Of a stretch of DNA of 64,000 nucleotides, positions 1 to 64,000 are shown one piece after another. The notes beneath the pieces were generated by a model. The model ran no database searches, was not told where the DNA came from, and saw nothing but the letters and a program-made list of their open reading frames with translations. A program made the position numbers and the translations under genes. Location of the stretch: contig JAFKLL010000013.1 of assembly GCA_017304845.1 (NCBI GenBank), positions 1 to 64,000 on the forward strand, given 5' to 3'. Origin of the DNA: Solirubrobacterales bacterium. Lineage in GTDB: Bacteria; Actinomycetota; Thermoleophilia; Solirubrobacterales; 70-9. How positions within the stretch are numbered: position 1 is the first letter of the stretch; every line of letters starts with the position of its first letter.

Positions 1-637
1 GGACGGCGGCGGACTCCTCGTGGGTGACCAGCAGGATCGCGACCCCGGCCTCGCGGGAGCGGGTCGTGAGCAGGTCGACGATCGCCTCGGCCAGGTCCGG
101 GTCGAGCGAGGCGGTCGGCTCGTCGGCCAGGATCACGTCGGGCCGGCACATCAGGGCCCGGGCGATCCCGACCCGCTGGCGCTCGCCGCCGGAGAGCTGC
201 CCGGGCAGCTGGCCGGCGCGGCCTTCGAGACCGACCACGGCGAGCAGGCGATCGGCCCGCTCCCTCGCCTCGCTTCGGGGCTCGCGCCGGATGTGCGCCA
301 TCAGCTCGAGCTGTTCGCGGGCGGTGAGCGAGGGCAGCAGGTTCGCGGACTGGTAGATGAAGGCGATCCGTTCCCGGCGGAGTCGGGTGCGGCCCCGGTC
401 GCGCAGCGAGTCGGCGTTCTCGCCGGCGATCGTCACCGTGCCGGCGTCCGGCTTCTTGAGCAGGCCGGCGACGGCGAGCAGGGTCGACTTGCCCGACCCG
501 GAGGCCCCGGTGATCGCGACCGACTCCCCCGGCGCGAGGTGGAGGTCAGCACCGTCGAGGATGGTCCGCCTCGCGTCGCCGTCGGGCACCGTCACGCGCA
601 CGCCTTCGAGGCTCAGCACGGGATCCTCGATCCTCAT
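1..637 (-). CDS. ABC exporter ATP-binding subunit (LolD/MacB type), 3' end cut by window edge
   Basis: Reading the minus strand from ATG at 637 gives an ABC ATPase. The Walker A (GASGSGKST), a Q-loop (FIYQSANLLPSLT), the signature LSGGERQRV and a Walker B ending LADEPTASLD are all visible. This order and spacing is that of LolD/MacB-family ATPases, which power mechanotransmission-type exporters rather than importers. The start overlaps the stop of the upstream permease gene as ATGA, so the two are translationally coupled and very likely form one transporter. The C-terminus continues past base 1. Substrate unknown. Confidence 0.9.
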   Translation of the reverse strand, partial: MRIEDPVLSLEGVRVTVPDGDARRTILDGADLHLAPGESVAITGASGSGKSTLLAVAGLLKKPDAGTVTIAGENADSLRDRGRTRLRRERIAFIYQSANLLPSLTAREQLELMAHIRREPRSEARERADRLLAVVGLEGRAGQLPGQLSGGERQRVGIARALMCRPDVILADEPTASLDPDLAEAIVDLLTTRSREAGVAILLVTHEESAAV

Positions 638-1728
638 GCCTCGGCCCCCGAGAGCGCCGTCGCGGGCTCGATGCGGCTGACCCGGCGGAGGCTGACCAGG
701 GTCCCGAGCAGTCCGGCCACGATCAGGAGCAGCGCCGCGACCGCGGTTCCACCGAGCGAGAGCGAGACCGGGACCGGCCCGCCGTCGAGGGCCAGGATGA
801 CCAGCAGGCCGGCGCCGCAGCCGAGCACGGTCGCCGCCAGTTGGATCACCGCCATCTGGCCGATGCCGTCGCGCATCACGTAGCCGCCGGTCGCCCCCAT
901 GGCGCGCAACAGACCGATCTGGGCGCGGCGCTCGACGATCAGGACGGTGAAGAAGGCGCCGACCACCAGGGCGGAGATGAGCAGGAGGAAGAACCTGATC
1001 AGGGACATCGTCGACATCTCGGCCGAGTAGCCGGGCGAGCCGTCGAAGGCCTGGTCCTTGGTCAGCAGCTCGGTCCCGGTCCGCCGTTCGACCGGGGCCG
1101 TGTCCGCCCCGTCCGGCAGCCTCATCGCCACCGCCGAGAAGCGATCGGTGCCCCGGCTTCCGTAGGTGATCTCGCGCCACTCGCCGATGTCGACGTAACC
1201 CACCGGGACATGGCCGTAGGAGCCGGCGAAGGTGAAGCCGAGCACCGGCAGCGGACGGTCGGAGCCGGCGAACCGGAAACGGTCTCCGACCTCCACCCCC
1301 TCGTCCTTGGTCTCGGAGGCGAGCACGATCCCGGGCCGGCCGCTCAGCGCCTCGCGGCCCTCCTCGCGTTCGACCAGGAAGCTGTCCGGCGGGACGCCGA
1401 AGAGGGCGATGTCCACGTTCGGCCCGTTCCCGACCGAGGCCGCGTTGGCGAAGGAGACCCCGAGCGGCGAGACCTCGACCCCCTCGATCCCGGACCAGTC
1501 CTCGAGGTCTCGGGCGCCGAGCGTGGAGCGGGAGAAGACCGCGTCGGATCCGTCCTGCATCGCGAGGTGGTCGAGCGGCAACTCTCGGAGCCCGGACGTC
1601 CCGTCCTTGACCAGACCCTCGGTCAGGCCGACCAGCACGGTCGAGAGCATCGCGATCAGGGCGATCACGGTGCCGACCAGGAGGAAGCGACGGCCGGAAC
1701 GGCGGAGATCACGCAGGGCGTGGAACAT
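634..1728 (-). CDS. FtsX/MacB-like ABC transporter permease
   Basis: This is a 364-aa membrane protein. It has an N-terminal membrane segment (about residues 15-35), a long extracytoplasmic domain (about 40-235) and three C-terminal membrane segments with the FtsX-family pattern (SLIRFFLLLISALVVGAFFT, then LLRAMGATGGYV). That is one half-transporter of a MacB/LolC/E-type exporter. It is the first gene of a two-gene operon with the ATPase at 637-1. A palindrome at 1742-1760 lies immediately upstream of the start, suggesting repressor control. Such operons usually export drugs, peptides or lipids; nothing here identifies the cargo. Confidence 0.88.
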   Translation of the reverse strand: MFHALRDLRRSGRRFLLVGTVIALIAMLSTVLVGLTEGLVKDGTSGLRELPLDHLAMQDGSDAVFSRSTLGARDLEDWSGIEGVEVSPLGVSFANAASVGNGPNVDIALFGVPPDSFLVEREEGREALSGRPGIVLASETKDEGVEVGDRFRFAGSDRPLPVLGFTFAGSYGHVPVGYVDIGEWREITYGSRGTDRFSAVAMRLPDGADTAPVERRTGTELLTKDQAFDGSPGYSAEMSTMSLIRFFLLLISALVVGAFFTVLIVERRAQIGLLRAMGATGGYVMRDGIGQMAVIQLAATVLGCGAGLLVILALDGGPVPVSLSLGGTAVAALLLIVAGLLGTLVSLRRVSRIEPATALSGAEA

Positions 1729-1741
1729 GGAAACCGAGCTT

Positions 1742-1760
1742 TATCGACACAGTGTCGCTA
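1742..1760. promoter_or_regulatory. palindromic operator upstream of ABC exporter operon
   Basis: The sequence TATCGACACAGTGTCGCTA contains a perfect 6+1+6 inverted repeat (CGACAC-A-GTGTCG, 1745-1757), extended by two further matching pairs. It sits 14 bp upstream of the permease start, next to a -10-like TAACAT on the minus strand (about 1761-1766). This is the layout expected for a TetR-family operator over the transcription start. No TetR gene is in the window, so the regulator is inferred. Confidence 0.55.
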
Positions 1761-1880
1761 TGTTAGCCGAGCGCGTCGCCCGACTCGCGAACCGACGTTC
1801 TTCCATGAACGCGTTGTCCACGGGGGCCGGAGGCTCTAGAGTCGTGCGATCTTCAACCCACGAGGCACCGTGGAACTGGT

Positions 1881-2546
1881 TTGAGCACATCGACGGCAGA
1901 CGAATTCGTTACCCCGCAGGAGGCCATCGCGGTCTCCGCGCGCAAGGGCTGGAAGCTCTACCAGTCCGTCCGCCTGATGCTGCGGTGGCTCCGGCACTGG
2001 GCCCGGCTGGAAGTGCGGGGGCTGGAGCATCTGCCTCAGCGCGGAGCCGCGCTGATCGTCTCCAACCACGACTCCTGGATCGACCCGCTCGCGATCATCG
2101 AGGCGATGATGTGGCGCGGGCGGCAGCTCCGTTTCCTCGCCAAGGCATCGCTCTGGAAGTTCCCTCCGCTCGCCTGGATCCTCGACGCGGCCGACCAGAT
2201 CCCGATCCGGCGCGGCCAGGGCGACCTGCTCGCGCTGGAGGCGGCGGTCGACGCGCTGGGCCGGGGCGAGACGATCGGCATCTTTCCCGAGGGCACCCTT
2301 TCGCGCGGCGAGAACCTGCGCGCCCGGCGCGGCGTGTCCCGCCTGGCCCGGGCCTGCCCCGGCGTGCCGGTCGTCCTGGTCGCGGTGCGCGGCGGCACCG
2401 AGCTGAAGCGTTTCCCCCACCGGCCCCGGGTGACGGTCGAGTTCTTCGCCCCGGAGGGCGGCCAGCCGCAGCCCGACGAGGATCCGCAGGGCCTTGCCCA
2501 GCGGCTGCTGGACGAGATCCGCGCCAAGGCGCCCCGCACCCGCTGA
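1881..2546 (+). CDS. 1-acyl-glycerol-3-phosphate acyltransferase family (PlsC)
   Basis: This 221-aa protein has the PlsC acyltransferase block I motif NHDSWID (HX4D, about residues 58-64), block II RFLAKASLW, block III with IPIRRG, and FPEGTLSRGE as the FPEGT block. It probably transfers an acyl chain to lysophosphatidate or a related glycerolipid at the cytoplasmic membrane. The start is TTG at 1881, with a weak GGA about 6 nt upstream. No hydrophobic N-terminal anchor is evident. It heads a plus-strand run with the next three membrane-protein genes, which are not obviously lipid enzymes. Confidence 0.88.
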   Translation: MSTSTADEFVTPQEAIAVSARKGWKLYQSVRLMLRWLRHWARLEVRGLEHLPQRGAALIVSNHDSWIDPLAIIEAMMWRGRQLRFLAKASLWKFPPLAWILDAADQIPIRRGQGDLLALEAAVDALGRGETIGIFPEGTLSRGENLRARRGVSRLARACPGVPVVLVAVRGGTELKRFPHRPRVTVEFFAPEGGQPQPDEDPQGLAQRLLDEIRAKAPRTR

Positions 2547-2583
2547 CCGGAACCGGGCGGCGCCGAATATCTTGAGCGCACCG

Positions 2584-3369
2584 ATGGCAGACGATGCGCG
2601 GAAGGCGAGTCTGGCCCGCCGGGTCGGCGGGACGTACCTCCAGGTCATGCGGGTCTACCGCGGCTGGTGGGTCGACATCCTGCTCCTGTCGGTGGTGATC
2701 TTCGTGCCGCTCGGACTGATCGACGCCGCCGACGCGCACGCCATCGAGTCGCTCGGCCCCGCCCAGGACCTCAAGTTCATCGCGCTCTCCCTCGGCGCCG
2801 GCCTGATCGCCGCCTCCAACGTGCTCGGGGAGGTCTTCCTGGCCGGCGCGATCGGCCTCTCCCTCATCCACGCGAAGGACGGCCGCCCGCCCTCGCTCCG
2901 TTTCCTCGCCGGCCACCTCAGCTACGGCCGCCTGATCGCGGTGGACCTCTCCTACGCGCTGGTGACCCTGATCGGCGCGGCCCTCTTCATCCTCCCCGGC
3001 CTGGCGGCGTTCACGCTGCTGGCCCTGGCCGGGCCGATCGTCGAGATCGAAGGACGGGGCGTGCGAGCCGCCTTCGCCCGCAGCTTCCGGCTGGTGCGAA
3101 TCGACTTCTGGCTGGTGTTCTGCGTGCTCTTCCCGATCGAGCTGTTCGGCGGCGGCATCGAGCAGGGGTTCGAGCATCTGATCGCCTCCTGGCTGGGCGA
3201 GTCCTTCATCGTCGACGGGTTGACCGAGGCGGTCTCGAACATCGCCCTCGCCCCGCTCTTCGCGATCGCCGCCGCCCTGCTCACGCGAAGGCTGATCGCG
3301 ACCGCCGCCGGCGACGCCCCGAGCGAGAGCCACCTGAAGGACCTGCGTCCCGGCCAGATCACTCCCTGA
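2584..3369 (+). CDS. polytopic membrane protein of unknown function
   Basis: This 261-aa protein has about five to six membrane segments, for example WVDILLLSVVIFVPLGLID near residue 24 and the LVTLIGAALFILPGLAAFTLLAL stretch near 125. The overall pattern (basic N-terminus, paired helices, GRGVRAAFARSFRLVR between helices) resembles the glycerophosphodiesterase-membrane-domain/DUF975-like superfamily, which are uncharacterised stand-alone membrane proteins. I chose ATG 2584 because upstream in-frame codons are proline/arginine rich and overlap the plsC end. No catalytic motif is seen. Confidence 0.7.
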   Translation: MADDARKASLARRVGGTYLQVMRVYRGWWVDILLLSVVIFVPLGLIDAADAHAIESLGPAQDLKFIALSLGAGLIAASNVLGEVFLAGAIGLSLIHAKDGRPPSLRFLAGHLSYGRLIAVDLSYALVTLIGAALFILPGLAAFTLLALAGPIVEIEGRGVRAAFARSFRLVRIDFWLVFCVLFPIELFGGGIEQGFEHLIASWLGESFIVDGLTEAVSNIALAPLFAIAAALLTRRLIATAAGDAPSESHLKDLRPGQITP

Positions 3370-3411
3370 CCAGTTGCCAAACGCCGGGGCCACTCGTATG
3401 ATCGGCCATCC

Positions 3412-4041
3412 GTGGGTGTTTCGTCCGTATCCGATCGGGGTGCCGGAGTCGACCTGAACCGGCGTGCCTGGAAGTACGCGATCGTGGTCCTCCTCCTGGC
3501 CGCGCTCTGGATCGTCCTGATCCCCTTGCTGAACCGCACGCTGGAGTACGACGACCCGATCGAACGCGGCGACCGGCTGCTGATCGCCCCCGGCATCACC
3601 TTCGAACCCACCCCCGGCTGGAACCTGGAGGCGGGCCTGCGCACGACCGACAAGACCCGGACCAAGGCCCCGGGCGCCCCGGTGACCTTGACCCAGGGGG
3701 CGGTGACGATGCAGGTGACGGCCGGCCCGTTCGACGGCACCCCGGACGAGCTGCTGTCGACCATCGAGCACACCTCGATCTCCGATCACGGCGAGGCCCT
3801 GAACGCGACCGGCGAGAAGACCGCCCTGCCGGTCCGGGGCTCACGATCGAAGGGCGTCGCCGAGCACTACTCCGCGCCGGAGAGCGAGGGCGTGGTCGGC
3901 GCCTTCGTCTTCGGCAAGACCGGGGTCCGGCTGAGCGTCGTCGGGCCCGCCGCGCAGATGGACGACGAGGCCGAGGAGATCGGCACCATGCTGGCCAGTT
4001 TCAGATACGACCAGAGCGCCTCGAAGGGAGGCGACAAGTGA
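3412..4041 (+). CDS. single-pass membrane protein, unknown function
   Basis: This 209-aa protein starts at GTG 3412. One membrane segment (about residues 22-41, AIVVLLLAALWIVLIPLL) is followed by an extracytoplasmic region that looks like a compact alpha/beta domain (GITFEPTPGWNLEAGL through AEEIGTMLASFRY). The fold resembles small secreted domains that report or buffer envelope stress, but I recognise no family. Its end overlaps the start of the PrsW-like protease (GTGA), which suggests a functional pair, possibly substrate or regulator and protease. That link is inference from coupling only. Confidence 0.65.
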   Translation: MGVSSVSDRGAGVDLNRRAWKYAIVVLLLAALWIVLIPLLNRTLEYDDPIERGDRLLIAPGITFEPTPGWNLEAGLRTTDKTRTKAPGAPVTLTQGAVTMQVTAGPFDGTPDELLSTIEHTSISDHGEALNATGEKTALPVRGSRSKGVAEHYSAPESEGVVGAFVFGKTGVRLSVVGPAAQMDDEAEEIGTMLASFRYDQSASKGGDK

Positions 4042-5231
4042 CGGTCGTGGCGGAACCCGCCCCGTCGGCGCCGGACGCCGGGCGGGAGCGACGGCGCGAG
4101 GCGCTGGCGCTCTCCGGCTGGGGCCGGCCGCTCAAGCTCGTCCAGCCGGGCAATCCCTGCTTCTGGGTCTTCCTCGGCCTGACCGTCTGGGGCTTCATCC
4201 AGATGTGGAAGCAGTGGACCAACGTCGACGTCAGCCCGGCCACCACGATCAGCGCCGTGGTCCTGCTCGGGCTCTACGGGGTGGCGCTCGCCCTGATCTT
4301 CCTCAACGTGGACCGCTACGCCCGGCAGCCGTCGAGGCTGCTGGCGGCGGCCTTCCTCTGGGGCGGGGTCGCGGCGACCTTCGGCATCGCGATCGGGGCC
4401 AACGACGCGCTATCCGGGATCTACGGGAAGCTGTTCGGCCACGCCTTCGTCACGGACTGGTGGGCCGCTCTCAGCGCTCCGTTCGTCGAGGAGAGCGCCA
4501 AGGCCGCCGGGTTCCTGCTGCTGCTCGGCCTGGCGCCGAACCGGATCCGCAGCGTCTGCGACGCCCTGCTGGTCGGCGCCTTCCTCGGCCTCGGCTTCGA
4601 GATCCTCGAGGACCTCCTCTACACCTTCAACGCCGCGATCGGAGCGGCCGGCTCGGACCAGGTCGGCGCCGCTATCCAGATGGTGATCATCCGCAGCGCG
4701 ACCGGCCTGTTCTCGCATGCCCTCTACACGGCCCTGTTCTGCGCCGGGCTGATCTACGTGATCGGCACGCCCGCGTTGGCCAGAAAGACCGGCCGGGGCA
4801 TCTTCCTGATGGCCGCGGCCGTGATCGCCCACGCGGTCTGGGACGGCGCCGGCGCGATCGCCGACGGCAGCCCGCTGACGATCGCGGTCTCGACGGTGAT
4901 CGTCGTCGCCGGCCTCGCCGTGTTCGTCTACGTGTTCCGGCGGGCCGTCCCCCAGGAGCGGGCCTGGATGCACGACGTCCTGGCCCCGGAGGAGAGCGAC
5001 GGCACACTCACCTCGGCCGAGCTCGAGGCGGCGGCCGGGACCAGGCGTCAGAGGAAGTCGTTCGTCAAGGCTCCCGAAGGGAAGAAGACCCGTAAGGGGC
5101 GCCGTGGTCGCCGCCGCCTGATCAAGGCGGTCGACGACCTGGCCCACAGCCTGGCCGAGTCCGGCGGGGACGACTCGCCCGCGGTCGACGCGGCCCGCGG
5201 AAGGGTCGCCACCCTCCGCGCCGCGACCTAG
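4038..5231 (+). CDS. PrsW family intramembrane metalloprotease
   Basis: This 397-aa protein has about eight membrane helices. It carries the PrsW/CAAX-protease-superfamily signature: FVEESAK (EExxK-type, about residue 152), FEILEDLLY in the next helix, SHALYTALF and finally IAHAVWDG. These provide the Glu and His metal ligands. In Bacillus, PrsW performs site-1 cleavage of an anti-sigma factor; the substrate here is unknown, and the coupled upstream single-pass protein is one candidate. The last 70 residues are a basic cytoplasmic tail (KKTRKGRRGRRRL). The stop codon shares the palindrome CTAG with the stop of the convergent ddh gene. Confidence 0.85.
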   Translation: MTVVAEPAPSAPDAGRERRREALALSGWGRPLKLVQPGNPCFWVFLGLTVWGFIQMWKQWTNVDVSPATTISAVVLLGLYGVALALIFLNVDRYARQPSRLLAAAFLWGGVAATFGIAIGANDALSGIYGKLFGHAFVTDWWAALSAPFVEESAKAAGFLLLLGLAPNRIRSVCDALLVGAFLGLGFEILEDLLYTFNAAIGAAGSDQVGAAIQMVIIRSATGLFSHALYTALFCAGLIYVIGTPALARKTGRGIFLMAAAVIAHAVWDGAGAIADGSPLTIAVSTVIVVAGLAVFVYVFRRAVPQERAWMHDVLAPEESDGTLTSAELEAAAGTRRQRKSFVKAPEGKKTRKGRRGRRRLIKAVDDLAHSLAESGGDDSPAVDAARGRVATLRAAT

Positions 5232-6214
5232 AGCAGGTCGGCGCGGAGCTCCTCCGGCGAGCGCGGCGAGAGCAGGCCGGGGGCGACGTCGAAAACCGTC
5301 TTCGCGCCGTGCTCCCCGGCCCGGGCCAGCCGGTGGACCGCCCGCGCGTAGGCAACCAGGACGCTGGCGGTGAAGCCGGGGTTGTCGTCCAGCTTGAGCC
5401 CGTACTCGATCAGCTGACGCTGGTCCCGTCCGGTGAGGCCGGAGCGCATCACGAAGCCGCCGTGCGGCATGGTCGTGTGGTCACGGGCCATGTCGTCCTC
5501 GGAGATGAAGGTGACCGAGGTGTCGTACTCGTCGAAGTAGTGGGGCATGGTCACGATCGCGTCCCGGACCTGGTCCGGGTCGGCGCCCGCCTCGAGCACC
5601 ACGAAGCATTCCCGGGTGTGCTTCTCACGGGTCGTGAACTCGGCCCGGGAGCCGTCCCGGACCTGCTCGATCGCGCTCTCCGCGGGCAGCGTGTACTGGA
5701 CCGCGTTGGCGACGCCCTCGACCCTGCGCACCGCGTCCGAATGCCCCTGGCTGACGCCCCGCCCCCAGAAGGTGTGGGTCTCGCCCTCGGGCAGGATCGC
5801 CTCACCGTAGAGACGGTTGAGCGAGAAGACGCCGGGATCCCATCCGGTCGAGATCAGGGCCGTCTTCGCGGCCGACCGGGCCGCCTCGTCGACGGAGGCG
5901 AAGTACTCGGGGATGCGGGCATGGGTGTCGAAGCTGTCGACCGTGTTGAAGAGGGCGGCGAGCTCCGGCCCCTGCTGGGGCAGATCCTCCTTCGAGCCGC
6001 CGCAGAGGATCATCACGTCGACGCGGTCGGCATGCTCGGCGAGCGCCGACCAGCCGAAGACCTCGGTGCCCGGCTCGGCCGGCGTGACGGTGGCCGGATC
6101 ACGCCGTGTGAACACGCCCGCCGGGGCCATGTCGGGGTTCTGCCGGATCGAGGCTTCGACGCCCCTTCCGAGGTTGCCGTACCCGGCGATCGCAATGCGG
6201 ATTTTCTCGCTCAA
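5228..6214 (-). CDS. ddh: meso-diaminopimelate D-dehydrogenase
   Basis: At 328 aa it is the usual length for Ddh. The N-terminal Rossmann fold (IRIAIAGYGNLGRGVE) binds NADP(H). Downstream blocks typical of Ddh are present: CGGSKEDLPQQGP, NTVDSFDTHARIPEYF, STGWDPGVFSLNRLYGEA, FWGRGVSQGHSDA and TMPHYFDEYDTSV. The enzyme interconverts meso-diaminopimelate with tetrahydrodipicolinate plus ammonia, a one-step route to the peptidoglycan cross-linker and lysine precursor. It stands alone, convergent with the PrsW gene. Confidence in family is very high. Confidence 0.96.
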   Translation of the reverse strand: MSEKIRIAIAGYGNLGRGVEASIRQNPDMAPAGVFTRRDPATVTPAEPGTEVFGWSALAEHADRVDVMILCGGSKEDLPQQGPELAALFNTVDSFDTHARIPEYFASVDEAARSAAKTALISTGWDPGVFSLNRLYGEAILPEGETHTFWGRGVSQGHSDAVRRVEGVANAVQYTLPAESAIEQVRDGSRAEFTTREKHTRECFVVLEAGADPDQVRDAIVTMPHYFDEYDTSVTFISEDDMARDHTTMPHGGFVMRSGLTGRDQRQLIEYGLKLDDNPGFTASVLVAYARAVHRLARAGEHGAKTVFDVAPGLLSPRSPEELRADLL

Positions 6215-6308
6215 ACCAATTTCTCCACGGCACAGGCCGGACTAGACGACAGCTGACGAACCCGGAACCTAATGCATGGTCGGACCGCAGGCTCGACGCC
6301 GCGCGGGG

Positions 6309-6314
6309 TATCCT
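6309..6314 (+). promoter_or_regulatory. -10 element of a leaderless promoter
   Basis: TATCCT lies 6 nt upstream of the GTG at 6321. This is the canonical actinobacterial leaderless arrangement, with transcription starting at the start codon. No Shine-Dalgarno is present, which supports GTG 6321 over the upstream ATG at 6276. Confidence 0.5.
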
Positions 6315-6320
6315 CATCTG

Positions 6321-7559
6321 GTGTCCAAGGAGTGGATTCGTTGGGGGAAGTTGACGTGGATGGTCGCGGCGATCGGTGCGATCGCCTGCTTTGCCGCGTC
6401 CCCGGCAGGGGCCAGCGACAAGGAAGCCTCGCGGCTCGCTGACGCCCAGTCACAACTCGCCGCGGCCGTGGCCAAGGCCGACGCGAGCCTCGCCGAGATC
6501 GATGGTCTCAAGGCTCGACTCAGGACGGCTCGCACCAAAGAGTCGATCACCCAGCGTGCCGTCGATGATTCCAAGGAATCTCTGAGAGAAGCCGCTTCCT
6601 CGGCACAACGCGAACGCGACGAGGCAGCGCAACGAATCGCGCAGGCCCGCCAGGACAGCGACCATGAACAGTCGTCGTGGAGGACCCGCCTCGCACTGGT
6701 CTCCGGGGCGCTCGGACTGCTCCTGATCCTGGCTCTGGCCTTTGCCTTCTGGCTTCCCTTGTTGGTCTCGCGGCCAGTGCTGATGCTGGTGCGCACCGAT
6801 CGCACCAAGGTTGCCTTTGCGATCGGTGGCAGCGCCTTGGCGGGCGTGGGGATTGGCGCCGTGATCGCCGGTGATTCCGGCACGTTCGGAATCGCGGGCG
6901 GCGGCGCCCTCGGTGGATTGTCGGTCGGCGCGGCGATCGCTCTCGCCGTAACCGTCTGGGACGCGCGTCGGTTGAGCACCGGGGACGGCACGATCGCCGG
7001 GCATCGGTCCCTGGGCGGCGCCACGCTTCGAGGGGCATCGGCAGCCGCGGCCGCCTTGGCGTTCGTCCTTCTGCTCGGCCTGGCTTCGGTCAGCTCCGAG
7101 CCGGAACCACCGTCGGTTCCCCCAGACACTCTCGCTCTGGCGAGGATGGGTTCGGTGGACGACTCACCAACCCCACGGATACGAGTGTTGAGCCGCGATC
7201 TGAACTCGAAGCAGGCCCGTCTCGACGTCGACGCGGACCGGCGGGAAGGCCTGGAAGAGCAACTCGCCGCAACGTTCCGACGCGTCTACGCCGCGAAGTC
7301 CCAGATTCGACTGGCCGAGCGCCAGACATCGAGATGGGAAGCCGCGCTGTTGAAGCCCGACCCTGCACCCGAACCCGAGTACGTCCCCTACGAGGAGACG
7401 CCGGCGCCGGCGAGCAGCGGCTGCGACCCGAACTATTCCGGCTGCGTGCCGCCCTACCCACCGGACGTGGATTGCGCCGATGTCGGTGGCAGCGTCAGCG
7501 TGCTCGGCGACGACCCACACGGACTTGACGCGGATGGAGACGGAATTGGCTGCGAGTAG
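6321..7559 (+). CDS. exported/membrane coiled-coil protein with C-terminal Excalibur domain
   Basis: The 412-aa product begins with a signal-like helix (WMVAAIGAIACFAASPAGA). Next come an alpha-helical coiled coil (about residues 34-120), three to four membrane segments (about 125-250), a second coiled coil (about 290-340) and a proline-rich linker. It ends in an Excalibur-type calcium-binding motif (DLDADGDGIGCE-like ending: GLDADGDGIGCE). Excalibur domains are extracytoplasmic and Ca-binding. Its function is unknown. It overlaps the next gene by 26 bp, so the two are a unit, and both look slightly less GC-rich than their neighbours. I chose the start from the leaderless -10. Confidence 0.6.
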   Translation: MSKEWIRWGKLTWMVAAIGAIACFAASPAGASDKEASRLADAQSQLAAAVAKADASLAEIDGLKARLRTARTKESITQRAVDDSKESLREAASSAQRERDEAAQRIAQARQDSDHEQSSWRTRLALVSGALGLLLILALAFAFWLPLLVSRPVLMLVRTDRTKVAFAIGGSALAGVGIGAVIAGDSGTFGIAGGGALGGLSVGAAIALAVTVWDARRLSTGDGTIAGHRSLGGATLRGASAAAAALAFVLLLGLASVSSEPEPPSVPPDTLALARMGSVDDSPTPRIRVLSRDLNSKQARLDVDADRREGLEEQLAATFRRVYAAKSQIRLAERQTSRWEAALLKPDPAPEPEYVPYEETPAPASSGCDPNYSGCVPPYPPDVDCADVGGSVSVLGDDPHGLDADGDGIGCE

Positions 7560-8598
7560 CGCTTTGCCACTGCCCCGTGTTCCTTGGGACAGCAAGGACT
7601 ACGGACTGATCCTGGAGTGGGAGGAACGTCTGCGGGAACTTCGGGACGCGCGGTTTGCCCCGGCCCGACGCAAGACGGCTCCGTCACCGGCTCCCGTGGA
7701 CGACAAGTCGATTCGCCGCGAGCTGTCTCAGACGATGGGCGTCGACCGCCTGACGGCCGAACTCGGCTCTTCCACCACACCTCCGGTTGCGCCGCCGACC
7801 GAGCCGATCGACCAGCTCGAGATCCTGACTCGCGCCAGAGCCGTCGCGGTCGCCTCGATATCGCGGTGGAACCCACTTGCGAGATGGAGGACGGAGGGCA
7901 ATGTGCTGACCGAGGCTGCGGCTTCGGTCGAGCTGGAGAAGGAGCGCCGCCTGGCCGAGCGTGATCGCGCCCAGGCCGACCTGGACGAGAAATGGGAACG
8001 GCTGAGAGAGCTGCTGGACGAGCTGGACACACGCACCATGGACGAGCTCGACGCGGAGCGGGAACGTCGCGCCAGGCAACAGGCGGAGGAGCAAGAGCGT
8101 CTCGATCTCGAGTGGGACGCTCTGCTCAACAACGAGGAGCGAGAAATTCGGGCCTGCCTCGCGACGACCGAACGAAGGGCCGCCGTCAACTTCGAGCTGC
8201 TCGCGGTCACGGGATCCACTGCCGTGACTCGAGTCTGGATGACCGAGCCCGACACGCTGATCCCGGAACGCCACACCGGCTCCACCCCCGGCGGACGTCC
8301 CAGCGTCAAGAAGAGGAACAAGACCGAGCGCAACGAGACCCACCTTGAGCTTCTCGCAGTCGCGACCGTCAACGTCGGCCGGCAGGTGCTCGCCTGCGCG
8401 CCGGGGATCCGATCGGTGATCGTCGTAACCGCCTCGATCGCCCGGCCCGCCGATTCATTGACCATGGCGAGGATCGCTCGAGACGAAGTCGAACCGACCG
8501 ATTTCTCATGCAACATCAAGGGCCGGACCAACGAAGTCCACCCGATCGACGATCCGTCCGTACTTGCTCGCTACCCCGAGCACCCGTTGCCGGACTGA
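7534..8598 (+). CDS. coiled-coil protein of unknown function, partner of Excalibur protein
   Basis: The 354-aa product starts at ATG 7534 inside the 3' end of the upstream gene. Residues about 110-205 form a long charged coiled coil (ASVELEKERRLAERDRAQADL and onwards, very Glu/Arg rich). The C-terminal 140 residues form an alpha/beta domain containing LLAVTGSTAVTRVWMTE and LACAPGIRSVIVVTASI. No signal peptide or membrane helix is visible, so it is probably cytoplasmic, facing the coiled-coil membrane partner. I do not recognise the family. The 3' end overlaps the convergent TMEM175 gene by 28 bp. Confidence 0.6.
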   Translation: METELAASSALPLPRVPWDSKDYGLILEWEERLRELRDARFAPARRKTAPSPAPVDDKSIRRELSQTMGVDRLTAELGSSTTPPVAPPTEPIDQLEILTRARAVAVASISRWNPLARWRTEGNVLTEAAASVELEKERRLAERDRAQADLDEKWERLRELLDELDTRTMDELDAERERRARQQAEEQERLDLEWDALLNNEEREIRACLATTERRAAVNFELLAVTGSTAVTRVWMTEPDTLIPERHTGSTPGGRPSVKKRNKTERNETHLELLAVATVNVGRQVLACAPGIRSVIVVTASIARPADSLTMARIARDEVEPTDFSCNIKGRTNEVHPIDDPSVLARYPEHPLPD

Positions 8599-9227
8599 AG
8601 AGTGGCCCTCCGCTGCCAGGGGTCCAGGTAGAGCAGCGGGAACCAGAGGAGCGGGGTCCAGCCGCCCAGGGCGAGGCCGAGCGGGGCGGTCAGGATGAAG
8701 ACCGCGGCGGTGTAGTTCGACGACTTGAGGGTGAGGCGGAGGTTCCACTCCCACTCGGGCTCGGCCAGTCCGTGCTTGAGGATCAGCCGGACCATCAGGG
8801 ACTGCGAGATCGCGACCAACGCGAGGTTGAGGATGTAGAAGGTGGCGGTCAGCGGCACGTCGCTTCCGTACTCGCCGATCAGCTGGCTCGAGAACGGCAG
8901 CAGCACGATCCAGGCCAGGTAGAAGAGGGTCAATCCCATCAGGCCCCGGTCGAACTCCCGCACCATCCGCATCAGGCGGTGGTGGCTGATCCAGTAGACG
9001 CCGATCACCGCGAAGCTGATCCCGAAGGCGAAGAGGTCCGGCAGCATGTCACCGAGCGCGTCGACGAAATCGCCGTTGCCGCGGAGCGGGTCCGGCACCT
9101 CGATCTGGAGCACCAGCAGCGTGATCGCGATCGCGAAGACCCCGTCGGTGAAGGCGAGGATCCGCGACAGGTCCGGGCCGCGCTCCAGCGGCGGGAGGCT
9201 CCGGCGATCGGGCTCCGGCACGCTCAC
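8571..9227 (-). CDS. TMEM175-family (DUF1211) potassium channel
   Basis: This 218-aa protein has six hydrophobic segments. The first helix is RILAFTDGVFAIAITLL, matching the TMEM175 pore-helix signature RxxxFSDGVFAIAITLL with Ser replaced by Thr. Bacterial members carry one such repeat and assemble as tetramers that conduct K+. The start GTG 9227 overlaps the TGA stop of the 903-aa secreted protein (GTGA), so it is translated by coupling with that gene. An upstream extension in the same frame is an antisense shadow and is not used. Confidence 0.85.
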   Translation of the reverse strand: MSVPEPDRRSLPPLERGPDLSRILAFTDGVFAIAITLLVLQIEVPDPLRGNGDFVDALGDMLPDLFAFGISFAVIGVYWISHHRLMRMVREFDRGLMGLTLFYLAWIVLLPFSSQLIGEYGSDVPLTATFYILNLALVAISQSLMVRLILKHGLAEPEWEWNLRLTLKSSNYTAAVFILTAPLGLALGGWTPLLWFPLLYLDPWQRRATLQSGNGCSG

Positions 9228-11935
9228 CCTGAGACCGGGTGGCGACGCACGATCGCCCTGCCGCCGTTCCGGTGCTGGAGCACCACCACCCGGGCTCCCT
9301 TCAGACGGCCCTGGGCCAGGAGACGACGTAGCTTCGGAGAGCGCGGGGTGAGTGCCACGAAACGGTAGGTGTCGGGAACCTGCTGGAAGCTCTTCTCGGC
9401 GATGGCCCGGCCCTTCAGCTTCAACAAGACCCTGGTCTGGCAGTGCCCGTTCACCGGGCAGACGACCCGGACGCGGACCTTGCCGCCGTTCCTGACCGCG
9501 GAGCCCGCGCTCTGACGCCCGGCCTGATGCAGGTCGAGAGCGTCCGGGGGCGAGAGACGGAACCTCCTGGTCCCGATCCGCCCGGCGATCCCGTCGGCGT
9601 TGAGCGCCTGCACGTTGGCGACCGCCCAGGTGCCACCGGGATAGGACGGGATCGTGATCTTGCGCCGCTTCGGGCCGACCAGGCGGCGGTAGGCGCCAAG
9701 CCTCTGGCCCTGCCTCAGGACCGCGATCTCCGCCACGTACCCCGTCGCGCCGGGAACCGCGCGCCAGGTCGCCGCGGCCGTGTAGCCGTTCCGCCAAGCG
9801 CGGACGATCCTGGGCGCGTTCAGCTTCGCGGGACGATTGACGGTGAAGCGGTCCTCGACCGTCGCCTCACGCGGGGTGCCGCCGTGGACGACGACCGCGC
9901 GGAGACGCCGCTTGCCGTAGTGATCGCCCTTGGTGACCCTGAACGTGTAGCGGCCCCGGGTCTTGTCGGTGACCAGGATCGGCTGTTCGTACCCTCCGGC
10001 CATCACCTCGGAGAAGGCGATCTTCGTGTGGGGGTTCCCCTTCGAGTCCCAGACCAGGGTCCGGGTCAGGCCCCGGCCGACGATGCGGGCCTGGACCTTC
10101 TCCGGAGGCAGCGCCTTGCCGGTCTTCACGCCCATGATCGGCGCCGAGCCCGCGTAGGGGGTGATCGTCCACTCGCCTCTTGCGAGGCCGCCGGCCGCCA
10201 CGTGGGTGACCGCGTTCCGGCGGTCGACCACGATCATGAACTTCTTGGTCCGCACCACGTCCTTGCCTCTCGGGACCTCGAAGCTGCGACCGTCGCTCGA
10301 AGTCAACCGGAAGCGCGGCGCGTCGCCATCGCCGCGGGCGCTCAGCACCACCTCGCGGGGGCCGGTCGTCAACCGGCGGGGCCGTTCGGACGAGACCGCC
10401 GCGACACCGCTCCGGGTCGCCGCCGGGTACTTCTCCCGGTAGTTGTCGAGGCCGCAGCTGACACCGAACGTCTTGACCTCCTTCGCCCCGTACTCGTAGA
10501 CGGCGCCGCCGTCGAACCAGGTCACCTTCCAGCAGGCCCCGGCCGCGCGGTTGTTGATCAGGATCCGGCCATCGAAGATGTCGAGCCCGATCAGCCGCAC
10601 CTTGCCGCGGCCCTCGAACTGGAACTTCTGCTTGGCGACCCAGCCGTCGACCTTGGTGCCGATGTAGAAGGGGTCGTCGGGATTGTTCGAGTAGCTGGGG
10701 AATCCGATCCCGAGGTTGAACCCGAACTCGACGCCGCTGGCGGTGCGGATCTTCAGGTAGACGCTGCCGGCCGGGAGCCGGAAGACCTTGAGGCCGCCGT
10801 CGAAGAAGAAGTAGAAGTCGTTCTTCTCTTTGCCGATCTTCAGGGAGGAGTTGACCTCCAGCGGCACCAGCTTGCCCCAGGGCGAGGGCACCTTGGGACC
10901 GAACTCGGCGGTGGCCGCCGCGTTGAGGTTGAGCAGCAGCTGATCGTCGACCTTCTTGAACCCGAAGCCGCCACTGAGCGCGCTGATCGTGCCCGCCGGT
11001 GGCGCGCCGATCGGGATCTCCAGCCCCGAGGCGCCGACGCTGGCCTTGGTCAGCACCGCGTCCTGGACCTCGAACTCGAAGCTGATGCCCCGGTCACCCA
11101 TGAACGGAAGGCTGAAGCCGGCGCCACCGCCCAGGGTCTTCTCCTCGGCCGAGTACTTGGCCTCGAGGTTGTGGATCGTGATCAGCTTGATCCCGTCGAT
11201 CTCCTCCAGCTTCAATTCGAAGCCGTCAACATGGGAGCCCTCCCCGACCGCGGTCGGGACGTTGACGGTCACCGACTGCGGCTTGCCCTTCAGCGTCATC
11301 CAGCCGGCCAGGCGCAGGCTGAGATCCATCGAACCCTTGCCGCCCTCGAGCAGGCGGATCGGGGTCTCGATGTCGGGGATCGGCGAGAAGCCGGCCAGGG
11401 CCTTGACCCAGGTGGCGTTGGAGAAGAAGCGGAGATCCTCGAGGGTCATCGACCCGAACTTCGGCGCGGTGAAGTTCAGCTTGAACGGCTCACCGACCTT
11501 GGACGGTTCGGAGGTGAGCTCCTTCGGGCCGATCACGGCGAGCTGGATCGGCAGGATCTCGCCCGACTGCCCCTCGTAGCGGATCGAGGAGTCTTTGGTG
11601 TTGATCGTGATCCAGCCCTGTTTCCTGGCGTCGCCCTCGGGCTTGCGCCCGTCGACCAGGAAGCCGTTCATGTCGACCGCCTGGATCAGCTTGTCGCCGG
11701 TTCCGTAGTACGGCTGACGGTCCGGGTTGGCCGTGTAGACCTTGCCGCCGTCGATCGTGTCGACCTCGAAGCAGCCGAGCATCTGGACGATCCCGACCGT
11801 GACCTTCTCGGCCGTCTTGTTGCCGGGGCCCGCGCACTTCGGGGCGGTCTCCTCGCCGGCCGCGGACCCGGCCATCGCCACCATTCCCATGAGCGCCGCT
11901 CCCAGCGCGGCCAACATCAGGATCTTCTGCTTCAT
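9224..11935 (-). CDS. large secreted beta-rich protein, unknown function
   Basis: This 903-aa protein starts at ATG 11935, with a GGAGA about 10 nt upstream. It has a signal peptide (ILMLAALGAALMGMVAMAGSAAG). The middle (residues 60-530) is beta-rich and Gly/Phe-alternating. The C-terminus (550-903) has several Ig/FN3-like stretches and ends in the basic tail style seen in other secreted proteins here. A CPVNGHCQTRV block near residue 840 resembles the Cys-containing terminal domain of the Vgb-like protein at 61 kb. It is divergent from the two-component regulator at 12042 and coupled downstream to a K+ channel gene. No enzymatic motif is recognised. Confidence 0.75.
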   Translation of the reverse strand: MKQKILMLAALGAALMGMVAMAGSAAGEETAPKCAGPGNKTAEKVTVGIVQMLGCFEVDTIDGGKVYTANPDRQPYYGTGDKLIQAVDMNGFLVDGRKPEGDARKQGWITINTKDSSIRYEGQSGEILPIQLAVIGPKELTSEPSKVGEPFKLNFTAPKFGSMTLEDLRFFSNATWVKALAGFSPIPDIETPIRLLEGGKGSMDLSLRLAGWMTLKGKPQSVTVNVPTAVGEGSHVDGFELKLEEIDGIKLITIHNLEAKYSAEEKTLGGGAGFSLPFMGDRGISFEFEVQDAVLTKASVGASGLEIPIGAPPAGTISALSGGFGFKKVDDQLLLNLNAAATAEFGPKVPSPWGKLVPLEVNSSLKIGKEKNDFYFFFDGGLKVFRLPAGSVYLKIRTASGVEFGFNLGIGFPSYSNNPDDPFYIGTKVDGWVAKQKFQFEGRGKVRLIGLDIFDGRILINNRAAGACWKVTWFDGGAVYEYGAKEVKTFGVSCGLDNYREKYPAATRSGVAAVSSERPRRLTTGPREVVLSARGDGDAPRFRLTSSDGRSFEVPRGKDVVRTKKFMIVVDRRNAVTHVAAGGLARGEWTITPYAGSAPIMGVKTGKALPPEKVQARIVGRGLTRTLVWDSKGNPHTKIAFSEVMAGGYEQPILVTDKTRGRYTFRVTKGDHYGKRRLRAVVVHGGTPREATVEDRFTVNRPAKLNAPRIVRAWRNGYTAAATWRAVPGATGYVAEIAVLRQGQRLGAYRRLVGPKRRKITIPSYPGGTWAVANVQALNADGIAGRIGTRRFRLSPPDALDLHQAGRQSAGSAVRNGGKVRVRVVCPVNGHCQTRVLLKLKGRAIAEKSFQQVPDTYRFVALTPRSPKLRRLLAQGRLKGARVVVLQHRNGGRAIVRRHPVSG

Positions 11936-11985
11936 CTGCTGCTCGTCTCCATTCTCGACACGGACTCCCGCGCGCATCGTTCCAG

Positions 11986-12002
11986 GGCGGTGTTTCACCG
12001 CC
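11986..12002. promoter_or_regulatory. inverted repeat in divergent promoter region
   Basis: GGCGGTGTTTCACCGCC is a perfect 7-bp inverted repeat with a 3-nt centre. It lies midway between the divergent starts of the 903-aa secreted protein (11935) and the response regulator (12042). It could be an operator for the adjacent regulator or a small hairpin in the 5' leader. Confidence 0.35.
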
Positions 12003-12041
12003 GTTACAGCCTGGAGGGCCGGATTGATGGAGGATGCAGCG

Positions 12042-12695
12042 ATGCGGATCCTTGTCATCGAGGACGAAGAGCCGATGCTCAGGAACCTGGAACGGGGCCT
12101 CTCACGGGCCGGCTTCAGGGTCGATTCGGCGACCGACGGGCAGACCGGCCTGGACAAGGCTTCGATGACCGCCTACGACGTGATCGTGCTCGACCGGGAC
12201 CTGCCTCGCGTCCACGGCGACGAGGTCTGCCGACGGCTCAACCTGGCCGGCAACGAGGCCCGGGTGATCATGCTGACCGCGGCCGCCTCCCTGGACGACC
12301 TGACCGAGGGTCTCAACCTCGGCGCCGACGACTACCTGACCAAGCCGTTCCGGTTTCCCGAGCTGACCGCCCGGATCAACGCGCTCGCCCGCCGGAGCGG
12401 GCGGCCCTCCCCGGTCGTCTTCGAGCGGGACGGCCTGACCCTGGACCCGTCCCGTGGCCTCGCCGCCCGCGACGGCGAGGATCTCGACCTCACGCACCGG
12501 GAGATCATGGTGCTCGAGGTGCTGCTCCGAGCCGAGGGCGGGGTCGTCTCCGCCGATCGCCTGCTCGAAGAGGTCTGGGGGCAGGACGCGGACCCGTTCG
12601 GCTCCTCGGTCCGGGTCACGATGTCGCGCCTCAGGCGCCGGCTCGGCGATCCCCCGATCATCGAGACCGTGGTCGGGCGCGGGTACCGGATTTGA
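12042..12695 (+). CDS. OmpR/PhoB-family response regulator
   Basis: The 217-aa product has a receiver domain (residues 1-115) with the acidic pocket IEDEE, phosphoacceptor D51 in VLDRDLP, the switch Thr in MLTA and Lys in YLTKPF. A winged-helix DNA-binding domain follows (about 130-215), with LTHREIMVLEVLL and the terminal VVGRGYRI. It acts as a phosphorylation-controlled transcription factor. I chose the start ATG 12042 because GGAGG sits 8 nt upstream; an in-frame ATG at 12027 would give five extra residues. It overlaps its cognate kinase by TTGA. Confidence 0.93.
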   Translation: MRILVIEDEEPMLRNLERGLSRAGFRVDSATDGQTGLDKASMTAYDVIVLDRDLPRVHGDEVCRRLNLAGNEARVIMLTAAASLDDLTEGLNLGADDYLTKPFRFPELTARINALARRSGRPSPVVFERDGLTLDPSRGLAARDGEDLDLTHREIMVLEVLLRAEGGVVSADRLLEEVWGQDADPFGSSVRVTMSRLRRRLGDPPIIETVVGRGYRI

Positions 12696-13837
12696 GGCGC
12701 AGACCGACGATCCGGCTGCGGGTGGCGCTTTCCTGCGCGGCCCTGGTGACGGTCACCGGCGCCCTGGTCCTGATCGGGATGCTCTACCTGACCCAGCGCA
12801 CGATCGACAAGAACTCGCCGCAGGTCACCTTCAACACCAAGTCCGACAGCCCGGCGGTGCTGCGCTCCCAGACCTTCGCGCTCTCGGTCCAGAACCAGCA
12901 GCTGGTCCACGACACGGTCTCCGAGGTGCGGACGATCGGCCTGATCGGGCTGGCCCTCCTCGCGGTCGGCTCGCTGGGCGCCGGCTGGTTCCTGGCCGGG
13001 CGGATGCTGCGTCCCGCGACCAGCCTTGCCGCGGCGGTGGAGGAGATCTCGGCGATGAACCTGGATCAGAGGCTGGGCCACGTGGGTCCCGACGACGAGC
13101 TCAAGTCGATCTCGGATGCTTTCGACCGGATGCTCGAACGCCTCGACCAGGCATTCGACCGGCAGCGTCGCTTCGTCGCCGACGCCTCGCATGAGATGCG
13201 AACCCCGTTCGCGACGATGCGGACCCAGATCGACGTGGCCCTCGACGATCCCGACCTGACCGACGAGGAGCTCCGGCGGACCATGGCCGAGATCGGCGAG
13301 GTGGTCGACCGGGGCGGCGAGCTGGTCGACGCGATGCTCGCCCTATCCCGGGCCGAGGTAGTGGCCGGCCGGCGCCGCGTCGACCTGGCCGAGGCGACCG
13401 CCGAGGTGGTCACCGCCACGCCCGGCACCGCGGGCCTGGACCTGCGGATCGATCTGAGCGAGACCGAGGTGGAGGCCGATCCCGTCCTGCTCGATCGGCT
13501 GGTCGCCAACCTGATCCGCAACGCCGTCGCCTACAACCGGCCGGGCGGCCTCCTCGAAGTCGAGGTCGGGCCGGCCGACGACCAGGCATTCCTGGTCGTG
13601 AGGAACGACGGGCCGATGCTCTCCGACCGGGACGTGCCGATGCTGTTCTCCCGTTTCCACCGGCAGGACCCGACGGCTTCGGAGCGAGGGTTCGGTCTCG
13701 GGCTCTCGGTGGTCGAGGCGATCGCCCGGGCCCACGAGGGATCGGTCGCCGCGACCGCCCGCCCGGAAGGCGGCCTCGAGGTCCGGTTCGAGATGGCCCG
13801 TGCCCCTCAGGGCGAGCCGCAGGGACCGATGCCGTAG
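12692..13837 (+). CDS. sensor histidine kinase
   Basis: This 381-aa kinase starts with TTG 12692, overlapping the regulator's TGA. Its layout is TM1 (VALSCAALVTVTGALVLIGML), a short periplasmic loop of about 55 residues, TM2 (LIGLALLAVGSLGAGWFLAG), HAMP (MLRPATSLAAAVEEIS), HisKA with the phospho-His in DASHEMRTPF, and HATPase with N-box LVANLIRNAVAYN and G-box GFGLGLSVVEA. The periplasmic domain is too small for a large ligand, so it may sense a membrane or small-molecule cue. Its partner is the regulator at 12042. The end overlaps the convergent lipoprotein gene by 31 bp. Confidence 0.93.
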   Translation: MRRRPTIRLRVALSCAALVTVTGALVLIGMLYLTQRTIDKNSPQVTFNTKSDSPAVLRSQTFALSVQNQQLVHDTVSEVRTIGLIGLALLAVGSLGAGWFLAGRMLRPATSLAAAVEEISAMNLDQRLGHVGPDDELKSISDAFDRMLERLDQAFDRQRRFVADASHEMRTPFATMRTQIDVALDDPDLTDEELRRTMAEIGEVVDRGGELVDAMLALSRAEVVAGRRRVDLAEATAEVVTATPGTAGLDLRIDLSETEVEADPVLLDRLVANLIRNAVAYNRPGGLLEVEVGPADDQAFLVVRNDGPMLSDRDVPMLFSRFHRQDPTASERGFGLGLSVVEAIARAHEGSVAATARPEGGLEVRFEMARAPQGEPQGPMP

Positions 13838-14253
13838 TCGGTGAGGCGCCGGGTGACCGCCTCGAAGGGGCCCTGGCTGGCAAGCCCGGGATCCGCCTCG
13901 ACCCGGTCGGTCGCCCGCTCGAGGCCCTTCAGCATGGACTCGATCTCCCGCCGATCCCCGGGAGGCCATTCGAGAGCTCGGAGATCCCGGACCTGCTGTC
14001 GGAGGTTCGGCACCCAAACCTCGTGCGTGTAGCGGATGCCCTCCTCGTCGCTCGGCTGCTCGTCGGGACCGAACGCGTCGACCACGCCCTGCCTGAGCAC
14101 CTCGTTGGCGCGGTTGCAGATCTCGTTCGCCCGCTCCACGAACTCGGCCTTGGTCGTCACCTCCGGGTCCGGGTCGGATCCACATCCGGCGATGCCGAGG
14201 AGCATCAGCGCGGCCCCGGCCAGGCATCCCGAGATGAGGGCGATACGTCTCAT
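13807..14253 (-). CDS. small lipoprotein, unknown function
   Basis: The 148-aa product has a lipoprotein signal: basic MRR, the hydrophobic stretch GCLAGAALMLLG and the lipobox IAGC (Cys about residue 24). The mature part is helical (FVERANEICNRANEVLRQGV, VRDLRALEWPPGDRREIESMLKGLERA) and contains paired Cys. Its pattern, with NEIC near the start and a GPCG ending, recurs in actinobacterial lipoproteins of unknown role. It follows the P-type ATPase by 8 bp on the same strand and is probably co-transcribed. Confidence 0.75.
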   Translation of the reverse strand: MRRIALISGCLAGAALMLLGIAGCGSDPDPEVTTKAEFVERANEICNRANEVLRQGVVDAFGPDEQPSDEEGIRYTHEVWVPNLRQQVRDLRALEWPPGDRREIESMLKGLERATDRVEADPGLASQGPFEAVTRRLTDYGIGPCGSP

Positions 14254-14261
14254 GCGATCTC

Positions 14262-16652
14262 TCAGCGGGACCCGCGTGGCCGGCCCTGGCCGATGAACCG
14301 CAGGGCCACCGCCATCAGAGCGAGGCCCAGGACCGAGCCCGCGGCCCAGGCGAGGAGCATCTTGCCGGTGAACCGTTCGAGGGCGAAGAAGTCGCGGATC
14401 GGCGGGATGAGGATCGACAGGACGAACCCGGCCGCCATCAGGGCGCAGAGGCCGGCGACCAGGAGGCGACGCCGGCCCGGTTCGTCCTCGAGGACCATGA
14501 CGATCGCGAGCCCGGCGGTGACGACGGTCGCGGCGGTGATGGTGCGGGAGTCCGCCAGGGGCACGTCCAGGGCGTGGCGGCTGAGCAGCCAGGAGACCGT
14601 GATCCCGATCCCGGTCGCGATGCCGACCGGGATCGAGAAACGGGCGATCGCCTTGAGGAAGCCGTCCGGCCGCCACGGGCCGCTGCTCGGGGCGAGCGCC
14701 AGGAAGAAGGCGGGGATGCCGATCGTGAGCGACGAGGTCAGGGTGAACTGGCGGGGCAGCAGCGGGAAGATCCCGGTCGGGATCGCCACCACCATCAGCA
14801 GGAAGGCGGTAAAGATCGCCTTCGAGACGAAGAGGCGGGCGACCCGCTGGATGTTGCGCAGGATCTGGCGACCCTCGTGGACCATGCCCGGCACCTGGCC
14901 GAAGCTGCCGTCGACCAGCACCAGGTCCGCGACCGAGCGGGCCATCTGGGTTCCGTTCCCCTGGGCGATCGCGAGGCGGGATTTCTTCAGGGCCGGCACG
15001 TCGTTCACCCCGTCGCCGATCATGCCGACGTACTGGCCGGACTCGGCCAGCACCCGCACGACCCGTTCCTTGCCTTCCGGCGAGATGCGGCCGATCGCGG
15101 GCGAGTCGTGGATCGCGGCGAGCAGTTCCTCGTCGGTCTCCGGCAGTTCCTCGCCGTTCAGGGCGGGGCCGGTGGTGCCACGGGCGATGCCGGTGTCGCG
15201 GGCGATCGCGCCGACCGTGGCGGGCGCGTCGCCGGAGAGGATCTTGAGGGCGACCTCCTCACGGCGGAAGAAGTCGACGGTCTCGCCGGTGTTCGGCCTC
15301 AGATTCTCGGCCAGCACGATCAGGCCGAGCGGCTCGAGGCCGGCGGGGAGCACCGGATCGTCGTCGGCATCCGGCAGCGCCCCGGGGAGCGAGGCGATCG
15401 CGAGCACGCGTCGGCCCTGGGAAGCCTCGGTCGTCGCCCGTTCCTGCAGGGCCGGGTCCGCGCCGCCGGCGAGCAGGGCCTCCGGCGCGCCGAGGGCGAA
15501 ACGGTCGCCCCCGATCTCCAGGGCGCCCCAGCGCCGACGGGAGGAGAACGGGACCTGGGCGGAGGGCGTCTCGGCGGTGGCCTGGCCGAGACCGGCGGCA
15601 TGGATCGCTTCCAGGGTGCCGTTGCGGGATGGCATCGAGGCCGCGTACCGACCGAAGCGATCGGCCAGTTCGTCCTCGTCGACCCCGTCGGTCGGGATCA
15701 GCTCGACCACCCGGAGGGCCGCCTCGGTGAGGGTCCCGGTCTTGTCGGTGCAGAGGATGCTGACCGAGGCCAGCGACTCGATCGCGTTGAGCTGCTGGGC
15801 GAGAATCCCGCGCCGCGCCATCTTCGCGGCGGAGACCGCCGCGGTCAGCGAGACCAGCAGGATCAGACCCTCGGGAACGATGTTGACCACCGCCGCGGTC
15901 ATCGTCTCGACCGCCTCGGCCTGGGTCACTTCGCGGACCCCGAGGGAGATGCCGAGACCGACCGCCAGCGGCACCATCACCGCGACGAGGATGATCAGCA
16001 GCCGGTCCATCGCCTTCTCCAACGGGGAGCGTGGGTGGCGGAAGGCCCGCGCGGTCTCGGCCAGCTTCGCCGCGCGGCAGTCCGGGCCGACCGCGGTCGC
16101 GACGATCCGGGCCTCTCCCTCGACCACGAAAGAGCCCGACCAGACCTCGCCCTCCGCCTCGCGGCGGACGGGCTCGGATTCCCCGGTCAGGTTCGCCTCG
16201 TCGAGTTGGAGGCCGTCGGCCGAGTGGACCACGCCGTCGGCGATCACCTGATCTCCTGGGCCGACCAGGACCAGGTCACCGACCACCACGTCCTCGACCG
16301 GCACCTCGATCCGCCGACCGTCCCGCATCACCTCGGCCTTGATCGCGATCAGCGCCGCGAGCCGGTCGAGGGCGAGCTTGGCCCTGACCTCCTGGCCGAT
16401 CCCGATCGTCGCGTTGGCGACCAGGATTCCCATGAAGAGCGCGTCCTTGGGGTCGCCGAAGAAGATCGTGAGCAGACCGAAGGCGAGCAGGATCGCGTTG
16501 AAGACCGTGAAGATGTTCGCGAACGCGATCGAGCGGAAGGACCGACTGGTCTCCGGCTTCGGCAGCGGCCCGCGTTCCTCGAGGCGGCGGGCCGCCTCAG
16601 CCGAGGTCAGTCCCTCTTCGGCGGTGTCGATCAGCGTTGGGGAGGCGGTCAC
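14262..16652 (-). CDS. P-type cation-transporting ATPase (CtpE-like)
   Basis: This 796-aa ATPase has the actuator motif TGES (156-159), the phosphorylation motif DKTGTLT with D303, and the hinge GDGVNDVPALKKS. The TM4 motif is VPEGL (about residues 259-263) rather than CPC, so it is not a heavy-metal P1B pump. Length and TM4 sequence match mycobacterial CtpE, a Ca-linked transporter, as I recall. No N-terminal metal-binding domain is present. It probably moves a divalent cation across the cytoplasmic membrane at the cost of ATP. It is followed by a small lipoprotein gene. Confidence 0.88.
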   Translation of the reverse strand: MTASPTLIDTAEEGLTSAEAARRLEERGPLPKPETSRSFRSIAFANIFTVFNAILLAFGLLTIFFGDPKDALFMGILVANATIGIGQEVRAKLALDRLAALIAIKAEVMRDGRRIEVPVEDVVVGDLVLVGPGDQVIADGVVHSADGLQLDEANLTGESEPVRREAEGEVWSGSFVVEGEARIVATAVGPDCRAAKLAETARAFRHPRSPLEKAMDRLLIILVAVMVPLAVGLGISLGVREVTQAEAVETMTAAVVNIVPEGLILLVSLTAAVSAAKMARRGILAQQLNAIESLASVSILCTDKTGTLTEAALRVVELIPTDGVDEDELADRFGRYAASMPSRNGTLEAIHAAGLGQATAETPSAQVPFSSRRRWGALEIGGDRFALGAPEALLAGGADPALQERATTEASQGRRVLAIASLPGALPDADDDPVLPAGLEPLGLIVLAENLRPNTGETVDFFRREEVALKILSGDAPATVGAIARDTGIARGTTGPALNGEELPETDEELLAAIHDSPAIGRISPEGKERVVRVLAESGQYVGMIGDGVNDVPALKKSRLAIAQGNGTQMARSVADLVLVDGSFGQVPGMVHEGRQILRNIQRVARLFVSKAIFTAFLLMVVAIPTGIFPLLPRQFTLTSSLTIGIPAFFLALAPSSGPWRPDGFLKAIARFSIPVGIATGIGITVSWLLSRHALDVPLADSRTITAATVVTAGLAIVMVLEDEPGRRRLLVAGLCALMAAGFVLSILIPPIRDFFALERFTGKMLLAWAAGSVLGLALMAVALRFIGQGRPRGSR

Positions 16653-16677
16653 TCCGCCGGGACTCTATTTGTCCCGG

Positions 16678-17439
16678 TCAAGGCGTTTCCAGAAGCTCGT
16701 CCAGAGTCCGGCCGCTGACCACCGATCGTGGCTGATCGGCCACCACGTCCGAGCCGGGCCGCGCCTGCTCGTCGGGCGCCTTGGCCAGCGACCATCTGGA
16801 TCGCATGCCGCGCCCGGCCTTGCGGCTCAGGGTGAAGGCGCCGCGAAGCTTCTCGCCGTTCAGGAGGAACTCGGCCACTCCCCGGTCGAGCGCCTCGGGC
16901 CAGGGGACGAGGCCGGTCCGTTCATAGCTCCCCCGGTCCCAGATGATCACGCCCCCGTTCGGGATCGCGCCCTCGAAGCCGGCGTCGAGGCGGGTGTGAT
17001 CGGCGACCTCGATCGCCTCGCGACGGATGGCGGGGTCGAGCGAGGGACCGGCGGGCACCGCCCAGGAACGCATCACGCCACCGACCTCCAGGCGCAGGTC
17101 GAAGTGGCGTCGGGTGGCGAGATGCTCCTGAACCACGAAGGAGCCCGAGCCGATGCCCCGGACCGCGAAGTGCTCGAAGCCCTCGACCACGGCCGGCTCC
17201 AGCTCCAGCCCGTCGACCCGGGCCGCCGGCGGCCCGACCTTCAGGAAGGCGACGAGCTGGTCCAGCTCCCGTTCCGGGCCTTCGGCATGCAGGGCGACGC
17301 TCCCGTCATCGAGGTTCCTGACCCAGCCGGAGAGCCCTAGCCCGCGGGCGGTCAGCTCGGTCGTGTCCCGAAAGCCGACACCCTGCACCCGCCCGCGAAC
17401 CACTCCGCGAACGGCAACCGGCTGCCTGCCCGAACTCAT
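16678..17439 (-). CDS. acylphosphatase / LigD-type 3'-phosphoesterase fusion
   Basis: The 253-aa protein has two domains. Residues 8-95 are an acylphosphatase with GRVQGVGFR (catalytic Arg, R24) and GWVRNLDDG (catalytic Asn, N42). Residues 99-225 match the 3'-phosphoesterase module of DNA ligase D: FVVQEH, then RRHFDLRLE, SWAVPAGPSLDP, ADHTRLDAGFEG and VIIWDRGSYE. The H106, H112, D114, R116 and H148 spacing fits the PE metal/phosphate ligands. The position usually held by Tyr after the last His is changed. The PE module removes 3'-phosphate or ribonucleotide ends; acylphosphatase hydrolyses acyl phosphates. Stand-alone PE proteins are known, but this N-terminal fusion is unusual to me. Confidence 0.85.
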   Translation of the reverse strand: MSSGRQPVAVRGVVRGRVQGVGFRDTTELTARGLGLSGWVRNLDDGSVALHAEGPERELDQLVAFLKVGPPAARVDGLELEPAVVEGFEHFAVRGIGSGSFVVQEHLATRRHFDLRLEVGGVMRSWAVPAGPSLDPAIRREAIEVADHTRLDAGFEGAIPNGGVIIWDRGSYERTGLVPWPEALDRGVAEFLLNGEKLRGAFTLSRKAGRGMRSRWSLAKAPDEQARPGSDVVADQPRSVVSGRTLDELLETP

Positions 17440-17461
17440 GCCGGCAGGCTAAGCCACCGGG

Positions 17462-18523
17462 TCAGCGGACGAGCCGAGCCGGGGCGAGTTGGAGCGATCC
17501 TCCTCGTCCCCCGGCGGTCTCTCCCCCGCCGTCGCAGCTGATCCGCCTGCCCCGGTCGGCCGGACGGATCCGGTAGGTGACCCGGGGGCCGGACTGGACC
17601 TGCCGCCCGTCGAGGACGAAGTTGAAGGCGAGCTTGCGGGTGGGGCGCTGCCGCCACCGGATCCGGCAGCGAACGGTCTGACCGACCCGGGTCCGTCCGA
17701 CCACTCTCGGGCGGCCGATCGCCTGCGGCGCCCAGATCGGCCGCTTCCGCAGCGCGAAGCTCCGGCCCCGGACCGCGTTGGCGTAGATCTCCGGGTCTCG
17801 TTCCTCGCCGCAGGACGGGCCCCAACTGACGACCCCGACGATCCGGTTGCCCTGGCCGCCGTCGGCCAGCAGCGGGCCGCCGCTGTCACCGAAGCAGGCG
17901 GAGACGAACGGCCCCGGATAGTCCGGGTCCGCCATCCGTGGGTCGCGCACGCAGAGAGACCAGTCGCGGAGCAGCGGGGTGGAAAGCTGGTCGGCGCAGA
18001 TGCCCGCCGGTTGGATCTGGACGGTGCCGGACCGGAAGACGCCCTGGCCGGAGCCGTCGCTGCCGGCGGCGCCCCGGCCGATCGTGGTCACCGTGGTTCC
18101 GGGGGCCGTGAGGCCGTCCGCCGGGGCGGCGATCCGGGCCAGCGGCACTCCCCGGACTGGGCGGTCGAGGGCGAGCAGCATGAGGTCCCCGGCCGGCGGC
18201 GGGAACTCGCGCTCCATCTTCGCCAGCTCCCGCACGTGAAGGGGCAGGATCGCCCTGAGGATGATCGTGCGCTGGATCCGCCTGGGGCCGACCCGGACCT
18301 TGTCGCTCTCGTTCAGGGACTCGACGCAGTGGGCCGCGGTGAGAACGCGGCGGGGACCGATCAGGGCGCCGCCGCAGCCGGTTCCGACCACTGTGAAGTA
18401 CGGGTAGTCGGCCAGGTCGGCGGGCGTTCCGTCGACGACGGCCGAGGCCTGGGCCGGGGCCCAGAGACCGAGGGCGATGACGGTGACTGCGAGAAATCGA
18501 AACACGGCCGGAGCGTAGCTCAC
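17462..18523 (-). CDS. secreted trypsin-like serine protease (S1)
   Basis: This 353-aa protein starts with GTG 18523 and has a signal peptide ending near AQASA. The mature N-terminus VVDGTPADLADYPYF is the trypsin activation site (usually IVGG). The catalytic triad is visible: TAAHC (His), GDLMLLAL (Asp) and GDSGGPLL (Ser). After the protease domain, a C-terminal region of about 95 residues (RPRVVGRTRVGQTVRCRIRW onwards) looks like a small beta-sandwich with Cys pairs, common in secreted proteins of this lineage. It acts outside the cell; substrate unknown. Confidence 0.92.
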   Translation of the reverse strand: MSYAPAVFRFLAVTVIALGLWAPAQASAVVDGTPADLADYPYFTVVGTGCGGALIGPRRVLTAAHCVESLNESDKVRVGPRRIQRTIILRAILPLHVRELAKMEREFPPPAGDLMLLALDRPVRGVPLARIAAPADGLTAPGTTVTTIGRGAAGSDGSGQGVFRSGTVQIQPAGICADQLSTPLLRDWSLCVRDPRMADPDYPGPFVSACFGDSGGPLLADGGQGNRIVGVVSWGPSCGEERDPEIYANAVRGRSFALRKRPIWAPQAIGRPRVVGRTRVGQTVRCRIRWRQRPTRKLAFNFVLDGRQVQSGPRVTYRIRPADRGRRISCDGGGETAGGRGGSLQLAPARLVR

Positions 18524-18545
18524 CGCGAAGCGGTCGCCGGGCTGT

Positions 18546-18938
18546 TCAGGAGTGAGCGTCGCCGACCAGCGAGGCGAGCTCGTGATCGGCGGCGAGGATC
18601 TCGTTCTCGGAGTTGACGTGGACCACGATCGGCTCGTAGCCGGCCAGCTCGTCCTGGTCGTAGGTCGCGTAGGAGATGACGATCACGACATCGCCGCGCT
18701 GGACCAGACGGGCGGCGGCGCCGTTCACCTTCATCTCCCGGCTGCCGCGCTCGCCGAGGATCACGTAGGTCTCGAAGCGGGCGCCGTTGTTCACGTCGAC
18801 CACGCTGACCTGCTCCCCGGGCAGGATGTCCGCCGCCTCGAGCAGATCGGGATCGACCGTCAGCGAGCCGACATAGTCGAGGTCGCAATCGGTCACCGAG
18901 GCTCGGTGGATCTTCGACTTCAGCATGGTTCTCAACAT
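18546..18938 (-). CDS. panD: aspartate 1-decarboxylase
   Basis: The 130-aa proenzyme starts at ATG 18938 ([20 protein letters not shown]). The self-cleavage site is Y22-V-G24-S25, where S25 becomes the pyruvoyl group, and K9 is conserved. It decarboxylates aspartate to beta-alanine for pantothenate and CoA synthesis. Length and motifs match the family exactly. Upstream in-frame codons to 19031 have no family similarity and are excluded. It stands alone here, without other pan genes. Confidence 0.96.
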
Positions 18939-19150
18939 GGTCGTCCTTCGGCGGGCGGGGTCCTGGCTGGGCCTATCGGCGGATTCGGGATTCTGGCAGG
19001 AACTCGCGCCGCTTTCCGGCCGGCAGGTCACCCGACACGCGATAGCTTGTCCTCATCGGCATCGGCGCCAAGTTCTTCAAGACCAGATGGGCGGTCAGAG
19101 CCCCGATCGGCCTGTTCAAGATCAGGCTCGGGTTCCTCTTCGGCGGCCGC

Positions 19151-19501
19151 ATGCTGATGCTCGTTCACCGCGGACGCAGAAGCGGCGCCGAGCGGTATGT
19201 CGCGTTGGAGGCGGTGGACCGCGAGAGTCGCGATTCGGTCGTGATCGCGTCCGGCTTCGGCACCGGCGCCCAGTGGTACCGGAACCTCGAGGCCGACCCT
19301 TCCTGCGAAGTGTCGATCGGCTTCCGCAATCGGGTGCCGGCCCGAGCCGAGTTGCTCGACGAATCCGAAAGCAAGGCCTTGCTGGGCAAGTACGCCTCGA
19401 AGCACCCGTCCGGCTGGAAGATGCTGAAGGAGTCGATCACCGAAGTGACCGGGGATCCGAACCCGGAGATCCCGATGGTCCGGCTCCACCTCGAAGGCTG
19501 A
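19151..19501 (+). CDS. F420-type nitroreductase/DUF385 family protein, start uncertain
   Basis: From ATG 19151 the product is 116 aa. It has the small split-barrel pattern of deazaflavin-dependent nitroreductases: LVHRGRRSGAERYVALE, VIASGFGTGAQWYRNLEADP and NPEIPMVRLHLEG. These bind F420 or flavin and reduce diverse substrates. The reading frame stays open back to a TAG at 19043, and the upstream residues (AKFFKTRWAVRAPIGLFKIR) look like the family's conserved N-terminus. However, no ATG, GTG or TTG exists there. The true start may be a rare codon such as ATC 19055, 6 nt after a -10-like TAGCTT. Confidence 0.75.
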   Translation: MLMLVHRGRRSGAERYVALEAVDRESRDSVVIASGFGTGAQWYRNLEADPSCEVSIGFRNRVPARAELLDESESKALLGKYASKHPSGWKMLKESITEVTGDPNPEIPMVRLHLEG

Positions 19502-19504
19502 CCA

Positions 19505-20527
19505 TCAGCTCCGGGCGACGGCGCGTCGCTCGTACATCCTCCGGTCGGCTCGTCGCATCAGCTGGTCGAGGCCCGCCCCGTTCCGGAGCTGCCCGGTGGC
19601 GAGGCCGACGGTTACCGCGCCGCCCGGCTCGATCTCGCGGATCCCTCGTTCGACCCTTTCCTGGATCGCCGCCTCGTCGGGAGCCGGGCCGAAGCCGAGC
19701 GCGACGAACTCGTCACCGCCCCAGCGCGCGGTCAGCTCGCCCCCGGCCTCGGCCAGCGATCCGGCGACCGCCCGCAGCACGTCGTCGCCGTGGTCGTGGC
19801 CGCGCAGATCGTTGATCGCCTTGAAGTAGTCGACGTCTACGTAGGCGCACCAGGCCTGCCCGTCGATCCCGCCGGCACGCAGGACGGCGCTCAGCAGGCC
19901 GTGCCGGTTGAGCACGCCGGTGAGGGGGTCGTGCGTCGCGTTCTCCTGAAGTTCCCGGTTCAGCTCGGTGACCCGCTTGCGCTCGATCCGGAACAGCCAG
20001 AGGATCGCCGCCGCGACCACCGCCCCGAGCAGGATCAGGACGAAGCTGTCGAAGATGAACCCGCCCGACTCGTCCGAGGTCTCGATCGCGACGGACCACG
20101 CGGCGAGGCCGATCGCGGTGAAGAACGAGAAGGTCGACCACCGACGCAGCGAGACCCCGCCGGCGATCAGGATCACCACCAGGTAGCCACAGACCTGCCA
20201 CCAGGGATCGACGTCCAGAAGCCCGCCGTAGATGGTGTTTCCGTAGGTGGAGAAAAGCCCGGCCAGCATCGCCACCTCGACCGAGGTGGTCGATTTGCCG
20301 CCGCCCTTCACCAGGTAGAGGACCGCCAGGCCGCAGACGGCCACCACGACGGCGCACCCTCCGAAGTATCGGAGGGGATGGAGGTTCTCGGGATCGACCA
20401 GCGCGGCCAGCCCGATCACCAGCGTCACGGCCCCGATCGTGCAGAGCGTGACGATGACCCGAATCAGGTGATATCGGTGGCTGACCCGCTCCGGAGCGTC
20501 GACATGAGCGGGGAGTTCCCGGTCCAT
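19505..20527 (-). CDS. membrane diguanylate cyclase (GGDEF)
   Basis: The 340-aa product has about six membrane helices (residues 22-180) forming a MASE-like sensor, then a GGDEF domain (about 190-335). The active-site loop RWGGDEFVAL and the upstream DPLTGVLNRHGLL and DVDYFKAINDLRGHDHGDD blocks are intact, so it should make cyclic di-GMP. The inhibitory RxxD I-site, normally five residues before GGDEF, is not present (AGGELTARW instead), so product inhibition is probably absent. The start ATG 20527 follows a short AT-containing upstream stretch. Confidence 0.9.
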   Translation of the reverse strand: MDRELPAHVDAPERVSHRYHLIRVIVTLCTIGAVTLVIGLAALVDPENLHPLRYFGGCAVVVAVCGLAVLYLVKGGGKSTTSVEVAMLAGLFSTYGNTIYGGLLDVDPWWQVCGYLVVILIAGGVSLRRWSTFSFFTAIGLAAWSVAIETSDESGGFIFDSFVLILLGAVVAAAILWLFRIERKRVTELNRELQENATHDPLTGVLNRHGLLSAVLRAGGIDGQAWCAYVDVDYFKAINDLRGHDHGDDVLRAVAGSLAEAGGELTARWGGDEFVALGFGPAPDEAAIQERVERGIREIEPGGAVTVGLATGQLRNGAGLDQLMRRADRRMYERRAVARS

Positions 20528-20592
20528 GGCTCAAATATAGGCGGCGTCGTGTCGATCTCCCGGGTGGGGTGAGTCTGCGAGGCGGCTGTCGC

Positions 20593-21756
20593 CTAACCGC
20601 GGAGCTTGAGGGTGACCGGGTTCGAGAGCCGGGAACGGCGGGCGAAACGATCGTCGACGAAGGCCGCCACGCAGAGGGTCGCTCCGGGGAAGGAGGCCGC
20701 CGGGTGGGCGACGATCCTGCCGATCTTCTTGCCCTTTCTCGCCTTCCAAGAAAGCCAGAAGGAATCGAGCGAGTACGAACCGGGCACGACCGGGTCCACC
20801 GCCCCGCCCCGCCGGTAGGGACAAGGCGACTTCGGGGTCACCATGATCGTGATCCGACCGGCCGACTCCGACTTCTTGTGCGGGGGAGCCAGATATCCGG
20901 TCCTGACGTAGAGGCCCAGCAGACCGTCCCCCTCGGCGGCGATCGCGAGCTTGGGCCGGCCCGGCTTGGGGAACTTGTCGCAGAGGTTGTGCTTCGGCTT
21001 GCGGACCTCGACCCGGCCGCCGTACCGTCGCACCGCGCCGAGCACGTCGCCCGGCATCGGCATCTGACACATCGCCTTGACGGCATTACGGGGGCTGTAG
21101 CTACAGCCGGGCCGGGGCTTCGTGTTCATGACCAGGCAGGTGGTGTCGCGATGCCCGAGCCCGAGGATGTGACCGAGCTCGTGGACGGCGACGAAGACCT
21201 GGGTCTGGAAGTACTCCGGCACCCTGGCCTTGCCCATCTTCTGCAGCCACACGATTCCACCCGGACGCTTCATCCGGACGAGCTTCACCCAGGGGCACTT
21301 CTTCTTGATCGCCGAAAGCGACCCGCGAACCTTGCACGGATGGTTCCCGGGATAGGGGATGACCTCGCCGCGACGGACGTATCCCGCCGTCGCCCTGCCC
21401 CCGTTCAGCTTCTTGTCGGTCCGAACCTCGACCACTCTCGACCCCGGCTTGTGGACCAGGCGGAACTTGAGCCTGGCCCCGGAACGGTTCCAATGCCGAA
21501 TGGCGGTGCGGATCACCTTGCCCGTGTACCCGCGACCTCGGTTCAGGACACGAATGGTCCGAACCGGCCAGTTACGGCCGACCAGGCGATACGGAACCCG
21601 GGCGGAGATCCCGGCATCAGCCTCGGGGGACGGCAGGGCCTGGGAATCCTCCTGTCCCGGAGCAATGGGGAAGATCGCATCCTCAGCGGCGGCGGGAGCA
21701 GCGAACAGCAGAACGGACAGCAGCGCCGCAACCAGCGCCGCAATGCGGAAATTCAT
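20593..21756 (-). CDS. secreted metzincin-type zinc metalloprotease
   Basis: This 387-aa protein has a signal peptide (IAALVAALLSVLLFAAPAAA). The zinc site is HELGHILGLGH (HExxHxxGxxH, about residues 193-203), followed by a likely Met-turn in CLVMNT. That is the metzincin/matrixin arrangement. Upstream, RVPYRLVGRNWPVRTIRV through IRHWNRSGARLKF resembles the matrixin core strand/helix. The last about 120 residues form a beta-rich C-terminal domain with Cys. It probably degrades extracellular protein. Confidence 0.88.
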   Translation of the reverse strand: MNFRIAALVAALLSVLLFAAPAAAEDAIFPIAPGQEDSQALPSPEADAGISARVPYRLVGRNWPVRTIRVLNRGRGYTGKVIRTAIRHWNRSGARLKFRLVHKPGSRVVEVRTDKKLNGGRATAGYVRRGEVIPYPGNHPCKVRGSLSAIKKKCPWVKLVRMKRPGGIVWLQKMGKARVPEYFQTQVFVAVHELGHILGLGHRDTTCLVMNTKPRPGCSYSPRNAVKAMCQMPMPGDVLGAVRRYGGRVEVRKPKHNLCDKFPKPGRPKLAIAAEGDGLLGLYVRTGYLAPPHKKSESAGRITIMVTPKSPCPYRRGGAVDPVVPGSYSLDSFWLSWKARKGKKIGRIVAHPAASFPGATLCVAAFVDDRFARRSRLSNPVTLKLRG

Positions 21757-21863
21757 AGACCTGCCTTCAGAGACTTTCAGGGTGGTTCAACGGGGCTCCT
21801 GATGGTTTCCCCTCGATGTCGAGAACCCAAACCCAGCAGGTCTATCCTCCACTACGGGAAGCC

Positions 21864-22442
21864 ATGACCAAGACCGTCGCCCTGTTCCATTCCGTGCTCG
21901 GAGTTCGAGAAGGCATCAACCTCGCGGCAGATCACCTGCGCGCGGCCGGGCACACCGTCCACGTCATCGATCAGTACGACGGCCGCGTCTTCGACGACTA
22001 CGACGAGGCGACCGAGTTCGTCCAGACCATCGGCTTTCCGGCACTGATGCAACGAGCCCTCGAAGGCGTAGAAGCCATGGCCGACGGGTTCGCGGCAATG
22101 GGGTTCTCCAACGGGGGCGGGATGGCGACCTTCGTCGCGTGCAACGGGCCCGTCGAGCGTGTGATCCTGTGCTCAGGAGCGCTTCCCGTGCACAGGATCG
22201 GCATCGAGGACTGGCCAGCGCGGGTGCCAGCGCAGCTGCACTACGCGGTGGACGACCCGTTCAAGACGGAGGGTTCGGTCCAGTCCGTCCTGGATTCCGT
22301 GAACGCGGCCGGCGCTGTCGCCGAGTACATCCAGTACCCCGGCGCCGGGCACCTGTTCACCGACCCCTCATTGCCAGCCGAATACGACGCCGGATCGGCC
22401 GAAACTCTCTGGCAGCATGCCTTGAGGTTTCTGAACGCCTGA
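21864..22442 (+). CDS. dienelactone hydrolase family alpha/beta hydrolase
   Basis: The 192-aa product starts at ATG 21864, with GGGAA 4 nt upstream. It is a compact alpha/beta hydrolase of the DLH family: AVALFHSVLGVREGI-type N-terminus, nucleophile elbow GFSNGGG (Ser where DLH proper has Cys), Asp in HYAVDDPF and His in PGAGHLF. It likely hydrolyses an ester or lactone; the specific substrate cannot be read. It is the last gene before the low-GC island. Confidence 0.85.
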   Translation: MTKTVALFHSVLGVREGINLAADHLRAAGHTVHVIDQYDGRVFDDYDEATEFVQTIGFPALMQRALEGVEAMADGFAAMGFSNGGGMATFVACNGPVERVILCSGALPVHRIGIEDWPARVPAQLHYAVDDPFKTEGSVQSVLDSVNAAGAVAEYIQYPGAGHLFTDPSLPAEYDAGSAETLWQHALRFLNA

Positions 22443-22483
22443 CGCCATTCTTGATCCCGAGTGCGACCAGCCGGTCCGCTCGT

Positions 22484-22705
22484 ATGCGAAAGGGATGGCG
22501 GGAGATGGTGGGTGGAGCCGGATGCAGGTCGGCGGTGCGGCTCGTCCTCGTCGGGGTAGTCGCTCTTGTCTGTGCCGCGTCTCCATCCGTGGCCGCCGAC
22601 GCTGATACAACCGGCAAACGGGAGGGATATCAGTCGGACGTGGTCTGGACGACGGCCAGCACGGTCTCGGCAACTTCTTCTCGTGACATGGCCGCGGTGA
22701 CCTGA
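22484..22705 (+). pseudogene. exported-protein 5' fragment truncated at island edge
   Basis: From ATG 22484 the frame encodes a good signal peptide: a basic start, the hydrophobic core AVRLVLVGVVALVCAAS and AxA at PSVAADA. About 10 mature residues follow before it runs into sequence antisense to the deoxynucleoside kinase gene (from about 22630). The first about 145 bp have the GC-rich style of the host chromosome; the rest does not. I read this as the 5' stump of a secreted-protein gene cut by insertion or replacement at the left edge of the island. It could instead be a fortuitous short ORF. Confidence 0.45.
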
Positions 22706-23205
22706 ATTCGCTCGACGCGTCGACCTAACTCGCCTTCTCGCCGTTTGTAAGCCTCGCCGAGCCGAGAAAGATATTCCGGCTGGATGTCCCGCTCGAATGA
22801 GCGACCACGGTGCGCGATGCGCTCCATGACGAGTTCGAGATCGGGGTCTAGGTAGATCGCCAGGTCGGGAATCGGAAGCGACCCCGAGGTTCGTTGGTAC
22901 ACCGTCGAGAAAATCTCGTGGTCATTACCTCTGAGATTGAGATCGGCGAAAACGAGGTCCTTAACTGGCGAATAGTCCAACACGGTGGCATCGTTCGGAG
23001 AGAGATCTCGATACTGGTGGTAGTGCAGCAGCAGGAAGCAAAGCTCGGTCTCGAAGGTGTAGCGAGGAATGTCTCGATAAAATGCTTCTAGGAACGGGTG
23101 CTCACTTGAGCGCTCGTGCCAATATTCCAGATCGGGCTGCTCGCCAAGTAGGCGCGCCGTGGTGCTCTTGCCGGAGCCAGGCAGGCCTTCGAGCGAGATA
23201 ATCAA
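22630..23205 (-). CDS. deoxynucleoside kinase (dNK/dGK-dAK family)
   Basis: This 191-aa protein has the P-loop GLPGSGKST (about residues 7-15). The family blocks EHPFLEAFYRDIPRYTFETEL, FLLLHYHQYRD, the DYSPVKD substrate/ERS-type motif and the LID region RGRSFERDIQPEYL follow. It should phosphorylate a deoxynucleoside with ATP, giving a deoxynucleoside monophosphate. It is the last gene of the island operon; its ATG overlaps the stop of the DUF7002 gene (ATGA). In this context it may make or salvage the nucleotide handled by the PurA-like enzyme two genes upstream. Family assignment is firm; exact nucleoside unknown. Confidence 0.85.
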   Translation of the reverse strand: MIISLEGLPGSGKSTTARLLGEQPDLEYWHERSSEHPFLEAFYRDIPRYTFETELCFLLLHYHQYRDLSPNDATVLDYSPVKDLVFADLNLRGNDHEIFSTVYQRTSGSLPIPDLAIYLDPDLELVMERIAHRGRSFERDIQPEYLSRLGEAYKRREGELGRRVERIQVTAAMSREEVAETVLAVVQTTSD

Positions 23206-23870
23206 GACTCACGCTTCCAAAGCAGCTTCGATTTGACCCCGACCTGACGACGTTCTACTCGGTTCGCGACATCTCGGATATCCAGGACCCCATGGTCGAC
23301 GGCGAGTTCAACGATCGCGTTGGCCTTGCCGCGCGCTTTCTTGCGCTCTTCGAAGGCGTACTCGGAGATCGGCAAGAACGTTTCTGAGCCACGAGCCGGG
23401 GGCTTGTACATCGTCGCACCCGAGTTAATTGGTGAGAGCGTAACCGCATCCGCGTGACGATCAAGTAGTCGTTCGGTGTCGATCACGAAGACATCATGCG
23501 GGAGGTCCCTGTACGCGCGCGCGCCAAGCAACGTTTCGAGGTGTTCTTCCGTGAGCCAGAAAAAGACTCTGGAGTTGAGTACCTCAAGCCACTGCGTGAA
23601 GGTCATGTCCGTCAAGCAGTCGGTTAGACGCTTCTCGCTGAGTGGAATCTGGTCGCGAACGACCGCTTCTCCATACCTCTTGTGCTTCAGCCGAACCGAG
23701 GCGGGCCTTCGCTGCTGCAGGATCTCCGATCGCTGCGGTTCTTGAACCTCGAAGAGATCAAGAAGAGCACTGGTGCTGAGCAGACCGTGCTCAGAGATGC
23801 TATTCCACGAACCGGCTTCCGCCATATGGAAGAGCTGAGGATAGGTATCAATGATGGTTCGTATTTCCAT
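23202..23870 (-). CDS. DUF7002-like protein, possible ADP-ribosyltransferase
   Basis: The 222-aa product begins TYPQLFHMAEAGSWNSISEHG and continues LLSTSALLDLFEV. It has further conserved-looking blocks: RRPASVRLKHKRYGEAVVRDQ, RVFFWLTEEHLETLL, LSPINSGATMY and FLPISEYAFEER. I recall this as the DUF7002 pattern. The opening (His, then a Ser-rich turn and GLLS) is reminiscent of the NAD-binding start of DarT/RES-type ADP-ribosyltransferases. The toxin reading is inference, encouraged by the macro-domain protein in the same operon. It starts 4 bp after the stop of the PurA-like fusion gene and overlaps the kinase gene, so it is translated within a coupled operon. Confidence 0.65.
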   Translation of the reverse strand: MEIRTIIDTYPQLFHMAEAGSWNSISEHGLLSTSALLDLFEVQEPQRSEILQQRRPASVRLKHKRYGEAVVRDQIPLSEKRLTDCLTDMTFTQWLEVLNSRVFFWLTEEHLETLLGARAYRDLPHDVFVIDTERLLDRHADAVTLSPINSGATMYKPPARGSETFLPISEYAFEERKKARGKANAIVELAVDHGVLDIRDVANRVERRQVGVKSKLLWKRES

Positions 23871-23874
23871 GTAG

Positions 23875-25485
23875 TCACCAGGCGCGTCGGTCGATCACGC
23901 TACGCACGTGAAATCGAGTTGAAATGAGGGAGACAGGGGCACACGCGACACGCTCGATCTCCTCAATGAAGCGGATAGTGTCCGGCTGAAGTTGATCAAA
24001 ACGCCGCGCTTCGCGATTCTTGATGTTCAGGTAGTCAACAAACGTCAAAGCGATGTCGGTCGCTCCGTTGAGTTGTGCGGCACGATGGAGCAGCTCCCAA
24101 TCAAATTCGCCGACCCGGCGCTGCTTATTCGAAACAGACCCCTTCTCGGTACTTCGCAGCTCACGGACAGGGATCTTCGAGCGTCGAGCAATCTCGGCCC
24201 ATGAGGTGGTCTGCCCCATTGGACCTGAAGTCTTACCCCTGGTACCAGGACTTTGGACACGAATCGGATACGTCCGGCACACCATGATCGTTCTCCGCAC
24301 TCGGGTCGGCGCGATGCCCATCTCAGCCAGACACCCCGACACGGTGGTGTCACGCGATGTCACGTGTGGGTAGTAGCCGTGGAACAGACTCAGAGCGGTT
24401 CCTTGGGTGCCCTCAAGCAGAATCCGATCGCCTCGGGCGTACGCAGCGAACAATGAGTCGCGTGTCGGGGCAATAAATGGCTTTAGTTCGGGAACGTCAG
24501 CCGCCAGTCGAACGCCGCCCGTTCGACCGACTATTCGTCGTGCTGTCGCGGCGCCGACCCCTTGTCCCGTAGATCCTATTTCCTTCACAAGCGCGACTTC
24601 GGACTTTTTATCGACCTTGTCGATGATCATCGCCTGGGGGTCGATTCGGAGACGATCAAATTCGAGTTGACACTTCGCTATTTCGTCGAAGAGGACATCC
24701 GTGTTGAGGACGGCACCAGGACCGATGAGGATTGGCACTTCGCTTGTCATGGTGGCTGAAGGCAAGAGCCGATGGGTGAAGGGTCCGTCATCAAGCGGAA
24801 CCTTGTGGCCGGCGTTTGGACCTCCCACGCGGCAAAGCATGTCGTACTCTGATCCAATAGCGAACGCAATGTTGCCTTTGCCCTCGCTGCCGTACTGCCC
24901 GCCAATGATCACATCGACGAGAGCGCCTGGATCGCGCGCGCTGAGTCCGAGGTAGGCCGCGGCACGGACTTCGACATCGCGCTTTGTGCTCAGTGCCGTG
25001 TCGATGACGACATCTGCATCTTGCGCGAGCGACGGCACCTGTCGCTCAGTCTTGTTCTTCAACAACTTCGTGTAGCTAGATGTCTCGGCAAATCCAGACT
25101 TATGCCGGCGGCGGTATCGCCGTTCGAGTTCGGGTCGAGGCGCGTCCAGGTGAACGTGGACGACCTGACGAGGCAATCCCGCCCGAAGCGCCTGGATCTG
25201 TTCCGCGATCCGAACGGCATCGACTAGAACAATCGCATCTGAGTCGAGCCTGTTGATCTGTGGGACGAGATCGTCCGCGATCCACGAGCCCTTGGTTGCT
25301 CGATCGAGCTGCTCTCCAAATCGTTGCATCGCAGTACGCTCGGAAGCAATTTTTCCCTTCGCGCGGGACTTGAGCAGCAGCCTCGTTCGGTAATGGATTG
25401 CTCCGTAGTCATCTACGAGGCGCCTGGCAAGTGTCGTCTTGCCGGCCGATACTGGCCCTGAAAGCACGACGACGACCCTGGCCAC
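23875..25485 (-). CDS. P-loop nucleotide kinase fused to adenylosuccinate-synthetase-like (PurA/PurZ) domain
   Basis: The product is 536 aa from GTG 25485, placed 2 bp after the upstream stop. Residues 1-185 are an adenylate-kinase-like P-loop domain (LSGPVSAGKTT at 8-18, VDAVRIAEQ, then Arg-rich RRYRRRHKS lid). Residues 188-536 are PurA-like: GGQYGSEGKGN (199-205 where PurA has GDEGKGK), GGPNAGHK with H227, IGSTGQGVG, LEGTQGTALSLFHG and CAPVSLIST. The catalytic Asp of PurA is Ser (S200), as I recall for the aminoadenine enzyme PurZ. The aspartate-binding TTGRRRR loop is replaced by SVSNKQRR. It is thus a divergent paralogue, not housekeeping PurA. It likely ligates Asp or another amino group donor to a purine (deoxy)nucleotide; the substrate is unproven. 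Confidence 0.8.
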   Translation of the reverse strand: MARVVVVLSGPVSAGKTTLARRLVDDYGAIHYRTRLLLKSRAKGKIASERTAMQRFGEQLDRATKGSWIADDLVPQINRLDSDAIVLVDAVRIAEQIQALRAGLPRQVVHVHLDAPRPELERRYRRRHKSGFAETSSYTKLLKNKTERQVPSLAQDADVVIDTALSTKRDVEVRAAAYLGLSARDPGALVDVIIGGQYGSEGKGNIAFAIGSEYDMLCRVGGPNAGHKVPLDDGPFTHRLLPSATMTSEVPILIGPGAVLNTDVLFDEIAKCQLEFDRLRIDPQAMIIDKVDKKSEVALVKEIGSTGQGVGAATARRIVGRTGGVRLAADVPELKPFIAPTRDSLFAAYARGDRILLEGTQGTALSLFHGYYPHVTSRDTTVSGCLAEMGIAPTRVRRTIMVCRTYPIRVQSPGTRGKTSGPMGQTTSWAEIARRSKIPVRELRSTEKGSVSNKQRRVGEFDWELLHRAAQLNGATDIALTFVDYLNIKNREARRFDQLQPDTIRFIEEIERVACAPVSLISTRFHVRSVIDRRAW

Positions 25486-25487
25486 GA

Positions 25488-26870
25488 TCAGATCCCGAGC
25501 CCTAACTGCGTTAGCTCGGCGTCGGGCTCGTCGATGGCCTCTCGAGGCGGGACGTACACCGTGACCCGGATACCTTCTCGCGTCATCGTCTGCTCGACGA
25601 GTTCGCGGACCATCGACCATCGTCCACCAGCCTGCCCTGCCCCAATGCGCGGCATGTGGACGGTGGCACCTTGGTCACGCGCGAACGCCGCGACCTGGGT
25701 GAGGGCTTGTCGGACAGCTTCGTATCGAATGCGCGGTCGCTTCGACGGACCGTACCCGCGCTGGCCGACGATCGTTGCGACCCACATGCGATCGGCAACC
25801 TCGCCGACGTACGCGGCACCGAGCTCAAGTCGCGTAGGGTCTGCCAGAACCCAATCGCGAAAGTCATCCTGCGCCGCCGGGAAACGCGAGCGGAGTGACG
25901 CGGCAAAGCCTCTGCCCCAGTTTGGAGTCTTGTCGTTGACCAAATGAACGAGAACTCGAGGCGGAGCTCCGCTTGGCTTGAGAGCGTCCCCGTGGAGCAC
26001 GTCAACCTCGTTCGTAGCCGCAGCCCTCACACCATGAGGGGAGATCAAACCGAGCACTCGGGGAAAGCGATGGCCCGGAAACGCCGGCGCACCGACGGCC
26101 TGGACGCGCATCGGTCCCAGTCGTTCAGCCCAAATCTCTTCCCTCTTGGCCGTGAAACCGATGGCCGTACATTCCGCAAGCACCGTCTTTTCGGGAAGCA
26201 AACGACCACCGGGCAGCTGGGGATCCCACGCTTTGGTGCGTGCCGTGTAGTCGATCCGAAAGGGCGATGTCGCAGTCGTTGGGTTTGTGCGTGAGGCGGC
26301 AAACATCGCCAAAGGGCGGTTGGTCAACTTCACAGCCCGGCGAAGCAGAGCCTCGGTGGACACCCCATAGGTCCTGCGAAGCTCCATGAGACGTTCGATC
26401 TTGAGAGGCCCCTTACGCAGCTCGGATAGTGCATCCGTCGGCATGATGAGTTCGGCTGCCGCCACATTGCAGAGCAACTCAAGCTGCCACGCATCAGGCG
26501 GTCCAGCCGCCGGGTTAGCCCGGTATCGGGCAGCTGCAGCCACATCCGGAAACAGTGTGTGAGCAATTTCGTGCGCCAACGAGAACCTCAAACGCGGAGC
26601 GGGACGCGTAGGGTTGTACTCGATCCGAACTCCACCATCGCCCGCTGGAACAACACGAGCGTCGGCCAGTTCTTGGTGGGCCTCGACCGGTATCCCCTGG
26701 ATGCGCGCGAGCTCGAAGGGGTCGAACGGCGGCCCGTGCCAACCCTGTTCGATTGCATGCATAACGAGGCGCTGCGCGGCGTCCTCGACGGCCGCAATTG
26801 GGTCGCGATCCTCGGCGAATGCAAGGACCGACTCGTTGGTCCAGTAGCGAGACACCCGGCGACCATACAC
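25488..26870 (-). CDS. ImmA/IrrE metallopeptidase fused to macro domain
   Basis: This is the first gene of the island operon and encodes 460 aa. Residues about 20-200 are a COG2856 ImmA/IrrE peptidase with zinc motif HEIAH (H100, E101, H104) and the downstream ELLCNVAAAELIMP helix. Residues about 286-440 are a macro domain (VDVLHGDALKP, VLVHLVNDKTPNWGRGFAASL, MPRIGAGQAGGRW) closest to the TARG1/ALC1-like type. The Asp used for catalysis by TARG1 (GLD motif) seems to be Ala here, so it may bind rather than cleave ADP-ribose. IrrE peptidases usually cut a repressor. The start is GTG 26870 or GTG 26855; an in-frame TAG upstream excludes more. Confidence 0.85.
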   Translation of the reverse strand: MYGRRVSRYWTNESVLAFAEDRDPIAAVEDAAQRLVMHAIEQGWHGPPFDPFELARIQGIPVEAHQELADARVVPAGDGGVRIEYNPTRPAPRLRFSLAHEIAHTLFPDVAAAARYRANPAAGPPDAWQLELLCNVAAAELIMPTDALSELRKGPLKIERLMELRRTYGVSTEALLRRAVKLTNRPLAMFAASRTNPTTATSPFRIDYTARTKAWDPQLPGGRLLPEKTVLAECTAIGFTAKREEIWAERLGPMRVQAVGAPAFPGHRFPRVLGLISPHGVRAAATNEVDVLHGDALKPSGAPPRVLVHLVNDKTPNWGRGFAASLRSRFPAAQDDFRDWVLADPTRLELGAAYVGEVADRMWVATIVGQRGYGPSKRPRIRYEAVRQALTQVAAFARDQGATVHMPRIGAGQAGGRWSMVRELVEQTMTREGIRVTVYVPPREAIDEPDAELTQLGLGI

Positions 26871-26918
26871 ATCGAGCCGGTCTGAACCTTGACGTGATAA
26901 CTATTGCGAACAACCTCC

Positions 26919-26990
26919 TTACGGCGGTTTCTCGATGACTGGTTCGCGAGCTTGAGCGACGGGGATGGAACCTACGACCGCCTGGACCAT
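26919..26990 (-). other. possible 23-codon leader ORF before island operon
   Basis: ATG 26990 opens a short frame ending at TAA 26921-26919. The stop overlaps a strong Shine-Dalgarno AAGGAGG (26920-26914) that has no properly placed ATG/GTG for the peptidase gene. A TTG at 26913 in another frame follows. It may be a translated leader controlling the operon, or chance. Confidence 0.25.
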
Positions 26991-27081
26991 AAAAAAGGTG
27001 TTGCCTAACGGCTTGCCTGGGGAAGCCAGGAATACCGTAACTTTGGTATCCCCTCTCACAGCTACCAAGCCAAAGGAAGAG

Positions 27082-27155
<74 letters not shown>

Positions 27156-27205
27156 GGGTGGGCGAGGGCCCTGCCGGGTTGGCGAGGCGACGCCCTGAGC
27201 GAGGC

Positions 27206-27211
27206 ATTGTA
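27206..27211 (-). promoter_or_regulatory. probable -10 box for tRNA-Arg
   Basis: The minus-strand hexamer TACAAT sits 51 nt upstream of the mature tRNA 5' end in otherwise GC-rich DNA. No clear -35 is seen. Confidence 0.4.
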
Positions 27212-27240
27212 TGGGTTGGGGAGCAGAATCGGCGGCTCGC

Positions 27241-28992
27241 TCAGCCGAACGTGAACGCGTAGGCGCCGGTGCCGGAGTCCGGGCTGATCGTGAGGAGGTG
27301 TCGGCCGGGGCTTGGGAGGTCGATCAGGGAGTAGAGCCTTTGGCCCCTCACCGTGACGTCGGCTCCCTGGACGTCCGCTCCGGCGTCGGCGGGTTTGACC
27401 GGGTGGCCGTCCAGTTCGATCCTGGCCTGGCGGGCACGGCCCGGTGAGGAGAGCACGAGGTAGACGCGCTTCGCCTTGAAGTTGACCTCTACCTCCCCTC
27501 CCTTGGAGATGGCCTCCTCCGGGCCGATCGCCCATTGCCCTCCGTAAGAGAGCCAGTCGGGGCGGGGCTTCTTCGCGGGACCGAAGTCGTGGACCCCGGG
27601 GAGGATCGTGCCGTTCTCGAAACGATCCGCCCTCGCCGAGCCCAGATAGCTCTCCGGGGTGAGGAGGACATGGGCGGCCTTCATGCCGCTCGCCCCGGTC
27701 ATGCCACGGCCGGGATCGTGGCCCGCCTCGGTCAGCAGCTCGCGGATCACGTCCTCCTTGTGGGCGTAGTCGCCCTCGCCGAAATGGGCGTAGCGGATCC
27801 GGCCCTTCGCGTCGACGAAATACTCCGCCGGCCAGTACTGGTTCGCGTACGAGTTCCAGACCGCGTAATCGTTGTCCTGCACCACCGGGTACTCGATCCC
27901 CGCCCGCTTGATCGCCGCCTCCACGTTGCCGGCGTCCCGCTCGAACGGGAACTCCGGGGTGTGGACCCCGATGATCGTCAGGCCACGATCCCCATACCTC
28001 GCGTTCATCGCGTTCAGCCAGGGCTGGGTGCGGATGCAGTTGATGCAGGTGTAGGTCCAGAAATCGATCAGCACCACCCGACCCCGCAGCTCCGCCATCG
28101 TGAGGGGCCGGTCGCCGGGGGTGTTGAACCATCGCTGCGTGTCATGGAACTCCGGCGCCTGGCCGATCACCGGCAGGTCCGACGCCGCCGCGCCCGACTG
28201 GACCGCCGCGGCGCCGGCCGCGATCTTCTCGGCCGAGGCCGAGTGCGAACCGGACCGGATCTCGGCCAAGCGCTCGATCGTGGAATCGCTCGACTCGAGG
28301 CCGTGGCTCGGGTTCACCACGAACGAGGGCAGATCGTCGGCGATCCAGTTCTGGAACTTCAGGTCGTACTGCCCGGCCATCGCCAGGCCGAACACGATCA
28401 TCACCACGCCCATCGCCGCCTGGAACCAAGAGACTCTGCGGGCCAGAGGCGCGACCAGCCGCCTGCCGCCCAGCATCAGCAAGTACAGGACCAGGGCCGA
28501 GCCGAGCGCGTAGGCGAAGGCGACCGCCAGCCGGCCCGTGGTGAACGTCTGGGAGGCCGAAACGGTGATCACCCCGGCCAGGATCGGCCCGGCGCAGGGC
28601 GCGTAGACCAGGCCCAGCCCCATCCCGACCACGGTGCCGGACCAGAACCCGTCACCACCGCCCTGCGGCTGGAAGCGAGCCGTGAAGCGGCTCAGCCAGC
28701 CTTCGAGTCGGGACGAGAGCGCCGGCACCAGCAGTACCAGTCCGAACCCGATCAGCACCGCTATAGCCAGGTTCCGGACCAGATCGTCCGGCAGGCCCAA
28801 CGCGTCGATCACGTAGACCAGAGCGACCGTCGCGAAGGTGAAAGAGGCGGTCAGACCGACCACGATCCCGACCGGCCGCCGTCGCCCTCCGGTCGCTCCC
28901 GCCGAGAGCGCGACCGGCAGAACCGGCAGCACGCAGGGCGACACCGCGGTAGCGGCGCCGGCGATGAATCCGAACAGGACCAGCAGGGCCAT
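27241..28992 (-). CDS. dipZ: DipZ: CcdA/DsbD-like membrane protein with TlpA thioredoxin and C-terminal beta domain
   Basis: The 583-aa product starts at ATG 28992. Residues 1-230 are a CcdA/DsbD transmembrane electron carrier, with the redox cysteines in [12 protein letters not shown] and [12 protein letters not shown]. Residues about 270-410 are a TlpA/ResA-type thioredoxin with active site CINC in [10 protein letters not shown]. The last about 150 residues form a beta-sandwich (carbohydrate-binding-like) domain. This three-part layout is that of mycobacterial DipZ. It passes reducing power from the cytoplasm to extracytoplasmic disulfides, supporting cytochrome c maturation or redox repair. 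It is divergent from the triple-repeat secreted protein at 29062. Confidence 0.92.
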
Positions 28993-29050
28993 GCCAGAAG
29001 ACTCGCAGGCCCGGCACTCTGGCTCGCCGGAACTTGCGCTGGCGAATAGT

Positions 29051-29061
29051 GTTGTCACAAC
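29051..29061. promoter_or_regulatory. palindrome and -10 at the start of secreted repeat protein
   Basis: GTTGTCACAAC is a perfect 5+1+5 inverted repeat touching the ATG at 29062. It overlaps the -10-like TAGTGT (29047-29052), which lies 9 nt before the start with no Shine-Dalgarno, suggesting a near-leaderless and repressor-controlled transcript. Confidence 0.35.
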
Positions 29062-30018
29062 ATGCCGAACGCTCGTAACGCCTCGAACTGGACCCGCAAA
29101 TACGCGAAGTACTCGGTGACCGCCGTGCTCGCCCTTCTCGCCGTCGTGGTGCTCCTCGTGGACGGCCAGACCGAGACCGCGAAGGCCGCTCCGGCCTCAT
29201 GCCCCAAGTTCCGGGTCGTGCACAACGACAAGATCGGCAACGTCTCCTTCCCGGCCGGCTACTACGACGTCACCCTGCTCAACAGCAGCCGGCTGACCTG
29301 CGCCCAGTCGACCAAGCTCTTCCAGGAGTTCCTGCAGGACTGGGACGGCAAGCTGCGCAGCCCCTGGGTCCTCACCCAGAGCGGCAACAAGCGGACCTTC
29401 TCGGCCGGCCGCGGCTCCGACAAGGGCTTCACCGCGACCCCGTCCAACGGTGGCGGCGGTGGTGGCGGAGGCGGCAGCACCGGCGCCTCCTGCCCCGGCT
29501 ACTTCACGGTCGTCCGCAGCGACTCGATCGGCAGCTTCTACGTGCCGGCCGGCCGCTACCGGATCAGCCTGCTCTCCAGCCGCCTCAGCTGCAGCAAGGC
29601 CACCAACCTCTTCCAGGAGTTCCTGCTCGACTTCGACGGCAAGCTGCCGAAGCCGTGGCGCCTGAGCAAGGCGAGCGCGACCTTCTACAAGTCGACCAAC
29701 CCGACCGTCGGCTTCAACATCAACAAGGCCTACGACCCGGCCCCGAACCCGGACAAGAACCGCCGCTACGCCCGTTGCGCAGGCACCTTCCAGGTCCTGC
29801 ACAACGACCGCATCGGCGCGCTCAACCTCCCGAAGGGCCCGTACTACATCTACGTCGGCAACAAGACCGGGCTCTCATGCTCGGCCGCCTCGGACTACTT
29901 CCGCGAGTTCCTCAACCGGACCGACGGAAGGCTGCCGAAGCCCTGGAAGCTCAACGCCGCCAAGGCCCGCTTCCGCGCCGGCCCGGGCGGCTACGTCTTC
30001 CGCGTCCAGAAGGCTTAG
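29062..30018 (+). CDS. secreted protein with three tandem copies of one domain
   Basis: The 318-aa protein has a signal/anchor helix (AVLALLAVVVLLVDGQ), then three repeats of about 75 residues starting near 48, 145 and 235. Each has C-P/A-x-F-x-V-hydrophobic-H/R-x-D-x-IG, a P-A/K-G-x-Y strand, a Cys in LxCxxA/S, the F-x-EFL-x(3)-DGKLPKPW block and a closing aromatic strand. Repeats 1 and 2 are joined by nine consecutive glycines. Two conserved Cys per repeat suggest one disulfide each, apt for a DipZ-served envelope. I do not recognise the domain; it is likely an extracellular binding module. Confidence 0.8.
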   Translation: MPNARNASNWTRKYAKYSVTAVLALLAVVVLLVDGQTETAKAAPASCPKFRVVHNDKIGNVSFPAGYYDVTLLNSSRLTCAQSTKLFQEFLQDWDGKLRSPWVLTQSGNKRTFSAGRGSDKGFTATPSNGGGGGGGGGSTGASCPGYFTVVRSDSIGSFYVPAGRYRISLLSSRLSCSKATNLFQEFLLDFDGKLPKPWRLSKASATFYKSTNPTVGFNINKAYDPAPNPDKNRRYARCAGTFQVLHNDRIGALNLPKGPYYIYVGNKTGLSCSAASDYFREFLNRTDGRLPKPWKLNAAKARFRAGPGGYVFRVQKA

Positions 30019-30028
30019 CGGACCGGGC

Positions 30029-30493
30029 TCAACGACTCACCTTGATCGTCGCGGTGGCCTTCCGGACAGGAAGGCCACCCGCGGTCAGCTTGAAGCCGAC
30101 GCGGACCTTGCCGCGGGCGCTGCGCCTCACCTTGACGCGAAAGCGACGGGCCATGGTCCGACCGGCGGCAACCGCGCCGGACAGGCACTTGCCGACCTGA
30201 GCTTTCGACCTGAGCGCCTTCGCGCAGACGCGAACTCCGGTTGCAGGGGCGTCACCGCTGTTTCTGACCTTCACCGTCAAGACCGCGATATGCCCGGCTC
30301 TCGCTCGCTTCACCTTTGGCGAGACCGAGATCGCGAGCCTTGGCTTGGCGGTCTCCTCGTTGCAGGGAGCGAACCGGGGCTGGAGCGCGCAGCATTCGGA
30401 GGACGGACCGTTGGCGCAGGGATTGGAGCTGTCACAGCCCGGGTGGGAAGGATCGTCGGCGCAGGTCTGGGCATCGGGCAGGCTGTGCGACAT
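30029..30493 (-). pseudogene. 5'-truncated exported protein with C-terminal CARDB/DUF11-like domain
   Basis: The C-terminal 100 residues (RLAISVSPKVKRARAG, VLTVKVRNSGDAPATGVRVC, TATIKVSR end) form an Ig-like CARDB/DUF11-type domain. It is preceded by a Cys-rich linker (DAQTCADDPSHPGC, SSNPCANGPSSECC). Such domains belong to secreted proteins, but no signal peptide precedes this one. The coding character stops near 30493, exactly where a GH92 fragment begins on the other strand. ATG 30493 is probably fortuitous. The parent gene likely lost its 5' part by deletion. Confidence 0.55.
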
Positions 30494-30495
30494 CC

Positions 30496-31688
30496 AGATC
30501 CCCTTGCTGGCGATGATCAAGCCACGGGTCGCCGCCGACATCGCCCAGTCCCTGGTCGACGACGCGCGCCAATCCGGCTGCCTTCCCCGATGGCCGTACG
30601 CGAACCAACAGACCAACGTCATGGTCGGCGACCCCTCCGATCAGATCATCGCCTCGACCTACGCGCTAGGGGCGAGGGAGTTCGACTCGGCGGCCGCGCT
30701 GCAGGCCATGGTCAAAGGAGCAAGCGAGCGCTGCCACACGGTCAACGGCGACTACACCGAACGGGAGGCGCTGGACGACTACCTGAGGGTGGGATACGTG
30801 CCGTTCGAACGCACCGTGGACGACATGATCCACTCCCAGCTCAAACGGGACGAGCCCTGGGGCACCGCCTCGACCACGCTCGAGTATGCGCTGGCCGACT
30901 TCTCGATCTCACGCCTGGCGGCAGCGCTCGGCCAGCCGGCGACAGCGAACGCGTTCGCGGCCCGGTCCGGCAACTGGAGAACCCTGGTCAACCCGGCCAC
31001 GGGTGAGATGCAGCCCCGACAGGGCACGGGTCTCTTCGCGCCCGACTTCACCACGGCGAGCAAGGAAGGCTGGGTCGAAGGCAACTCGGCCCAGTACAAC
31101 TGGTTCGCGCCCCATGATCCGGCCGGCCTGTTCGACTCGATGGGCGGCCGGGAACAGGCGACTGCCCGCCTCGACCAGTTCTTCACCGAGCTCAACGCCG
31201 GCCAGGGATCTCCGTTTGCGTACTTCGGCAACGAGCCGACGATGTTCACCCCCTGGCTTTACGACTGGCTGGGCCTGCCATCCCGGGCCCAGAAGGTGGT
31301 GCGGGACGTGCTGGTCGACCACTACGCGCCGACCCCGACCGGACTGCCCGGCAACGACGACGGCGGAGCCACCAGCGCCTGGTACGTGCTCTCGGCACTC
31401 GGCTTGTATCCGACCGTGCCGGGCACCGACCTGCTCGCGGTCGGCAGCCCGCTCTTCCCCGAGACGCGGGTCCGCCTCGCCGGGGGCACGCTCACTCTGG
31501 ATGCGCCGCTGGCCGACCGCGCTCGCCCGTACGTGACGGACATGACGGTCGACGGGCACCCCCACGACGCACCCTGGCTCCGCTTCGCCGACCTGATCGA
31601 CGGCGGACGCATCGAGTGGGGACTCGGCGACGCGCCGACCGGCTGGGGCACGAACCCGGCCGACGCGCCTCCGTCCTACTCCCCCTGA
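30496..31688 (+). pseudogene. 3' fragment of a GH92 alpha-1,2-mannosidase
   Basis: About 397 residues match the C-terminal catalytic half of GH92: IPLLAMIKPRVAADIAQSLVDD, CLPRWPYANQQTNVMVGDP, GWVEGNSAQYNWFAPHD, PWLYDWLGLP and GNDDGGATSAWYVLSALGLYP. The expected preceding DTYRT strand and the entire N-terminal beta-sandwich (about 400 or more residues) are missing. Homology starts at QIP near 30496. Upstream frame residues are antisense to the truncated CARDB gene, and no proper start or signal peptide exists. This is a remnant, although its own frame is intact. Confidence 0.75.
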
Positions 31689-31690
31689 AG

Positions 31691-32689
31691 CTAGGGGCGG
31701 TCGGCTCGGATCACGGCGATCGGGCCGGGGCCCCGGTTGACCGGCCGCGCCTCGAGGCCGGCGGCTTCGATCCAGGCGCCGATCTCGGCCTCGGTCCAGG
31801 TCCAGCCGCCCTCGTTCTCGATCACCATCATCGGGGTGAACGAGGCGACGCCGGGCGGTGAGGTCCGGCCCTCGTCGATCACCCACTCGTAGATCACGAG
31901 CGAGCCGCCGGGGGCGACCAGGCCGGCCGCCTCGCGGACGATCCGCTCGTTCTCCTCGGCCGGATGGTCGTGGAGGATGTTCGAGACCAGCACGTAGTCC
32001 CAGGTCTCGCCGTCGGGACGGCCGAAGCGAGGCTGGTCGATGTCGCCGGGGACGAACGCGATCTCCGGGTGGCGCTCCTTGAGGACCGGCTCGGCGCCGG
32101 GCAGGTCGAGCACCGTCGCCTCGAGGCCGTCGACCGCCTTGACCAGGTTGGCCGAGTGCGAGCCGGCGCCGCCGCCCACGTCGAGCAGGCGACGGGCGGG
32201 CGGTCCTGACGACAGGCCGGCCAGCTCCGGCAGGTCGCCGCCGTAGAGCCGGCAGAGATCATCGAGCGCCCGCAGGAAGTCATGGGCCTGGTCCGGATCG
32301 TTCTCCAGACGGTCGCGCCAGGCGCGGGTCTGGGTGTGGCCGGTCTTGACCGCCTCCGGCATCGAAGCCCAGAGCTTGTAGAAGAACCACTCCTTGCGGC
32401 TGATCATCGCGATCGAGTCGGGATGATCGTCGGCCAGCAGCGCCCCGTTGGCGGTTAGCGAGAAGGCGTCTCCTTCGCGCTCGATCATGCCGAAGGCGAC
32501 CAGACCCGAGAGCAGGCCCATCGTTCCGCGCGAGTCGGTGCCGAGCTCGACGGTGAGCTGATCCAAGGTCTTGGGGCTGCCGTAGAGAGCGTTCGGGAGA
32601 CCGAGCTCGACCGCCGTCCCGATCAGGGCCGACTCCTGGTACGAGGTGATCTGGTCCGCGACTCCGTAGGGGGATGCTTCTTCACTCAT
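31691..32689 (-). CDS. SAM-dependent O-methyltransferase (plant-OMT/acetylserotonin-type)
   Basis: The 332-aa product has an N-terminal winged-helix dimerisation domain (TSYQESALIGTAVELGL, QLTVELGTDSRGTMGLLSGLVAFGMIE). A Rossmann methyltransferase domain follows, with the SAM motif LLDVGGGAGSHSANL (about residue 170), DLPGAEPVL, FVPGDIDQP and VLVSNILHDHP. It methylates an O or N atom of a small molecule. It is the last gene of a long minus-strand run, overlapping the FAD oxidoreductase by ATGA. Its place suggests a role in modifying an intermediate or product of the catabolic cluster. Confidence 0.85.
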   Translation of the reverse strand: MSEEASPYGVADQITSYQESALIGTAVELGLPNALYGSPKTLDQLTVELGTDSRGTMGLLSGLVAFGMIEREGDAFSLTANGALLADDHPDSIAMISRKEWFFYKLWASMPEAVKTGHTQTRAWRDRLENDPDQAHDFLRALDDLCRLYGGDLPELAGLSSGPPARRLLDVGGGAGSHSANLVKAVDGLEATVLDLPGAEPVLKERHPEIAFVPGDIDQPRFGRPDGETWDYVLVSNILHDHPAEENERIVREAAGLVAPGGSLVIYEWVIDEGRTSPPGVASFTPMMVIENEGGWTWTEAEIGAWIEAAGLEARPVNRGPGPIAVIRADRP

Positions 32690-34320
32690 GCGTTCTTCCT
32701 CAGTTCTCTTGTCGCCTTCAGGGCGTCCTTCAGCATCGCCGCCTGGGCGCGGAGCTTCTCACCGCGCCGGCGCCTGCTGAGCCCGAGCTGCTCCAGGATC
32801 ACGCCCGCCGCGTTGCGGCCGGGCATGCCGGTGATGCCGCCGCCGGGATGGGTTCCGGCGCCGGTCAGGAACAGCCCGCCGATCGGCGTCGAGTAGCCGG
32901 ACAGGTTGATCGAAGGACGCATCGCCATCAGCTGGTCGATGCTCATCTCGATGTGGTTGGGGTTCGCCCCCGGGTTGCCGTGACGCTCGACCCATTCGAG
33001 CGGTCCGGTCATCTTCTTCTCGACCGCGGTCATCTCCCAGCCGAGCGCCTTCTCGGCGGTCTTCCAGGTCAGCTCGGACGCCTCCTCCAGCAGGGCCTGG
33101 TCCCACTGCCCCTGCTCCGGGGTCCAGGGCACGAAGGTCGAGAGCCAGACCACGCCCTGGCCCTCCGGCGCCCAGCCGGGCTCCAGGGTCGACGGGAAGG
33201 CGATCATCACCGGCGGCCGTTCGGGCAGCTGGCCGATGCCGAGGCTGGCGAAGGCCTTCGCGATGTCGGCGCCGGTGTTGGCGGAGAGCATGAAGGACTT
33301 CTCCATGCCGTCCGGGCCGTTCACGTAGGGCACCTGCTCGATCACCGCGTCGACCTTCAGCTCCGAGACGTTGTGCTGGCTGAAGTGGATCCGACGGACC
33401 TCCGCCAGGAGCGAAGCGGGGAGCTGGCGCTCGGCCATCAGGCCGAGGAAGAGACGCCGCGCGTCGATCGCCGAGACGACCGCCTTGGTCGCCACGTAGC
33501 GCTCGCCGCCGGCGACGACGGCGGTCGCCCGCCCGCCCGCGGTCTCGACCTTCTCCGCCGGAGCGTTCACGATCAGCTTGCCGCCCGCGTCCTCGAGGCA
33601 ACGGACCAGGGCGTTGATGGTGCCGACCGAGCCGCCGGCCGGCCGCACGGCCGGCGAACCGTGGGAGGCGGCCAGGAAGAGGGCGCCGGCCCCGGTGCCG
33701 GGCGCCTGCGGCGGCTGCTGCGAGTGGGCGGCCCAGTGGTCGAGCGGCCCGCGCAGACGGTCGTCGCCGAGCGCCGCCTCGGTCACCGCGGTGGCCGGGG
33801 CGAAGAGCGACTGCATCAACCGCGCGCCCTCGGCCCCGAGGGTCAGGTCGGCGATCGAGGCGAGCGAGCGGATGCTCGGGGGCGGGCCGTTCTCGGTCTG
33901 GCCGAGCACGCCCATCGCGGCGGTCGACCACTTCGAGAAGGCGCGGTACCGCTCCGCCTCCTCGCGGCCCAGCAGTTCCGCCAGGGCCTCGACGGTGCGG
34001 TCGAGCGAGTTCCAGAACGGGAGGCCGACCCCGTCGTCGCAGGGCGCGAAGAGGAACTCGTCGCGCTCGTGGAAGACCAGGCCGTACTTCGATTCGAGCT
34101 CGAGATCGGCGGCGACGCCGCTGCCGCGGATGCCGCCGTGCTCGTAGGCGCCGAGCTCCAGCCGGTTCCCGGAAGGCTGGTCCTCCGTGTAGATGCATCC
34201 GCCCGGGCTGTGCGAGGACTCGAGCACGGTCACCGAGAGCCCGGCCCGCGCCAGGTAGGAGGCACAGACCAGCCCGTTGTGGCCGGCCCCGATCAGGACG
34301 ACGTCACTGGTTTCCGACAT
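32686..34320 (-). CDS. FAD-dependent oxidoreductase, phytoene-desaturase/PYROXD2-like
   Basis: This 544-aa flavoprotein has the FAD-binding motif VVLIGAGHNGLVCASYLARA at residues about 7-26, followed by VLESSHSPGGCIYTED. It ends with the C-terminal FAD block GLFLTGAGTHPGGGITGMPGRNAA. Carotenoid genes are absent, so it is more probably an amine or CH-CH oxidoreductase of the PYROXD2-like branch. It is coupled to the methyltransferase downstream and lies 2 bp after the amidohydrolase stop upstream. Confidence 0.85.
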   Translation of the reverse strand: MSETSDVVLIGAGHNGLVCASYLARAGLSVTVLESSHSPGGCIYTEDQPSGNRLELGAYEHGGIRGSGVAADLELESKYGLVFHERDEFLFAPCDDGVGLPFWNSLDRTVEALAELLGREEAERYRAFSKWSTAAMGVLGQTENGPPPSIRSLASIADLTLGAEGARLMQSLFAPATAVTEAALGDDRLRGPLDHWAAHSQQPPQAPGTGAGALFLAASHGSPAVRPAGGSVGTINALVRCLEDAGGKLIVNAPAEKVETAGGRATAVVAGGERYVATKAVVSAIDARRLFLGLMAERQLPASLLAEVRRIHFSQHNVSELKVDAVIEQVPYVNGPDGMEKSFMLSANTGADIAKAFASLGIGQLPERPPVMIAFPSTLEPGWAPEGQGVVWLSTFVPWTPEQGQWDQALLEEASELTWKTAEKALGWEMTAVEKKMTGPLEWVERHGNPGANPNHIEMSIDQLMAMRPSINLSGYSTPIGGLFLTGAGTHPGGGITGMPGRNAAGVILEQLGLSRRRRGEKLRAQAAMLKDALKATRELRKNA

Positions 34321-34322
34321 CG

Positions 34323-35705
34323 CTACTTCCCTTCTTCGAAATCGAGCGGTCCGGCATAGGCCGACTCGCCCTTCATGTCGCCACGATTCGCCAGATCCCG
34401 GGCGTTCTCCCGGGCCTCGGCGGCCAGTGCCGAACGGTCCACGCCGATCGTCGCCGCGCCGGTCACCCGGTGGACGCCGTCGACCCAGACCTCGGCGACG
34501 CTGCGTGGCGTAGCGCCGTACACGATCTGTTGGAAAGGATCGTGGAGGACCGCCAGCTCCGGTCCGTTGCCATCGAGCAGGACCACGTCGGCCCGCTTGC
34601 CGGCCTCCAGGGAACCGACCTCGTTCTCGAGGCCGAGCGCCCGGGCGCCGCCGATGGTCGCCATCTCCAACACCTCGGGCGCCGTCATCGCGGTCGCCTC
34701 GAGCTTGTGGATCTTCTGCAGCAGGGCGGCCGACTTGATCGCGCCGAACATGTCCTGCGAATCGTTGGAGGCCGCGCCGTCGGTGCCGATCCCGACCCGG
34801 ACGCCTTCGCGCCGGAGCCGCGGCACCGGGCAGACCCCGGAGGCGAGGATCATGTTCGCGACCGGGTTGTGGGCGACCGCCACGTCGCGCGAGGCGAGCA
34901 GGCCGATGTCGTTCTCGGAGCACCAGATGCAGTGCCCGGCGATCACCTCGTGTTCGAGCAGCCCCTTGCGGTCGGCGTGCTCGATCGTGTCGCAGCCATG
35001 ACTCAGCTTCGACTCGGTCACCTCCTCGCGCACCTCGGCGAGATGCGTGTGGACCGCCCAGCCGTGTTCGGCGCAGGCGGCGATGGTCCGGTCGAAGAGC
35101 TCGTCGGAGATGCCGAGCACCGTGCCGACCCCGGCCCGGAAGCCGATCAGCTCCTCGGACGAGATCCGGTCGGCCAGCGCCTCGTGCTCGGCCATGAAGA
35201 CGTCGGCCGGGGGCGCGCCGTCGAACATGTCCTCGGCGCCGAAGCTGACCAGCCCGCGCATGCCCATCTCGGCCAGGCCGTCGACCGCGCCGAGCGAGGC
35301 CAGCGAACCCAGGTTCCGGTGGCAGGACATGTCGTTGACGGTGGTGATGCCGCTCTCCAGCATCTCGACCGCCTTGAGGCGGGTGCCGAGCGCGACCTGC
35401 TCCCGGGTGATCTTGAGGCCCGACGGGTTCACCACCCGCTCGAACCACTCCCAGAGCACGGCGGTCTCGCCCATGCCGGTGATCAGGCCCTCGGTCAGGT
35501 GGGTGTGGGCGTTGACGAAGCCGGGCAGGACGATGCCGTTGCCGTCGCCGACCACGGTCGCATCCGGGTTGGCCGCGATCAGCTCCTCGGCCTTGCCGAC
35601 CGAGCTGATCGAGCCGTCCTCGGCGAAGGCGACCGCGCCGTCGCGGATCGCTCCGCCCGGGCCCATGGTCAGGGCCCAGGCGCCACGAACGATTGTCGTG
35701 CTCAT
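34323..35705 (-). CDS. amidohydrolase, AtzA/TrzN/MtaD-type aminohydrolase
   Basis: This 460-aa enzyme has the metal site LPGFVNAHTHLTEGL (HxH), the substrate-helix HTHLAEV, a third His in GHCIW, and the catalytic Asp in GIGTDGAASND. That pattern is subtype III cytosine/guanine-deaminase-like (AtzA, TrzN, guanine deaminase, SAH/MTA deaminase). It should hydrolytically deaminate, or remove a leaving group from, an N-heterocycle. It overlaps the transporter permease gene by 4 bp, linking hydrolysis with import. A paralogue lies at 51485-52990. Confidence 0.88.
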   Translation of the reverse strand: MSTTIVRGAWALTMGPGGAIRDGAVAFAEDGSISSVGKAEELIAANPDATVVGDGNGIVLPGFVNAHTHLTEGLITGMGETAVLWEWFERVVNPSGLKITREQVALGTRLKAVEMLESGITTVNDMSCHRNLGSLASLGAVDGLAEMGMRGLVSFGAEDMFDGAPPADVFMAEHEALADRISSEELIGFRAGVGTVLGISDELFDRTIAACAEHGWAVHTHLAEVREEVTESKLSHGCDTIEHADRKGLLEHEVIAGHCIWCSENDIGLLASRDVAVAHNPVANMILASGVCPVPRLRREGVRVGIGTDGAASNDSQDMFGAIKSAALLQKIHKLEATAMTAPEVLEMATIGGARALGLENEVGSLEAGKRADVVLLDGNGPELAVLHDPFQQIVYGATPRSVAEVWVDGVHRVTGAATIGVDRSALAAEARENARDLANRGDMKGESAYAGPLDFEEGK

Positions 35706-36526
35706 GCCTTCTCCTCGACCTCGAGGTGGAGGCCCTCGCCCTCGCTCTCACGCGACTCGTAGTACCAGGGCAGCAGCAGCCGCTCCAGCAGGGTCACGAA
35801 GAGGAAGAGCAGGATGCCGATCAGCGCCAGGGTGAAGATCACCGCGAACATCTCGGTGGTGGCGGTCTGGTTGTTGAGCACCAACACCAGGTAGCCGAGA
35901 CCCTCGGAGGCACCCACCCATTCGGCGAAGACCGCGCCGATGACCGACAGCGCCGCCGCGACCTTCAGCCCGGAGAACATGAAGGGCAGGGCTGCCGGCA
36001 GCTGCGCCTTGCGGAAGCGCTGCCAGGAGTTGGCCTTCAGGGTCTTGAGCAGGTTCATCAGCTCCGGCTCCACGGCCCGCAGGCCGTCGATCGTGTTGAC
36101 CGCGATCGGGAAGAAGCTGACCAGCATGATCACGATCACCTTCGGCCGCATGTCGAAGCCGGTCCAGATGACCAGCAGCGGCGCGATCGCCGGGATCGGC
36201 ACCATCTGCGAGACGACCAGCCAGGGGTAGATCGCCCGTTCGACCTTGCGGGAGCTGCGGATCAGGACCGCCAGGCCGACGCCGAGCGCGATCGCGGCGA
36301 GGAAGCCGAGCGCGATCTCCTTGATCGTCACCCAGGCGTTCTCGATCAGCATCGTCCGGTTCTCCCAGAGCGACTTGGCGATGTCGGTCGGGGGCGGCAG
36401 GGTCGATTCCTTGACGTCGCCGAGCACCACGTAGAGCTGCCAGGCAGCGAGGACGAAGATGGCGAACAGGACCGGCGGCAGGACCGCAGCCGCGATCCGC
36501 CGTGATTTGCTTCCACGGGCGAACAT
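35702..36526 (-). CDS. NitT/TauT-type ABC transporter permease
   Basis: The 274-aa product has six membrane helices and the BPD_transp_1 EAA-loop region (ELMNLLKTLKANSWQRFRKAQLPAALPFMFSGLKVAAALSVIGAV; the G-x-x-x-A-x-x-x-x-P pattern). Residues WTGFDMRPKVIVIMLVSFFP are typical of the SsuC/TauC/ThiX-type. It forms the channel of an importer with the ATPase (36526-37350) and the binding protein (37398-38423). Its start overlaps the ATPase stop (TGATG). Confidence 0.92.
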   Translation of the reverse strand: MFARGSKSRRIAAAVLPPVLFAIFVLAAWQLYVVLGDVKESTLPPPTDIAKSLWENRTMLIENAWVTIKEIALGFLAAIALGVGLAVLIRSSRKVERAIYPWLVVSQMVPIPAIAPLLVIWTGFDMRPKVIVIMLVSFFPIAVNTIDGLRAVEPELMNLLKTLKANSWQRFRKAQLPAALPFMFSGLKVAAALSVIGAVFAEWVGASEGLGYLVLVLNNQTATTEMFAVIFTLALIGILLFLFVTLLERLLLPWYYESRESEGEGLHLEVEEKA

Positions 36527-37350
36527 CAGAGCTGCTCCTCCAGGGTCGGGCGATCGTCGTAGAAGGCACCACCGCCGGCGGCGGCCTCCTCGAGCGGACG
36601 CAGAAGCTTCTGCTTGAGCAGCAGGAACTCGGGTGACATCGATACCTCCGCCTTACGCGGCCGCGGCAGGGTCACGTCCACGCAGAGCGAGACGCGGCCC
36701 GGGCGGCCGGACATCACGTACACCCGGTCGGAGAGGTAGATCGCCTCCTCGACGTCGTGGGTGACGAAAAGAATGGTCTTGCGGTCCTCCTGCCAGACAT
36801 CCAGGAGCCACTCCTGCATGTTGGCGCGGGTCAACGCGTCGAGCGCACCGAACGGTTCGTCCAGCAGCATCACGTCGCGGCCCGCGAGGAAGGTCCGCAG
36901 CAGGGCGGCGCGCTGCTTCATGCCGCCGGAGAGCTTGGCCGGCCAGTGCTTCTCGAAGCCGGCCAGCCCGAAGCGCTCGAACTCGGCCATCGCCTTCTGG
37001 TGCGCTTCCTTCTTGCGCACCCCGTTGAGCTCCAGCCCGAGCGTGGTGTTGTCGAGCACGGTGCGCCAGGGCATGAGGCAATCGCGCTGCGGCATGTAGC
37101 CGACCGAGCCCAACAGTTCGTCGGGCTCCCGGCCGTCGAGCAGCACGGAGCCGCTCGACGGCCGGATCAGCCCGGCGATGATGTTGAAGAGAGTCGACTT
37201 ACCGCAACCAGACGGCCCCACGATCGAGACGAACTCGCCATCGCCGATCTCGATGCCGACGTCCCTCAGGGCGGTGACGTTCTCACCGCCACCAGCCCCC
37301 TTGTAGGTCTTCGAGAGACCTTCGATCTTGAGTTTCGTACCTGCCTGCAA
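36526..37350 (-). CDS. NitT/TauT-type ABC transporter ATP-binding protein
   Basis: The product is about 274 aa, with Walker A GPSGCGKST, Q-loop YMPQRDCLMPW, signature LSGGMKQRAALLR, Walker B MLLDEPFGALD and H-loop VTHDVEEA. This is the SsuB/TauB class. The Shine-Dalgarno AGGAGG (37359-37364) is 8 nt from TTG 37350 but only 2 nt from the longer in-frame TTG 37356, so I start at 37350. It powers import of the substrate captured by the downstream-listed lipoprotein. Confidence 0.92.
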   Translation of the reverse strand: MQAGTKLKIEGLSKTYKGAGGGENVTALRDVGIEIGDGEFVSIVGPSGCGKSTLFNIIAGLIRPSSGSVLLDGREPDELLGSVGYMPQRDCLMPWRTVLDNTTLGLELNGVRKKEAHQKAMAEFERFGLAGFEKHWPAKLSGGMKQRAALLRTFLAGRDVMLLDEPFGALDALTRANMQEWLLDVWQEDRKTILFVTHDVEEAIYLSDRVYVMSGRPGRVSLCVDVTLPRPRKAEVSMSPEFLLLKQKLLRPLEEAAAGGGAFYDDRPTLEEQL

Positions 37351-37397
37351 AGTCAACTCCTCCTTACTTCTTACTTACTGCCTGCGATGACCCCGGT

Positions 37398-38423
37398 TCA
37401 CTCTTTGGGCTGAGTGAACTGGGTGGTCGCGTAGCGGTCGGGCGCGATCGGCTTGTCGGCCAGACCGTTGTCGATCATGAACTGGGACAGGGACTCCAGG
37501 TTCTTCTGGTTGAACTGCCCGAACGTCTTCGACGGACCGAGCAGCGGAATCCATGCGTCGAACGACTTCATGGCCAGATCCTTGTCGATCCCCTGGGTCT
37601 GGGAGATCAGATCGTCGATCGCCTGCTGCGGGTCGGCCAGCGCATCCTGGTAGCCCTTGATGGTGGCGTCGACGAAGCCCTGCATCAGGTCGGGGTCGTC
37701 ACCGATCTTGGACTCGGTCGAGAAGACGACCAGGCCCGGGTAGGACGGTCCGCCGTTCTCGTCGAGCGCGAACGACCGGGTCGGGTAGCCGTCCGCCTCG
37801 ACCTGCACCCCGTCGGCCGGGATGAAGCCGGTGAAGGCCTTGACCTTGCCGCTCTCCAGCGCCTGGACGCCGTTGAAGCCGATGGTCACCACGTCGGCGT
37901 CATCGGGGTTGCCGCCGGCGTCCTTCATGATCGTGTCGAGGATCGCGTTGTCCGACGGGACGCCGGTGACGCCCACGGTCTGACCCTCGAGCTGCTTCGG
38001 ATCGGTGATGTCGCTGTCCTCGAGAGTGATCAGGCCACCCGGCGGGCGCTGCGCGATCGCCATGATCCCCTGGGCTTCGCGGCCGTCGTTGATCTGGGTC
38101 GCGAGGTCGATGCCGTCGGCGATGCCGAACTCGGCCTTGCCGGCGTCGATCAGCTTCAGGGTGTCGGCGGTCGAGGTCGGTTCGATCACCTTCAGGTTGA
38201 TCCCGTTGTCCTCGTAGTAGCCCTTCTGCAGCGCCTCGTAGATGCCCGAGTGAACCGCGCCGGGCACGAAGTCGAGCACCAGGGTCGCGTCCTGGGTGCC
38301 ACTGCCGGAACCGCCATCCGAGCTGTCGTCGTCGCTCGATCCACAGGCCGCGACGCCCACCGCCAGGGTGAAGGCGGCGACAAGCAGAAGCATCGCCTTC
38401 TTCCAATTGGTCTTGAAACTCAT
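37398..38423 (-). CDS. ABC substrate-binding lipoprotein (NMT1/THI5-SsuA-like)
   Basis: This 341-aa lipoprotein has the lipobox AVGVAACGSS and a Ser/Gly/Asp linker. The mature part is an NMT1/THI5-like bilobed binding protein: LVLDFVPGAVHSGIYEALQKGYYEDNGINL start, LIDAGKAEFGIADGI, and GQTVGVTGVPSDN. NMT1-like proteins commonly carry pyrimidine, thiamine-precursor or riboflavin-like ligands. The first gene of the importer trio, it is separated by 77 bp from the aldolase gene upstream, where a second promoter could lie. Confidence 0.92.
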   Translation of the reverse strand: MSFKTNWKKAMLLLVAAFTLAVGVAACGSSDDDSSDGGSGSGTQDATLVLDFVPGAVHSGIYEALQKGYYEDNGINLKVIEPTSTADTLKLIDAGKAEFGIADGIDLATQINDGREAQGIMAIAQRPPGGLITLEDSDITDPKQLEGQTVGVTGVPSDNAILDTIMKDAGGNPDDADVVTIGFNGVQALESGKVKAFTGFIPADGVQVEADGYPTRSFALDENGGPSYPGLVVFSTESKIGDDPDLMQGFVDATIKGYQDALADPQQAIDDLISQTQGIDKDLAMKSFDAWIPLLGPSKTFGQFNQKNLESLSQFMIDNGLADKPIAPDRYATTQFTQPKE

Positions 38424-38500
38424 GAGTCCTCTCTCTTCCTCTCTGTTTGTCAGTCGAAATCACCCATCCGGTGTCAATCAGACGGGCTCACCGCGATCAC

Positions 38501-39163
38501 TCAAGAATCCCTTCCATACCTCCATCGCAGCCAGGCCCATGCCCGGCTGGTCTCCTTTTCGAACCACCTGGAACGGGGCTTCAGACGGTCGGTTCCCCAA
38601 CCGTCGTCGGGGGCGAGCCCCCGCCCGACCAGGCATCTCTCCTCCAGGTAGCGGGCACGGACCACCGCGTTCGCCAGGCAAAGCCCGGTGGCGATGGAAC
38701 CGTTTCCGCGGATCAGCAGGCAATCAGCGCTGCCGAGGTCTTCCGCGATCTCCCGACCCGCCTCGGGGTCGGCGACCAGATCGGTGCGGCCGCAGACCGC
38801 CACCTCCCCGGCCAGACCGGCCAGACCGTGCACCAGAGGCGGAACTTCGCCTCTGGCGCCGGCCTCGACCGCCGCCGGGGAATGGGTCCGGCAGATCGCG
38901 TTCACGTCTTCTCTCGCCGCGTACACGGCGGCGTGCATCGGCACTTCGAGCGGTACGTCGGTGGCGCCCTCCGCGGGGCGGCCGTCGACGATCTCGTACA
39001 CGTCGTTTTCACCGGCCGCGCCGAGCGGGCGGGTGGCGGTGATCATGAACCCGTCGACGGTCCTGGCGGACACGTGCCCGAAGGCCTCCACCAGGCCGGC
39101 CTCGGTGATGATCCGAGCCGCTTCGGCCACATCGGCCCGGGTTGTCGGCGGGATCCCGGCCAC
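38501..39163 (-). CDS. class II aldolase/adducin family protein
   Basis: The 220-aa product matches AraD/FucA fold blocks: ARIITEAGLVEAFGHVSAR (SGN/GHVS phosphate-site helix), PLEVPMHAAVYAAREDVNAICRTHSP (two metal His), LIRGNGSIATG and the C-terminal AVVRARYLEER helix. These zinc enzymes cleave or decarboxylate hydroxy-/keto-acid compounds. The stop is adjacent to the DUF1989 gene start side (1-bp spacing), so it is in one operon with the hydrolases. It could act on a carbon-chain product after ring opening. Confidence 0.85.
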   Translation of the reverse strand: MAGIPPTTRADVAEAARIITEAGLVEAFGHVSARTVDGFMITATRPLGAAGENDVYEIVDGRPAEGATDVPLEVPMHAAVYAAREDVNAICRTHSPAAVEAGARGEVPPLVHGLAGLAGEVAVCGRTDLVADPEAGREIAEDLGSADCLLIRGNGSIATGLCLANAVVRARYLEERCLVGRGLAPDDGWGTDRLKPRSRWFEKETSRAWAWLRWRYGRDS

Positions 39164-39745
39164 TCAGTCGCTCGTTCGAAGGGCCATCGGCGTCGGGTTG
39201 AAGGCATTGACCGCGGAGATGTCCTGGGGGCAGGCGGAGAGCGCCACCGTCATGTCCTCCAGGACCTCCATCGCGATCGTCGAGCCGGCCGGGTGGGGCG
39301 GCTCGTAGGTCACGATCTTCCCGTCCTCGATCTGGTTGTTCATGAAGACGTTCCAGCACATCTCGCCGCGCAGCGGCAGGTCCATGCCCTCGATCGCCGT
39401 TTCCAGCGAGAGCAGGCAGGAGCCGTGGTCGGGGGCGTCGTAGTCGATCGCGTAGCGTTCCGGATCGCAGCAGGGTACGACCAAGTCGTGTCGGCCGACG
39501 TCGTCGCGCAGGATCTTGAGCAGCGGTCGCCGGTGGTTGGAGAGGATCGTGTCTCCCACCTCGGGCACCAGCTTGCCTACCGAGGAGACGGTGTGGCTGG
39601 GCGACAGGTACTCGTCCGGGTCGCCGGCCAGCCAGGCCGTGAAGTCCCCGACCTGCTGACCCTCGAGGTCGACGATCTCCAGGGTCTGACCCTTCTTCAC
39701 TTCCATGGTCCGCGCCTCGCGGGCGGGCACGATCACCTCAGCCAT
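39164..39745 (-). CDS. DUF1989 (urea-carboxylase-associated) family protein
   Basis: The 193-aa product has the DUF1989 signature blocks: VPAREARTMEVKKGQTLEIVDLEGQQVGDF, YLSPSHTVSSVGKLVPEVGD, CCDPERYAIDY and a closing NPTPMALR. Family members accompany urea/guanidine carboxylase genes, and their exact chemistry is poorly known. Presence here suggests a carboxylated-N or guanidino intermediate is released. It overlaps the amidohydrolase upstream by 8 bp. Confidence 0.88.
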   Translation of the reverse strand: MAEVIVPAREARTMEVKKGQTLEIVDLEGQQVGDFTAWLAGDPDEYLSPSHTVSSVGKLVPEVGDTILSNHRRPLLKILRDDVGRHDLVVPCCDPERYAIDYDAPDHGSCLLSLETAIEGMDLPLRGEMCWNVFMNNQIEDGKIVTYEPPHPAGSTIAMEVLEDMTVALSACPQDISAVNAFNPTPMALRTSD

Positions 39746-40901
39746 TGTTCTCCTTGATTTCGCAGGCGCCGTCCGGCGCCGGGGTGTTACGAGACCTGAG
39801 CGCCCGCACCTCGCCGTCGATCACGACGGCGGCGATGCCGGGGATGTCCCCGTACTCGATCGACTCGAGCGGACCGTCCTGGGACGAGCCGAGCGGGCGG
39901 AAGCAGCAGAAGAGGTCGGCGGGGCGGCCGATGTCGAGCACGCCCTGGTCGACCCCGAGCACGGCGCCGTTGTTGCCGGTGGCGAGCGCGATCGCCTTGG
40001 TCGCCGGCATCCCGCAGAGCGAGGAGATCTCGCAGACGGTCTTGATCATCCCGAGCGGCATGACGCCGGTCCCCGTAGGGGTGTCGGTGGCGAGCACGAT
40101 CCGGTCGAGCAGATCCTGGTCCCAGCCCAGCTCGATGATCTCCATGCTGGAGCGAAGGTTCCCGGCCTGGACGAGCTGGATCGCGCCCGGCGCGTCGAAC
40201 AGCTGCGGCAGATCGTCGTCCGGCAGGGCGGTGGTGCCCCCGTTGGCGTGGCCGATGATGTCGCAGCGGAGGGCGAGCACGTCCTCGATCGTGACCGGCG
40301 AGGAGTCGGGGATCGAGGCGCCCCCGGTGTGGTTCATGACCACGAAGCCCTGCTCCTGGGCGGCCCGCACCAGCGGCGCCGCGTCGGCCTGGGGGCTGAA
40401 GTCGCCGAAGCCGACCTTGGCCAGCCAGACGCCCTTCTCCTTCAGCTCGGCGAAATCGGCGGGCTCCAGGGTCGGCTCGATGATCACCGAGCCGGCCAGG
40501 ACCTTGACCCCGCCGGGGCGGAAGCTCTCGAAGGCGCGCTGGGCGGCGACGGCCAGGGCCTTCACTCCCTCGCGGTCCTTCGGCCTCCCCGGCAGGTGCA
40601 CCTCGGAGGCCGACATCATGGTGGTGACGCCACCATGCATGGAGGACTCAATCCATCCGAGGGTTCCCTGCCGGGGAGTCCAATCGCCGAAGACTACGTG
40701 CGCATGTGAGTCGATCAGGCCGGGGCAGGCGACCGCGCCGCCGGCATCGAGCACCGCGTCCGGACCCGGCCCGGTCTCGAACCCGGCGATGATCCCGTCC
40801 TCGACGCGGATCACCTCCGGGGTGGCGACGTCGTCGCCCAGCCGGCCGGTGACCATGCCGGAGAGATTGCGGATCTCCAGGGTTCGGCCGGCGCGGTCCA
40901 T
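39738..40901 (-). CDS. amidohydrolase, enamidase-like
   Basis: The 387-aa protein has HxH in LIDSHAHVVFGDW, a Lys in the ELKEKGVWLAKVGFG strand that could be the carboxylated ligand, and His residues in VMNHTGG and IGHANGG. The Asp in VLATDTPTG completes the site. This combination and length resemble the enamidase/imidazolonepropionase-like branch, which opens cyclic amides or enamides and is known from nicotinate breakdown. The start ATG 40901 is 5 bp after the upstream stop; further upstream codons belong to the AA_synth gene. Confidence 0.8.
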   Translation of the reverse strand: MDRAGRTLEIRNLSGMVTGRLGDDVATPEVIRVEDGIIAGFETGPGPDAVLDAGGAVACPGLIDSHAHVVFGDWTPRQGTLGWIESSMHGGVTTMMSASEVHLPGRPKDREGVKALAVAAQRAFESFRPGGVKVLAGSVIIEPTLEPADFAELKEKGVWLAKVGFGDFSPQADAAPLVRAAQEQGFVVMNHTGGASIPDSSPVTIEDVLALRCDIIGHANGGTTALPDDDLPQLFDAPGAIQLVQAGNLRSSMEIIELGWDQDLLDRIVLATDTPTGTGVMPLGMIKTVCEISSLCGMPATKAIALATGNNGAVLGVDQGVLDIGRPADLFCCFRPLGSSQDGPLESIEYGDIPGIAAVVIDGEVRALRSRNTPAPDGACEIKENNG

Positions 40902-40906
40902 GGTCT

Positions 40907-41488
40907 CTACTCGACCTCTTCCTTGCTCTTGCCGCCGACGCGGGCGTTGAGCCGGCCGCGGGAGGCCACCGCGCCGATCAGGACGATCTCGTCCGGGGCG
41001 GGCGCGTCCTCGATCTGGACGGTGATCGTGTCGTAGTGCGACCGGACCCAGATCTCGTCCTTGTAACAGAGCGGAACGTCGACCGTGGCGCCGGGAGCGC
41101 ACTTCTTGGTGGTCGAAGGCAGCCAGGCCTTGCCACCGCCGAAGCCTTCCCGGAACGGGTTGCCGAAGGTGGTGGTCTTGGCGGCGTTGCCGTGCTCCTG
41201 CTCGCCGGCCGTGCCGACCACGACCGCCTTGCCGTGGCTCTCGACCTCGCCTCCGATCGCCTCGTTGACCCGTTCGCCGATCAGCTTCCCGAGACCGGCT
41301 GACGCTTCGATCAGCTGGGAGAGATCCTCGGTGAAGGGCTGATCGGCGTACGGGTTCTTGAAGACGACCGCGACCGCGGCCTTCTTCAGCGGGCCGCCGT
41401 CATCACCACGGCCGCCCTCGCTGTGCACCTCCTCGACGAAGGTGACGACCTTGCGGACTTCCACGTCCACGTTCAACTCAGAGCTCAC
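40907..41488 (-). CDS. AA_synth (DUF1185) family protein
   Basis: The 193-aa product opens with VRKVVTFVEEVHSEGGR and has AAVAVVFKNPYADQPFTEDL, HGKAVVVGTAGEQEHG, GGKAWLPSTTKKCAPGA and VLIGAVASRGRLNARVGG. This is the PF06684 (amino acid synthesis) pattern. Members often sit with cyclic-amide hydrolases but their reaction is unproven. In this operon it may act as a hydrolase or isomerase on a ring-opened intermediate. Start and neighbouring stop overlap by 4 bp (with the isochorismatase gene downstream). Confidence 0.8.
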   Translation of the reverse strand: MSSELNVDVEVRKVVTFVEEVHSEGGRGDDGGPLKKAAVAVVFKNPYADQPFTEDLSQLIEASAGLGKLIGERVNEAIGGEVESHGKAVVVGTAGEQEHGNAAKTTTFGNPFREGFGGGKAWLPSTTKKCAPGATVDVPLCYKDEIWVRSHYDTITVQIEDAPAPDEIVLIGAVASRGRLNARVGGKSKEEVE

Positions 41489-42243
41489 TTCGGCACCTCC
41501 TGGTCGGTGTTGGCGACGCCGGTCGGCGTGTTCGGCCCACAGGGACGGTCCGGAAGCGAACGGAAATACTCGATGACCTCATCGGTCTTCTTGACGTCCC
41601 CGTACTTCATCTGGATGTCGAGCAGATTGACCTTGTGCGAGATCATCGATCGGTCCCAGACGCATTCCTCAGGCACTATGGACCGATAGTTGTACTGGGT
41701 CGCGTCCACCGCGCTCGCCCGGACGCAGCCACTGGTGGTCGTTCCGGTGGTGATGACCGTGTCGGCGCCGAGGTAGATCAGGTAGTCGAGCAGGTGGGTG
41801 CCGTGGAAGGCGCTCGGCTTGTCCTTGACGAAATAGATGTCCTGGGGCTCGGGCTTCACCTCCTCGACGACCTCGTTGCCGAGCGAACCCTGGATGTCGG
41901 AGGCCTCGCCGGAGCGGTAGCTCTTCCAGTTCCAGGCGCCCTGGTCGAACCCGTCGGGACGCCGGTCCATGCCGGTGTAGACGATCGGGATCTGCTTCTC
42001 ACGGGCGGCCGCGATCAGGCGCTCCAGGTGCTTGACGCCCTCCCAGCCGCGTTCGCCGCAGGAGTAGCGCCACTTCTTGATCGACTCGAGGATCGGCTCG
42101 GGCACGTCGCCGACGAAGTTGTAGATCACGTCGACGACGAGCAGGACGGGCTTCTCACCGAAGCCCACGTCCTTGCCCCAACCCGCCGCCTCGAAGACCT
42201 GCCGGTCCTCCTCGGGTAGTACGTCGTCCCAGACGTTGGCCAT
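41485..42243 (-). CDS. isochorismatase-family amidohydrolase (maleamate / N-carbamoylsarcosine type)
   Basis: The 252-aa product has the family triad: Asp in LLVVDVIYNF, Lys in YFVKDKPSAF and Cys in TTGTTTSGCVRAS with the preceding cis-peptide. The long N-terminal extension (EEDRQVFEAAGWGKDVGFG) matches N-carbamoylsarcosine amidase and maleamate amidase. It should hydrolyse a linear amide or ureide, releasing ammonia (and CO2). Its start is 1 bp from the stop of the dihydropyrimidinase-like gene, consistent with ring opening followed by amide hydrolysis. Confidence 0.9.
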   Translation of the reverse strand: MANVWDDVLPEEDRQVFEAAGWGKDVGFGEKPVLLVVDVIYNFVGDVPEPILESIKKWRYSCGERGWEGVKHLERLIAAAREKQIPIVYTGMDRRPDGFDQGAWNWKSYRSGEASDIQGSLGNEVVEEVKPEPQDIYFVKDKPSAFHGTHLLDYLIYLGADTVITTGTTTSGCVRASAVDATQYNYRSIVPEECVWDRSMISHKVNLLDIQMKYGDVKKTDEVIEYFRSLPDRPCGPNTPTGVANTDQEVPK

Positions 42244-42244
42244 C

Positions 42245-43801
42245 TCAGGCCCCCTCGTCGTTCTGTCCGATCTTGACCTCGGGCCGGACCTCGGCGCGGG
42301 CGCCGACGCCACCGGCGACCGGGAGCAGGTCCTGGCCGGGGGTGCGCCGCAGGTACTGGCCGTCCGCGTCGCCGATGAACTCCGGGCCCGGGGCGCCGTC
42401 GTCCCACTTGGACATCTGCTTGCCACGCAGGAAGGTGGCGACGCCCCAACCCTTGAGGGTGTGGTCCATGATGCAGGTCCAGCCGGAGCGGGACAGCACG
42501 TTCTCGTTCTTGACGGTGACTTCCTTGTCGAGGTCGACCAGGACGATGTCGGCGTCGGCGCCGACCTCGATCAGGCCCTTCTGCGGGTAGACGCCGAAGA
42601 TCTTGGCCGGCTCGGAGCAGGCGACCTCGACCATCCGCTCGAGCGTGATCTTGCCTTCGTTGACGCCGTTCAGCAGCACCGGCAGGAGCATCTCGACGCG
42701 AGACGTGAACCCGGTCTTGAGCTCCCAGATGTTCTCGTTGTAGGAGGCCTCGTAGCTGGCGTCACCCCAGGCGACGACGTGGTCGGAACCGACCGAGTTG
42801 ATGATGCCGGCCTGGATCGCGCTCCAGATGTTGGGGTTGTTGTGACGCGAGCGGAGCGGCACGTTGATCCGCCAGGCGTTGAACTCCTCCTTGCCGAAGT
42901 GCAGCCAGTGCGGCCCGGTCTGGGCGTGGCACTCGACGCCGCGGCCACGGAGCTCGAGGATCTCCTTGTAGCTCTCCGGGGTGGTGGAGTGCTGGATGTA
43001 GATCGGGCAGCCGAGGTGGGCGGCCATGTCGCCGTACCAACGGATGTGCGAGGCCTCGAGGTAGTGCGGCGAGCGGTCCGACCAGGTGGCCCAGTCGGTG
43101 CGGCCCTCGGCCTTGAGGCGCTTGTCGAAGATCCGGGCGACTTCCCAGTTCTCGCAGTGCATGCAGACGATGCCGGGGCGGCCCATGTCGGCCACGTTCT
43201 CCATCGTCACCCAGATCACACCGTCATCGAAGCCGGCGCCGAGGCCGGCGCGGCGGCCGGGCCAGTTGGGCTCGGACTCGGGGCTCATCGCCTGGAGGTA
43301 GAGCTTGTAGGAGGTGACGCCGTGCTCCTTGGCGTACTCCGGGATCTCGGCGGCCTGCTGGTCGGTCTCCAACATGTAGGTGGCGAAGACGTCGACCGCG
43401 GCATCGTCCTTGACCGCCTGCTCGAAGTAGGGGAAGGAGTCGTGGAAGGACATCACGTCTTCCTTCTGGACGAACTCGGCGAACTCGGGATGACCCATCC
43501 GGGTGGAGGGGGCGTGGATGCCCCAGGTGGTCACGCCGGCGGTGACGGCGGCCCGGGACTCGGACCCGAGGTCGTCCTTCAGCGGCGAGTAGCAGCCCGG
43601 GTGGGCCTCGGTGTCGACCAGACCTGGAATCACGTGAAGGCCCGTCGCATCGACGGTCTTCTTCGCGGGCGGCAGGAACCTGTCCTCGGTGACGGCGACG
43701 ATCTTGCCGTCGTCGACGGCGATCCCGACCTTGCGGGTGCCGCTGGGGCTGACAACGGTGCCGCCCTTGATGACCAGATCCACTTCCCGAACTTCACTCA
43801 T
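42245..43801 (-). CDS. dihydropyrimidinase/hydantoinase-like amidohydrolase
   Basis: The 518-aa protein starts at ATG 43801, with AGGAGG 8 nt upstream. It has the cyclic amidohydrolase frame VDLVIKGGTVVSPSG, VIPGLVDTEAHPGCY, GVTSYKLYLQA (Lys for carboxylation), CMHCENWEV, CPIYIQHST and SDHVVAWGD. The usual DxHxH metal motif reads D-T-E-A-H, so the first metal His appears replaced by Glu. It should open a cyclic imide/ureide ring; the changed ligand may alter metal use. It is first in its operon, directly behind the tandem palindromes at 43858-43892. Confidence 0.88.
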   Translation of the reverse strand: MSEVREVDLVIKGGTVVSPSGTRKVGIAVDDGKIVAVTEDRFLPPAKKTVDATGLHVIPGLVDTEAHPGCYSPLKDDLGSESRAAVTAGVTTWGIHAPSTRMGHPEFAEFVQKEDVMSFHDSFPYFEQAVKDDAAVDVFATYMLETDQQAAEIPEYAKEHGVTSYKLYLQAMSPESEPNWPGRRAGLGAGFDDGVIWVTMENVADMGRPGIVCMHCENWEVARIFDKRLKAEGRTDWATWSDRSPHYLEASHIRWYGDMAAHLGCPIYIQHSTTPESYKEILELRGRGVECHAQTGPHWLHFGKEEFNAWRINVPLRSRHNNPNIWSAIQAGIINSVGSDHVVAWGDASYEASYNENIWELKTGFTSRVEMLLPVLLNGVNEGKITLERMVEVACSEPAKIFGVYPQKGLIEVGADADIVLVDLDKEVTVKNENVLSRSGWTCIMDHTLKGWGVATFLRGKQMSKWDDGAPGPEFIGDADGQYLRRTPGQDLLPVAGGVGARAEVRPEVKIGQNDEGA

Positions 43802-43857
43802 TACAACTCCTCCTGTCACTCATCATCACGTAGCTCCTACTCCCAAGCTCTCATCTG

Positions 43858-43892
43858 GTTCAGATGACTGAACCAAGTTCAAGATGCTGACT
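43858..43892. promoter_or_regulatory. tandem IclR-type operator A
   Basis: Two 16-bp imperfect palindromes lie here. Site 1 is 43858-43873, GTTCA-N6-TGAAC (perfect, extended to GGTTCA-N6-TGAACC at 43857-43874). Site 2 is 43877-43892, GTTCA-N6-TGACT. The offset is 19 bp. A -10-like TACAGT (minus strand, 43898-43893) lies just upstream, so binding would block or control the hydantoinase-operon promoter. The same design recurs at 53057-53091 and 55455-55489. Confidence 0.7.
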
Positions 43893-43906
43893 ACTGTAGC
43901 ACCAGT

Positions 43907-44866
43907 TCAAAGGCCGCGCAAGATCGCGGTGAGCTGCCCCAGCGCGAGATCCCCGGTGAGGAATCCCGCCGGCAGCCGACCGCCGCTCTGGGCGCGGATC
44001 TCGTCCAGCCCGTCGGCGTCCGGCACGAGGCGGACCAGACCCGGGGTCCGGTCGTTCACGCCGATCAACGGACGGGTCCTGCCACCGACCTGACGGCCGC
44101 GGGGGATGCCCGCCGCCTGGCGTTCGGCGTCGTCGGCGAGGAAGGTCCGATGGGTCAGCGTGTGGCCGACGTAGGCCAGGATCGCCTCGTACCGCGGGGC
44201 CAGCCGGAGCAGCACCGACTCGATCAGGGCCGAGAGGCGCTCGTGCACCTCGACGTAGGCGGCCCGCTCGTTGTCGCCCCAGGCGTAACCCTTGGCGGTG
44301 GCGGTCACGGTGCTGTCGTCCCGCCAGAGCGGGCCGATCCCACGGTGCTCGAACAGGCCCGGATCGTCGTAGCGGGCACAGGGGGTGAGTTCGCCCTTCC
44401 ACCGATAGATCGCCTCGTAGGGCACGATCCCGAACGGCTCCGAGATCACGGCACGATCGATCCGCAGCCCGGAGCCGCCGACCAGCGGCGCGTTGCTCAA
44501 CTCCTGGGCGGTGGCCAGGTCGGCCAGCTCCTCGGGCCAGTCGCCACGGTCCCGTGGCTCGTAGCCGGCCGCGCCGAGCGCGTTGCTCACCGCGCGGTGC
44601 TCGGCCGAGAGCGAGTACGGCTTCGCCTTCTCGCAGGGCAGGAGCAGCAGCACGGCCCGCTCGTCCCCGGCCGCCGGCTCGTGCTCGGTGGTGACCCAAC
44701 GGTGGAACTCCTGGACGACCGGCAGGTCGAGGCCCTCGAGGTTCTCCTGCGGGCAGAAGAAGGTGAGCTGCTCGTCGAGGGTGTAGGGCGGCGTCGGCTT
44801 GCCCCGCGCCAACTCGACCAGGTGGTCGCGGTCGCTCAACTCGTCGGGGGCCTTGCCGTCACTCAT
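43907..44866 (-). CDS. DUF5591-like protein (ArcS/TGT C-terminal-type domain)
   Basis: The 319-aa product has the block AVLLLLPCEKAKPYSLSAEHR, which resembles DUF5591, a domain shared with archaeosine synthase/tRNA-ribosyltransferase relatives. Further blocks are VISEPFGIVPYEAIYRWKGELTPCARYD and YEAILAYVGHTL. No PUA domain is apparent. It is the last gene of the upstream half-operon, overlapping the deacetylase gene by 4 bp. Function unknown; a role on a modified deazapurine-like base would fit the hydrolase context, but that is speculation. Confidence 0.6.
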   Translation of the reverse strand: MSDGKAPDELSDRDHLVELARGKPTPPYTLDEQLTFFCPQENLEGLDLPVVQEFHRWVTTEHEPAAGDERAVLLLLPCEKAKPYSLSAEHRAVSNALGAAGYEPRDRGDWPEELADLATAQELSNAPLVGGSGLRIDRAVISEPFGIVPYEAIYRWKGELTPCARYDDPGLFEHRGIGPLWRDDSTVTATAKGYAWGDNERAAYVEVHERLSALIESVLLRLAPRYEAILAYVGHTLTHRTFLADDAERQAAGIPRGRQVGGRTRPLIGVNDRTPGLVRLVPDADGLDEIRAQSGGRLPAGFLTGDLALGQLTAILRGL

Positions 44867-45975
44867 CTCTCACCTCTCGGGATCGCTTCGAGCTGCCCCT
44901 CCGACCGCGTGATGACCGCGTCCTGGAGGTCCTGCAGCTCCTGGTATGGGAAGCCGGCGTAGCCGGCCAGGAAGGGGTCGGTCACGCCGGACTCGATGCC
45001 GGAGAGCGCCTCGATCGTCGCCAGCCCGCAGAACGGGACGTAGGCCTTCGAGTAGCCGCCCTCGTGGAACATCACCATCCGCCCGTCGCAGATCCGCTCG
45101 GCGCAGTCACGGACCCGGGCGGTCATCTCGCGGAAGCCGTCCGAGTGGACCATCAGCCGGGCCAACGGGTCCTGCGGACCCGGGTCGAAGCCGCAGGCGA
45201 CCAGGATGAAGTCGGGCCGGAACCGTTCCAGGGCCGGCACGATCACCCGCTCGAAGGCGGCCGAGTAACCGCCCACGCCGGTGCCGGGCGGCACCGGGAC
45301 GTTCAGGTTCGTGCCGGTGGCTCCGGGGCCGCCGGTCTCGTCCCAGCCGCCCGAGCCGGGCGGGAAGGCCCCGTCCTGGTGGATCGAGACGGTCAGCACC
45401 TCTGGCTCGTCCCAGAAGATCTGCTGGGCGCCGTTGCCGTGGTGGGCGTCCCAGTCGACGATCGCGACCCGGCCCGCCCCCAGCGCCTCGCGCAGATGGG
45501 CGGCGGCCACGGCGCCGTTGTTGAAGATGCAGAAGCCGAAGCCCTGGTCGGGCATCGCGTGGTGGCCCGGCGGGCGGACCAGCGCATAGGCGTTGTCGAT
45601 CTCGCCCGCGCTCACCGCCTCGACCGCGGCCAGCACGCCGCCGGCCGACCGCGCCGCGATCTCGTAGCCGCCCCGGCCGAAGGGAGCCTCGTCCCCGGCC
45701 AGGCCGCCGTGCTCCTCGCTGAGCCGGGCGACGCGATCGATGAGCTCCTCGTCGTGGACTCGCGCGAGCTCTTCCCGCGTCGCCGGCCGCGGCGCGATCG
45801 GGGTCAGCCGCTCCAGCAGCCCCGAGACCTCGAGCAGGTTGCGCAGGCGCCGCTTGCTCTCTGGGCTCTCGACGTGCTCGCCCGGCTGGAGGTATCCGCC
45901 CGGCTCGAGGAAGGCGACGCCGCTGCCGGTGTCATGCCACATGTAGGTCTCGTGCCAGACCAGCCCGGTCTTCAT
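44863..45975 (-). CDS. class II HDAC-like deacetylase / acetylpolyamine amidohydrolase
   Basis: The 370-aa product has the histone-deacetylase fold signature: LVRPPGHHAMPDQGFGFCIFNN (catalytic His pair), VAIVDWDAHHGNGAQ (zinc Asp/His), and ACGFDPGPQDPLA (third zinc Asp). Catalytic architecture is intact. Bacterial homologues remove acyl groups from polyamines or small amides. In this cluster it likely hydrolyses an N-acyl intermediate. It lies 4 bp from the nitrilase-family gene. Confidence 0.9.
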   Translation of the reverse strand: MKTGLVWHETYMWHDTGSGVAFLEPGGYLQPGEHVESPESKRRLRNLLEVSGLLERLTPIAPRPATREELARVHDEELIDRVARLSEEHGGLAGDEAPFGRGGYEIAARSAGGVLAAVEAVSAGEIDNAYALVRPPGHHAMPDQGFGFCIFNNGAVAAAHLREALGAGRVAIVDWDAHHGNGAQQIFWDEPEVLTVSIHQDGAFPPGSGGWDETGGPGATGTNLNVPVPPGTGVGGYSAAFERVIVPALERFRPDFILVACGFDPGPQDPLARLMVHSDGFREMTARVRDCAERICDGRMVMFHEGGYSKAYVPFCGLATIEALSGIESGVTDPFLAGYAGFPYQELQDLQDAVITRSEGQLEAIPRGER

Positions 45976-45979
45976 CGGC

Positions 45980-46877
<898 letters not shown>

Positions 46878-46885
<8 letters not shown>

Positions 46886-47810
46886 GGGAGTACCCCCTTC
46901 CGAGAGATTTCGGCGGCCGGCTGCGACCGACCACCCCGGCGTAGACGATCAGCGTCACCACGTAGGGCAGGGCGAGCATCAGCTCGGCCGGCACGTTGAT
47001 GTCGGTGACCTGCGTCCTCAGGGCCAACGCCTCGCAGGCGCCGAACAGGAAGGCCGCCCAGAGCGCCCGGAGCGGCGACCACCGGGCGATGATCACGACC
47101 GCCAGCGCGATGTAGCCGCGACCTCCGCTCATGTTGTCCGAGAAGGTGAAGAGCTGTCCCAGCGAGAGGAAGACCCCGCCGAGCCCGGCCAACGCGCCGC
47201 AGATGATCATCGCCTTCCAGCGGTAGGCGAAGACCGAGATGCCGAGGCTGTCGGAGGCCCGGGGATCCTCGCCGCAGGAACGGAGGCGGAGCCCCCAACT
47301 GGTCCGGGTCAGGACCCACCAGGAGACGAAGGCGGCGATCAACGCCACATATATGAGGATGCTCTGCTTGAAGATGATCGGGCCGAGCGCCGGGATCCCG
47401 GAGAGCACCGGCATCGAGAAGGCGCTGAAGCCGTCCACCTTGGGCACGTCTCCTCCCTCCCAGATCGCCCGGGCCAGGAACGAGGTGACGCCGAGCACGG
47501 TCAGGTTCAGGGCGATGCCGACCACGATCTGGTCGCCGGAGAGGTTGATCGAGACGCCGGCCTGGATCGCGGCGATGCCGATCGCGGCGACCATGCCGCA
47601 GATCGCACCGAGCCAGGGGCTGCCCGTGTAGTGGGCGCCGATCACGCCGGCGAAGGCGCCGGCCAGCATCATCCCCTCGAGGCCGACGTTGACCAGCCCG
47701 GCCCGCTCGGCGAAGACCTCGCCGAGCGCCGCGAAGAGGATCGGCAGGGCGAGCCGGACCGCCGTCGCGTACAGCGCGGTCGAGCCGAGGATGTCGAGGA
47801 AGTCACCCAC
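46878..47810 (-). CDS. BMP-type ABC transporter permease (NupQ-like)
   Basis: The 310-aa polytopic protein has the BPD_transp_2 pattern: LFAALGEVFAERAGLVNVGLEGMML, LSGDQIVVGIALNL, GEDPRASDSLGIS and GALAGLGGVFLSLGQL. In this family the NVGLEGMM block is diagnostic of nucleoside/purine (BMP) importers. It pairs with the second permease (47803-48879). Its start overlaps that gene's stop by 8 bp. Confidence 0.92.
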
Positions 47811-48879
47811 GGGAGCCTCCCTTCAGGCTGGAGGCGGCTCGTCGGAGAGCGGTCGCCACGATGTCGGTGTTGACGATGATCAGGAAGAGGACGAAGACGC
47901 CGACCAGGATCTGCGCGGTCGAGGTCGGGATCCCGGCGGCGCTCTGGGCGCCGGTGATGCCGTTGTTCAGGAAGCCGATCAGCAGACCGGCGACCAGCGT
48001 TCCGATCGCCGTGCCGCGTCCGATCAGCGCGGTCATCACGCCGACGAATCCCCAGCCGGGGCTGAAGAAGTCGCTGAGGCGCCCCTCGTTGCCGAGCAGG
48101 CTGGCGGCGCCGGCGAGGCCGCCGAGCACACCGGCGATCAGCAGCACCGCGAAGCCGGTCCGCTCCACGTTGAGGCCGGAGAAACGCCCGGCCGCCTCGC
48201 CGGCGCCGAGCGACTTGATCGAGATCCCGGTCTTGGTCCGCTCGAGCAGGATCCAGACCACGACCGCGGCGACCACGAGGAGCACCGCGCCGAGGGGGAT
48301 CGTCCCGAACAGGGTCGGCAGATCGGCCTTGGCCGGGATCTCCTTCGTGTACGGGTAGCCCGCGCCGTCAGGGTCCTGGATCGGCCCTCGGACCAGATAG
48401 CTGACGATCCAGAAGGCGATGAAGTTGAGCATGATCGTGGTGATGATCTCCGAGAGCCCGAGGCGCGAACGCAGGGCGCCGGCGACACCGCCCCAGAGCC
48501 CGCCGCCGATCGCGCCGCCGATCAGGCCGAGCACGATCAGCACCGGGCCGGGCAGCCCGGAGAGGCCCAGCACCACCAGGACCGCGAACAGGGCTCCCAT
48601 GTAGATCTGGCCCTCGCCGCCGAGGTTGAAGATGCCGGCCCGGAAGGCGACGGCGACGCCGAGCGCGACCAGGGTGATCGGCACCGCCTCGATCAACGAG
48701 TTCTTGACCGCGAAGGAGGATCCGAAGGACTGCTCGAAGATCTCCTGGTAGGCGAAGCCGAGGTCGACCCCGTCGATCGCCAGGAAGATGCTGCCGACCA
48801 GCGCCGCCCCGACCAGGGCGAGCAGGGTGCGGACGATCAGGCCGACCGCCTCGCTCTGTCCCGCGAGCGCGCGCCTCAC
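47803..48879 (-). CDS. BMP-type ABC transporter permease (NupP-like)
   Basis: The 358-aa product has about nine membrane helices, with the blocks NSLIEAVPITLVALGVAVAFRAGIFNLGGEGQIYMGAL, LSEIITTIMLNFIAFWIVSYLV and GWGFVGVMTALIGRGTAIG. These are typical of the first permease of guanosine/nucleoside transporters. It is coupled to the ATPase upstream by a 4-bp overlap. Together with its partner it forms the channel for a purine-like ligand. Confidence 0.92.
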   Translation of the reverse strand: MRRALAGQSEAVGLIVRTLLALVGAALVGSIFLAIDGVDLGFAYQEIFEQSFGSSFAVKNSLIEAVPITLVALGVAVAFRAGIFNLGGEGQIYMGALFAVLVVLGLSGLPGPVLIVLGLIGGAIGGGLWGGVAGALRSRLGLSEIITTIMLNFIAFWIVSYLVRGPIQDPDGAGYPYTKEIPAKADLPTLFGTIPLGAVLLVVAAVVVWILLERTKTGISIKSLGAGEAAGRFSGLNVERTGFAVLLIAGVLGGLAGAASLLGNEGRLSDFFSPGWGFVGVMTALIGRGTAIGTLVAGLLIGFLNNGITGAQSAAGIPTSTAQILVGVFVLFLIIVNTDIVATALRRAASSLKGGSRG

Positions 48880-50393
48880 AGCAGGCCTCCGCCGTTCTCG
48901 AACTCCTCTTGGCGGGTCAGGCCGGCCATCAGCAGGCCGATCTCGCGGCGGTCGATCTCACCGGCCTCATGCGGACCGTCGAGCCGGCCCGAGTAGAGCA
49001 CCCCGATCCGGTCGGAGAGGGCGATCACCTCGTCGAGGTCGGTCGAGATCATCAGCACCGCCACCCCCTGTTCCCGCAGAGCGAGGAACCGTTCGTGGAC
49101 CTCGCGCTGGGCCCTGAGGTCCAGGCCGCGGGTCGGGTTGACCGCGACCACGACGCCGGGTTCGGCGCAGAGCTCGCGGGCGAAGATCACCTTCTGCTGG
49201 TTGCCGCCCGAGAGCTGACCGGCGAGGGCCAGGGGGTCGGGTGGCGAGACGCCGAACTCGGCGAGCAGGTCACGGGCCCGCTCGATCATGCGGCGCCGCG
49301 AGAAGACCGGGCCGACGTCCGGCGCCTGGGGGCCGGTCAGCAGGTTCTCCCAAAGCGTCGCGTCGAGGGTCAGTCCTTCGCGTCGGCGGTCCTCGGGGAT
49401 CCGCCCGAGATGGACGCCCTTGCGGCGCCACTCGCCGACCGGGGGCAGCTCCTCCCCGTCGAGCAGGACCGAGCCGTGGTCGGGCCGGGCCATGCCCTGG
49501 GTCAGGGCGGCCATCGCGCGCTGGCCGTTGCCCTCGACCCCGGCGATGCCGACGATCTCGCCCTCCCGCACCTCGAGGTCGACCCCCTCGAGGTCGTCAC
49601 CGTCGTCGCGGACGACCGTGCATCCGTTCAACGCCAGCCGGGCGGCGCCGGTCTCCCGCTCGCCCTCGCGGCAGGCGGCGACGACCTTCTCGCCGACCAT
49701 GGCCTCGGCCAGGGACGCCGGATTGGTCTCGGCCATCTTCCAGGTGCCGACCATCTGGCCGGCCCGCAGGACCGAGACGCTGTCGGCGATCCGGGCCGTC
49801 TCGCTCAGCTTGTGGGAGATGAAGATCACGCTGTGGCCGGCCTCGATCAGAAGCCGCATCTCGCCGAAGAGGTCGCCGACCTCGTCGACGGTGAGGACGG
49901 CGGTCGGCTCGTCCAGGACCAGCACCCGCACCCCGCGCGCCAGGCAGCGCACTATCTCTATGCGCTGCCGCTGCGACATGGGCAGATCCTCGACCAGGGT
50001 GCCCGGGTCGATGTCGAGCGGGAAGCGCTCGGTCACGCCGGCGATCGCCTCCCGCATGCCCCGGGCGGTGCCGTTGCCGACCCCTCCGAGGAAAAGATTC
50101 TCCGCGACCGTGAGACGGTCGACCAGCAGGGGGTGCTGGTGGACCATGCCGACCCCCGCCTCGATCGCGTCGGCGGGGCCGTTCAGATCGACCTCGCGGC
50201 CGTCGACCTCGATCGTCCCCTCGTCGGGACGGACCAGGCCGTAGAGGATGTTCATCAGGGTCGTCTTCCCCGCCCCGTTCTCGCCGAGGAGGGCGTGGAC
50301 CTCACCGGCCGCGACCTCGAAGTCCACGTCGCGGCTGGCGGTGAAATCGCCGAACCGCTTGACGATCCCCTGCATTCGAACCAGTGTCGGCAC
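48876..50393 (-). CDS. BMP-type ABC transporter ATPase, two ABC domains (NupO-like)
   Basis: The 505-aa product has two tandem ATPase domains. Domain 1 has Walker A GENGAGKTT, signature LPMSQRQRIEIV and Walker B LVLDEPTAVL. Domain 2 has the degenerate Walker A GVEGNGQRA, signature LSGGNQQKVIFA and VAVNPTRGLD. This is the rbsA/NupO class in which only the first site is fully active. It provides energy for the importer. It is separated from the binding-protein gene by 69 bp holding a strong GC hairpin. Confidence 0.94.
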   Translation of the reverse strand: MPTLVRMQGIVKRFGDFTASRDVDFEVAAGEVHALLGENGAGKTTLMNILYGLVRPDEGTIEVDGREVDLNGPADAIEAGVGMVHQHPLLVDRLTVAENLFLGGVGNGTARGMREAIAGVTERFPLDIDPGTLVEDLPMSQRQRIEIVRCLARGVRVLVLDEPTAVLTVDEVGDLFGEMRLLIEAGHSVIFISHKLSETARIADSVSVLRAGQMVGTWKMAETNPASLAEAMVGEKVVAACREGERETGAARLALNGCTVVRDDGDDLEGVDLEVREGEIVGIAGVEGNGQRAMAALTQGMARPDHGSVLLDGEELPPVGEWRRKGVHLGRIPEDRRREGLTLDATLWENLLTGPQAPDVGPVFSRRRMIERARDLLAEFGVSPPDPLALAGQLSGGNQQKVIFARELCAEPGVVVAVNPTRGLDLRAQREVHERFLALREQGVAVLMISTDLDEVIALSDRIGVLYSGRLDGPHEAGEIDRREIGLLMAGLTRQEEFENGGGLL

Positions 50394-50405
50394 TAGAAAC
50401 CTCCT

Positions 50406-50429
50406 CCCCGGGGGCCGTCGCCCCCGGGG
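50406..50429. terminator. strong GC hairpin between binding-protein and ATPase genes
   Basis: A perfect 10-bp stem (CCCCGGGGGC / GCCCCCGGGG) closes a 4-nt loop CGTC, with no T-run on the minus strand. Between a binding-protein gene and the rest of its importer, such hairpins usually protect the upstream mRNA and lower downstream expression. I favour stabiliser/attenuator over full terminator. Confidence 0.6.
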
Positions 50430-50462
50430 GTAGATGGTCGTCTGCTCAGTCGATCCCGAGGC

Positions 50463-51482
50463 TCAGTTCGAGCCTTCGCCCGAACCGGGGATGTCCCCGC
50501 CGATGCTGGGAACGTCGGCCGAACCGTCGATGACGGCCTTGCGGGCCTTGTCGACGGCTTCCTGGGTGCCGGCCGGAGCGTTCTTCACCGGGGTGAGCTC
50601 GACGATGCCGGACTGGAGGCCGTCAACCACGAGGCCGCCCTTCCAATCGCCGTCGATCGCCTGCTGGCAGGAGTCGCCGATCATCTTCGCCTGGTCGACG
50701 ATCTGCGAGGCGATGACCGTCTTCGGCGCGAGGCTGCTCTGGTCGACGCCCCAGCCGATCGCCTTGACGCCTTCCTCTTCGGCGCCGTCGATCACACCGA
50801 CACCGGCGGCGTCGGCGATGTGGTAGATCACGTCGACGCCCGAGGCGGCCTGGCTACGGGCCGCTTCCTTGCCCTTGGCGACGTCGTCGAAGGTGCCGAG
50901 GTAGACCGTGTCCACGGTCGCCTGCGGGTTGACCGACTGCGCCCCGGCTTCGAGCGCCGCCATCTGGGCCTCGAGCACCGGGAAGTCGAAGCCGGCGATG
51001 CCGCCGATCTTGTTCGACGTGGTGGTCTTGCCCGCGGCCACTCCGGCCAGGTACGCGCCCTGGGACGAGTTCGGCATCAGGTGCTGCACGTTGTCGTCCT
51101 CGGGATCGAGCGGGTTCGAGGTCACGACGAAGTCGACGTCCGGGTAGTCCGGTGCGACTTGGTGGGCGATCTCGCCGAACTCGAAGCCGTGACCGATCAC
51201 GACGTCATTGCTCTGCGCCAGGGTCTCGAACGACTTCACGAAGTCCGGTACCGGGGTCTTCTCCTGGTAGGTGATCTCCGCCCCGTCGGACTCGCACTGC
51301 TTGAGTCCCTCGTACCCCGACTGGTTGAACCCCTCGTCGTTGATCGGGCCGGGAAGGACCATCGCGACCTTGACCTTGTCGCCGCCCGAGGATCCGTTGT
51401 CATCGCTGGATCCGCAGGCGACGATTCCAGACGCCAACACCGCGAACGCGGCGATGGCGCCGACTGCCTTTCCTATCTGCAC
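50463..51482 (-). CDS. BMP-family substrate-binding lipoprotein (purine nucleoside type)
   Basis: The 339-aa product starts with GTG 51482, behind an AGGAGG. It has a lipobox VLASGIVACGSS and a BMP/Med fold: VAMVLPGPINDEGFNQSGYEGL (ligand Asp/Asn/Phe), HGFEFGEIAHQVAPDYPDVDFVV, AYLAGVAAGKTT, IYHIADAAGVGVIDGAEE and IGWGVDQS. Family members mostly bind purine nucleosides. It feeds the importer encoded by the following three genes, 2 bp downstream of the amidohydrolase. Confidence 0.93.
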   Translation of the reverse strand: MQIGKAVGAIAAFAVLASGIVACGSSDDNGSSGGDKVKVAMVLPGPINDEGFNQSGYEGLKQCESDGAEITYQEKTPVPDFVKSFETLAQSNDVVIGHGFEFGEIAHQVAPDYPDVDFVVTSNPLDPEDDNVQHLMPNSSQGAYLAGVAAGKTTTSNKIGGIAGFDFPVLEAQMAALEAGAQSVNPQATVDTVYLGTFDDVAKGKEAARSQAASGVDVIYHIADAAGVGVIDGAEEEGVKAIGWGVDQSSLAPKTVIASQIVDQAKMIGDSCQQAIDGDWKGGLVVDGLQSGIVELTPVKNAPAGTQEAVDKARKAVIDGSADVPSIGGDIPGSGEGSN

Positions 51483-51484
51483 CT

Positions 51485-52990
51485 CTACCTCCTCCTGTCT
51501 TGACTGGACACAGTGGCCGCGGATTCCCCCAGCGACCGGATGAAAGTGTTCATGCGGGACATCGCATCGCCCGTCGACGCGGGCGGCGCCTCGACGTCTC
51601 GCCGGCGCCGCTCGACCTGTTCCCGCAGCGCGGACCGGACGGCGTCGGCGTCGACCGTGGTCAGGCGGCCGTCGCGGACCACGACCCGGCCGTCGACGAT
51701 CACGTGCCGTACGGAGCGCCCGGACTCGGAGAGGGCGAGGCCGGCTTCGAGCATCTGGACCCCGGCCAGCCCGTCGGCGGACTGGTCGAGCAGGATCAGG
51801 TCGGCCACCGCGCCTTCGACGATCCGCCCGTCGGGTCGGTCGCCGGGCGCGAGCACGCCGTGCCCGGCCGTCGTCGCCATCGTGATCGCGTCGGCGCCGG
51901 ACACCCAGCGGGGCCCGTCGTTGTGGATCAGGGCGGCCAGCTTGACCATCTCCCAGAGGTTCTGGTTGTCGGAGGAGGCGGAGCCGTCGGTCCCGACCGC
52001 GACCCGCCCGCCTCGTTCGTGGAGCCGCCCGACCGGGCAGCGCCCGCTGCCGAGCCGCAGGTTGGCGGCCGGGTTGTGGACCACGATCGAGTCGGTGGCG
52101 ACGATGCGGTCGATGTCCTCCTCCTCGATCCAGACCGAGTGCGGCAGCGAGCAGTTCGGGCCGAGAACCCCGAGGTCCTCGAGCGCCGCGACCCCGCTCC
52201 GTCCGAAGCGCTTTTCGCAGACCGCCTTCTGCAGGAAGGTCTCGAGCAGGTGGATGTGGAGGCCGGTGCCGTGGTTGCGGGCCGCGTCGGCCAGACCGCC
52301 GAGCAGCTCGTCCGAGCACCACTGGACCCCGCCGGGCCCGGCCAGGATCCTGATCCGGCCGTCGCTCGATCCGTGCCACCGCGAGACGGCCTCCTCGAAC
52401 TGGGCCAGCAGGTCGTCGGGCTCGAGGAAGCGGACCTGCTCGGACATGAGGGCCGGTCCGAGGTCGAACTCGATCGCGTCGGCCAGCTCGCCGGTGAAGT
52501 CGCAGTCGTTCATCAGCGGCGCGACGCCGGCCCGGATCCCGACCTCCTCATAGGCGCGGACGGCGCCGGCGACGCCGTCCAGCGAGGGCGGCGTCATCCA
52601 GAGGTGGTCGACCACGGTGGTCACGCCGAGCAGCAGCATCTCGACCGCGCCGGCCATCGCGTTGACGTAGTGGTCCTCGGCCGTGTAGAGGCCGGAGGAT
52701 CCGAACATGCGGAGCAGCCATGGCTCGAGCAGGAGACCTTCTCCGACTCCGCGCAGGCAGTTCTCGGGGGAATGCGAGTGGGCGTTGACCAGGCCCGGCA
52801 TCGCCAGGAGCCCGGCGCCGTCGATCTCCTCGGCTCCCTGGGGCGCCGGGTTCTCGCCTGCCGACGAGATCCGGCGGATCGCGCCATCCGCGATCTCGAT
52901 GTCGACGGCGGTCAGTCTCTGACCGGGTTGCGCCAGCAAGTCGCAACCTCTGATCAGAACAGTTGACGAACCACCATCGACTGGATGCAA
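51485..52990 (-). CDS. amidohydrolase, AtzA/guanine-deaminase-like (second copy)
   Basis: The 501-aa product starts with TTG 52990, with AGGAGG about 9 nt upstream. It has metal sites MPGLVNAHSHSPENCLRG (HxH), LHIHLLETF, and the catalytic Asp in AVGTDGSASSDNQNLWEMVK. The same subtype III aminohydrolase class as 34323-35705 but only moderately similar, so they probably act on different heterocycles or steps. It is first in the BMP-transporter operon, behind the tandem palindromes at 53057-53091. Confidence 0.88.
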   Translation of the reverse strand: MHPVDGGSSTVLIRGCDLLAQPGQRLTAVDIEIADGAIRRISSAGENPAPQGAEEIDGAGLLAMPGLVNAHSHSPENCLRGVGEGLLLEPWLLRMFGSSGLYTAEDHYVNAMAGAVEMLLLGVTTVVDHLWMTPPSLDGVAGAVRAYEEVGIRAGVAPLMNDCDFTGELADAIEFDLGPALMSEQVRFLEPDDLLAQFEEAVSRWHGSSDGRIRILAGPGGVQWCSDELLGGLADAARNHGTGLHIHLLETFLQKAVCEKRFGRSGVAALEDLGVLGPNCSLPHSVWIEEEDIDRIVATDSIVVHNPAANLRLGSGRCPVGRLHERGGRVAVGTDGSASSDNQNLWEMVKLAALIHNDGPRWVSGADAITMATTAGHGVLAPGDRPDGRIVEGAVADLILLDQSADGLAGVQMLEAGLALSESGRSVRHVIVDGRVVVRDGRLTTVDADAVRSALREQVERRRRDVEAPPASTGDAMSRMNTFIRSLGESAATVSSQDRRR

Positions 52991-53056
52991 CGCAGTACCC
53001 CTCCTACCGGAGCGACCGCCGACTCCTCACTTCCGACGATCTGGACCCGAAATGAA

Positions 53057-53091
53057 GTTCAAAATCATGAACCTCGTTCGATGGATGAAAC
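53057..53091. promoter_or_regulatory. tandem IclR-type operator B
   Basis: Site 1 is 53057-53072, GTTCA-N6-TGAAC (perfect). Site 2 is 53076-53091, GTTCG-N6-GAAAC, again offset by 19 bp. They lie 67 bp upstream of the TTG of the BMP-operon amidohydrolase and about 115 bp downstream of the IclR gene. The remaining gene-free DNA here (52991-53205) shows nothing else I can name. Confidence 0.65.
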
Positions 53092-53205
53092 ATAGCAACG
53101 TCTGGCCGGACGTGCAACGAATTCGTGAAAATCGGTCGCCAAAGACCCCGATTCCCAGGCAGGAAGCCGCAAATAGGGAGGTTCAGGAGACGCCGAGAAG
53201 CGAGA

Positions 53206-54036
53206 TCAGGCGGGCAGAGCCGGCACGCCGGCCTCGGCCATGATCGACTTGGCCATGTCGCTGAGCATCTGGCCGATCTCGGCCATGCGCTCCTCGTCGA
53301 GGTCCGCCGGGAAGCCGAGCGCGAGCAGCAGCAGGCCGAGATTGCCGTTCTTGCCGCGCACGCCGGCCACCACCGCGTGATTCTGGTTCAGCTCTCCGGC
53401 GCTGACCGCCCAGCCCCGGGTGCGCGCCTGCTCGACCTCGTCGATCAGCGCCTCGGGCGTCGTGATCGTCGCGTCCGTGTGGGCGGGAAGCCGGCGTGAC
53501 TTGATGATCCGCTTGGCACGGGCAGGATCCATGTGGGCCAGCAGCACCTTGCCGAGCGCCCCGTCCATCGGCCCGTAGCCCGAGCCGACAGTGATGCCCA
53601 CGTGGACGTCGTCGGCCGGATAGAAGCGCTCGATGATCCGGCACTCCTCGTCGGTGACCATCTGGGCCACCGCGAACGAGAGGTTGTACTTGGCGGCGAG
53701 CGGCGCGATGCGGTCGATCGTCGAGCGCACCAGTTGGACCTGGCGGCTGGCCTCGGTCCCGAGGGGGATCAGCGCGGGGCCGAGCCGGTAGCAGCGCGAG
53801 TCCTGCTCGCGGCGCACGAAGTCATGTGCCTCCAGCGTCGCCAGCAGGTTGTGCATGGTCGACTTGGAGAGCCCGGTGGCCTTGACCAGCTCGGCCTGGG
53901 TGGCGCCGGGCTCGGGGGAAGCGGCCAGCTCATGCATGACCCGGATCGCGCCGACCACGGCCGGCACCTGGTACTTGGCCGGCTTTCCGTCGGTCGCGTC
54001 GTCCACGCCCACCTTGGCTTCCTCCGATCCTTCCAC
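53206..54036 (-). CDS. IclR-family transcriptional regulator
   Basis: The 276-aa regulator starts with GTG 54036. Residues about 22-85 are the winged helix (YQVPAVVGAIRVMHELAAS, TQAELVKATGLSKSTMHNLLATLE). The effector domain (about 100-265) has the IclR pattern, with GALGKVLLAHMDP, RTRGWAVSAGELNQNHAVVAGV and LGFPADLD. It probably binds the tandem GTTCA-N6-TGAAC palindromes seen at three promoters of this cluster and senses a pathway metabolite. It follows the aldehyde dehydrogenase gene by 11 bp, so it is likely autoregulated from the promoter at 55452-55489. Confidence 0.92.
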   Translation of the reverse strand: MEGSEEAKVGVDDATDGKPAKYQVPAVVGAIRVMHELAASPEPGATQAELVKATGLSKSTMHNLLATLEAHDFVRREQDSRCYRLGPALIPLGTEASRQVQLVRSTIDRIAPLAAKYNLSFAVAQMVTDEECRIIERFYPADDVHVGITVGSGYGPMDGALGKVLLAHMDPARAKRIIKSRRLPAHTDATITTPEALIDEVEQARTRGWAVSAGELNQNHAVVAGVRGKNGNLGLLLLALGFPADLDEERMAEIGQMLSDMAKSIMAEAGVPALPA

Positions 54037-54047
54037 TCGGCCTGACC

Positions 54048-55451
54048 CTACTGGGGCCGGGCGCGGAAGCGGCGGAAGATGATCGGCTTCTCGCGGGTCA
54101 TCTCCTCCAGCGTGTAGCCGAGACCTTCGCGACCGCGGCCGGAGAGCTTGACCCCGCCGAAGGGGATCACCGGCGGCCGGTAGTTGTCGGTGCCGTTGAT
54201 CACGACGCCGCCCGACTCGAGCCGCTCGGCGACGATCAGGGCCCGCTGCGGATCGGTCGAGAAGACCGAGCCCATCAGGCCGAAGGAGGAGGAGTTGGCG
54301 ACCTCGAGGGCCTGCTCCTCGGAGTCGACCGGGATCAGGTTGAAGACCGGGCCGAAGATCTCGTCGTCCCGCGCGATGTCGGCCGTATGCGGCACGCCGG
54401 CCAGCAGGGTCGGCGCGAAGTAGGCGCCCTCGGACTCGCCGGTCCCGGCGGCGACCTCGGCCCCCTGGGAGCGGGCGTTGGCGACCTGGGAGGCGACCTT
54501 GCTGGCCGCGCCCTCGTGGATCAGCGGCCCGATGGTCGTCTCCGTCTCGATCGCGGCGCCGACGGTCTGGGCGGCGACCGCCTCGGCCATCCGCGAGACC
54601 AGCTCGTCATGCAGCGAGCGATGCACGATCACGCGCTTGCTGGCCGAGCAGGCCTGGCCGTTCATCAGGATCCGGCCCCGCAGGATCTCGGCCGCGACCA
54701 GGTCGATGTCGGCGTCGTCGAGCACCAGGCAGGCGTTGTTGCCACCGAGCTCCAGATGCAGGAAGCGAAGCTTCTCGGCGGTCGCCTTGGCGACCGCGAT
54801 GCCGGCGGCGGTCGAGCCGGTCAGCGAGATCGCGTCGACGCCGGGGGCCTCGGCCAGCGCGGCCCCGACCGCGGCGTCGCCGCGCACGACGCCGATCACG
54901 TCGGCCGGGACGCCGGCCTCGATCAGCGCCTCGCGGAAGCGCTCGACGACGAGCGGATCCTCGAGCGGCGGCTTGACCACGACGGTGTTGCCGCCGACCA
55001 GCGCCGCGGCGCACTTCTCGACGAAGAGCTCGACCGGGAAGTTGAAGGGCAGGATCGCGGCGACCACCCCGAGCGGCTCGCGCCGCGTGTAGGCGAGATC
55101 CCACTCGGTGCCGAAGTTGCCTTCTGTCGGCAGCACGCGACCGGCCAGGCGCCGACCCTCGATCGCGTTGCCGCGCAGGAAGTGGATGCCACCGCCGACC
55201 TCGAACTCGGCCTGGCCGATCGGCTTGCCGGACTCGGCCGAGAGCAGCCGACCGAGGGTCTCCTGCTCCGGCTCGAGGATGTCGGCGGCACGATCCAGCA
55301 TCGCCGCCCGCTCCGCCACCGGCGTCTCCTTCCAGGCCCGTCGCGCAGCGACGGCTCGAGCTACGACCCCAGCCACATCGGCGGGATCGGTCAGTTCGAC
55401 CTCGCCCAGCAGCTCGGTCCCTTCGGGGTTACTGATCTTGACGGTGCTCAT
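54048..55451 (-). CDS. NAD(P)-dependent aldehyde dehydrogenase
   Basis: The 467-aa ALDH has the cofactor blocks ILPFNFPVELFVEKC, VVVKPPLEDPL and SLTGSTAAG. The general base is Glu in FLHLELGGNNACL, and the nucleophile is Cys in MNGQACSASKR. The C-terminal VINGTDNYRPPVIPFGGVKLSG block is typical. It oxidises an aldehyde to the acid, fitting a semialdehyde released during ring degradation. It carries the two-site operator directly between pyk stop and its ATG, and is followed by the IclR gene. Confidence 0.93.
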   Translation of the reverse strand: MSTVKISNPEGTELLGEVELTDPADVAGVVARAVAARRAWKETPVAERAAMLDRAADILEPEQETLGRLLSAESGKPIGQAEFEVGGGIHFLRGNAIEGRRLAGRVLPTEGNFGTEWDLAYTRREPLGVVAAILPFNFPVELFVEKCAAALVGGNTVVVKPPLEDPLVVERFREALIEAGVPADVIGVVRGDAAVGAALAEAPGVDAISLTGSTAAGIAVAKATAEKLRFLHLELGGNNACLVLDDADIDLVAAEILRGRILMNGQACSASKRVIVHRSLHDELVSRMAEAVAAQTVGAAIETETTIGPLIHEGAASKVASQVANARSQGAEVAAGTGESEGAYFAPTLLAGVPHTADIARDDEIFGPVFNLIPVDSEEQALEVANSSSFGLMGSVFSTDPQRALIVAERLESGGVVINGTDNYRPPVIPFGGVKLSGRGREGLGYTLEEMTREKPIIFRRFRARPQ

Positions 55452-55454
55452 TGG

Positions 55455-55489
55455 GTTCAGCCTACAGAACTATGTTCAAGGTTTCGAAT
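55455..55489. promoter_or_regulatory. tandem IclR-type operator C
   Basis: Site 1 is 55455-55470, GTTCA-N6-AGAAC. Site 2 is 55474-55489, GTTCA-N6-CGAAT, again offset by 19 bp. They fill the 37-bp gap between the pyruvate kinase stop and the aldehyde dehydrogenase ATG, so a bound regulator would sit over the promoter of the ALDH-IclR operon. Confidence 0.6.
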
Positions 55490-56931
55490 CACGGCACACG
55501 GTGCACCTCGAACAGATTCGTCCCGAGCTTCATGTCGGAGAGCCCGGCCACGATCGCGATCAGATCACCGGAGCTGGCCGCCCCGAAGGTGACCGCGTCA
55601 TCCGCGCACTCGTAGAGCAGGTTCCGGATCTCGGTGGTCTGGTCGTTGAGGACCGGACGCACCCCGAAGCTGAGCTTGAGCTGCCGCTGGGTCTGGAGGC
55701 TGTGGGTGACCGCGAGCACCGGAACCCGGGGCCGATGGGCGGCGACCACCTTGGCCGTCCGGCCGGATGCGGTCGGCACCACGATCGCCTTGAGGTCGAG
55801 CCGGTAGGCGGCGATCACGGCGGACTGGGTGACCGAGTCCGAGACCGTCATCTTGTCCTGGCTGGTCCGGCTGAGGACCCAGTCCCAGTAGGGCAGGTCG
55901 GTCTCGGTGCCGCGCGCGATCTGGTCCATCACCTGGACCGCCTCGACCGGGTACTCGCCGACCGCGGTCTCCTCGGAGAGCATGATCGCGTCGGTGCCGT
56001 CGTAGATCGCGGTCGCGACATCGGTCACCTCGGCCCGGGTCGGCCGCTTGGCCGAGACCATCGAGGCCAGCATCTGGGTGGCGGTGATCACCGTCTTCGA
56101 GACGTGGCCGGCCGCCCGGATCAGGCTCTTCTGCAGCACCGGCACCTTCGAGAGCGGCACCTCGATCCCGAGGTCGCCACGGGCGACCATGATGCCGCCG
56201 GTCGCCCGGTCGACGATCTCCTCGACCGCGTCGGCGGCCTGCGGCTTCTCGATCTTCGCGATGATCGGGATCTGCGAGCGCAGTTCCTTCAGCTTGTCCA
56301 GCACCGGGTCGAGATCGTCGGCCTTGCGCACGAAGGAGACCGCGATGAAGTCGAGCTGGTTGGCGACCGCGAACTCGACCCAGCGCAGGTCGTCCTCGGA
56401 GACCGAGTCGAGCCCGGACTCGACGCCCGGCAGGTTCATGCCCTTGTTCGAGGAGAGCGGGCCGCCCACCTCGACCTCGGCCTGGACGGTGCTCCCGTCG
56501 TTGCCGGTCACCCGCAGGCGGATCGAGCCGTCGGCCAGGTACACGGTGTCGTCGATCTTGAGGGCGTCGCAGAGCTCGGGCCAGTCGATCGGGATCAGCG
56601 TCGCGGTGCCGTCCACGTTCTCTGGGGTGAAGGTGACGGTCGAGCCGTGGACGATGTCGACCACGCCCTGCGGGTACTTGCCGACCCGGAGCTTCGGACC
56701 GGGCAGGTCGCCGAGGATCCCGACCTCCATGTCGAGCTTCTCCGACACCGCCCGGATGTCCCGGATCACCCGCAGGTGGGTGTCGGCGTCGCCGTGCGAG
56801 AAGTTGAGGCGGAAGACGTCTACGCCCGCCACGATCATCCGCTCGAGTACGGCCGGATCCCACGATGCGGGTCCGACGGTGGCGACGATCTTTGTGCGGC
56901 GAGTCTCGGAGTGGTTCACGCCCCCAATCAT
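55489..56931 (-). CDS. pyk: pyruvate kinase
   Basis: The 480-aa product has all pyruvate-kinase blocks: RRTKIVATVGPASWDP, FRLNFSHGDADTH, GILGDLPGPKLRVG, IIAKIEKPQAADAVEEI, MVARGDLGIEVPLSKVPVLQK and ATQMLASM. It transfers phosphate from PEP to ADP. The C-terminal allosteric domain (SRTSQDKMTVSDSVTQ onwards) is present. The start is ATG 56931 or GTG 56919 (VNHSETRR). The upstream 190 bp hold overlapping short inverted repeats (56954-56974) that may be regulatory. Confidence 0.96.
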   Translation of the reverse strand: MIGGVNHSETRRTKIVATVGPASWDPAVLERMIVAGVDVFRLNFSHGDADTHLRVIRDIRAVSEKLDMEVGILGDLPGPKLRVGKYPQGVVDIVHGSTVTFTPENVDGTATLIPIDWPELCDALKIDDTVYLADGSIRLRVTGNDGSTVQAEVEVGGPLSSNKGMNLPGVESGLDSVSEDDLRWVEFAVANQLDFIAVSFVRKADDLDPVLDKLKELRSQIPIIAKIEKPQAADAVEEIVDRATGGIMVARGDLGIEVPLSKVPVLQKSLIRAAGHVSKTVITATQMLASMVSAKRPTRAEVTDVATAIYDGTDAIMLSEETAVGEYPVEAVQVMDQIARGTETDLPYWDWVLSRTSQDKMTVSDSVTQSAVIAAYRLDLKAIVVPTASGRTAKVVAAHRPRVPVLAVTHSLQTQRQLKLSFGVRPVLNDQTTEIRNLLYECADDAVTFGAASSGDLIAIVAGLSDMKLGTNLFEVHRVP

Positions 56932-57122
56932 GACGACCCGGTCAAGCGCGCCTGTGAATGCCGTTCACGACGGCGCCGAGAACGCCAAAACAAACACTGT
57001 CCCGTTTTTGGGATCCGAATCCGGGGTAACGGAGGCAATGGCCTTCATCTCGTCCGGGTCGATCCCCCAAACGATTCGACGAGAGGGCCTGACAGCGAGT
57101 GCCTGCGCTGTCTAGGAAGAGG

Positions 57123-57156
57123 GAAAGCCCGCCCCGACGGAACGGGGCGGGCTTTC
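57123..57156 (-). terminator. intrinsic terminator after penicillin acylase gene
   Basis: A perfect 14-bp stem (GAAAGCCCGCCCCG paired with its complement) encloses a 6-nt loop. The terminal A/T pairs give TTTC ends on either strand, so it can stop transcription of the 59638-57176 gene and also readthrough from the other side. It lies 19 bp after the acylase stop codon. Confidence 0.8.
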
Positions 57157-57175
57157 TCGAACTTGCTTCTCGCGC

Positions 57176-59638
57176 CTAGCGGTGACCGTTGAAGGAGATC
57201 ACCTGCTGGATGCCGGACGGGCGGTTGGTGTACCGCATGGTCGTCAGCGGGAGCGGCGCGAACGAGATCCGCTCGGCGTTGGCGTCCGAGTGCCAGTCGG
57301 CCGGGTTGCTCGAACCCTGGTCGCTGGTCAGCTCGGTGCCGGCCTCGGCGATCGCGTTCCAGATCGACTGCTGGCAGGCGGCCTTGTCGCCCTTGCCGCA
57401 GTACTTGACCTTGAAGGGGCTGGTCACCTTCTTGCCGAGCAGCGCCCGGATGTCCTTGTCGAAGTACTGGTACCAGCCCGAGTACTGACCCGACGGCGGC
57501 TGATCGAACCGCGAGAACAGGGTGTTCAGCTCGGTGGTCTGCGAGCCGAGCACGGCGCCCATGAAGGCGTTCGCGATCTTCGGCCAGGCGACGTCCATCG
57601 AGGCCGCTCCGGGCGCGTCGATCAGGCCGTCGTCGTTGAGGTCGAGGCGGCTGCTGCCGGCCTTGTTCCACGCGACCATCTGGTCGAGCATCTGCTGGGC
57701 TTGGGTGCTCGGGGCGGTCGAGCCCTTGAGCAGCTCGGCCAGCAGCGGCACCGTGACCACGGCGCGGACGTCCTGGGTGGCGCCGGCGTTCATCGCCGAG
57801 ACCACGGAGGGCATCGTCCACTTGCCGCCCTTGCGGTTCTTGTACATGTTGCGGGTCAGCATGGTGACGCGCTGGACGGAGCCGTTCCGGCCCCACTCGT
57901 CGTCGGCCGCGCCGAAGCCGCGGGCGACGCTGTTGTTCCAGTTGATCATCAGGCCCGACTTCGGGTTGGCCCCATGCGGGTGGCCGTTCTTCGAGAGGAA
58001 GCCCTTCCACTCGAACTGGCCGGTGCCCTTGGTCAGCAGGCCCGGATCGACCCGCTTGTCGCGGATCGGCAGCTTGCCTGACGTGTACAGGGCGATGTTC
58101 TTGTTGTCGATGTAGAACGAGTTGAAGGTCTGCGGCGTCTTCGACGCAGCCTCGTAGAACGTCTTCGGGTTCTTGACCGACCCGTTCGAGAGACGGCGGT
58201 TGAACAGCAGGTCGACCACGTCCTTGCCGTAGCTGGAGCGCTTCGACGAGATCGCGACCTTCTTGCCGTTGGCCGTCGCGTAGCCGACCACCGGACCGTG
58301 GACCGTGGTCTGGTAGACGACCGGATCGCCGTTCAGCGTGCCGGCGTTGAAGGTGGCCATGTCACGGCACTTGCCCTTGTACAGGTACTTGGTGTCGGAG
58401 CCGTCGCAGAGGATCTCCGCGTACTGGTCGATCACGTCACCGCTGGCAGAGGTCAGGGTGGTGGCGAAGTCCTGACCGCGCCCGATCAGCAGGTAGCCGG
58501 GGAACGGGGCCGAGGTGGCGCCACGCCACTTCAGGTTCGGCGCGTTCATGTCGATCTCGTAGGTGAGACCGGGAGCGAAGTAGCCGATCTGGGGACCGCC
58601 GACCATCAACGGCTTGCCGGTGGCGGACTTCTTGGCGGTGACCATCAGCGTGTTCGAGGCCTGGTGGCGCGGCTCGGGCGAGCTGAGCAGGGTCGGCGAA
58701 CCGCCCTGCACCGGATTGACCCGCTCGTAGCTGCCCGGATCGATGATCACGTTGCCGGACTTGTTCTTGGGCCGCATCGAGTACGGGAAGCGGCCGTCGA
58801 TCGAGGTCGGGCTCTCGTTGTTCTTGAACTGACGGAGGTCGTTGAAGATCTTCCAGCCACGGCCGGGGCCCTGGTTCTTGATCAGACCGCCGAGGAACTG
58901 GGTGCGACGGGCCTCGTCGCCACCGCCCTCGCCGAGGAACTGGTCCTTGAGCGCGTTGACGGCGTAGACGTCGTTGCGGGTCCAGTGCGGCGTGGTCGGG
59001 CTGTGGGCATCGAGATAGGCGTTGATGCCGGTGAGGTAGGTGTCGATGTCGCGCAGGACGGCGCGGCCCTCGCGACCCTGCGCCTTGAGGGCGTTGGTCT
59101 GCTTGGCGATCTCGGCCTCGGTCTGGGCGCTCGGCTGGAAGTTCTGCAGCGACGAGACCAGGCCGATGGCGCTCAGGCCGGGCACGTCGATCGCGGCGAC
59201 GCGGGCGTTGTTGCGCGCCTGCTGCAGCAGCAGGCCACGGTCCTCGGCCGCGATCCATCCGGCCGCCCAGATGCCGCCGTCATAGGTCGTGGCGGTGACG
59301 TGGGGGACGTCGTACTTGTCGCGGATGATCGTGACGCCTGCGCGCGGGACCTCTTCCTTCGCGCCCGGGCCGTCGGTCGAGACGCCGAGCTTCTCCGACT
59401 TGAAGTACTTGTTGATGTCGGAGTTGGTGACGCTGTTGAAGAGCGGGGTGAGCGCGTCATACATCTTCGCCTGGGTGTCGGCGCCCGCCGGGAACGGGAA
59501 GGTGCCGTACTGGCCGGAGGGAATGATGTTGCGCGCGACCGCGGAATAGTCGCGAGGGGCGGCATTCGCGGCGGGCACGGCGGCCAGGCCGAGAAGGCTC
59601 AAGATCATCAACGCCACGTAGGCGCTAGTTCGACGCAT
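57176..59638 (-). CDS. secreted penicillin-acylase-family Ntn hydrolase
   Basis: The 820-aa precursor starts at ATG 59638 with a signal peptide (YVALMILSLLGLAAVPAANA). The alpha-subunit region contains VTIIRDKYDVPHVTATTYDGGIWAAGWIAAEDR. Before the beta subunit, a linker ends at HQASNTLMVTAKKSATGKPLM, where the Ser of ASN is the expected N-terminal nucleophile after autocleavage. The beta chain has HGPVVGYA and a late NWNNSVARG. It should cleave amides such as acyl-homoserine lactones or beta-lactam side chains. It stands alone and is followed by an intrinsic terminator. Confidence 0.9.
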   Translation of the reverse strand: MRRTSAYVALMILSLLGLAAVPAANAAPRDYSAVARNIIPSGQYGTFPFPAGADTQAKMYDALTPLFNSVTNSDINKYFKSEKLGVSTDGPGAKEEVPRAGVTIIRDKYDVPHVTATTYDGGIWAAGWIAAEDRGLLLQQARNNARVAAIDVPGLSAIGLVSSLQNFQPSAQTEAEIAKQTNALKAQGREGRAVLRDIDTYLTGINAYLDAHSPTTPHWTRNDVYAVNALKDQFLGEGGGDEARRTQFLGGLIKNQGPGRGWKIFNDLRQFKNNESPTSIDGRFPYSMRPKNKSGNVIIDPGSYERVNPVQGGSPTLLSSPEPRHQASNTLMVTAKKSATGKPLMVGGPQIGYFAPGLTYEIDMNAPNLKWRGATSAPFPGYLLIGRGQDFATTLTSASGDVIDQYAEILCDGSDTKYLYKGKCRDMATFNAGTLNGDPVVYQTTVHGPVVGYATANGKKVAISSKRSSYGKDVVDLLFNRRLSNGSVKNPKTFYEAASKTPQTFNSFYIDNKNIALYTSGKLPIRDKRVDPGLLTKGTGQFEWKGFLSKNGHPHGANPKSGLMINWNNSVARGFGAADDEWGRNGSVQRVTMLTRNMYKNRKGGKWTMPSVVSAMNAGATQDVRAVVTVPLLAELLKGSTAPSTQAQQMLDQMVAWNKAGSSRLDLNDDGLIDAPGAASMDVAWPKIANAFMGAVLGSQTTELNTLFSRFDQPPSGQYSGWYQYFDKDIRALLGKKVTSPFKVKYCGKGDKAACQQSIWNAIAEAGTELTSDQGSSNPADWHSDANAERISFAPLPLTTMRYTNRPSGIQQVISFNGHR

Positions 59639-59779
59639 GGAAGTTCTCCTTGGGTCCCGGCGGATGGCGGCAGTCGGCGTCGCCAGGCAGACGGGGGTCA
59701 TGAGGTTTGATCAAAGGCTACAGCGACCAGAACACTGGTTGGACGACATAGGTGCGGTCGGCATCCCCAGCGGAATACA

Positions 59780-59785
59780 TACAAT
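59780..59785 (+). promoter_or_regulatory. -10 box for tRNA-Ser
   Basis: TACAAT ends 10 nt before the mature tRNA-Ser 5' end, implying an almost leaderless tRNA transcript. No clear -35 is visible. Confidence 0.4.
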
Positions 59786-59795
59786 CGGGCGGCCC

Positions 59796-59885
59796 GGAGA
59801 GGTGGCCGAGTGGCTGAAGGCGCTCCCCTGCTAAGGGAGTATGCGGTTTATAGCCGTATCGAGGGTTCGAATCCCTCCCTCTCCG
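59796..59885 (+). tRNA. tRNA-Ser (GCT)
   Basis: The 90-nt cloverleaf has a long variable arm: acceptor GGAGAGG/CCTCTCC, anticodon stem CTCCC/GGGAG with loop CTGCTAA (anticodon GCT), variable arm TATGCGG...CCGTATC and T-arm GAGGG-TTCGAAT-CCCTC. The discriminator is G and CCA is not encoded. It decodes AGC/AGU. Confidence 0.97.
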
Positions 59886-59973
59886 TTTCGTTTCCGGAGG
59901 CTCTGGAAACCTTCGGTGGAACGAATCTTGAACGAGGCTGACGCAGGGGTCGGCCTCCGAACCAGGAGGTTTC

Positions 59974-61311
59974 TTGAAGGCCACCATCGGGTCACTCATG
60001 CTCACCGTCGCGCTGCTCTTCGGCGGCGCCGATCGCGCCGCCGCGCTTCAGGACTTCCCGTTGCCGACCGGCGATGCCGGCCTGATCGACGCGAACCAGG
60101 GGCCCCACTTCGGCAACCGCGGCATCATCAGCTGGCGGGGCTCGCTCTGGTTCGCCGAGGAGGACGCGAACAAGATCGGGGTGGCGACCACCGGCGGGCA
60201 GATCTCCGAGGTCACGATCCCATCCGCGATCAGCGAGCCGGAGTACGGCCCGTTCGCTCTCTCGGCGGTGCGCAACGACCAGTTCTGGTTCGCCGCCGAC
60301 GGCGCCCCGCTCGAGGGACGCGTCGTCAGGCTCAGCCCGGAGCTCAACTCGAACTACTGGAACCTCGGCTACAACAAGCTGCTGGCGATCGTCGCCGACC
60401 CGGCCGGCGGCGCCTGGGTCACCTACGACGACGGCGAGGGCATCTCCTACTACGACAACGACAACGTCGAGCATTACTTCGAGGAGCCCCAGTACCTCGA
60501 TCCCGGTCCGATCACGGTCGGTGGCGACGGGGCGGCCTGGTTCGGAGACGGCTCCTCGACCATCAAGCGGATCACCAAGTCGGGCTCCCTGACGAACTAC
60601 CACGCCAGCGGCGACGGCGACATCACCTCGATCACCACCGGCCCCGACGGATCGGTCTGGTACTCGAAGTTCAATCCCGGCTACGGCATCTTCGGGCCGC
60701 CGGCCAGCGGCGGAGTGATCGGCCGCATGACCCTGAGCGGCTCGCCCAAGCTGTTCGAGCCGCCGGTCGACGATCTGCTGCCGAGCTCGCTGATCGCCGG
60801 ACCGGACGGCGCGATCTGGTTCACGACCGGGTTCGGCGAGGGAATCGGCCGCGTGACCCCCGCCGGCCGTTACTCGCTGATCAACATGCCGGGCGGACGC
60901 ACCGCCGACTCGATCGCCTTCGGCCCGGACGGCGCCCTCTGGTACACGGACTCGCGTCTCAACCGGATCGGCCGGATGACCATCCCCGAGTTCAACCGGG
61001 CGACCGCGGCGCGCAAGCCGCAGATCCTCTCCCGGAGCCTGCGGGCGAACCGGCGCGGCGTCGCCAAGCTGCGGATCGCCTGCCCGGTCGGCCCCTACCC
61101 CTGCCACGGCAATATCGCCGTCGCCGCGGGCCGCAAGGCGATCGGCAAGGGCTGGTACTCGCTGCCGATCGGCAAGACCCGGAGCTTCGCGGTCCGCCTG
61201 AACGGGCCCGGCAAGAAGCTGCTGCGCCGCAAGAAGACGCTCGCGGTCAAGGTGACTCTCAAGCCGGCCAACGCCAAGCCGGTCTCGCGGAAGATGAAAC
61301 TGAGGCGCTGA
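59974..61311 (+). CDS. secreted Vgb-like (virginiamycin B lyase-type) beta-propeller
   Basis: The 445-aa product starts with TTG 59974, 4 nt after AGGAGG. It has a signal peptide (MLTVALLFGGADRAAA). Six or seven propeller blades follow, with the repeating GPDGxxWF/Y pattern (GGDGAAWFGD, GPDGSVWYSK, GPDGAIWFTT, GPDGALWYTD), like Vgb streptogramin lyases. The catalytic His/Glu set of Vgb is not obvious, so lyase activity is doubtful. The last about 90 residues form a basic Cys-containing tail (ACPVGPYPCHGNIAVAAGRKA) like that of the 903-aa protein. It probably acts as an extracellular binding propeller. Confidence 0.85.
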   Translation: MKATIGSLMLTVALLFGGADRAAALQDFPLPTGDAGLIDANQGPHFGNRGIISWRGSLWFAEEDANKIGVATTGGQISEVTIPSAISEPEYGPFALSAVRNDQFWFAADGAPLEGRVVRLSPELNSNYWNLGYNKLLAIVADPAGGAWVTYDDGEGISYYDNDNVEHYFEEPQYLDPGPITVGGDGAAWFGDGSSTIKRITKSGSLTNYHASGDGDITSITTGPDGSVWYSKFNPGYGIFGPPASGGVIGRMTLSGSPKLFEPPVDDLLPSSLIAGPDGAIWFTTGFGEGIGRVTPAGRYSLINMPGGRTADSIAFGPDGALWYTDSRLNRIGRMTIPEFNRATAARKPQILSRSLRANRRGVAKLRIACPVGPYPCHGNIAVAAGRKAIGKGWYSLPIGKTRSFAVRLNGPGKKLLRRKKTLAVKVTLKPANAKPVSRKMKLRR

Positions 61312-61349
61312 CGGCCTTGGGAGCCGGGCCCGCGGATAGTCTGCGGGCC

Positions 61350-62564
61350 ATGGTGGAAGAGGCCCCGGCCCGTACCCATGCCGAGTTGGAGGCGATCTTC
61401 GACGAGGTCGAAGCGCCGTTCGCATTCGTCGATCTCGACGCGATGTGGTCGAACGCGGCCGCGATGCTGGAACGGGCCGGCGAGAAGCCGGTCCGGGTCG
61501 CCTCGAAGTCGCTGCGCTGCCGGCCGCTGATCGAACGGATCCTCGACCACGACGAGCGGTTCCGCGGGGTGATGAGCTTCACCCTGCCGGAGACCCTGTG
61601 GCTGGCCGAGCGCGGGATGGAGGATCTCCTGCTGGCCTACCCGACCACCGATCTCGAGGCGCTCTCCGAGCTGGCGCTGCGCTCCGTGGCCAGCCCGGGC
61701 GCCGCCCCGATCGTGATGGTCGACTGCGTCGAGCACCTCGACCTGATCGAGTCGGTGCTCGGCAGCCAGGCCTCGCCGGTCCGGCTCTGCCTCGACCTCG
61801 ACGCCTCCTGGTGGGGATTCAAGGGCAGGATCAAGGCCGGGCCGCAGCGCTCGCCGGTCCATTCCGCCGACCAGGCGGTGGCGCTGGCCGAGGAGATCGG
61901 CCGCCGCGACAAACTCGAGCTGGTCGCGCTGATGGCCTACGAGGGCCAGATCGCCGGGGTCGGCGACCGGGTGCCCGGCCGTCCCCTCCGCTCCCGGACG
62001 ATCCGCTGGATGCAGAAGAAGTCACGGGCCGAGATCGCCGAGCGCCGAGCCGAGGTGGTCGCCCGCCTGCGCGAGGTCGCGCCGATCGAGATCGTCAACG
62101 GCGGCGGCACCGGGTCGCTGGACTCGACCTCGGCCGAGGAGGCGGTGACCGAGGTGACCGCCGGATCGGGCTTCTTCGCCCCCGCGCAGTTCGACGCCTA
62201 CACCCGCTTCAGCCTCCGGCCGGCGGCCGGCTACGCCCTGCCGGTGGTGCGGCGCCCCGGCGCCGGGGTGGTCACCGCGCTCGGCGGCGGCTACCTGGCC
62301 TCGGGCCCGCTCGATCCCGGCCGGATGCCGGTTCCCTGGCTCCCGCCCGGCCTCGAGTTCGACAAGGAGGAGGGCGCCGGCGAGGTCCAGACCCCGCTGA
62401 CCGGGGCCGCCGCCGACGCGCTCGCCCTCGGCGACAACGTCTACCTGAGGCATGCCAAGGCGGGCGAGCTCTGCGAGCGGTTCGCCTCCCTCCTGCTGAT
62501 CGAGGGCGACGAGATCGTCGACGAGATCCCCACCTACCGGGGCGAGGGCGAGACCTTCCTCTAG
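61350..62564 (+). CDS. PLP-dependent alanine-racemase-fold enzyme (D-threonine aldolase / amino acid deaminase type)
   Basis: The 404-aa product starts at ATG 61350. The N-terminal barrel has AFVDLDAMWSNAAAML and VRVASKSLRCRPLIERIL, where the Lys of ASKS is the PLP Schiff-base residue. VMSFTLPETLWLAERG and IVNGGGTGSLDST supply the phosphate-binding loop. The C-terminal beta domain is of the D-threonine-aldolase-like kind (HAKAGELCERF near the end). It should act on a D- or hydroxy-amino acid. The stop shares CTAG with the convergent CoA-transferase gene. Confidence 0.85.
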   Translation: MVEEAPARTHAELEAIFDEVEAPFAFVDLDAMWSNAAAMLERAGEKPVRVASKSLRCRPLIERILDHDERFRGVMSFTLPETLWLAERGMEDLLLAYPTTDLEALSELALRSVASPGAAPIVMVDCVEHLDLIESVLGSQASPVRLCLDLDASWWGFKGRIKAGPQRSPVHSADQAVALAEEIGRRDKLELVALMAYEGQIAGVGDRVPGRPLRSRTIRWMQKKSRAEIAERRAEVVARLREVAPIEIVNGGGTGSLDSTSAEEAVTEVTAGSGFFAPAQFDAYTRFSLRPAAGYALPVVRRPGAGVVTALGGGYLASGPLDPGRMPVPWLPPGLEFDKEEGAGEVQTPLTGAAADALALGDNVYLRHAKAGELCERFASLLLIEGDEIVDEIPTYRGEGETFL

Positions 62565-63703
62565 GCCGACCCCGGCTCGGCCGGCGGGGCCTGGCGGTAG
62601 GTGGGCGGGGTGAGGCTGAGCCCGATCGGGTTGGCCGGCACCGTGACCGTGGAGCCGTCCGTCCGGGAGAGCGAGACCGTGGGGTCGAGGCCGAGCGACT
62701 CCGCGAACTGGAAGGCACGGTCGATGCCGTTGACCCGTCCGGCCGGGACCCGCGCGGCGGAGAGCCGCTCGATCCAGGTGTCGACCGTCTCCCGCGCGAG
62801 CACGGCCTCCAGCTCGACCCGCAACGCGTCCCGGTTCGCGACCCGGTTCTCGTTGGTCGAGAAGCGATCGTCGTCGGCGAGGCCGAGCCCGAGCACCCCG
62901 CAGAGGTCGCCGAACTGCCGGTCGTTGCCGACCGCGAGGACCAGGTCGCCGTCGGCGGCCGGGTAGGCCGAGTAGGGCGCGATCGAGGGGTGGTCGTTAC
63001 CCATGCGGCCGGGCACGACGCCGGCCGCCGTGTAGGCGGAGGACTGGTTGGCCAGGGCCGAGAGCAGCGAGGAGAGGAGGTCGATGTCGACCCGCTGCCC
63101 GGCGCCGGTCGCCTCGCGGTGACGGAGCGCCGCGAACATGCCGATCGTGGCGAAGAGGCCGGCCAGGATGTCGACCATCGCGACCCCTACCTTCTGCGGG
63201 CCGCCGTCCTCGGCGCCGGTGATGCTCATCAGGCCACCGACCGCCTGGACCAGGAGGTCGTAGCCGGGCAGGGCGGCGCCGCCGCCGTTGCCGAACCCGG
63301 TGATCGAGCAGTAGACGAGGCCGGGGTTCAGCTCGGAGATGTCCCCGTAGCCAAGGCCGAGCTCGTCCATCAGGCCGGCCCGGAAGTTCTCGACCACCAC
63401 GTCGGCCTTGGTCATCAGCCGCCAGGCTTCGGCCCGGCCCTTCTCGGTCTGCAGGTCGATCACCCGCGAGGTCTTGTTGCGGTTGACCGAGAGGAAGTAG
63501 GTCGAGGTGCCCCGGTCGTCCTGCGGCGGGCGCCAGGCACGGGTGTCGTCGCCGACGCCGGGGCGCTCGATCTTGATCACCTCGGCACCGAGGTCGGCCA
63601 GCATCATGGTCGCGAACGGCCCCGCCAACACGCGGGAGAAGTCGACCACGACCAGGCCGTCGAGCACGGACGGGCTTTCCGGGTTCGGGTTCATGGTGTT
63701 CAT
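62561..63703 (-). CDS. class III (CaiB/BaiF) CoA-transferase
   Basis: The 380-aa product has the family opening GLVVVDFSRVLAGPFATMMLADLGAEVIKIE, and VVVENFRAGLMDELGLGY holds the catalytic Asp region of the family. FGNGGGAALPGYDLLVQAVGG and the C-terminal VPAGRVNGIDRAF are also present. It moves CoA between carboxylic acids. Its start overlaps the stop of a 3-hydroxyacyl-CoA dehydrogenase gene (ATGA), so the two form an operon in fatty-acid or dicarboxylate catabolism. Confidence 0.93.
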   Translation of the reverse strand: MNTMNPNPESPSVLDGLVVVDFSRVLAGPFATMMLADLGAEVIKIERPGVGDDTRAWRPPQDDRGTSTYFLSVNRNKTSRVIDLQTEKGRAEAWRLMTKADVVVENFRAGLMDELGLGYGDISELNPGLVYCSITGFGNGGGAALPGYDLLVQAVGGLMSITGAEDGGPQKVGVAMVDILAGLFATIGMFAALRHREATGAGQRVDIDLLSSLLSALANQSSAYTAAGVVPGRMGNDHPSIAPYSAYPAADGDLVLAVGNDRQFGDLCGVLGLGLADDDRFSTNENRVANRDALRVELEAVLARETVDTWIERLSAARVPAGRVNGIDRAFQFAESLGLDPTVSLSRTDGSTVTVPANPIGLSLTPPTYRQAPPAEPGSA

Positions 63704-64000
63704 TGGTACTCGAAGAACCCCCGGCCGGTCTTCCTTCCGAGCAGGTTGGCGGCAACCATCCGCTGCAGCAGGGGCGGCGGTGCGTAGACCCGGTCGCGGT
63801 GCTCGCGGTGCAGGGTCTCGGCGACGCTCATCACCGTGTCGAGGCCGATCAGGTCGGAGAGGCGCAGCGGCCCCATCGGGTGCCCGCAGCCTCGGACCAT
63901 GCCGGTGTCGATGTCCTCGGCCGTGGCCAGCCCCTGCTCGAACATGCGAATCGCCGAGAGCAGGTAGGGGATCAGCAGGGCGTTGACCGTGAAGCCGGCG
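63700..64000 (-). CDS. 3-hydroxyacyl-CoA dehydrogenase, C-terminal part (5' end beyond window)
   Basis: Reading from base 64000 to 63700 gives AGFTVNALLIPYLLSAIRMFEQG, then TAEDIDTGMVRGCGHPMGPLRLSDLIGLD and the end LLGRKTGRGFFEYQ. This is the C-terminal helical domain of 3-hydroxybutyryl-CoA dehydrogenase (HBD/PaaH class); the NAD-binding half lies outside the window. It is co-transcribed with the CoA-transferase downstream. Confidence 0.9.
   Translation of the reverse strand, partial: AGFTVNALLIPYLLSAIRMFEQGLATAEDIDTGMVRGCGHPMGPLRLSDLIGLDTVMSVAETLHREHRDRVYAPPPLLQRMVAANLLGRKTGRGFFEYQ

What the first reader, a model, noticed from the sequence alone, without database searches (positions are those of the whole stretch)
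23875..25485. PurA-like domain with catalytic Asp replaced by Ser, fused to a P-loop kinase
The GDEGKGK motif of adenylosuccinate synthetase reads GSEGKGN (S200), His in NAGH is kept (H227), and the Asp-binding TTGRRRR loop is replaced. From memory, Asp-to-Ser at this site is a hallmark of PurZ, which acts on dGMP in aminoadenine synthesis. The fused kinase and the deoxynucleoside kinase in the same operon would then supply or trap the nucleotide.
Basis: partly seen in the sequence, partly recalled or inferred. Interest (0 to 1): 0.78.

Follow-up and report, generated by a model that had tools for sequence, protein, structure and literature searches.

The report
Aminoadenine-type enzyme in ADP-ribosylation operon
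A mobile bacterial and archaeal gene cassette pairs an enzyme that phages use to make an unusual DNA letter (2-aminoadenine) with a predicted ADP-ribosylating enzyme and its eraser, which looks like an undescribed, probably anti-phage, defence system.

Summary
In detail: window 23875-25485(-) encodes 536 aa, an NMP-kinase-fold domain fused to a PurA-fold domain with GSEGKGN (S200). The domain is PurZ-like, not PurA. The Ser is essentially invariant in 90 homologues; PurZ-specific RxxPIRV is present; fusions, PurZ and PurZ0 form one clade (100/99) without Asp-bearing PurA; 14/14 host genomes checked keep a separate PurA. Some phage contigs carry the same fusion, without the partners below, beside family-A DNA polymerase or deoxyribosyltransferase genes.

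Of 87 loci (about 15 phyla, Archaea included), 84 have DUF7002 within 3.5 kb, usually just downstream. I predict DUF7002 is an ADP-ribosyltransferase (pLDDT 97; best PDB match DarT1); 62 of 87 have nearby an ImmA/IrrE peptidase fused to a SCO6735-like macrodomain. Accessory MazG, lyase, HD and dNK genes fit deoxypurine nucleotide chemistry. The cassettes lie on plasmids, prophages and defence islands; here in a low-GC island beside tRNA-Arg.

Best reading: a new DarTG-like system in which PurZ-kinase makes a 2-aminoadenine-type deoxynucleotide that triggers, or is the target of, the ART. PurZ kinship is well supported; the defence role is likely; the coupling is inferred. No paper or PADLOC model describing it was found. 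Substrate, product and phage protection are untested.

The parts
23875..25485 (-). kinase-PurZ-like fusion, 536 aa, GTG start
24931..25485 (-). N-terminal NMP-kinase-fold domain (res 1-185), intact P-loop; invariant S9, G10, G15, K16, R50, D61, D89, R92, Q96 (numbering of the 536-aa protein)
   Evidence: AlphaFold pLDDT 93.4; PDB matches adenylate-kinase-related 3lw7 and UMP/CMP kinase; conservation
23878..24918 (-). PurZ-like domain (res 190-536); S200 codon 24886-24888
23202..23870 (-). DUF7002 protein, predicted ADP-ribosyltransferase (H15, R55, R72, D73, Y120, E188 invariant in 86 sequences)
   Evidence: PF22531 E 5e-70; model pLDDT 97.4; DarT1 8baq E 2.3e-4, prob 1.0; conservation
25488..26870 (-). 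ImmA/IrrE (M78) metallopeptidase fused to a macrodomain, 460 aa
   Evidence: HExxH H100/E101/H104 and macro Gln370 conserved in nearly all sequences where the positions are present
25545..26009 (-). macrodomain of the SCO6735/ALC1-like hydrolase class (res 288-442)
   Evidence: 5e3b (SCO6735) E 4.6e-28
22630..23205 (-). deoxynucleoside kinase (PF01712), overlaps the DUF7002 stop by 4 bp; accessory, rare in relatives
27081..27155 (-). tRNA-Arg (acg) flanking the island, likely insertion hot spot; no att repeat found
22500..27000 (.). low-GC island (55-65%, lowest over 22.5-25.5 kb) in 63-74% GC flanks

Best explanation
The gene is the nucleotide-making part of a mobile three-gene cassette, probably an anti-phage/toxin-antitoxin-like system. 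The PurZ-like domain ligates aspartate to (d)GMP (inferred), giving a succino-2-aminoadenylate; host or cassette PurB yields the 2-aminoadenine nucleotide; the fused NMP kinase raises it, or its precursor, to the diphosphate (inferred). DUF7002 is a DarT-like ADP-ribosyltransferase (predicted from fold and invariant H/R/E residues) acting on nucleic acid or a nucleotide; the macrodomain half of gene 1 erases that mark and its ImmA peptidase half regulates or senses (inferred from CapP/IrrE). The odd nucleotide either activates the ART as an alarm signal, as dITP does in Kongming, or becomes its target once incorporated into replicating DNA. Reasonably established from sequence: parts, operon, mobility, PurZ kinship. 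Inferred: substrate, product, coupling, role.
For: PurZ kinship: Ser ~99% of 90 homologues, RxxPIRV and PurZ-type Asp loop, clade with PurZ/PurZ0 100/99 excluding Asp-bearing PurA, separate full-length PurA in 14/14 hosts checked. Same clade in phage contigs without the ART, beside DNA_pol_A (L153, L155) or deoxyribosyltransferase-like genes (L151, fused to MazG; L157). Nucleotide accessory genes: MazG-like in 14 loci, PurB-like lyase in 5, HD dNMP phosphatase in 10, dNK in 3 of 87. ART and eraser; DUF7002 within 3.5 kb in 84/87, peptidase-macro in 62/87. Mobility/defence: plasmids, prophage-like contigs, low-GC island at a tRNA, about 15 phyla; 99 PADLOC families match operon flanks against 2 around housekeeping purA in the same 14 genomes.
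Against: No biochemistry or phage test. 25 of 87 loci lack the macrodomain protein, so it is not obligatory. Standalone DUF7002 sits next to dnaE in several actinomycete genomes, so the family is not always a defence effector. The DUF7002-DarT1 match is remote (TM 0.47-0.50, 13% identity). PADLOC flank counts are dominated by redundant Type I R-M models. Phage contigs with the fusion are IMG/VR predictions, not shown to have Z-DNA.
Confidence: 0.6

Rival explanations
1. Two loosely linked functions: the PurZ-kinase makes dZTP-like antimetabolites that poison replication, and the ART/macro pair is a separate addiction module.
For: Expression of the S-2L datZ-mazZ-purZ set is toxic to E. coli and puts Z into its DNA (PMC8342488); variants lack the macrodomain protein.
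Against: ART and PurZ-kinase stay adjacent in 80 of 87 loci across about 15 phyla while other genes change, which argues for a functional tie.
Confidence: 0.18
2. Z-tagging: the cassette feeds 2-aminoadenine into replicating phage DNA and the ART ADP-ribosylates that base (its 2-amino group), with the macrodomain cleaning host DNA.
For: Closest solved ART is DarT1, a guanine-base ART (PMC11543638); the macrodomain is closest to SCO6735, which removes DNA-linked ADP-ribose.
Against: No Z-specific polymerase was seen in the cassettes; SCO6735 acts on thymidine-linked ADP-ribose; no substrate data.
Confidence: 0.15
3. The PurZ-like enzyme and kinase are repair/salvage enzymes restoring nucleotides damaged by the ART or phage.
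For: Nucleotide salvage partners (dNK, MazG, HD phosphatase) recur.
Against: The active site is the PurZ type, which builds an unusual nucleotide rather than restoring a normal one.
Confidence: 0.08
4. An ordinary PurA paralogue, or part of a nucleoside-antibiotic pathway.
For: It matches the PurA Pfam family; a PurA-like gene with Asp kept lies in a rhizobial deazapurine-type cluster (L011).
Against: Asp is lost, clade is PurZ-like, housekeeping PurA is separate, and neighbours are ART/macro/defence genes.
Confidence: 0.04

Closest known systems
PurZ / PurZ0 (phage succino-2-aminodeoxyadenylate synthetase; S-2L 7odx, phiVC8 6fko, Archimedes 7vf6)
   Same: Ser for catalytic Asp, NAGH, GST, RxxPIRV, VxxKxRR-type Asp loop, same clade
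   Different: fused to an NMP kinase; carried by bacteria and archaea in an ART operon; NCBIfam PurZ score 188.7, below its cut-off of 300
DarTG toxin-antitoxin systems
   Same: DarT-like ART fold plus a DNA-ADP-ribose-hydrolase-type macrodomain in one operon
   Different: DUF7002 is outside the DarT sequence family; macrodomain is SCO6735/ALC1-type with Gln, fused to an ImmA peptidase; a PurZ-kinase gene lies between them
Kongming (dITP-signalling defence)
   Same: base-modified deoxynucleotide made with kinase help inside a defence context (PMC12948488, PMC12774641)
   Different: no Kongming component was named for the operon proteins by Pfam, NCBIfam or PADLOC 2023; PurZ instead of deaminase; ART instead of SIR2 effector; signalling here is only hypothesised
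SCO6735 macrodomain hydrolase (5e3b)
   Same: E 4.6e-28 over the whole macrodomain; catalytic Gln85 corresponds to invariant Gln370 by alignment of the GQxG stretch
   Different: here fused to an ImmA/IrrE peptidase and linked to an ART gene

Membership tests
PurZ | Ser replacing catalytic Asp | tested here: met
   ~99% of 90 homologues; all ten phage sequences examined also Ser
PurZ | phylogenetic placement with PurZ/PurZ0, apart from Asp-bearing PurA | tested here: met
   clade 100/99; order within it unresolved
PurZ | NCBIfam NF038379 score above cut-off | tested here: not met
   188.7 bits against 300
PurZ | ligates Asp to (d)GMP | not testable with these tools
   needs an enzyme assay
PurA (housekeeping) | catalytic Asp, and being the PurA of the genome | tested here: not met
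   Ser instead; 14/14 other hosts have a separate PurA. In the window's own 75%-complete MAG none was found, while 18 of 20 relatives have one
DarTG | ART fold in the toxin gene | tested here: met
   predicted structure, DarT1 best PDB match
DarTG | DarT sequence family membership | tested here: not met
   no PADLOC or NCBIfam DarT match; only a weak profile hit to DarT1 (E 0.08)
DarTG | macrodomain eraser in the operon | tested here: met
   window and most relatives, 62 of 87 loci
DarTG | toxin/antitoxin behaviour | not testable with these tools
   needs expression assays

The most novel reading that the evidence does not exclude
A new kind of prokaryotic immunity in which a cellular PurZ-kinase makes a 2-aminoadenine deoxynucleotide that serves as signal or DNA tag for an ADP-ribosyltransferase effector.
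Probability: 0.4. Interest if true: 0.92.

Novelty: new variant of a known kind. Interest (0 to 1): 0.8.

Why it matters
In the literature found here, PurZ-type enzymes are described from phages and a few archaeal sequences. A widespread cellular PurZ wired to an ADP-ribosyltransferase and a DNA-ADP-ribose-hydrolase-type eraser would link two fields (Z-DNA and DNA ADP-ribosylation), add a candidate base-modified nucleotide to immune signalling next to dITP, suggest a function for DUF7002, and bear on whether phages took Z chemistry from cells or cells from phages. Every step is directly testable.

Tried and rejected
Ordinary PurA (rejected: Ser, tree, separate host PurA). dNK as core partner (rejected: 3/87). 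Att-site repeat of the tRNA (none with a 14-bp exact seed). The BFVD search with DUF7002 gave nothing at E<=0.001. Literature: no paper with DUF7002, none joining adenylosuccinate synthetase and anti-phage, none relevant for macrodomain/ART/adenylosuccinate; the library holds open-licence papers only and no preprints, so an unseen description is possible.

Full report
What is there. A tight four-gene operon reads on the minus strand: 25488-26870 (460 aa), 23875-25485 (536 aa, the finding), 23202-23870 (222 aa) and 22630-23205 (191 aa); gaps are 2 and 4 bp and the last pair overlaps by 4 bp. It lies in a low-GC island (55-65%, lowest over 22.5-25.5 kb, flanks 63-74%) beside tRNA-Arg 27081-27155.

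The finding itself. Pfam places residues 190-534 in Adenylsucc_synt and 1-~175 among P-loop kinases. S200 and H227 are as described. NCBIfam scores are below every cut-off: archaeal short PurA 279 of 368, PurZ 189 of 300. Solved relatives include Pyrococcus-type PurA and phage PurZ 6fko, 7odx, 7vf6. The kinase domain models well (pLDDT 93.4) and matches adenylate kinase-related and UMP/CMP kinases, so an NMP kinase is the natural reading.

PurZ rather than PurA. In an alignment with phage PurZ/PurZ0, archaeal and housekeeping PurA, the fusion shares with PurZ the Ser, the RxxPIRV segment (KAxxTRV in PurA) and the PurZ form of the Asp loop. The pocket residues described for S-2L PurZ (PMC8342488) have counterparts by motif: G199, S200, N224, A225, T306, Q361, V410. 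In IQ-TREE trees all cellular fusions, with the phage fusions except the divergent L212, form one clade (100/97 or better), inside a Ser-bearing clade with PurZ and PurZ0 (100/99); Asp-bearing archaeal and housekeeping PurA fall outside. PMC12884076 reports Ser in all phage PurZ sequences and Ser or Gly in four archaeal ones. All 14 host genomes checked have a separate full-length PurA.

A widespread cassette. Rhizobial and Methylobacterium plasmids and a scan of GTDB genomes (79 loci, 74 bacterial, 5 archaeal) show full-length fusions. In 87 loci DUF7002 is within 3.5 kb in 84 and adjacent on the same strand in 80; the peptidase-macrodomain gene is near in 62. dNK is near in only 3. Variants without the macrodomain protein often carry a MazG-like pyrophosphohydrolase (actinomycetes) or an HD dNMP phosphatase with an unknown ~455-aa protein (alphaproteobacteria). 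L029 and L030 hold MazG, a PurB-like lyase, peptidase-macro, fusion and DUF7002 side by side, and L040 all but the macro gene: on paper dGTP to dGMP to dSMP to dZMP to dZDP. PurB and MazG assignments rest on superfamily matches, not on substrate-specific models.

DUF7002 is a predicted ADP-ribosyltransferase. A 41-sequence alignment gave a model at pLDDT 97.4. Foldseek's best PDB match is DarT1 (8baq, E 2.3e-4, prob 1.0), then other ART-fold proteins, including cholera and pertussis family A chains, and tRNA 2'-phosphotransferase. A profile search of PDB sequences gave one hit, the same DarT1, weak (E 0.08). H15, R55, R72, D73, Y120 and E188 are invariant in 86 sequences; E188 opens a late strand, where ARTs hold the catalytic Glu (inference from fold). 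DarT1 needs E152, R52 and D54 (PMC11543638).

Gene 1 is peptidase plus eraser. The N-terminal half matches IrrE and CapP with HExxH intact; the C-terminal half matches the macrodomain SCO6735 (5e3b, E 4.6e-28) and, more weakly by profile, TARG1- and DarG-type domains. SCO6735 removes thymidine-linked ADP-ribose from DNA, depends on Gln85 and also inhibits DarT (PMC9411070); the corresponding Gln370 is present in 62 of 63 sequences, the other being a gap.

Defence and mobility. Apart from plasmids and prophage-like or mobile-element contigs (L152, L154, L156), flanking proteins in 14 hosts matched 99 PADLOC families at E<=1e-15 (Type I R-M, PifA, PDC-S19), while flanks of housekeeping purA in the same genomes matched 2. 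Counts are per model and redundant; few individual proteins carry most of them.

Phage relatives. Five contigs of the fusion clade show no DUF7002 next to the fusion (L151, L153, L155, L157, L158); L153 and L155 hold a family-A DNA polymerase upstream, L158 has one elsewhere on the contig, L151 a deoxyribosyltransferase-MazG protein, L157 a deoxyribosyltransferase-like gene. Phage Z clusters use such partners (PMC12884076). They are spread among the cellular fusions in the tree, so the same enzyme type serves both settings.

Mechanism. Z-cluster expression is toxic in E. coli (PMC8342488) and a base-modified nucleotide already works as an immune signal in Kongming. I therefore favour a system in which the PurZ-kinase product is the signal or target of the ART. 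The parts, operon and kinship are shown from sequence; ART activity is predicted; substrate, product, coupling and phage protection are inferred. Standalone DUF7002 next to dnaE in actinomycetes warns that the ART family has other uses.

Noticed in passing
L011 (R. leguminosarum pCC283b_4), 7363-15711: folE, PurA-like with Asp kept (GDEAKGK), purB, queE, IMP dehydrogenase, queC, 6-CTP synthase-like: looks like a 7-deazapurine nucleoside cluster.
   Followed up: no
L231-L234: Standalone DUF7002 genes lie next to or near dnaE (DNA polymerase III alpha) in four actinomycete genomes, without the fusion.
   Followed up: partly
L014 and L015: Unfused Ser-type PurA-like genes next to a dCTP-deaminase-like protein with a C-terminal hydrophobic (probable membrane) segment, plus HD/ThiF or dNK: a second cellular Ser-PurA module.
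   Followed up: partly
L005 10336-11832 and homologues in 10 alphaproteobacterial loci: ~455-aa protein without a Pfam match, recurrent near the cassette with an HD phosphatase.
   Followed up: no
L034 8317-9045 and homologues: 243-aa protein without Pfam or PHROG match, recurrent downstream in Chloroflexota and archaeal loci and in L015.
   Followed up: no
L055 6001-11375: Two fusion genes on opposite strands near each other, one with a DUF7002 gene and one with a peptidase-macro gene, in an archaeal genome.
   Followed up: no
L155 3795-12078: Phage contig with family-A polymerase, VWA protein, kinase-PurZ and a deoxynucleotide monophosphate kinase: candidate Z-genome phage.
   Followed up: partly
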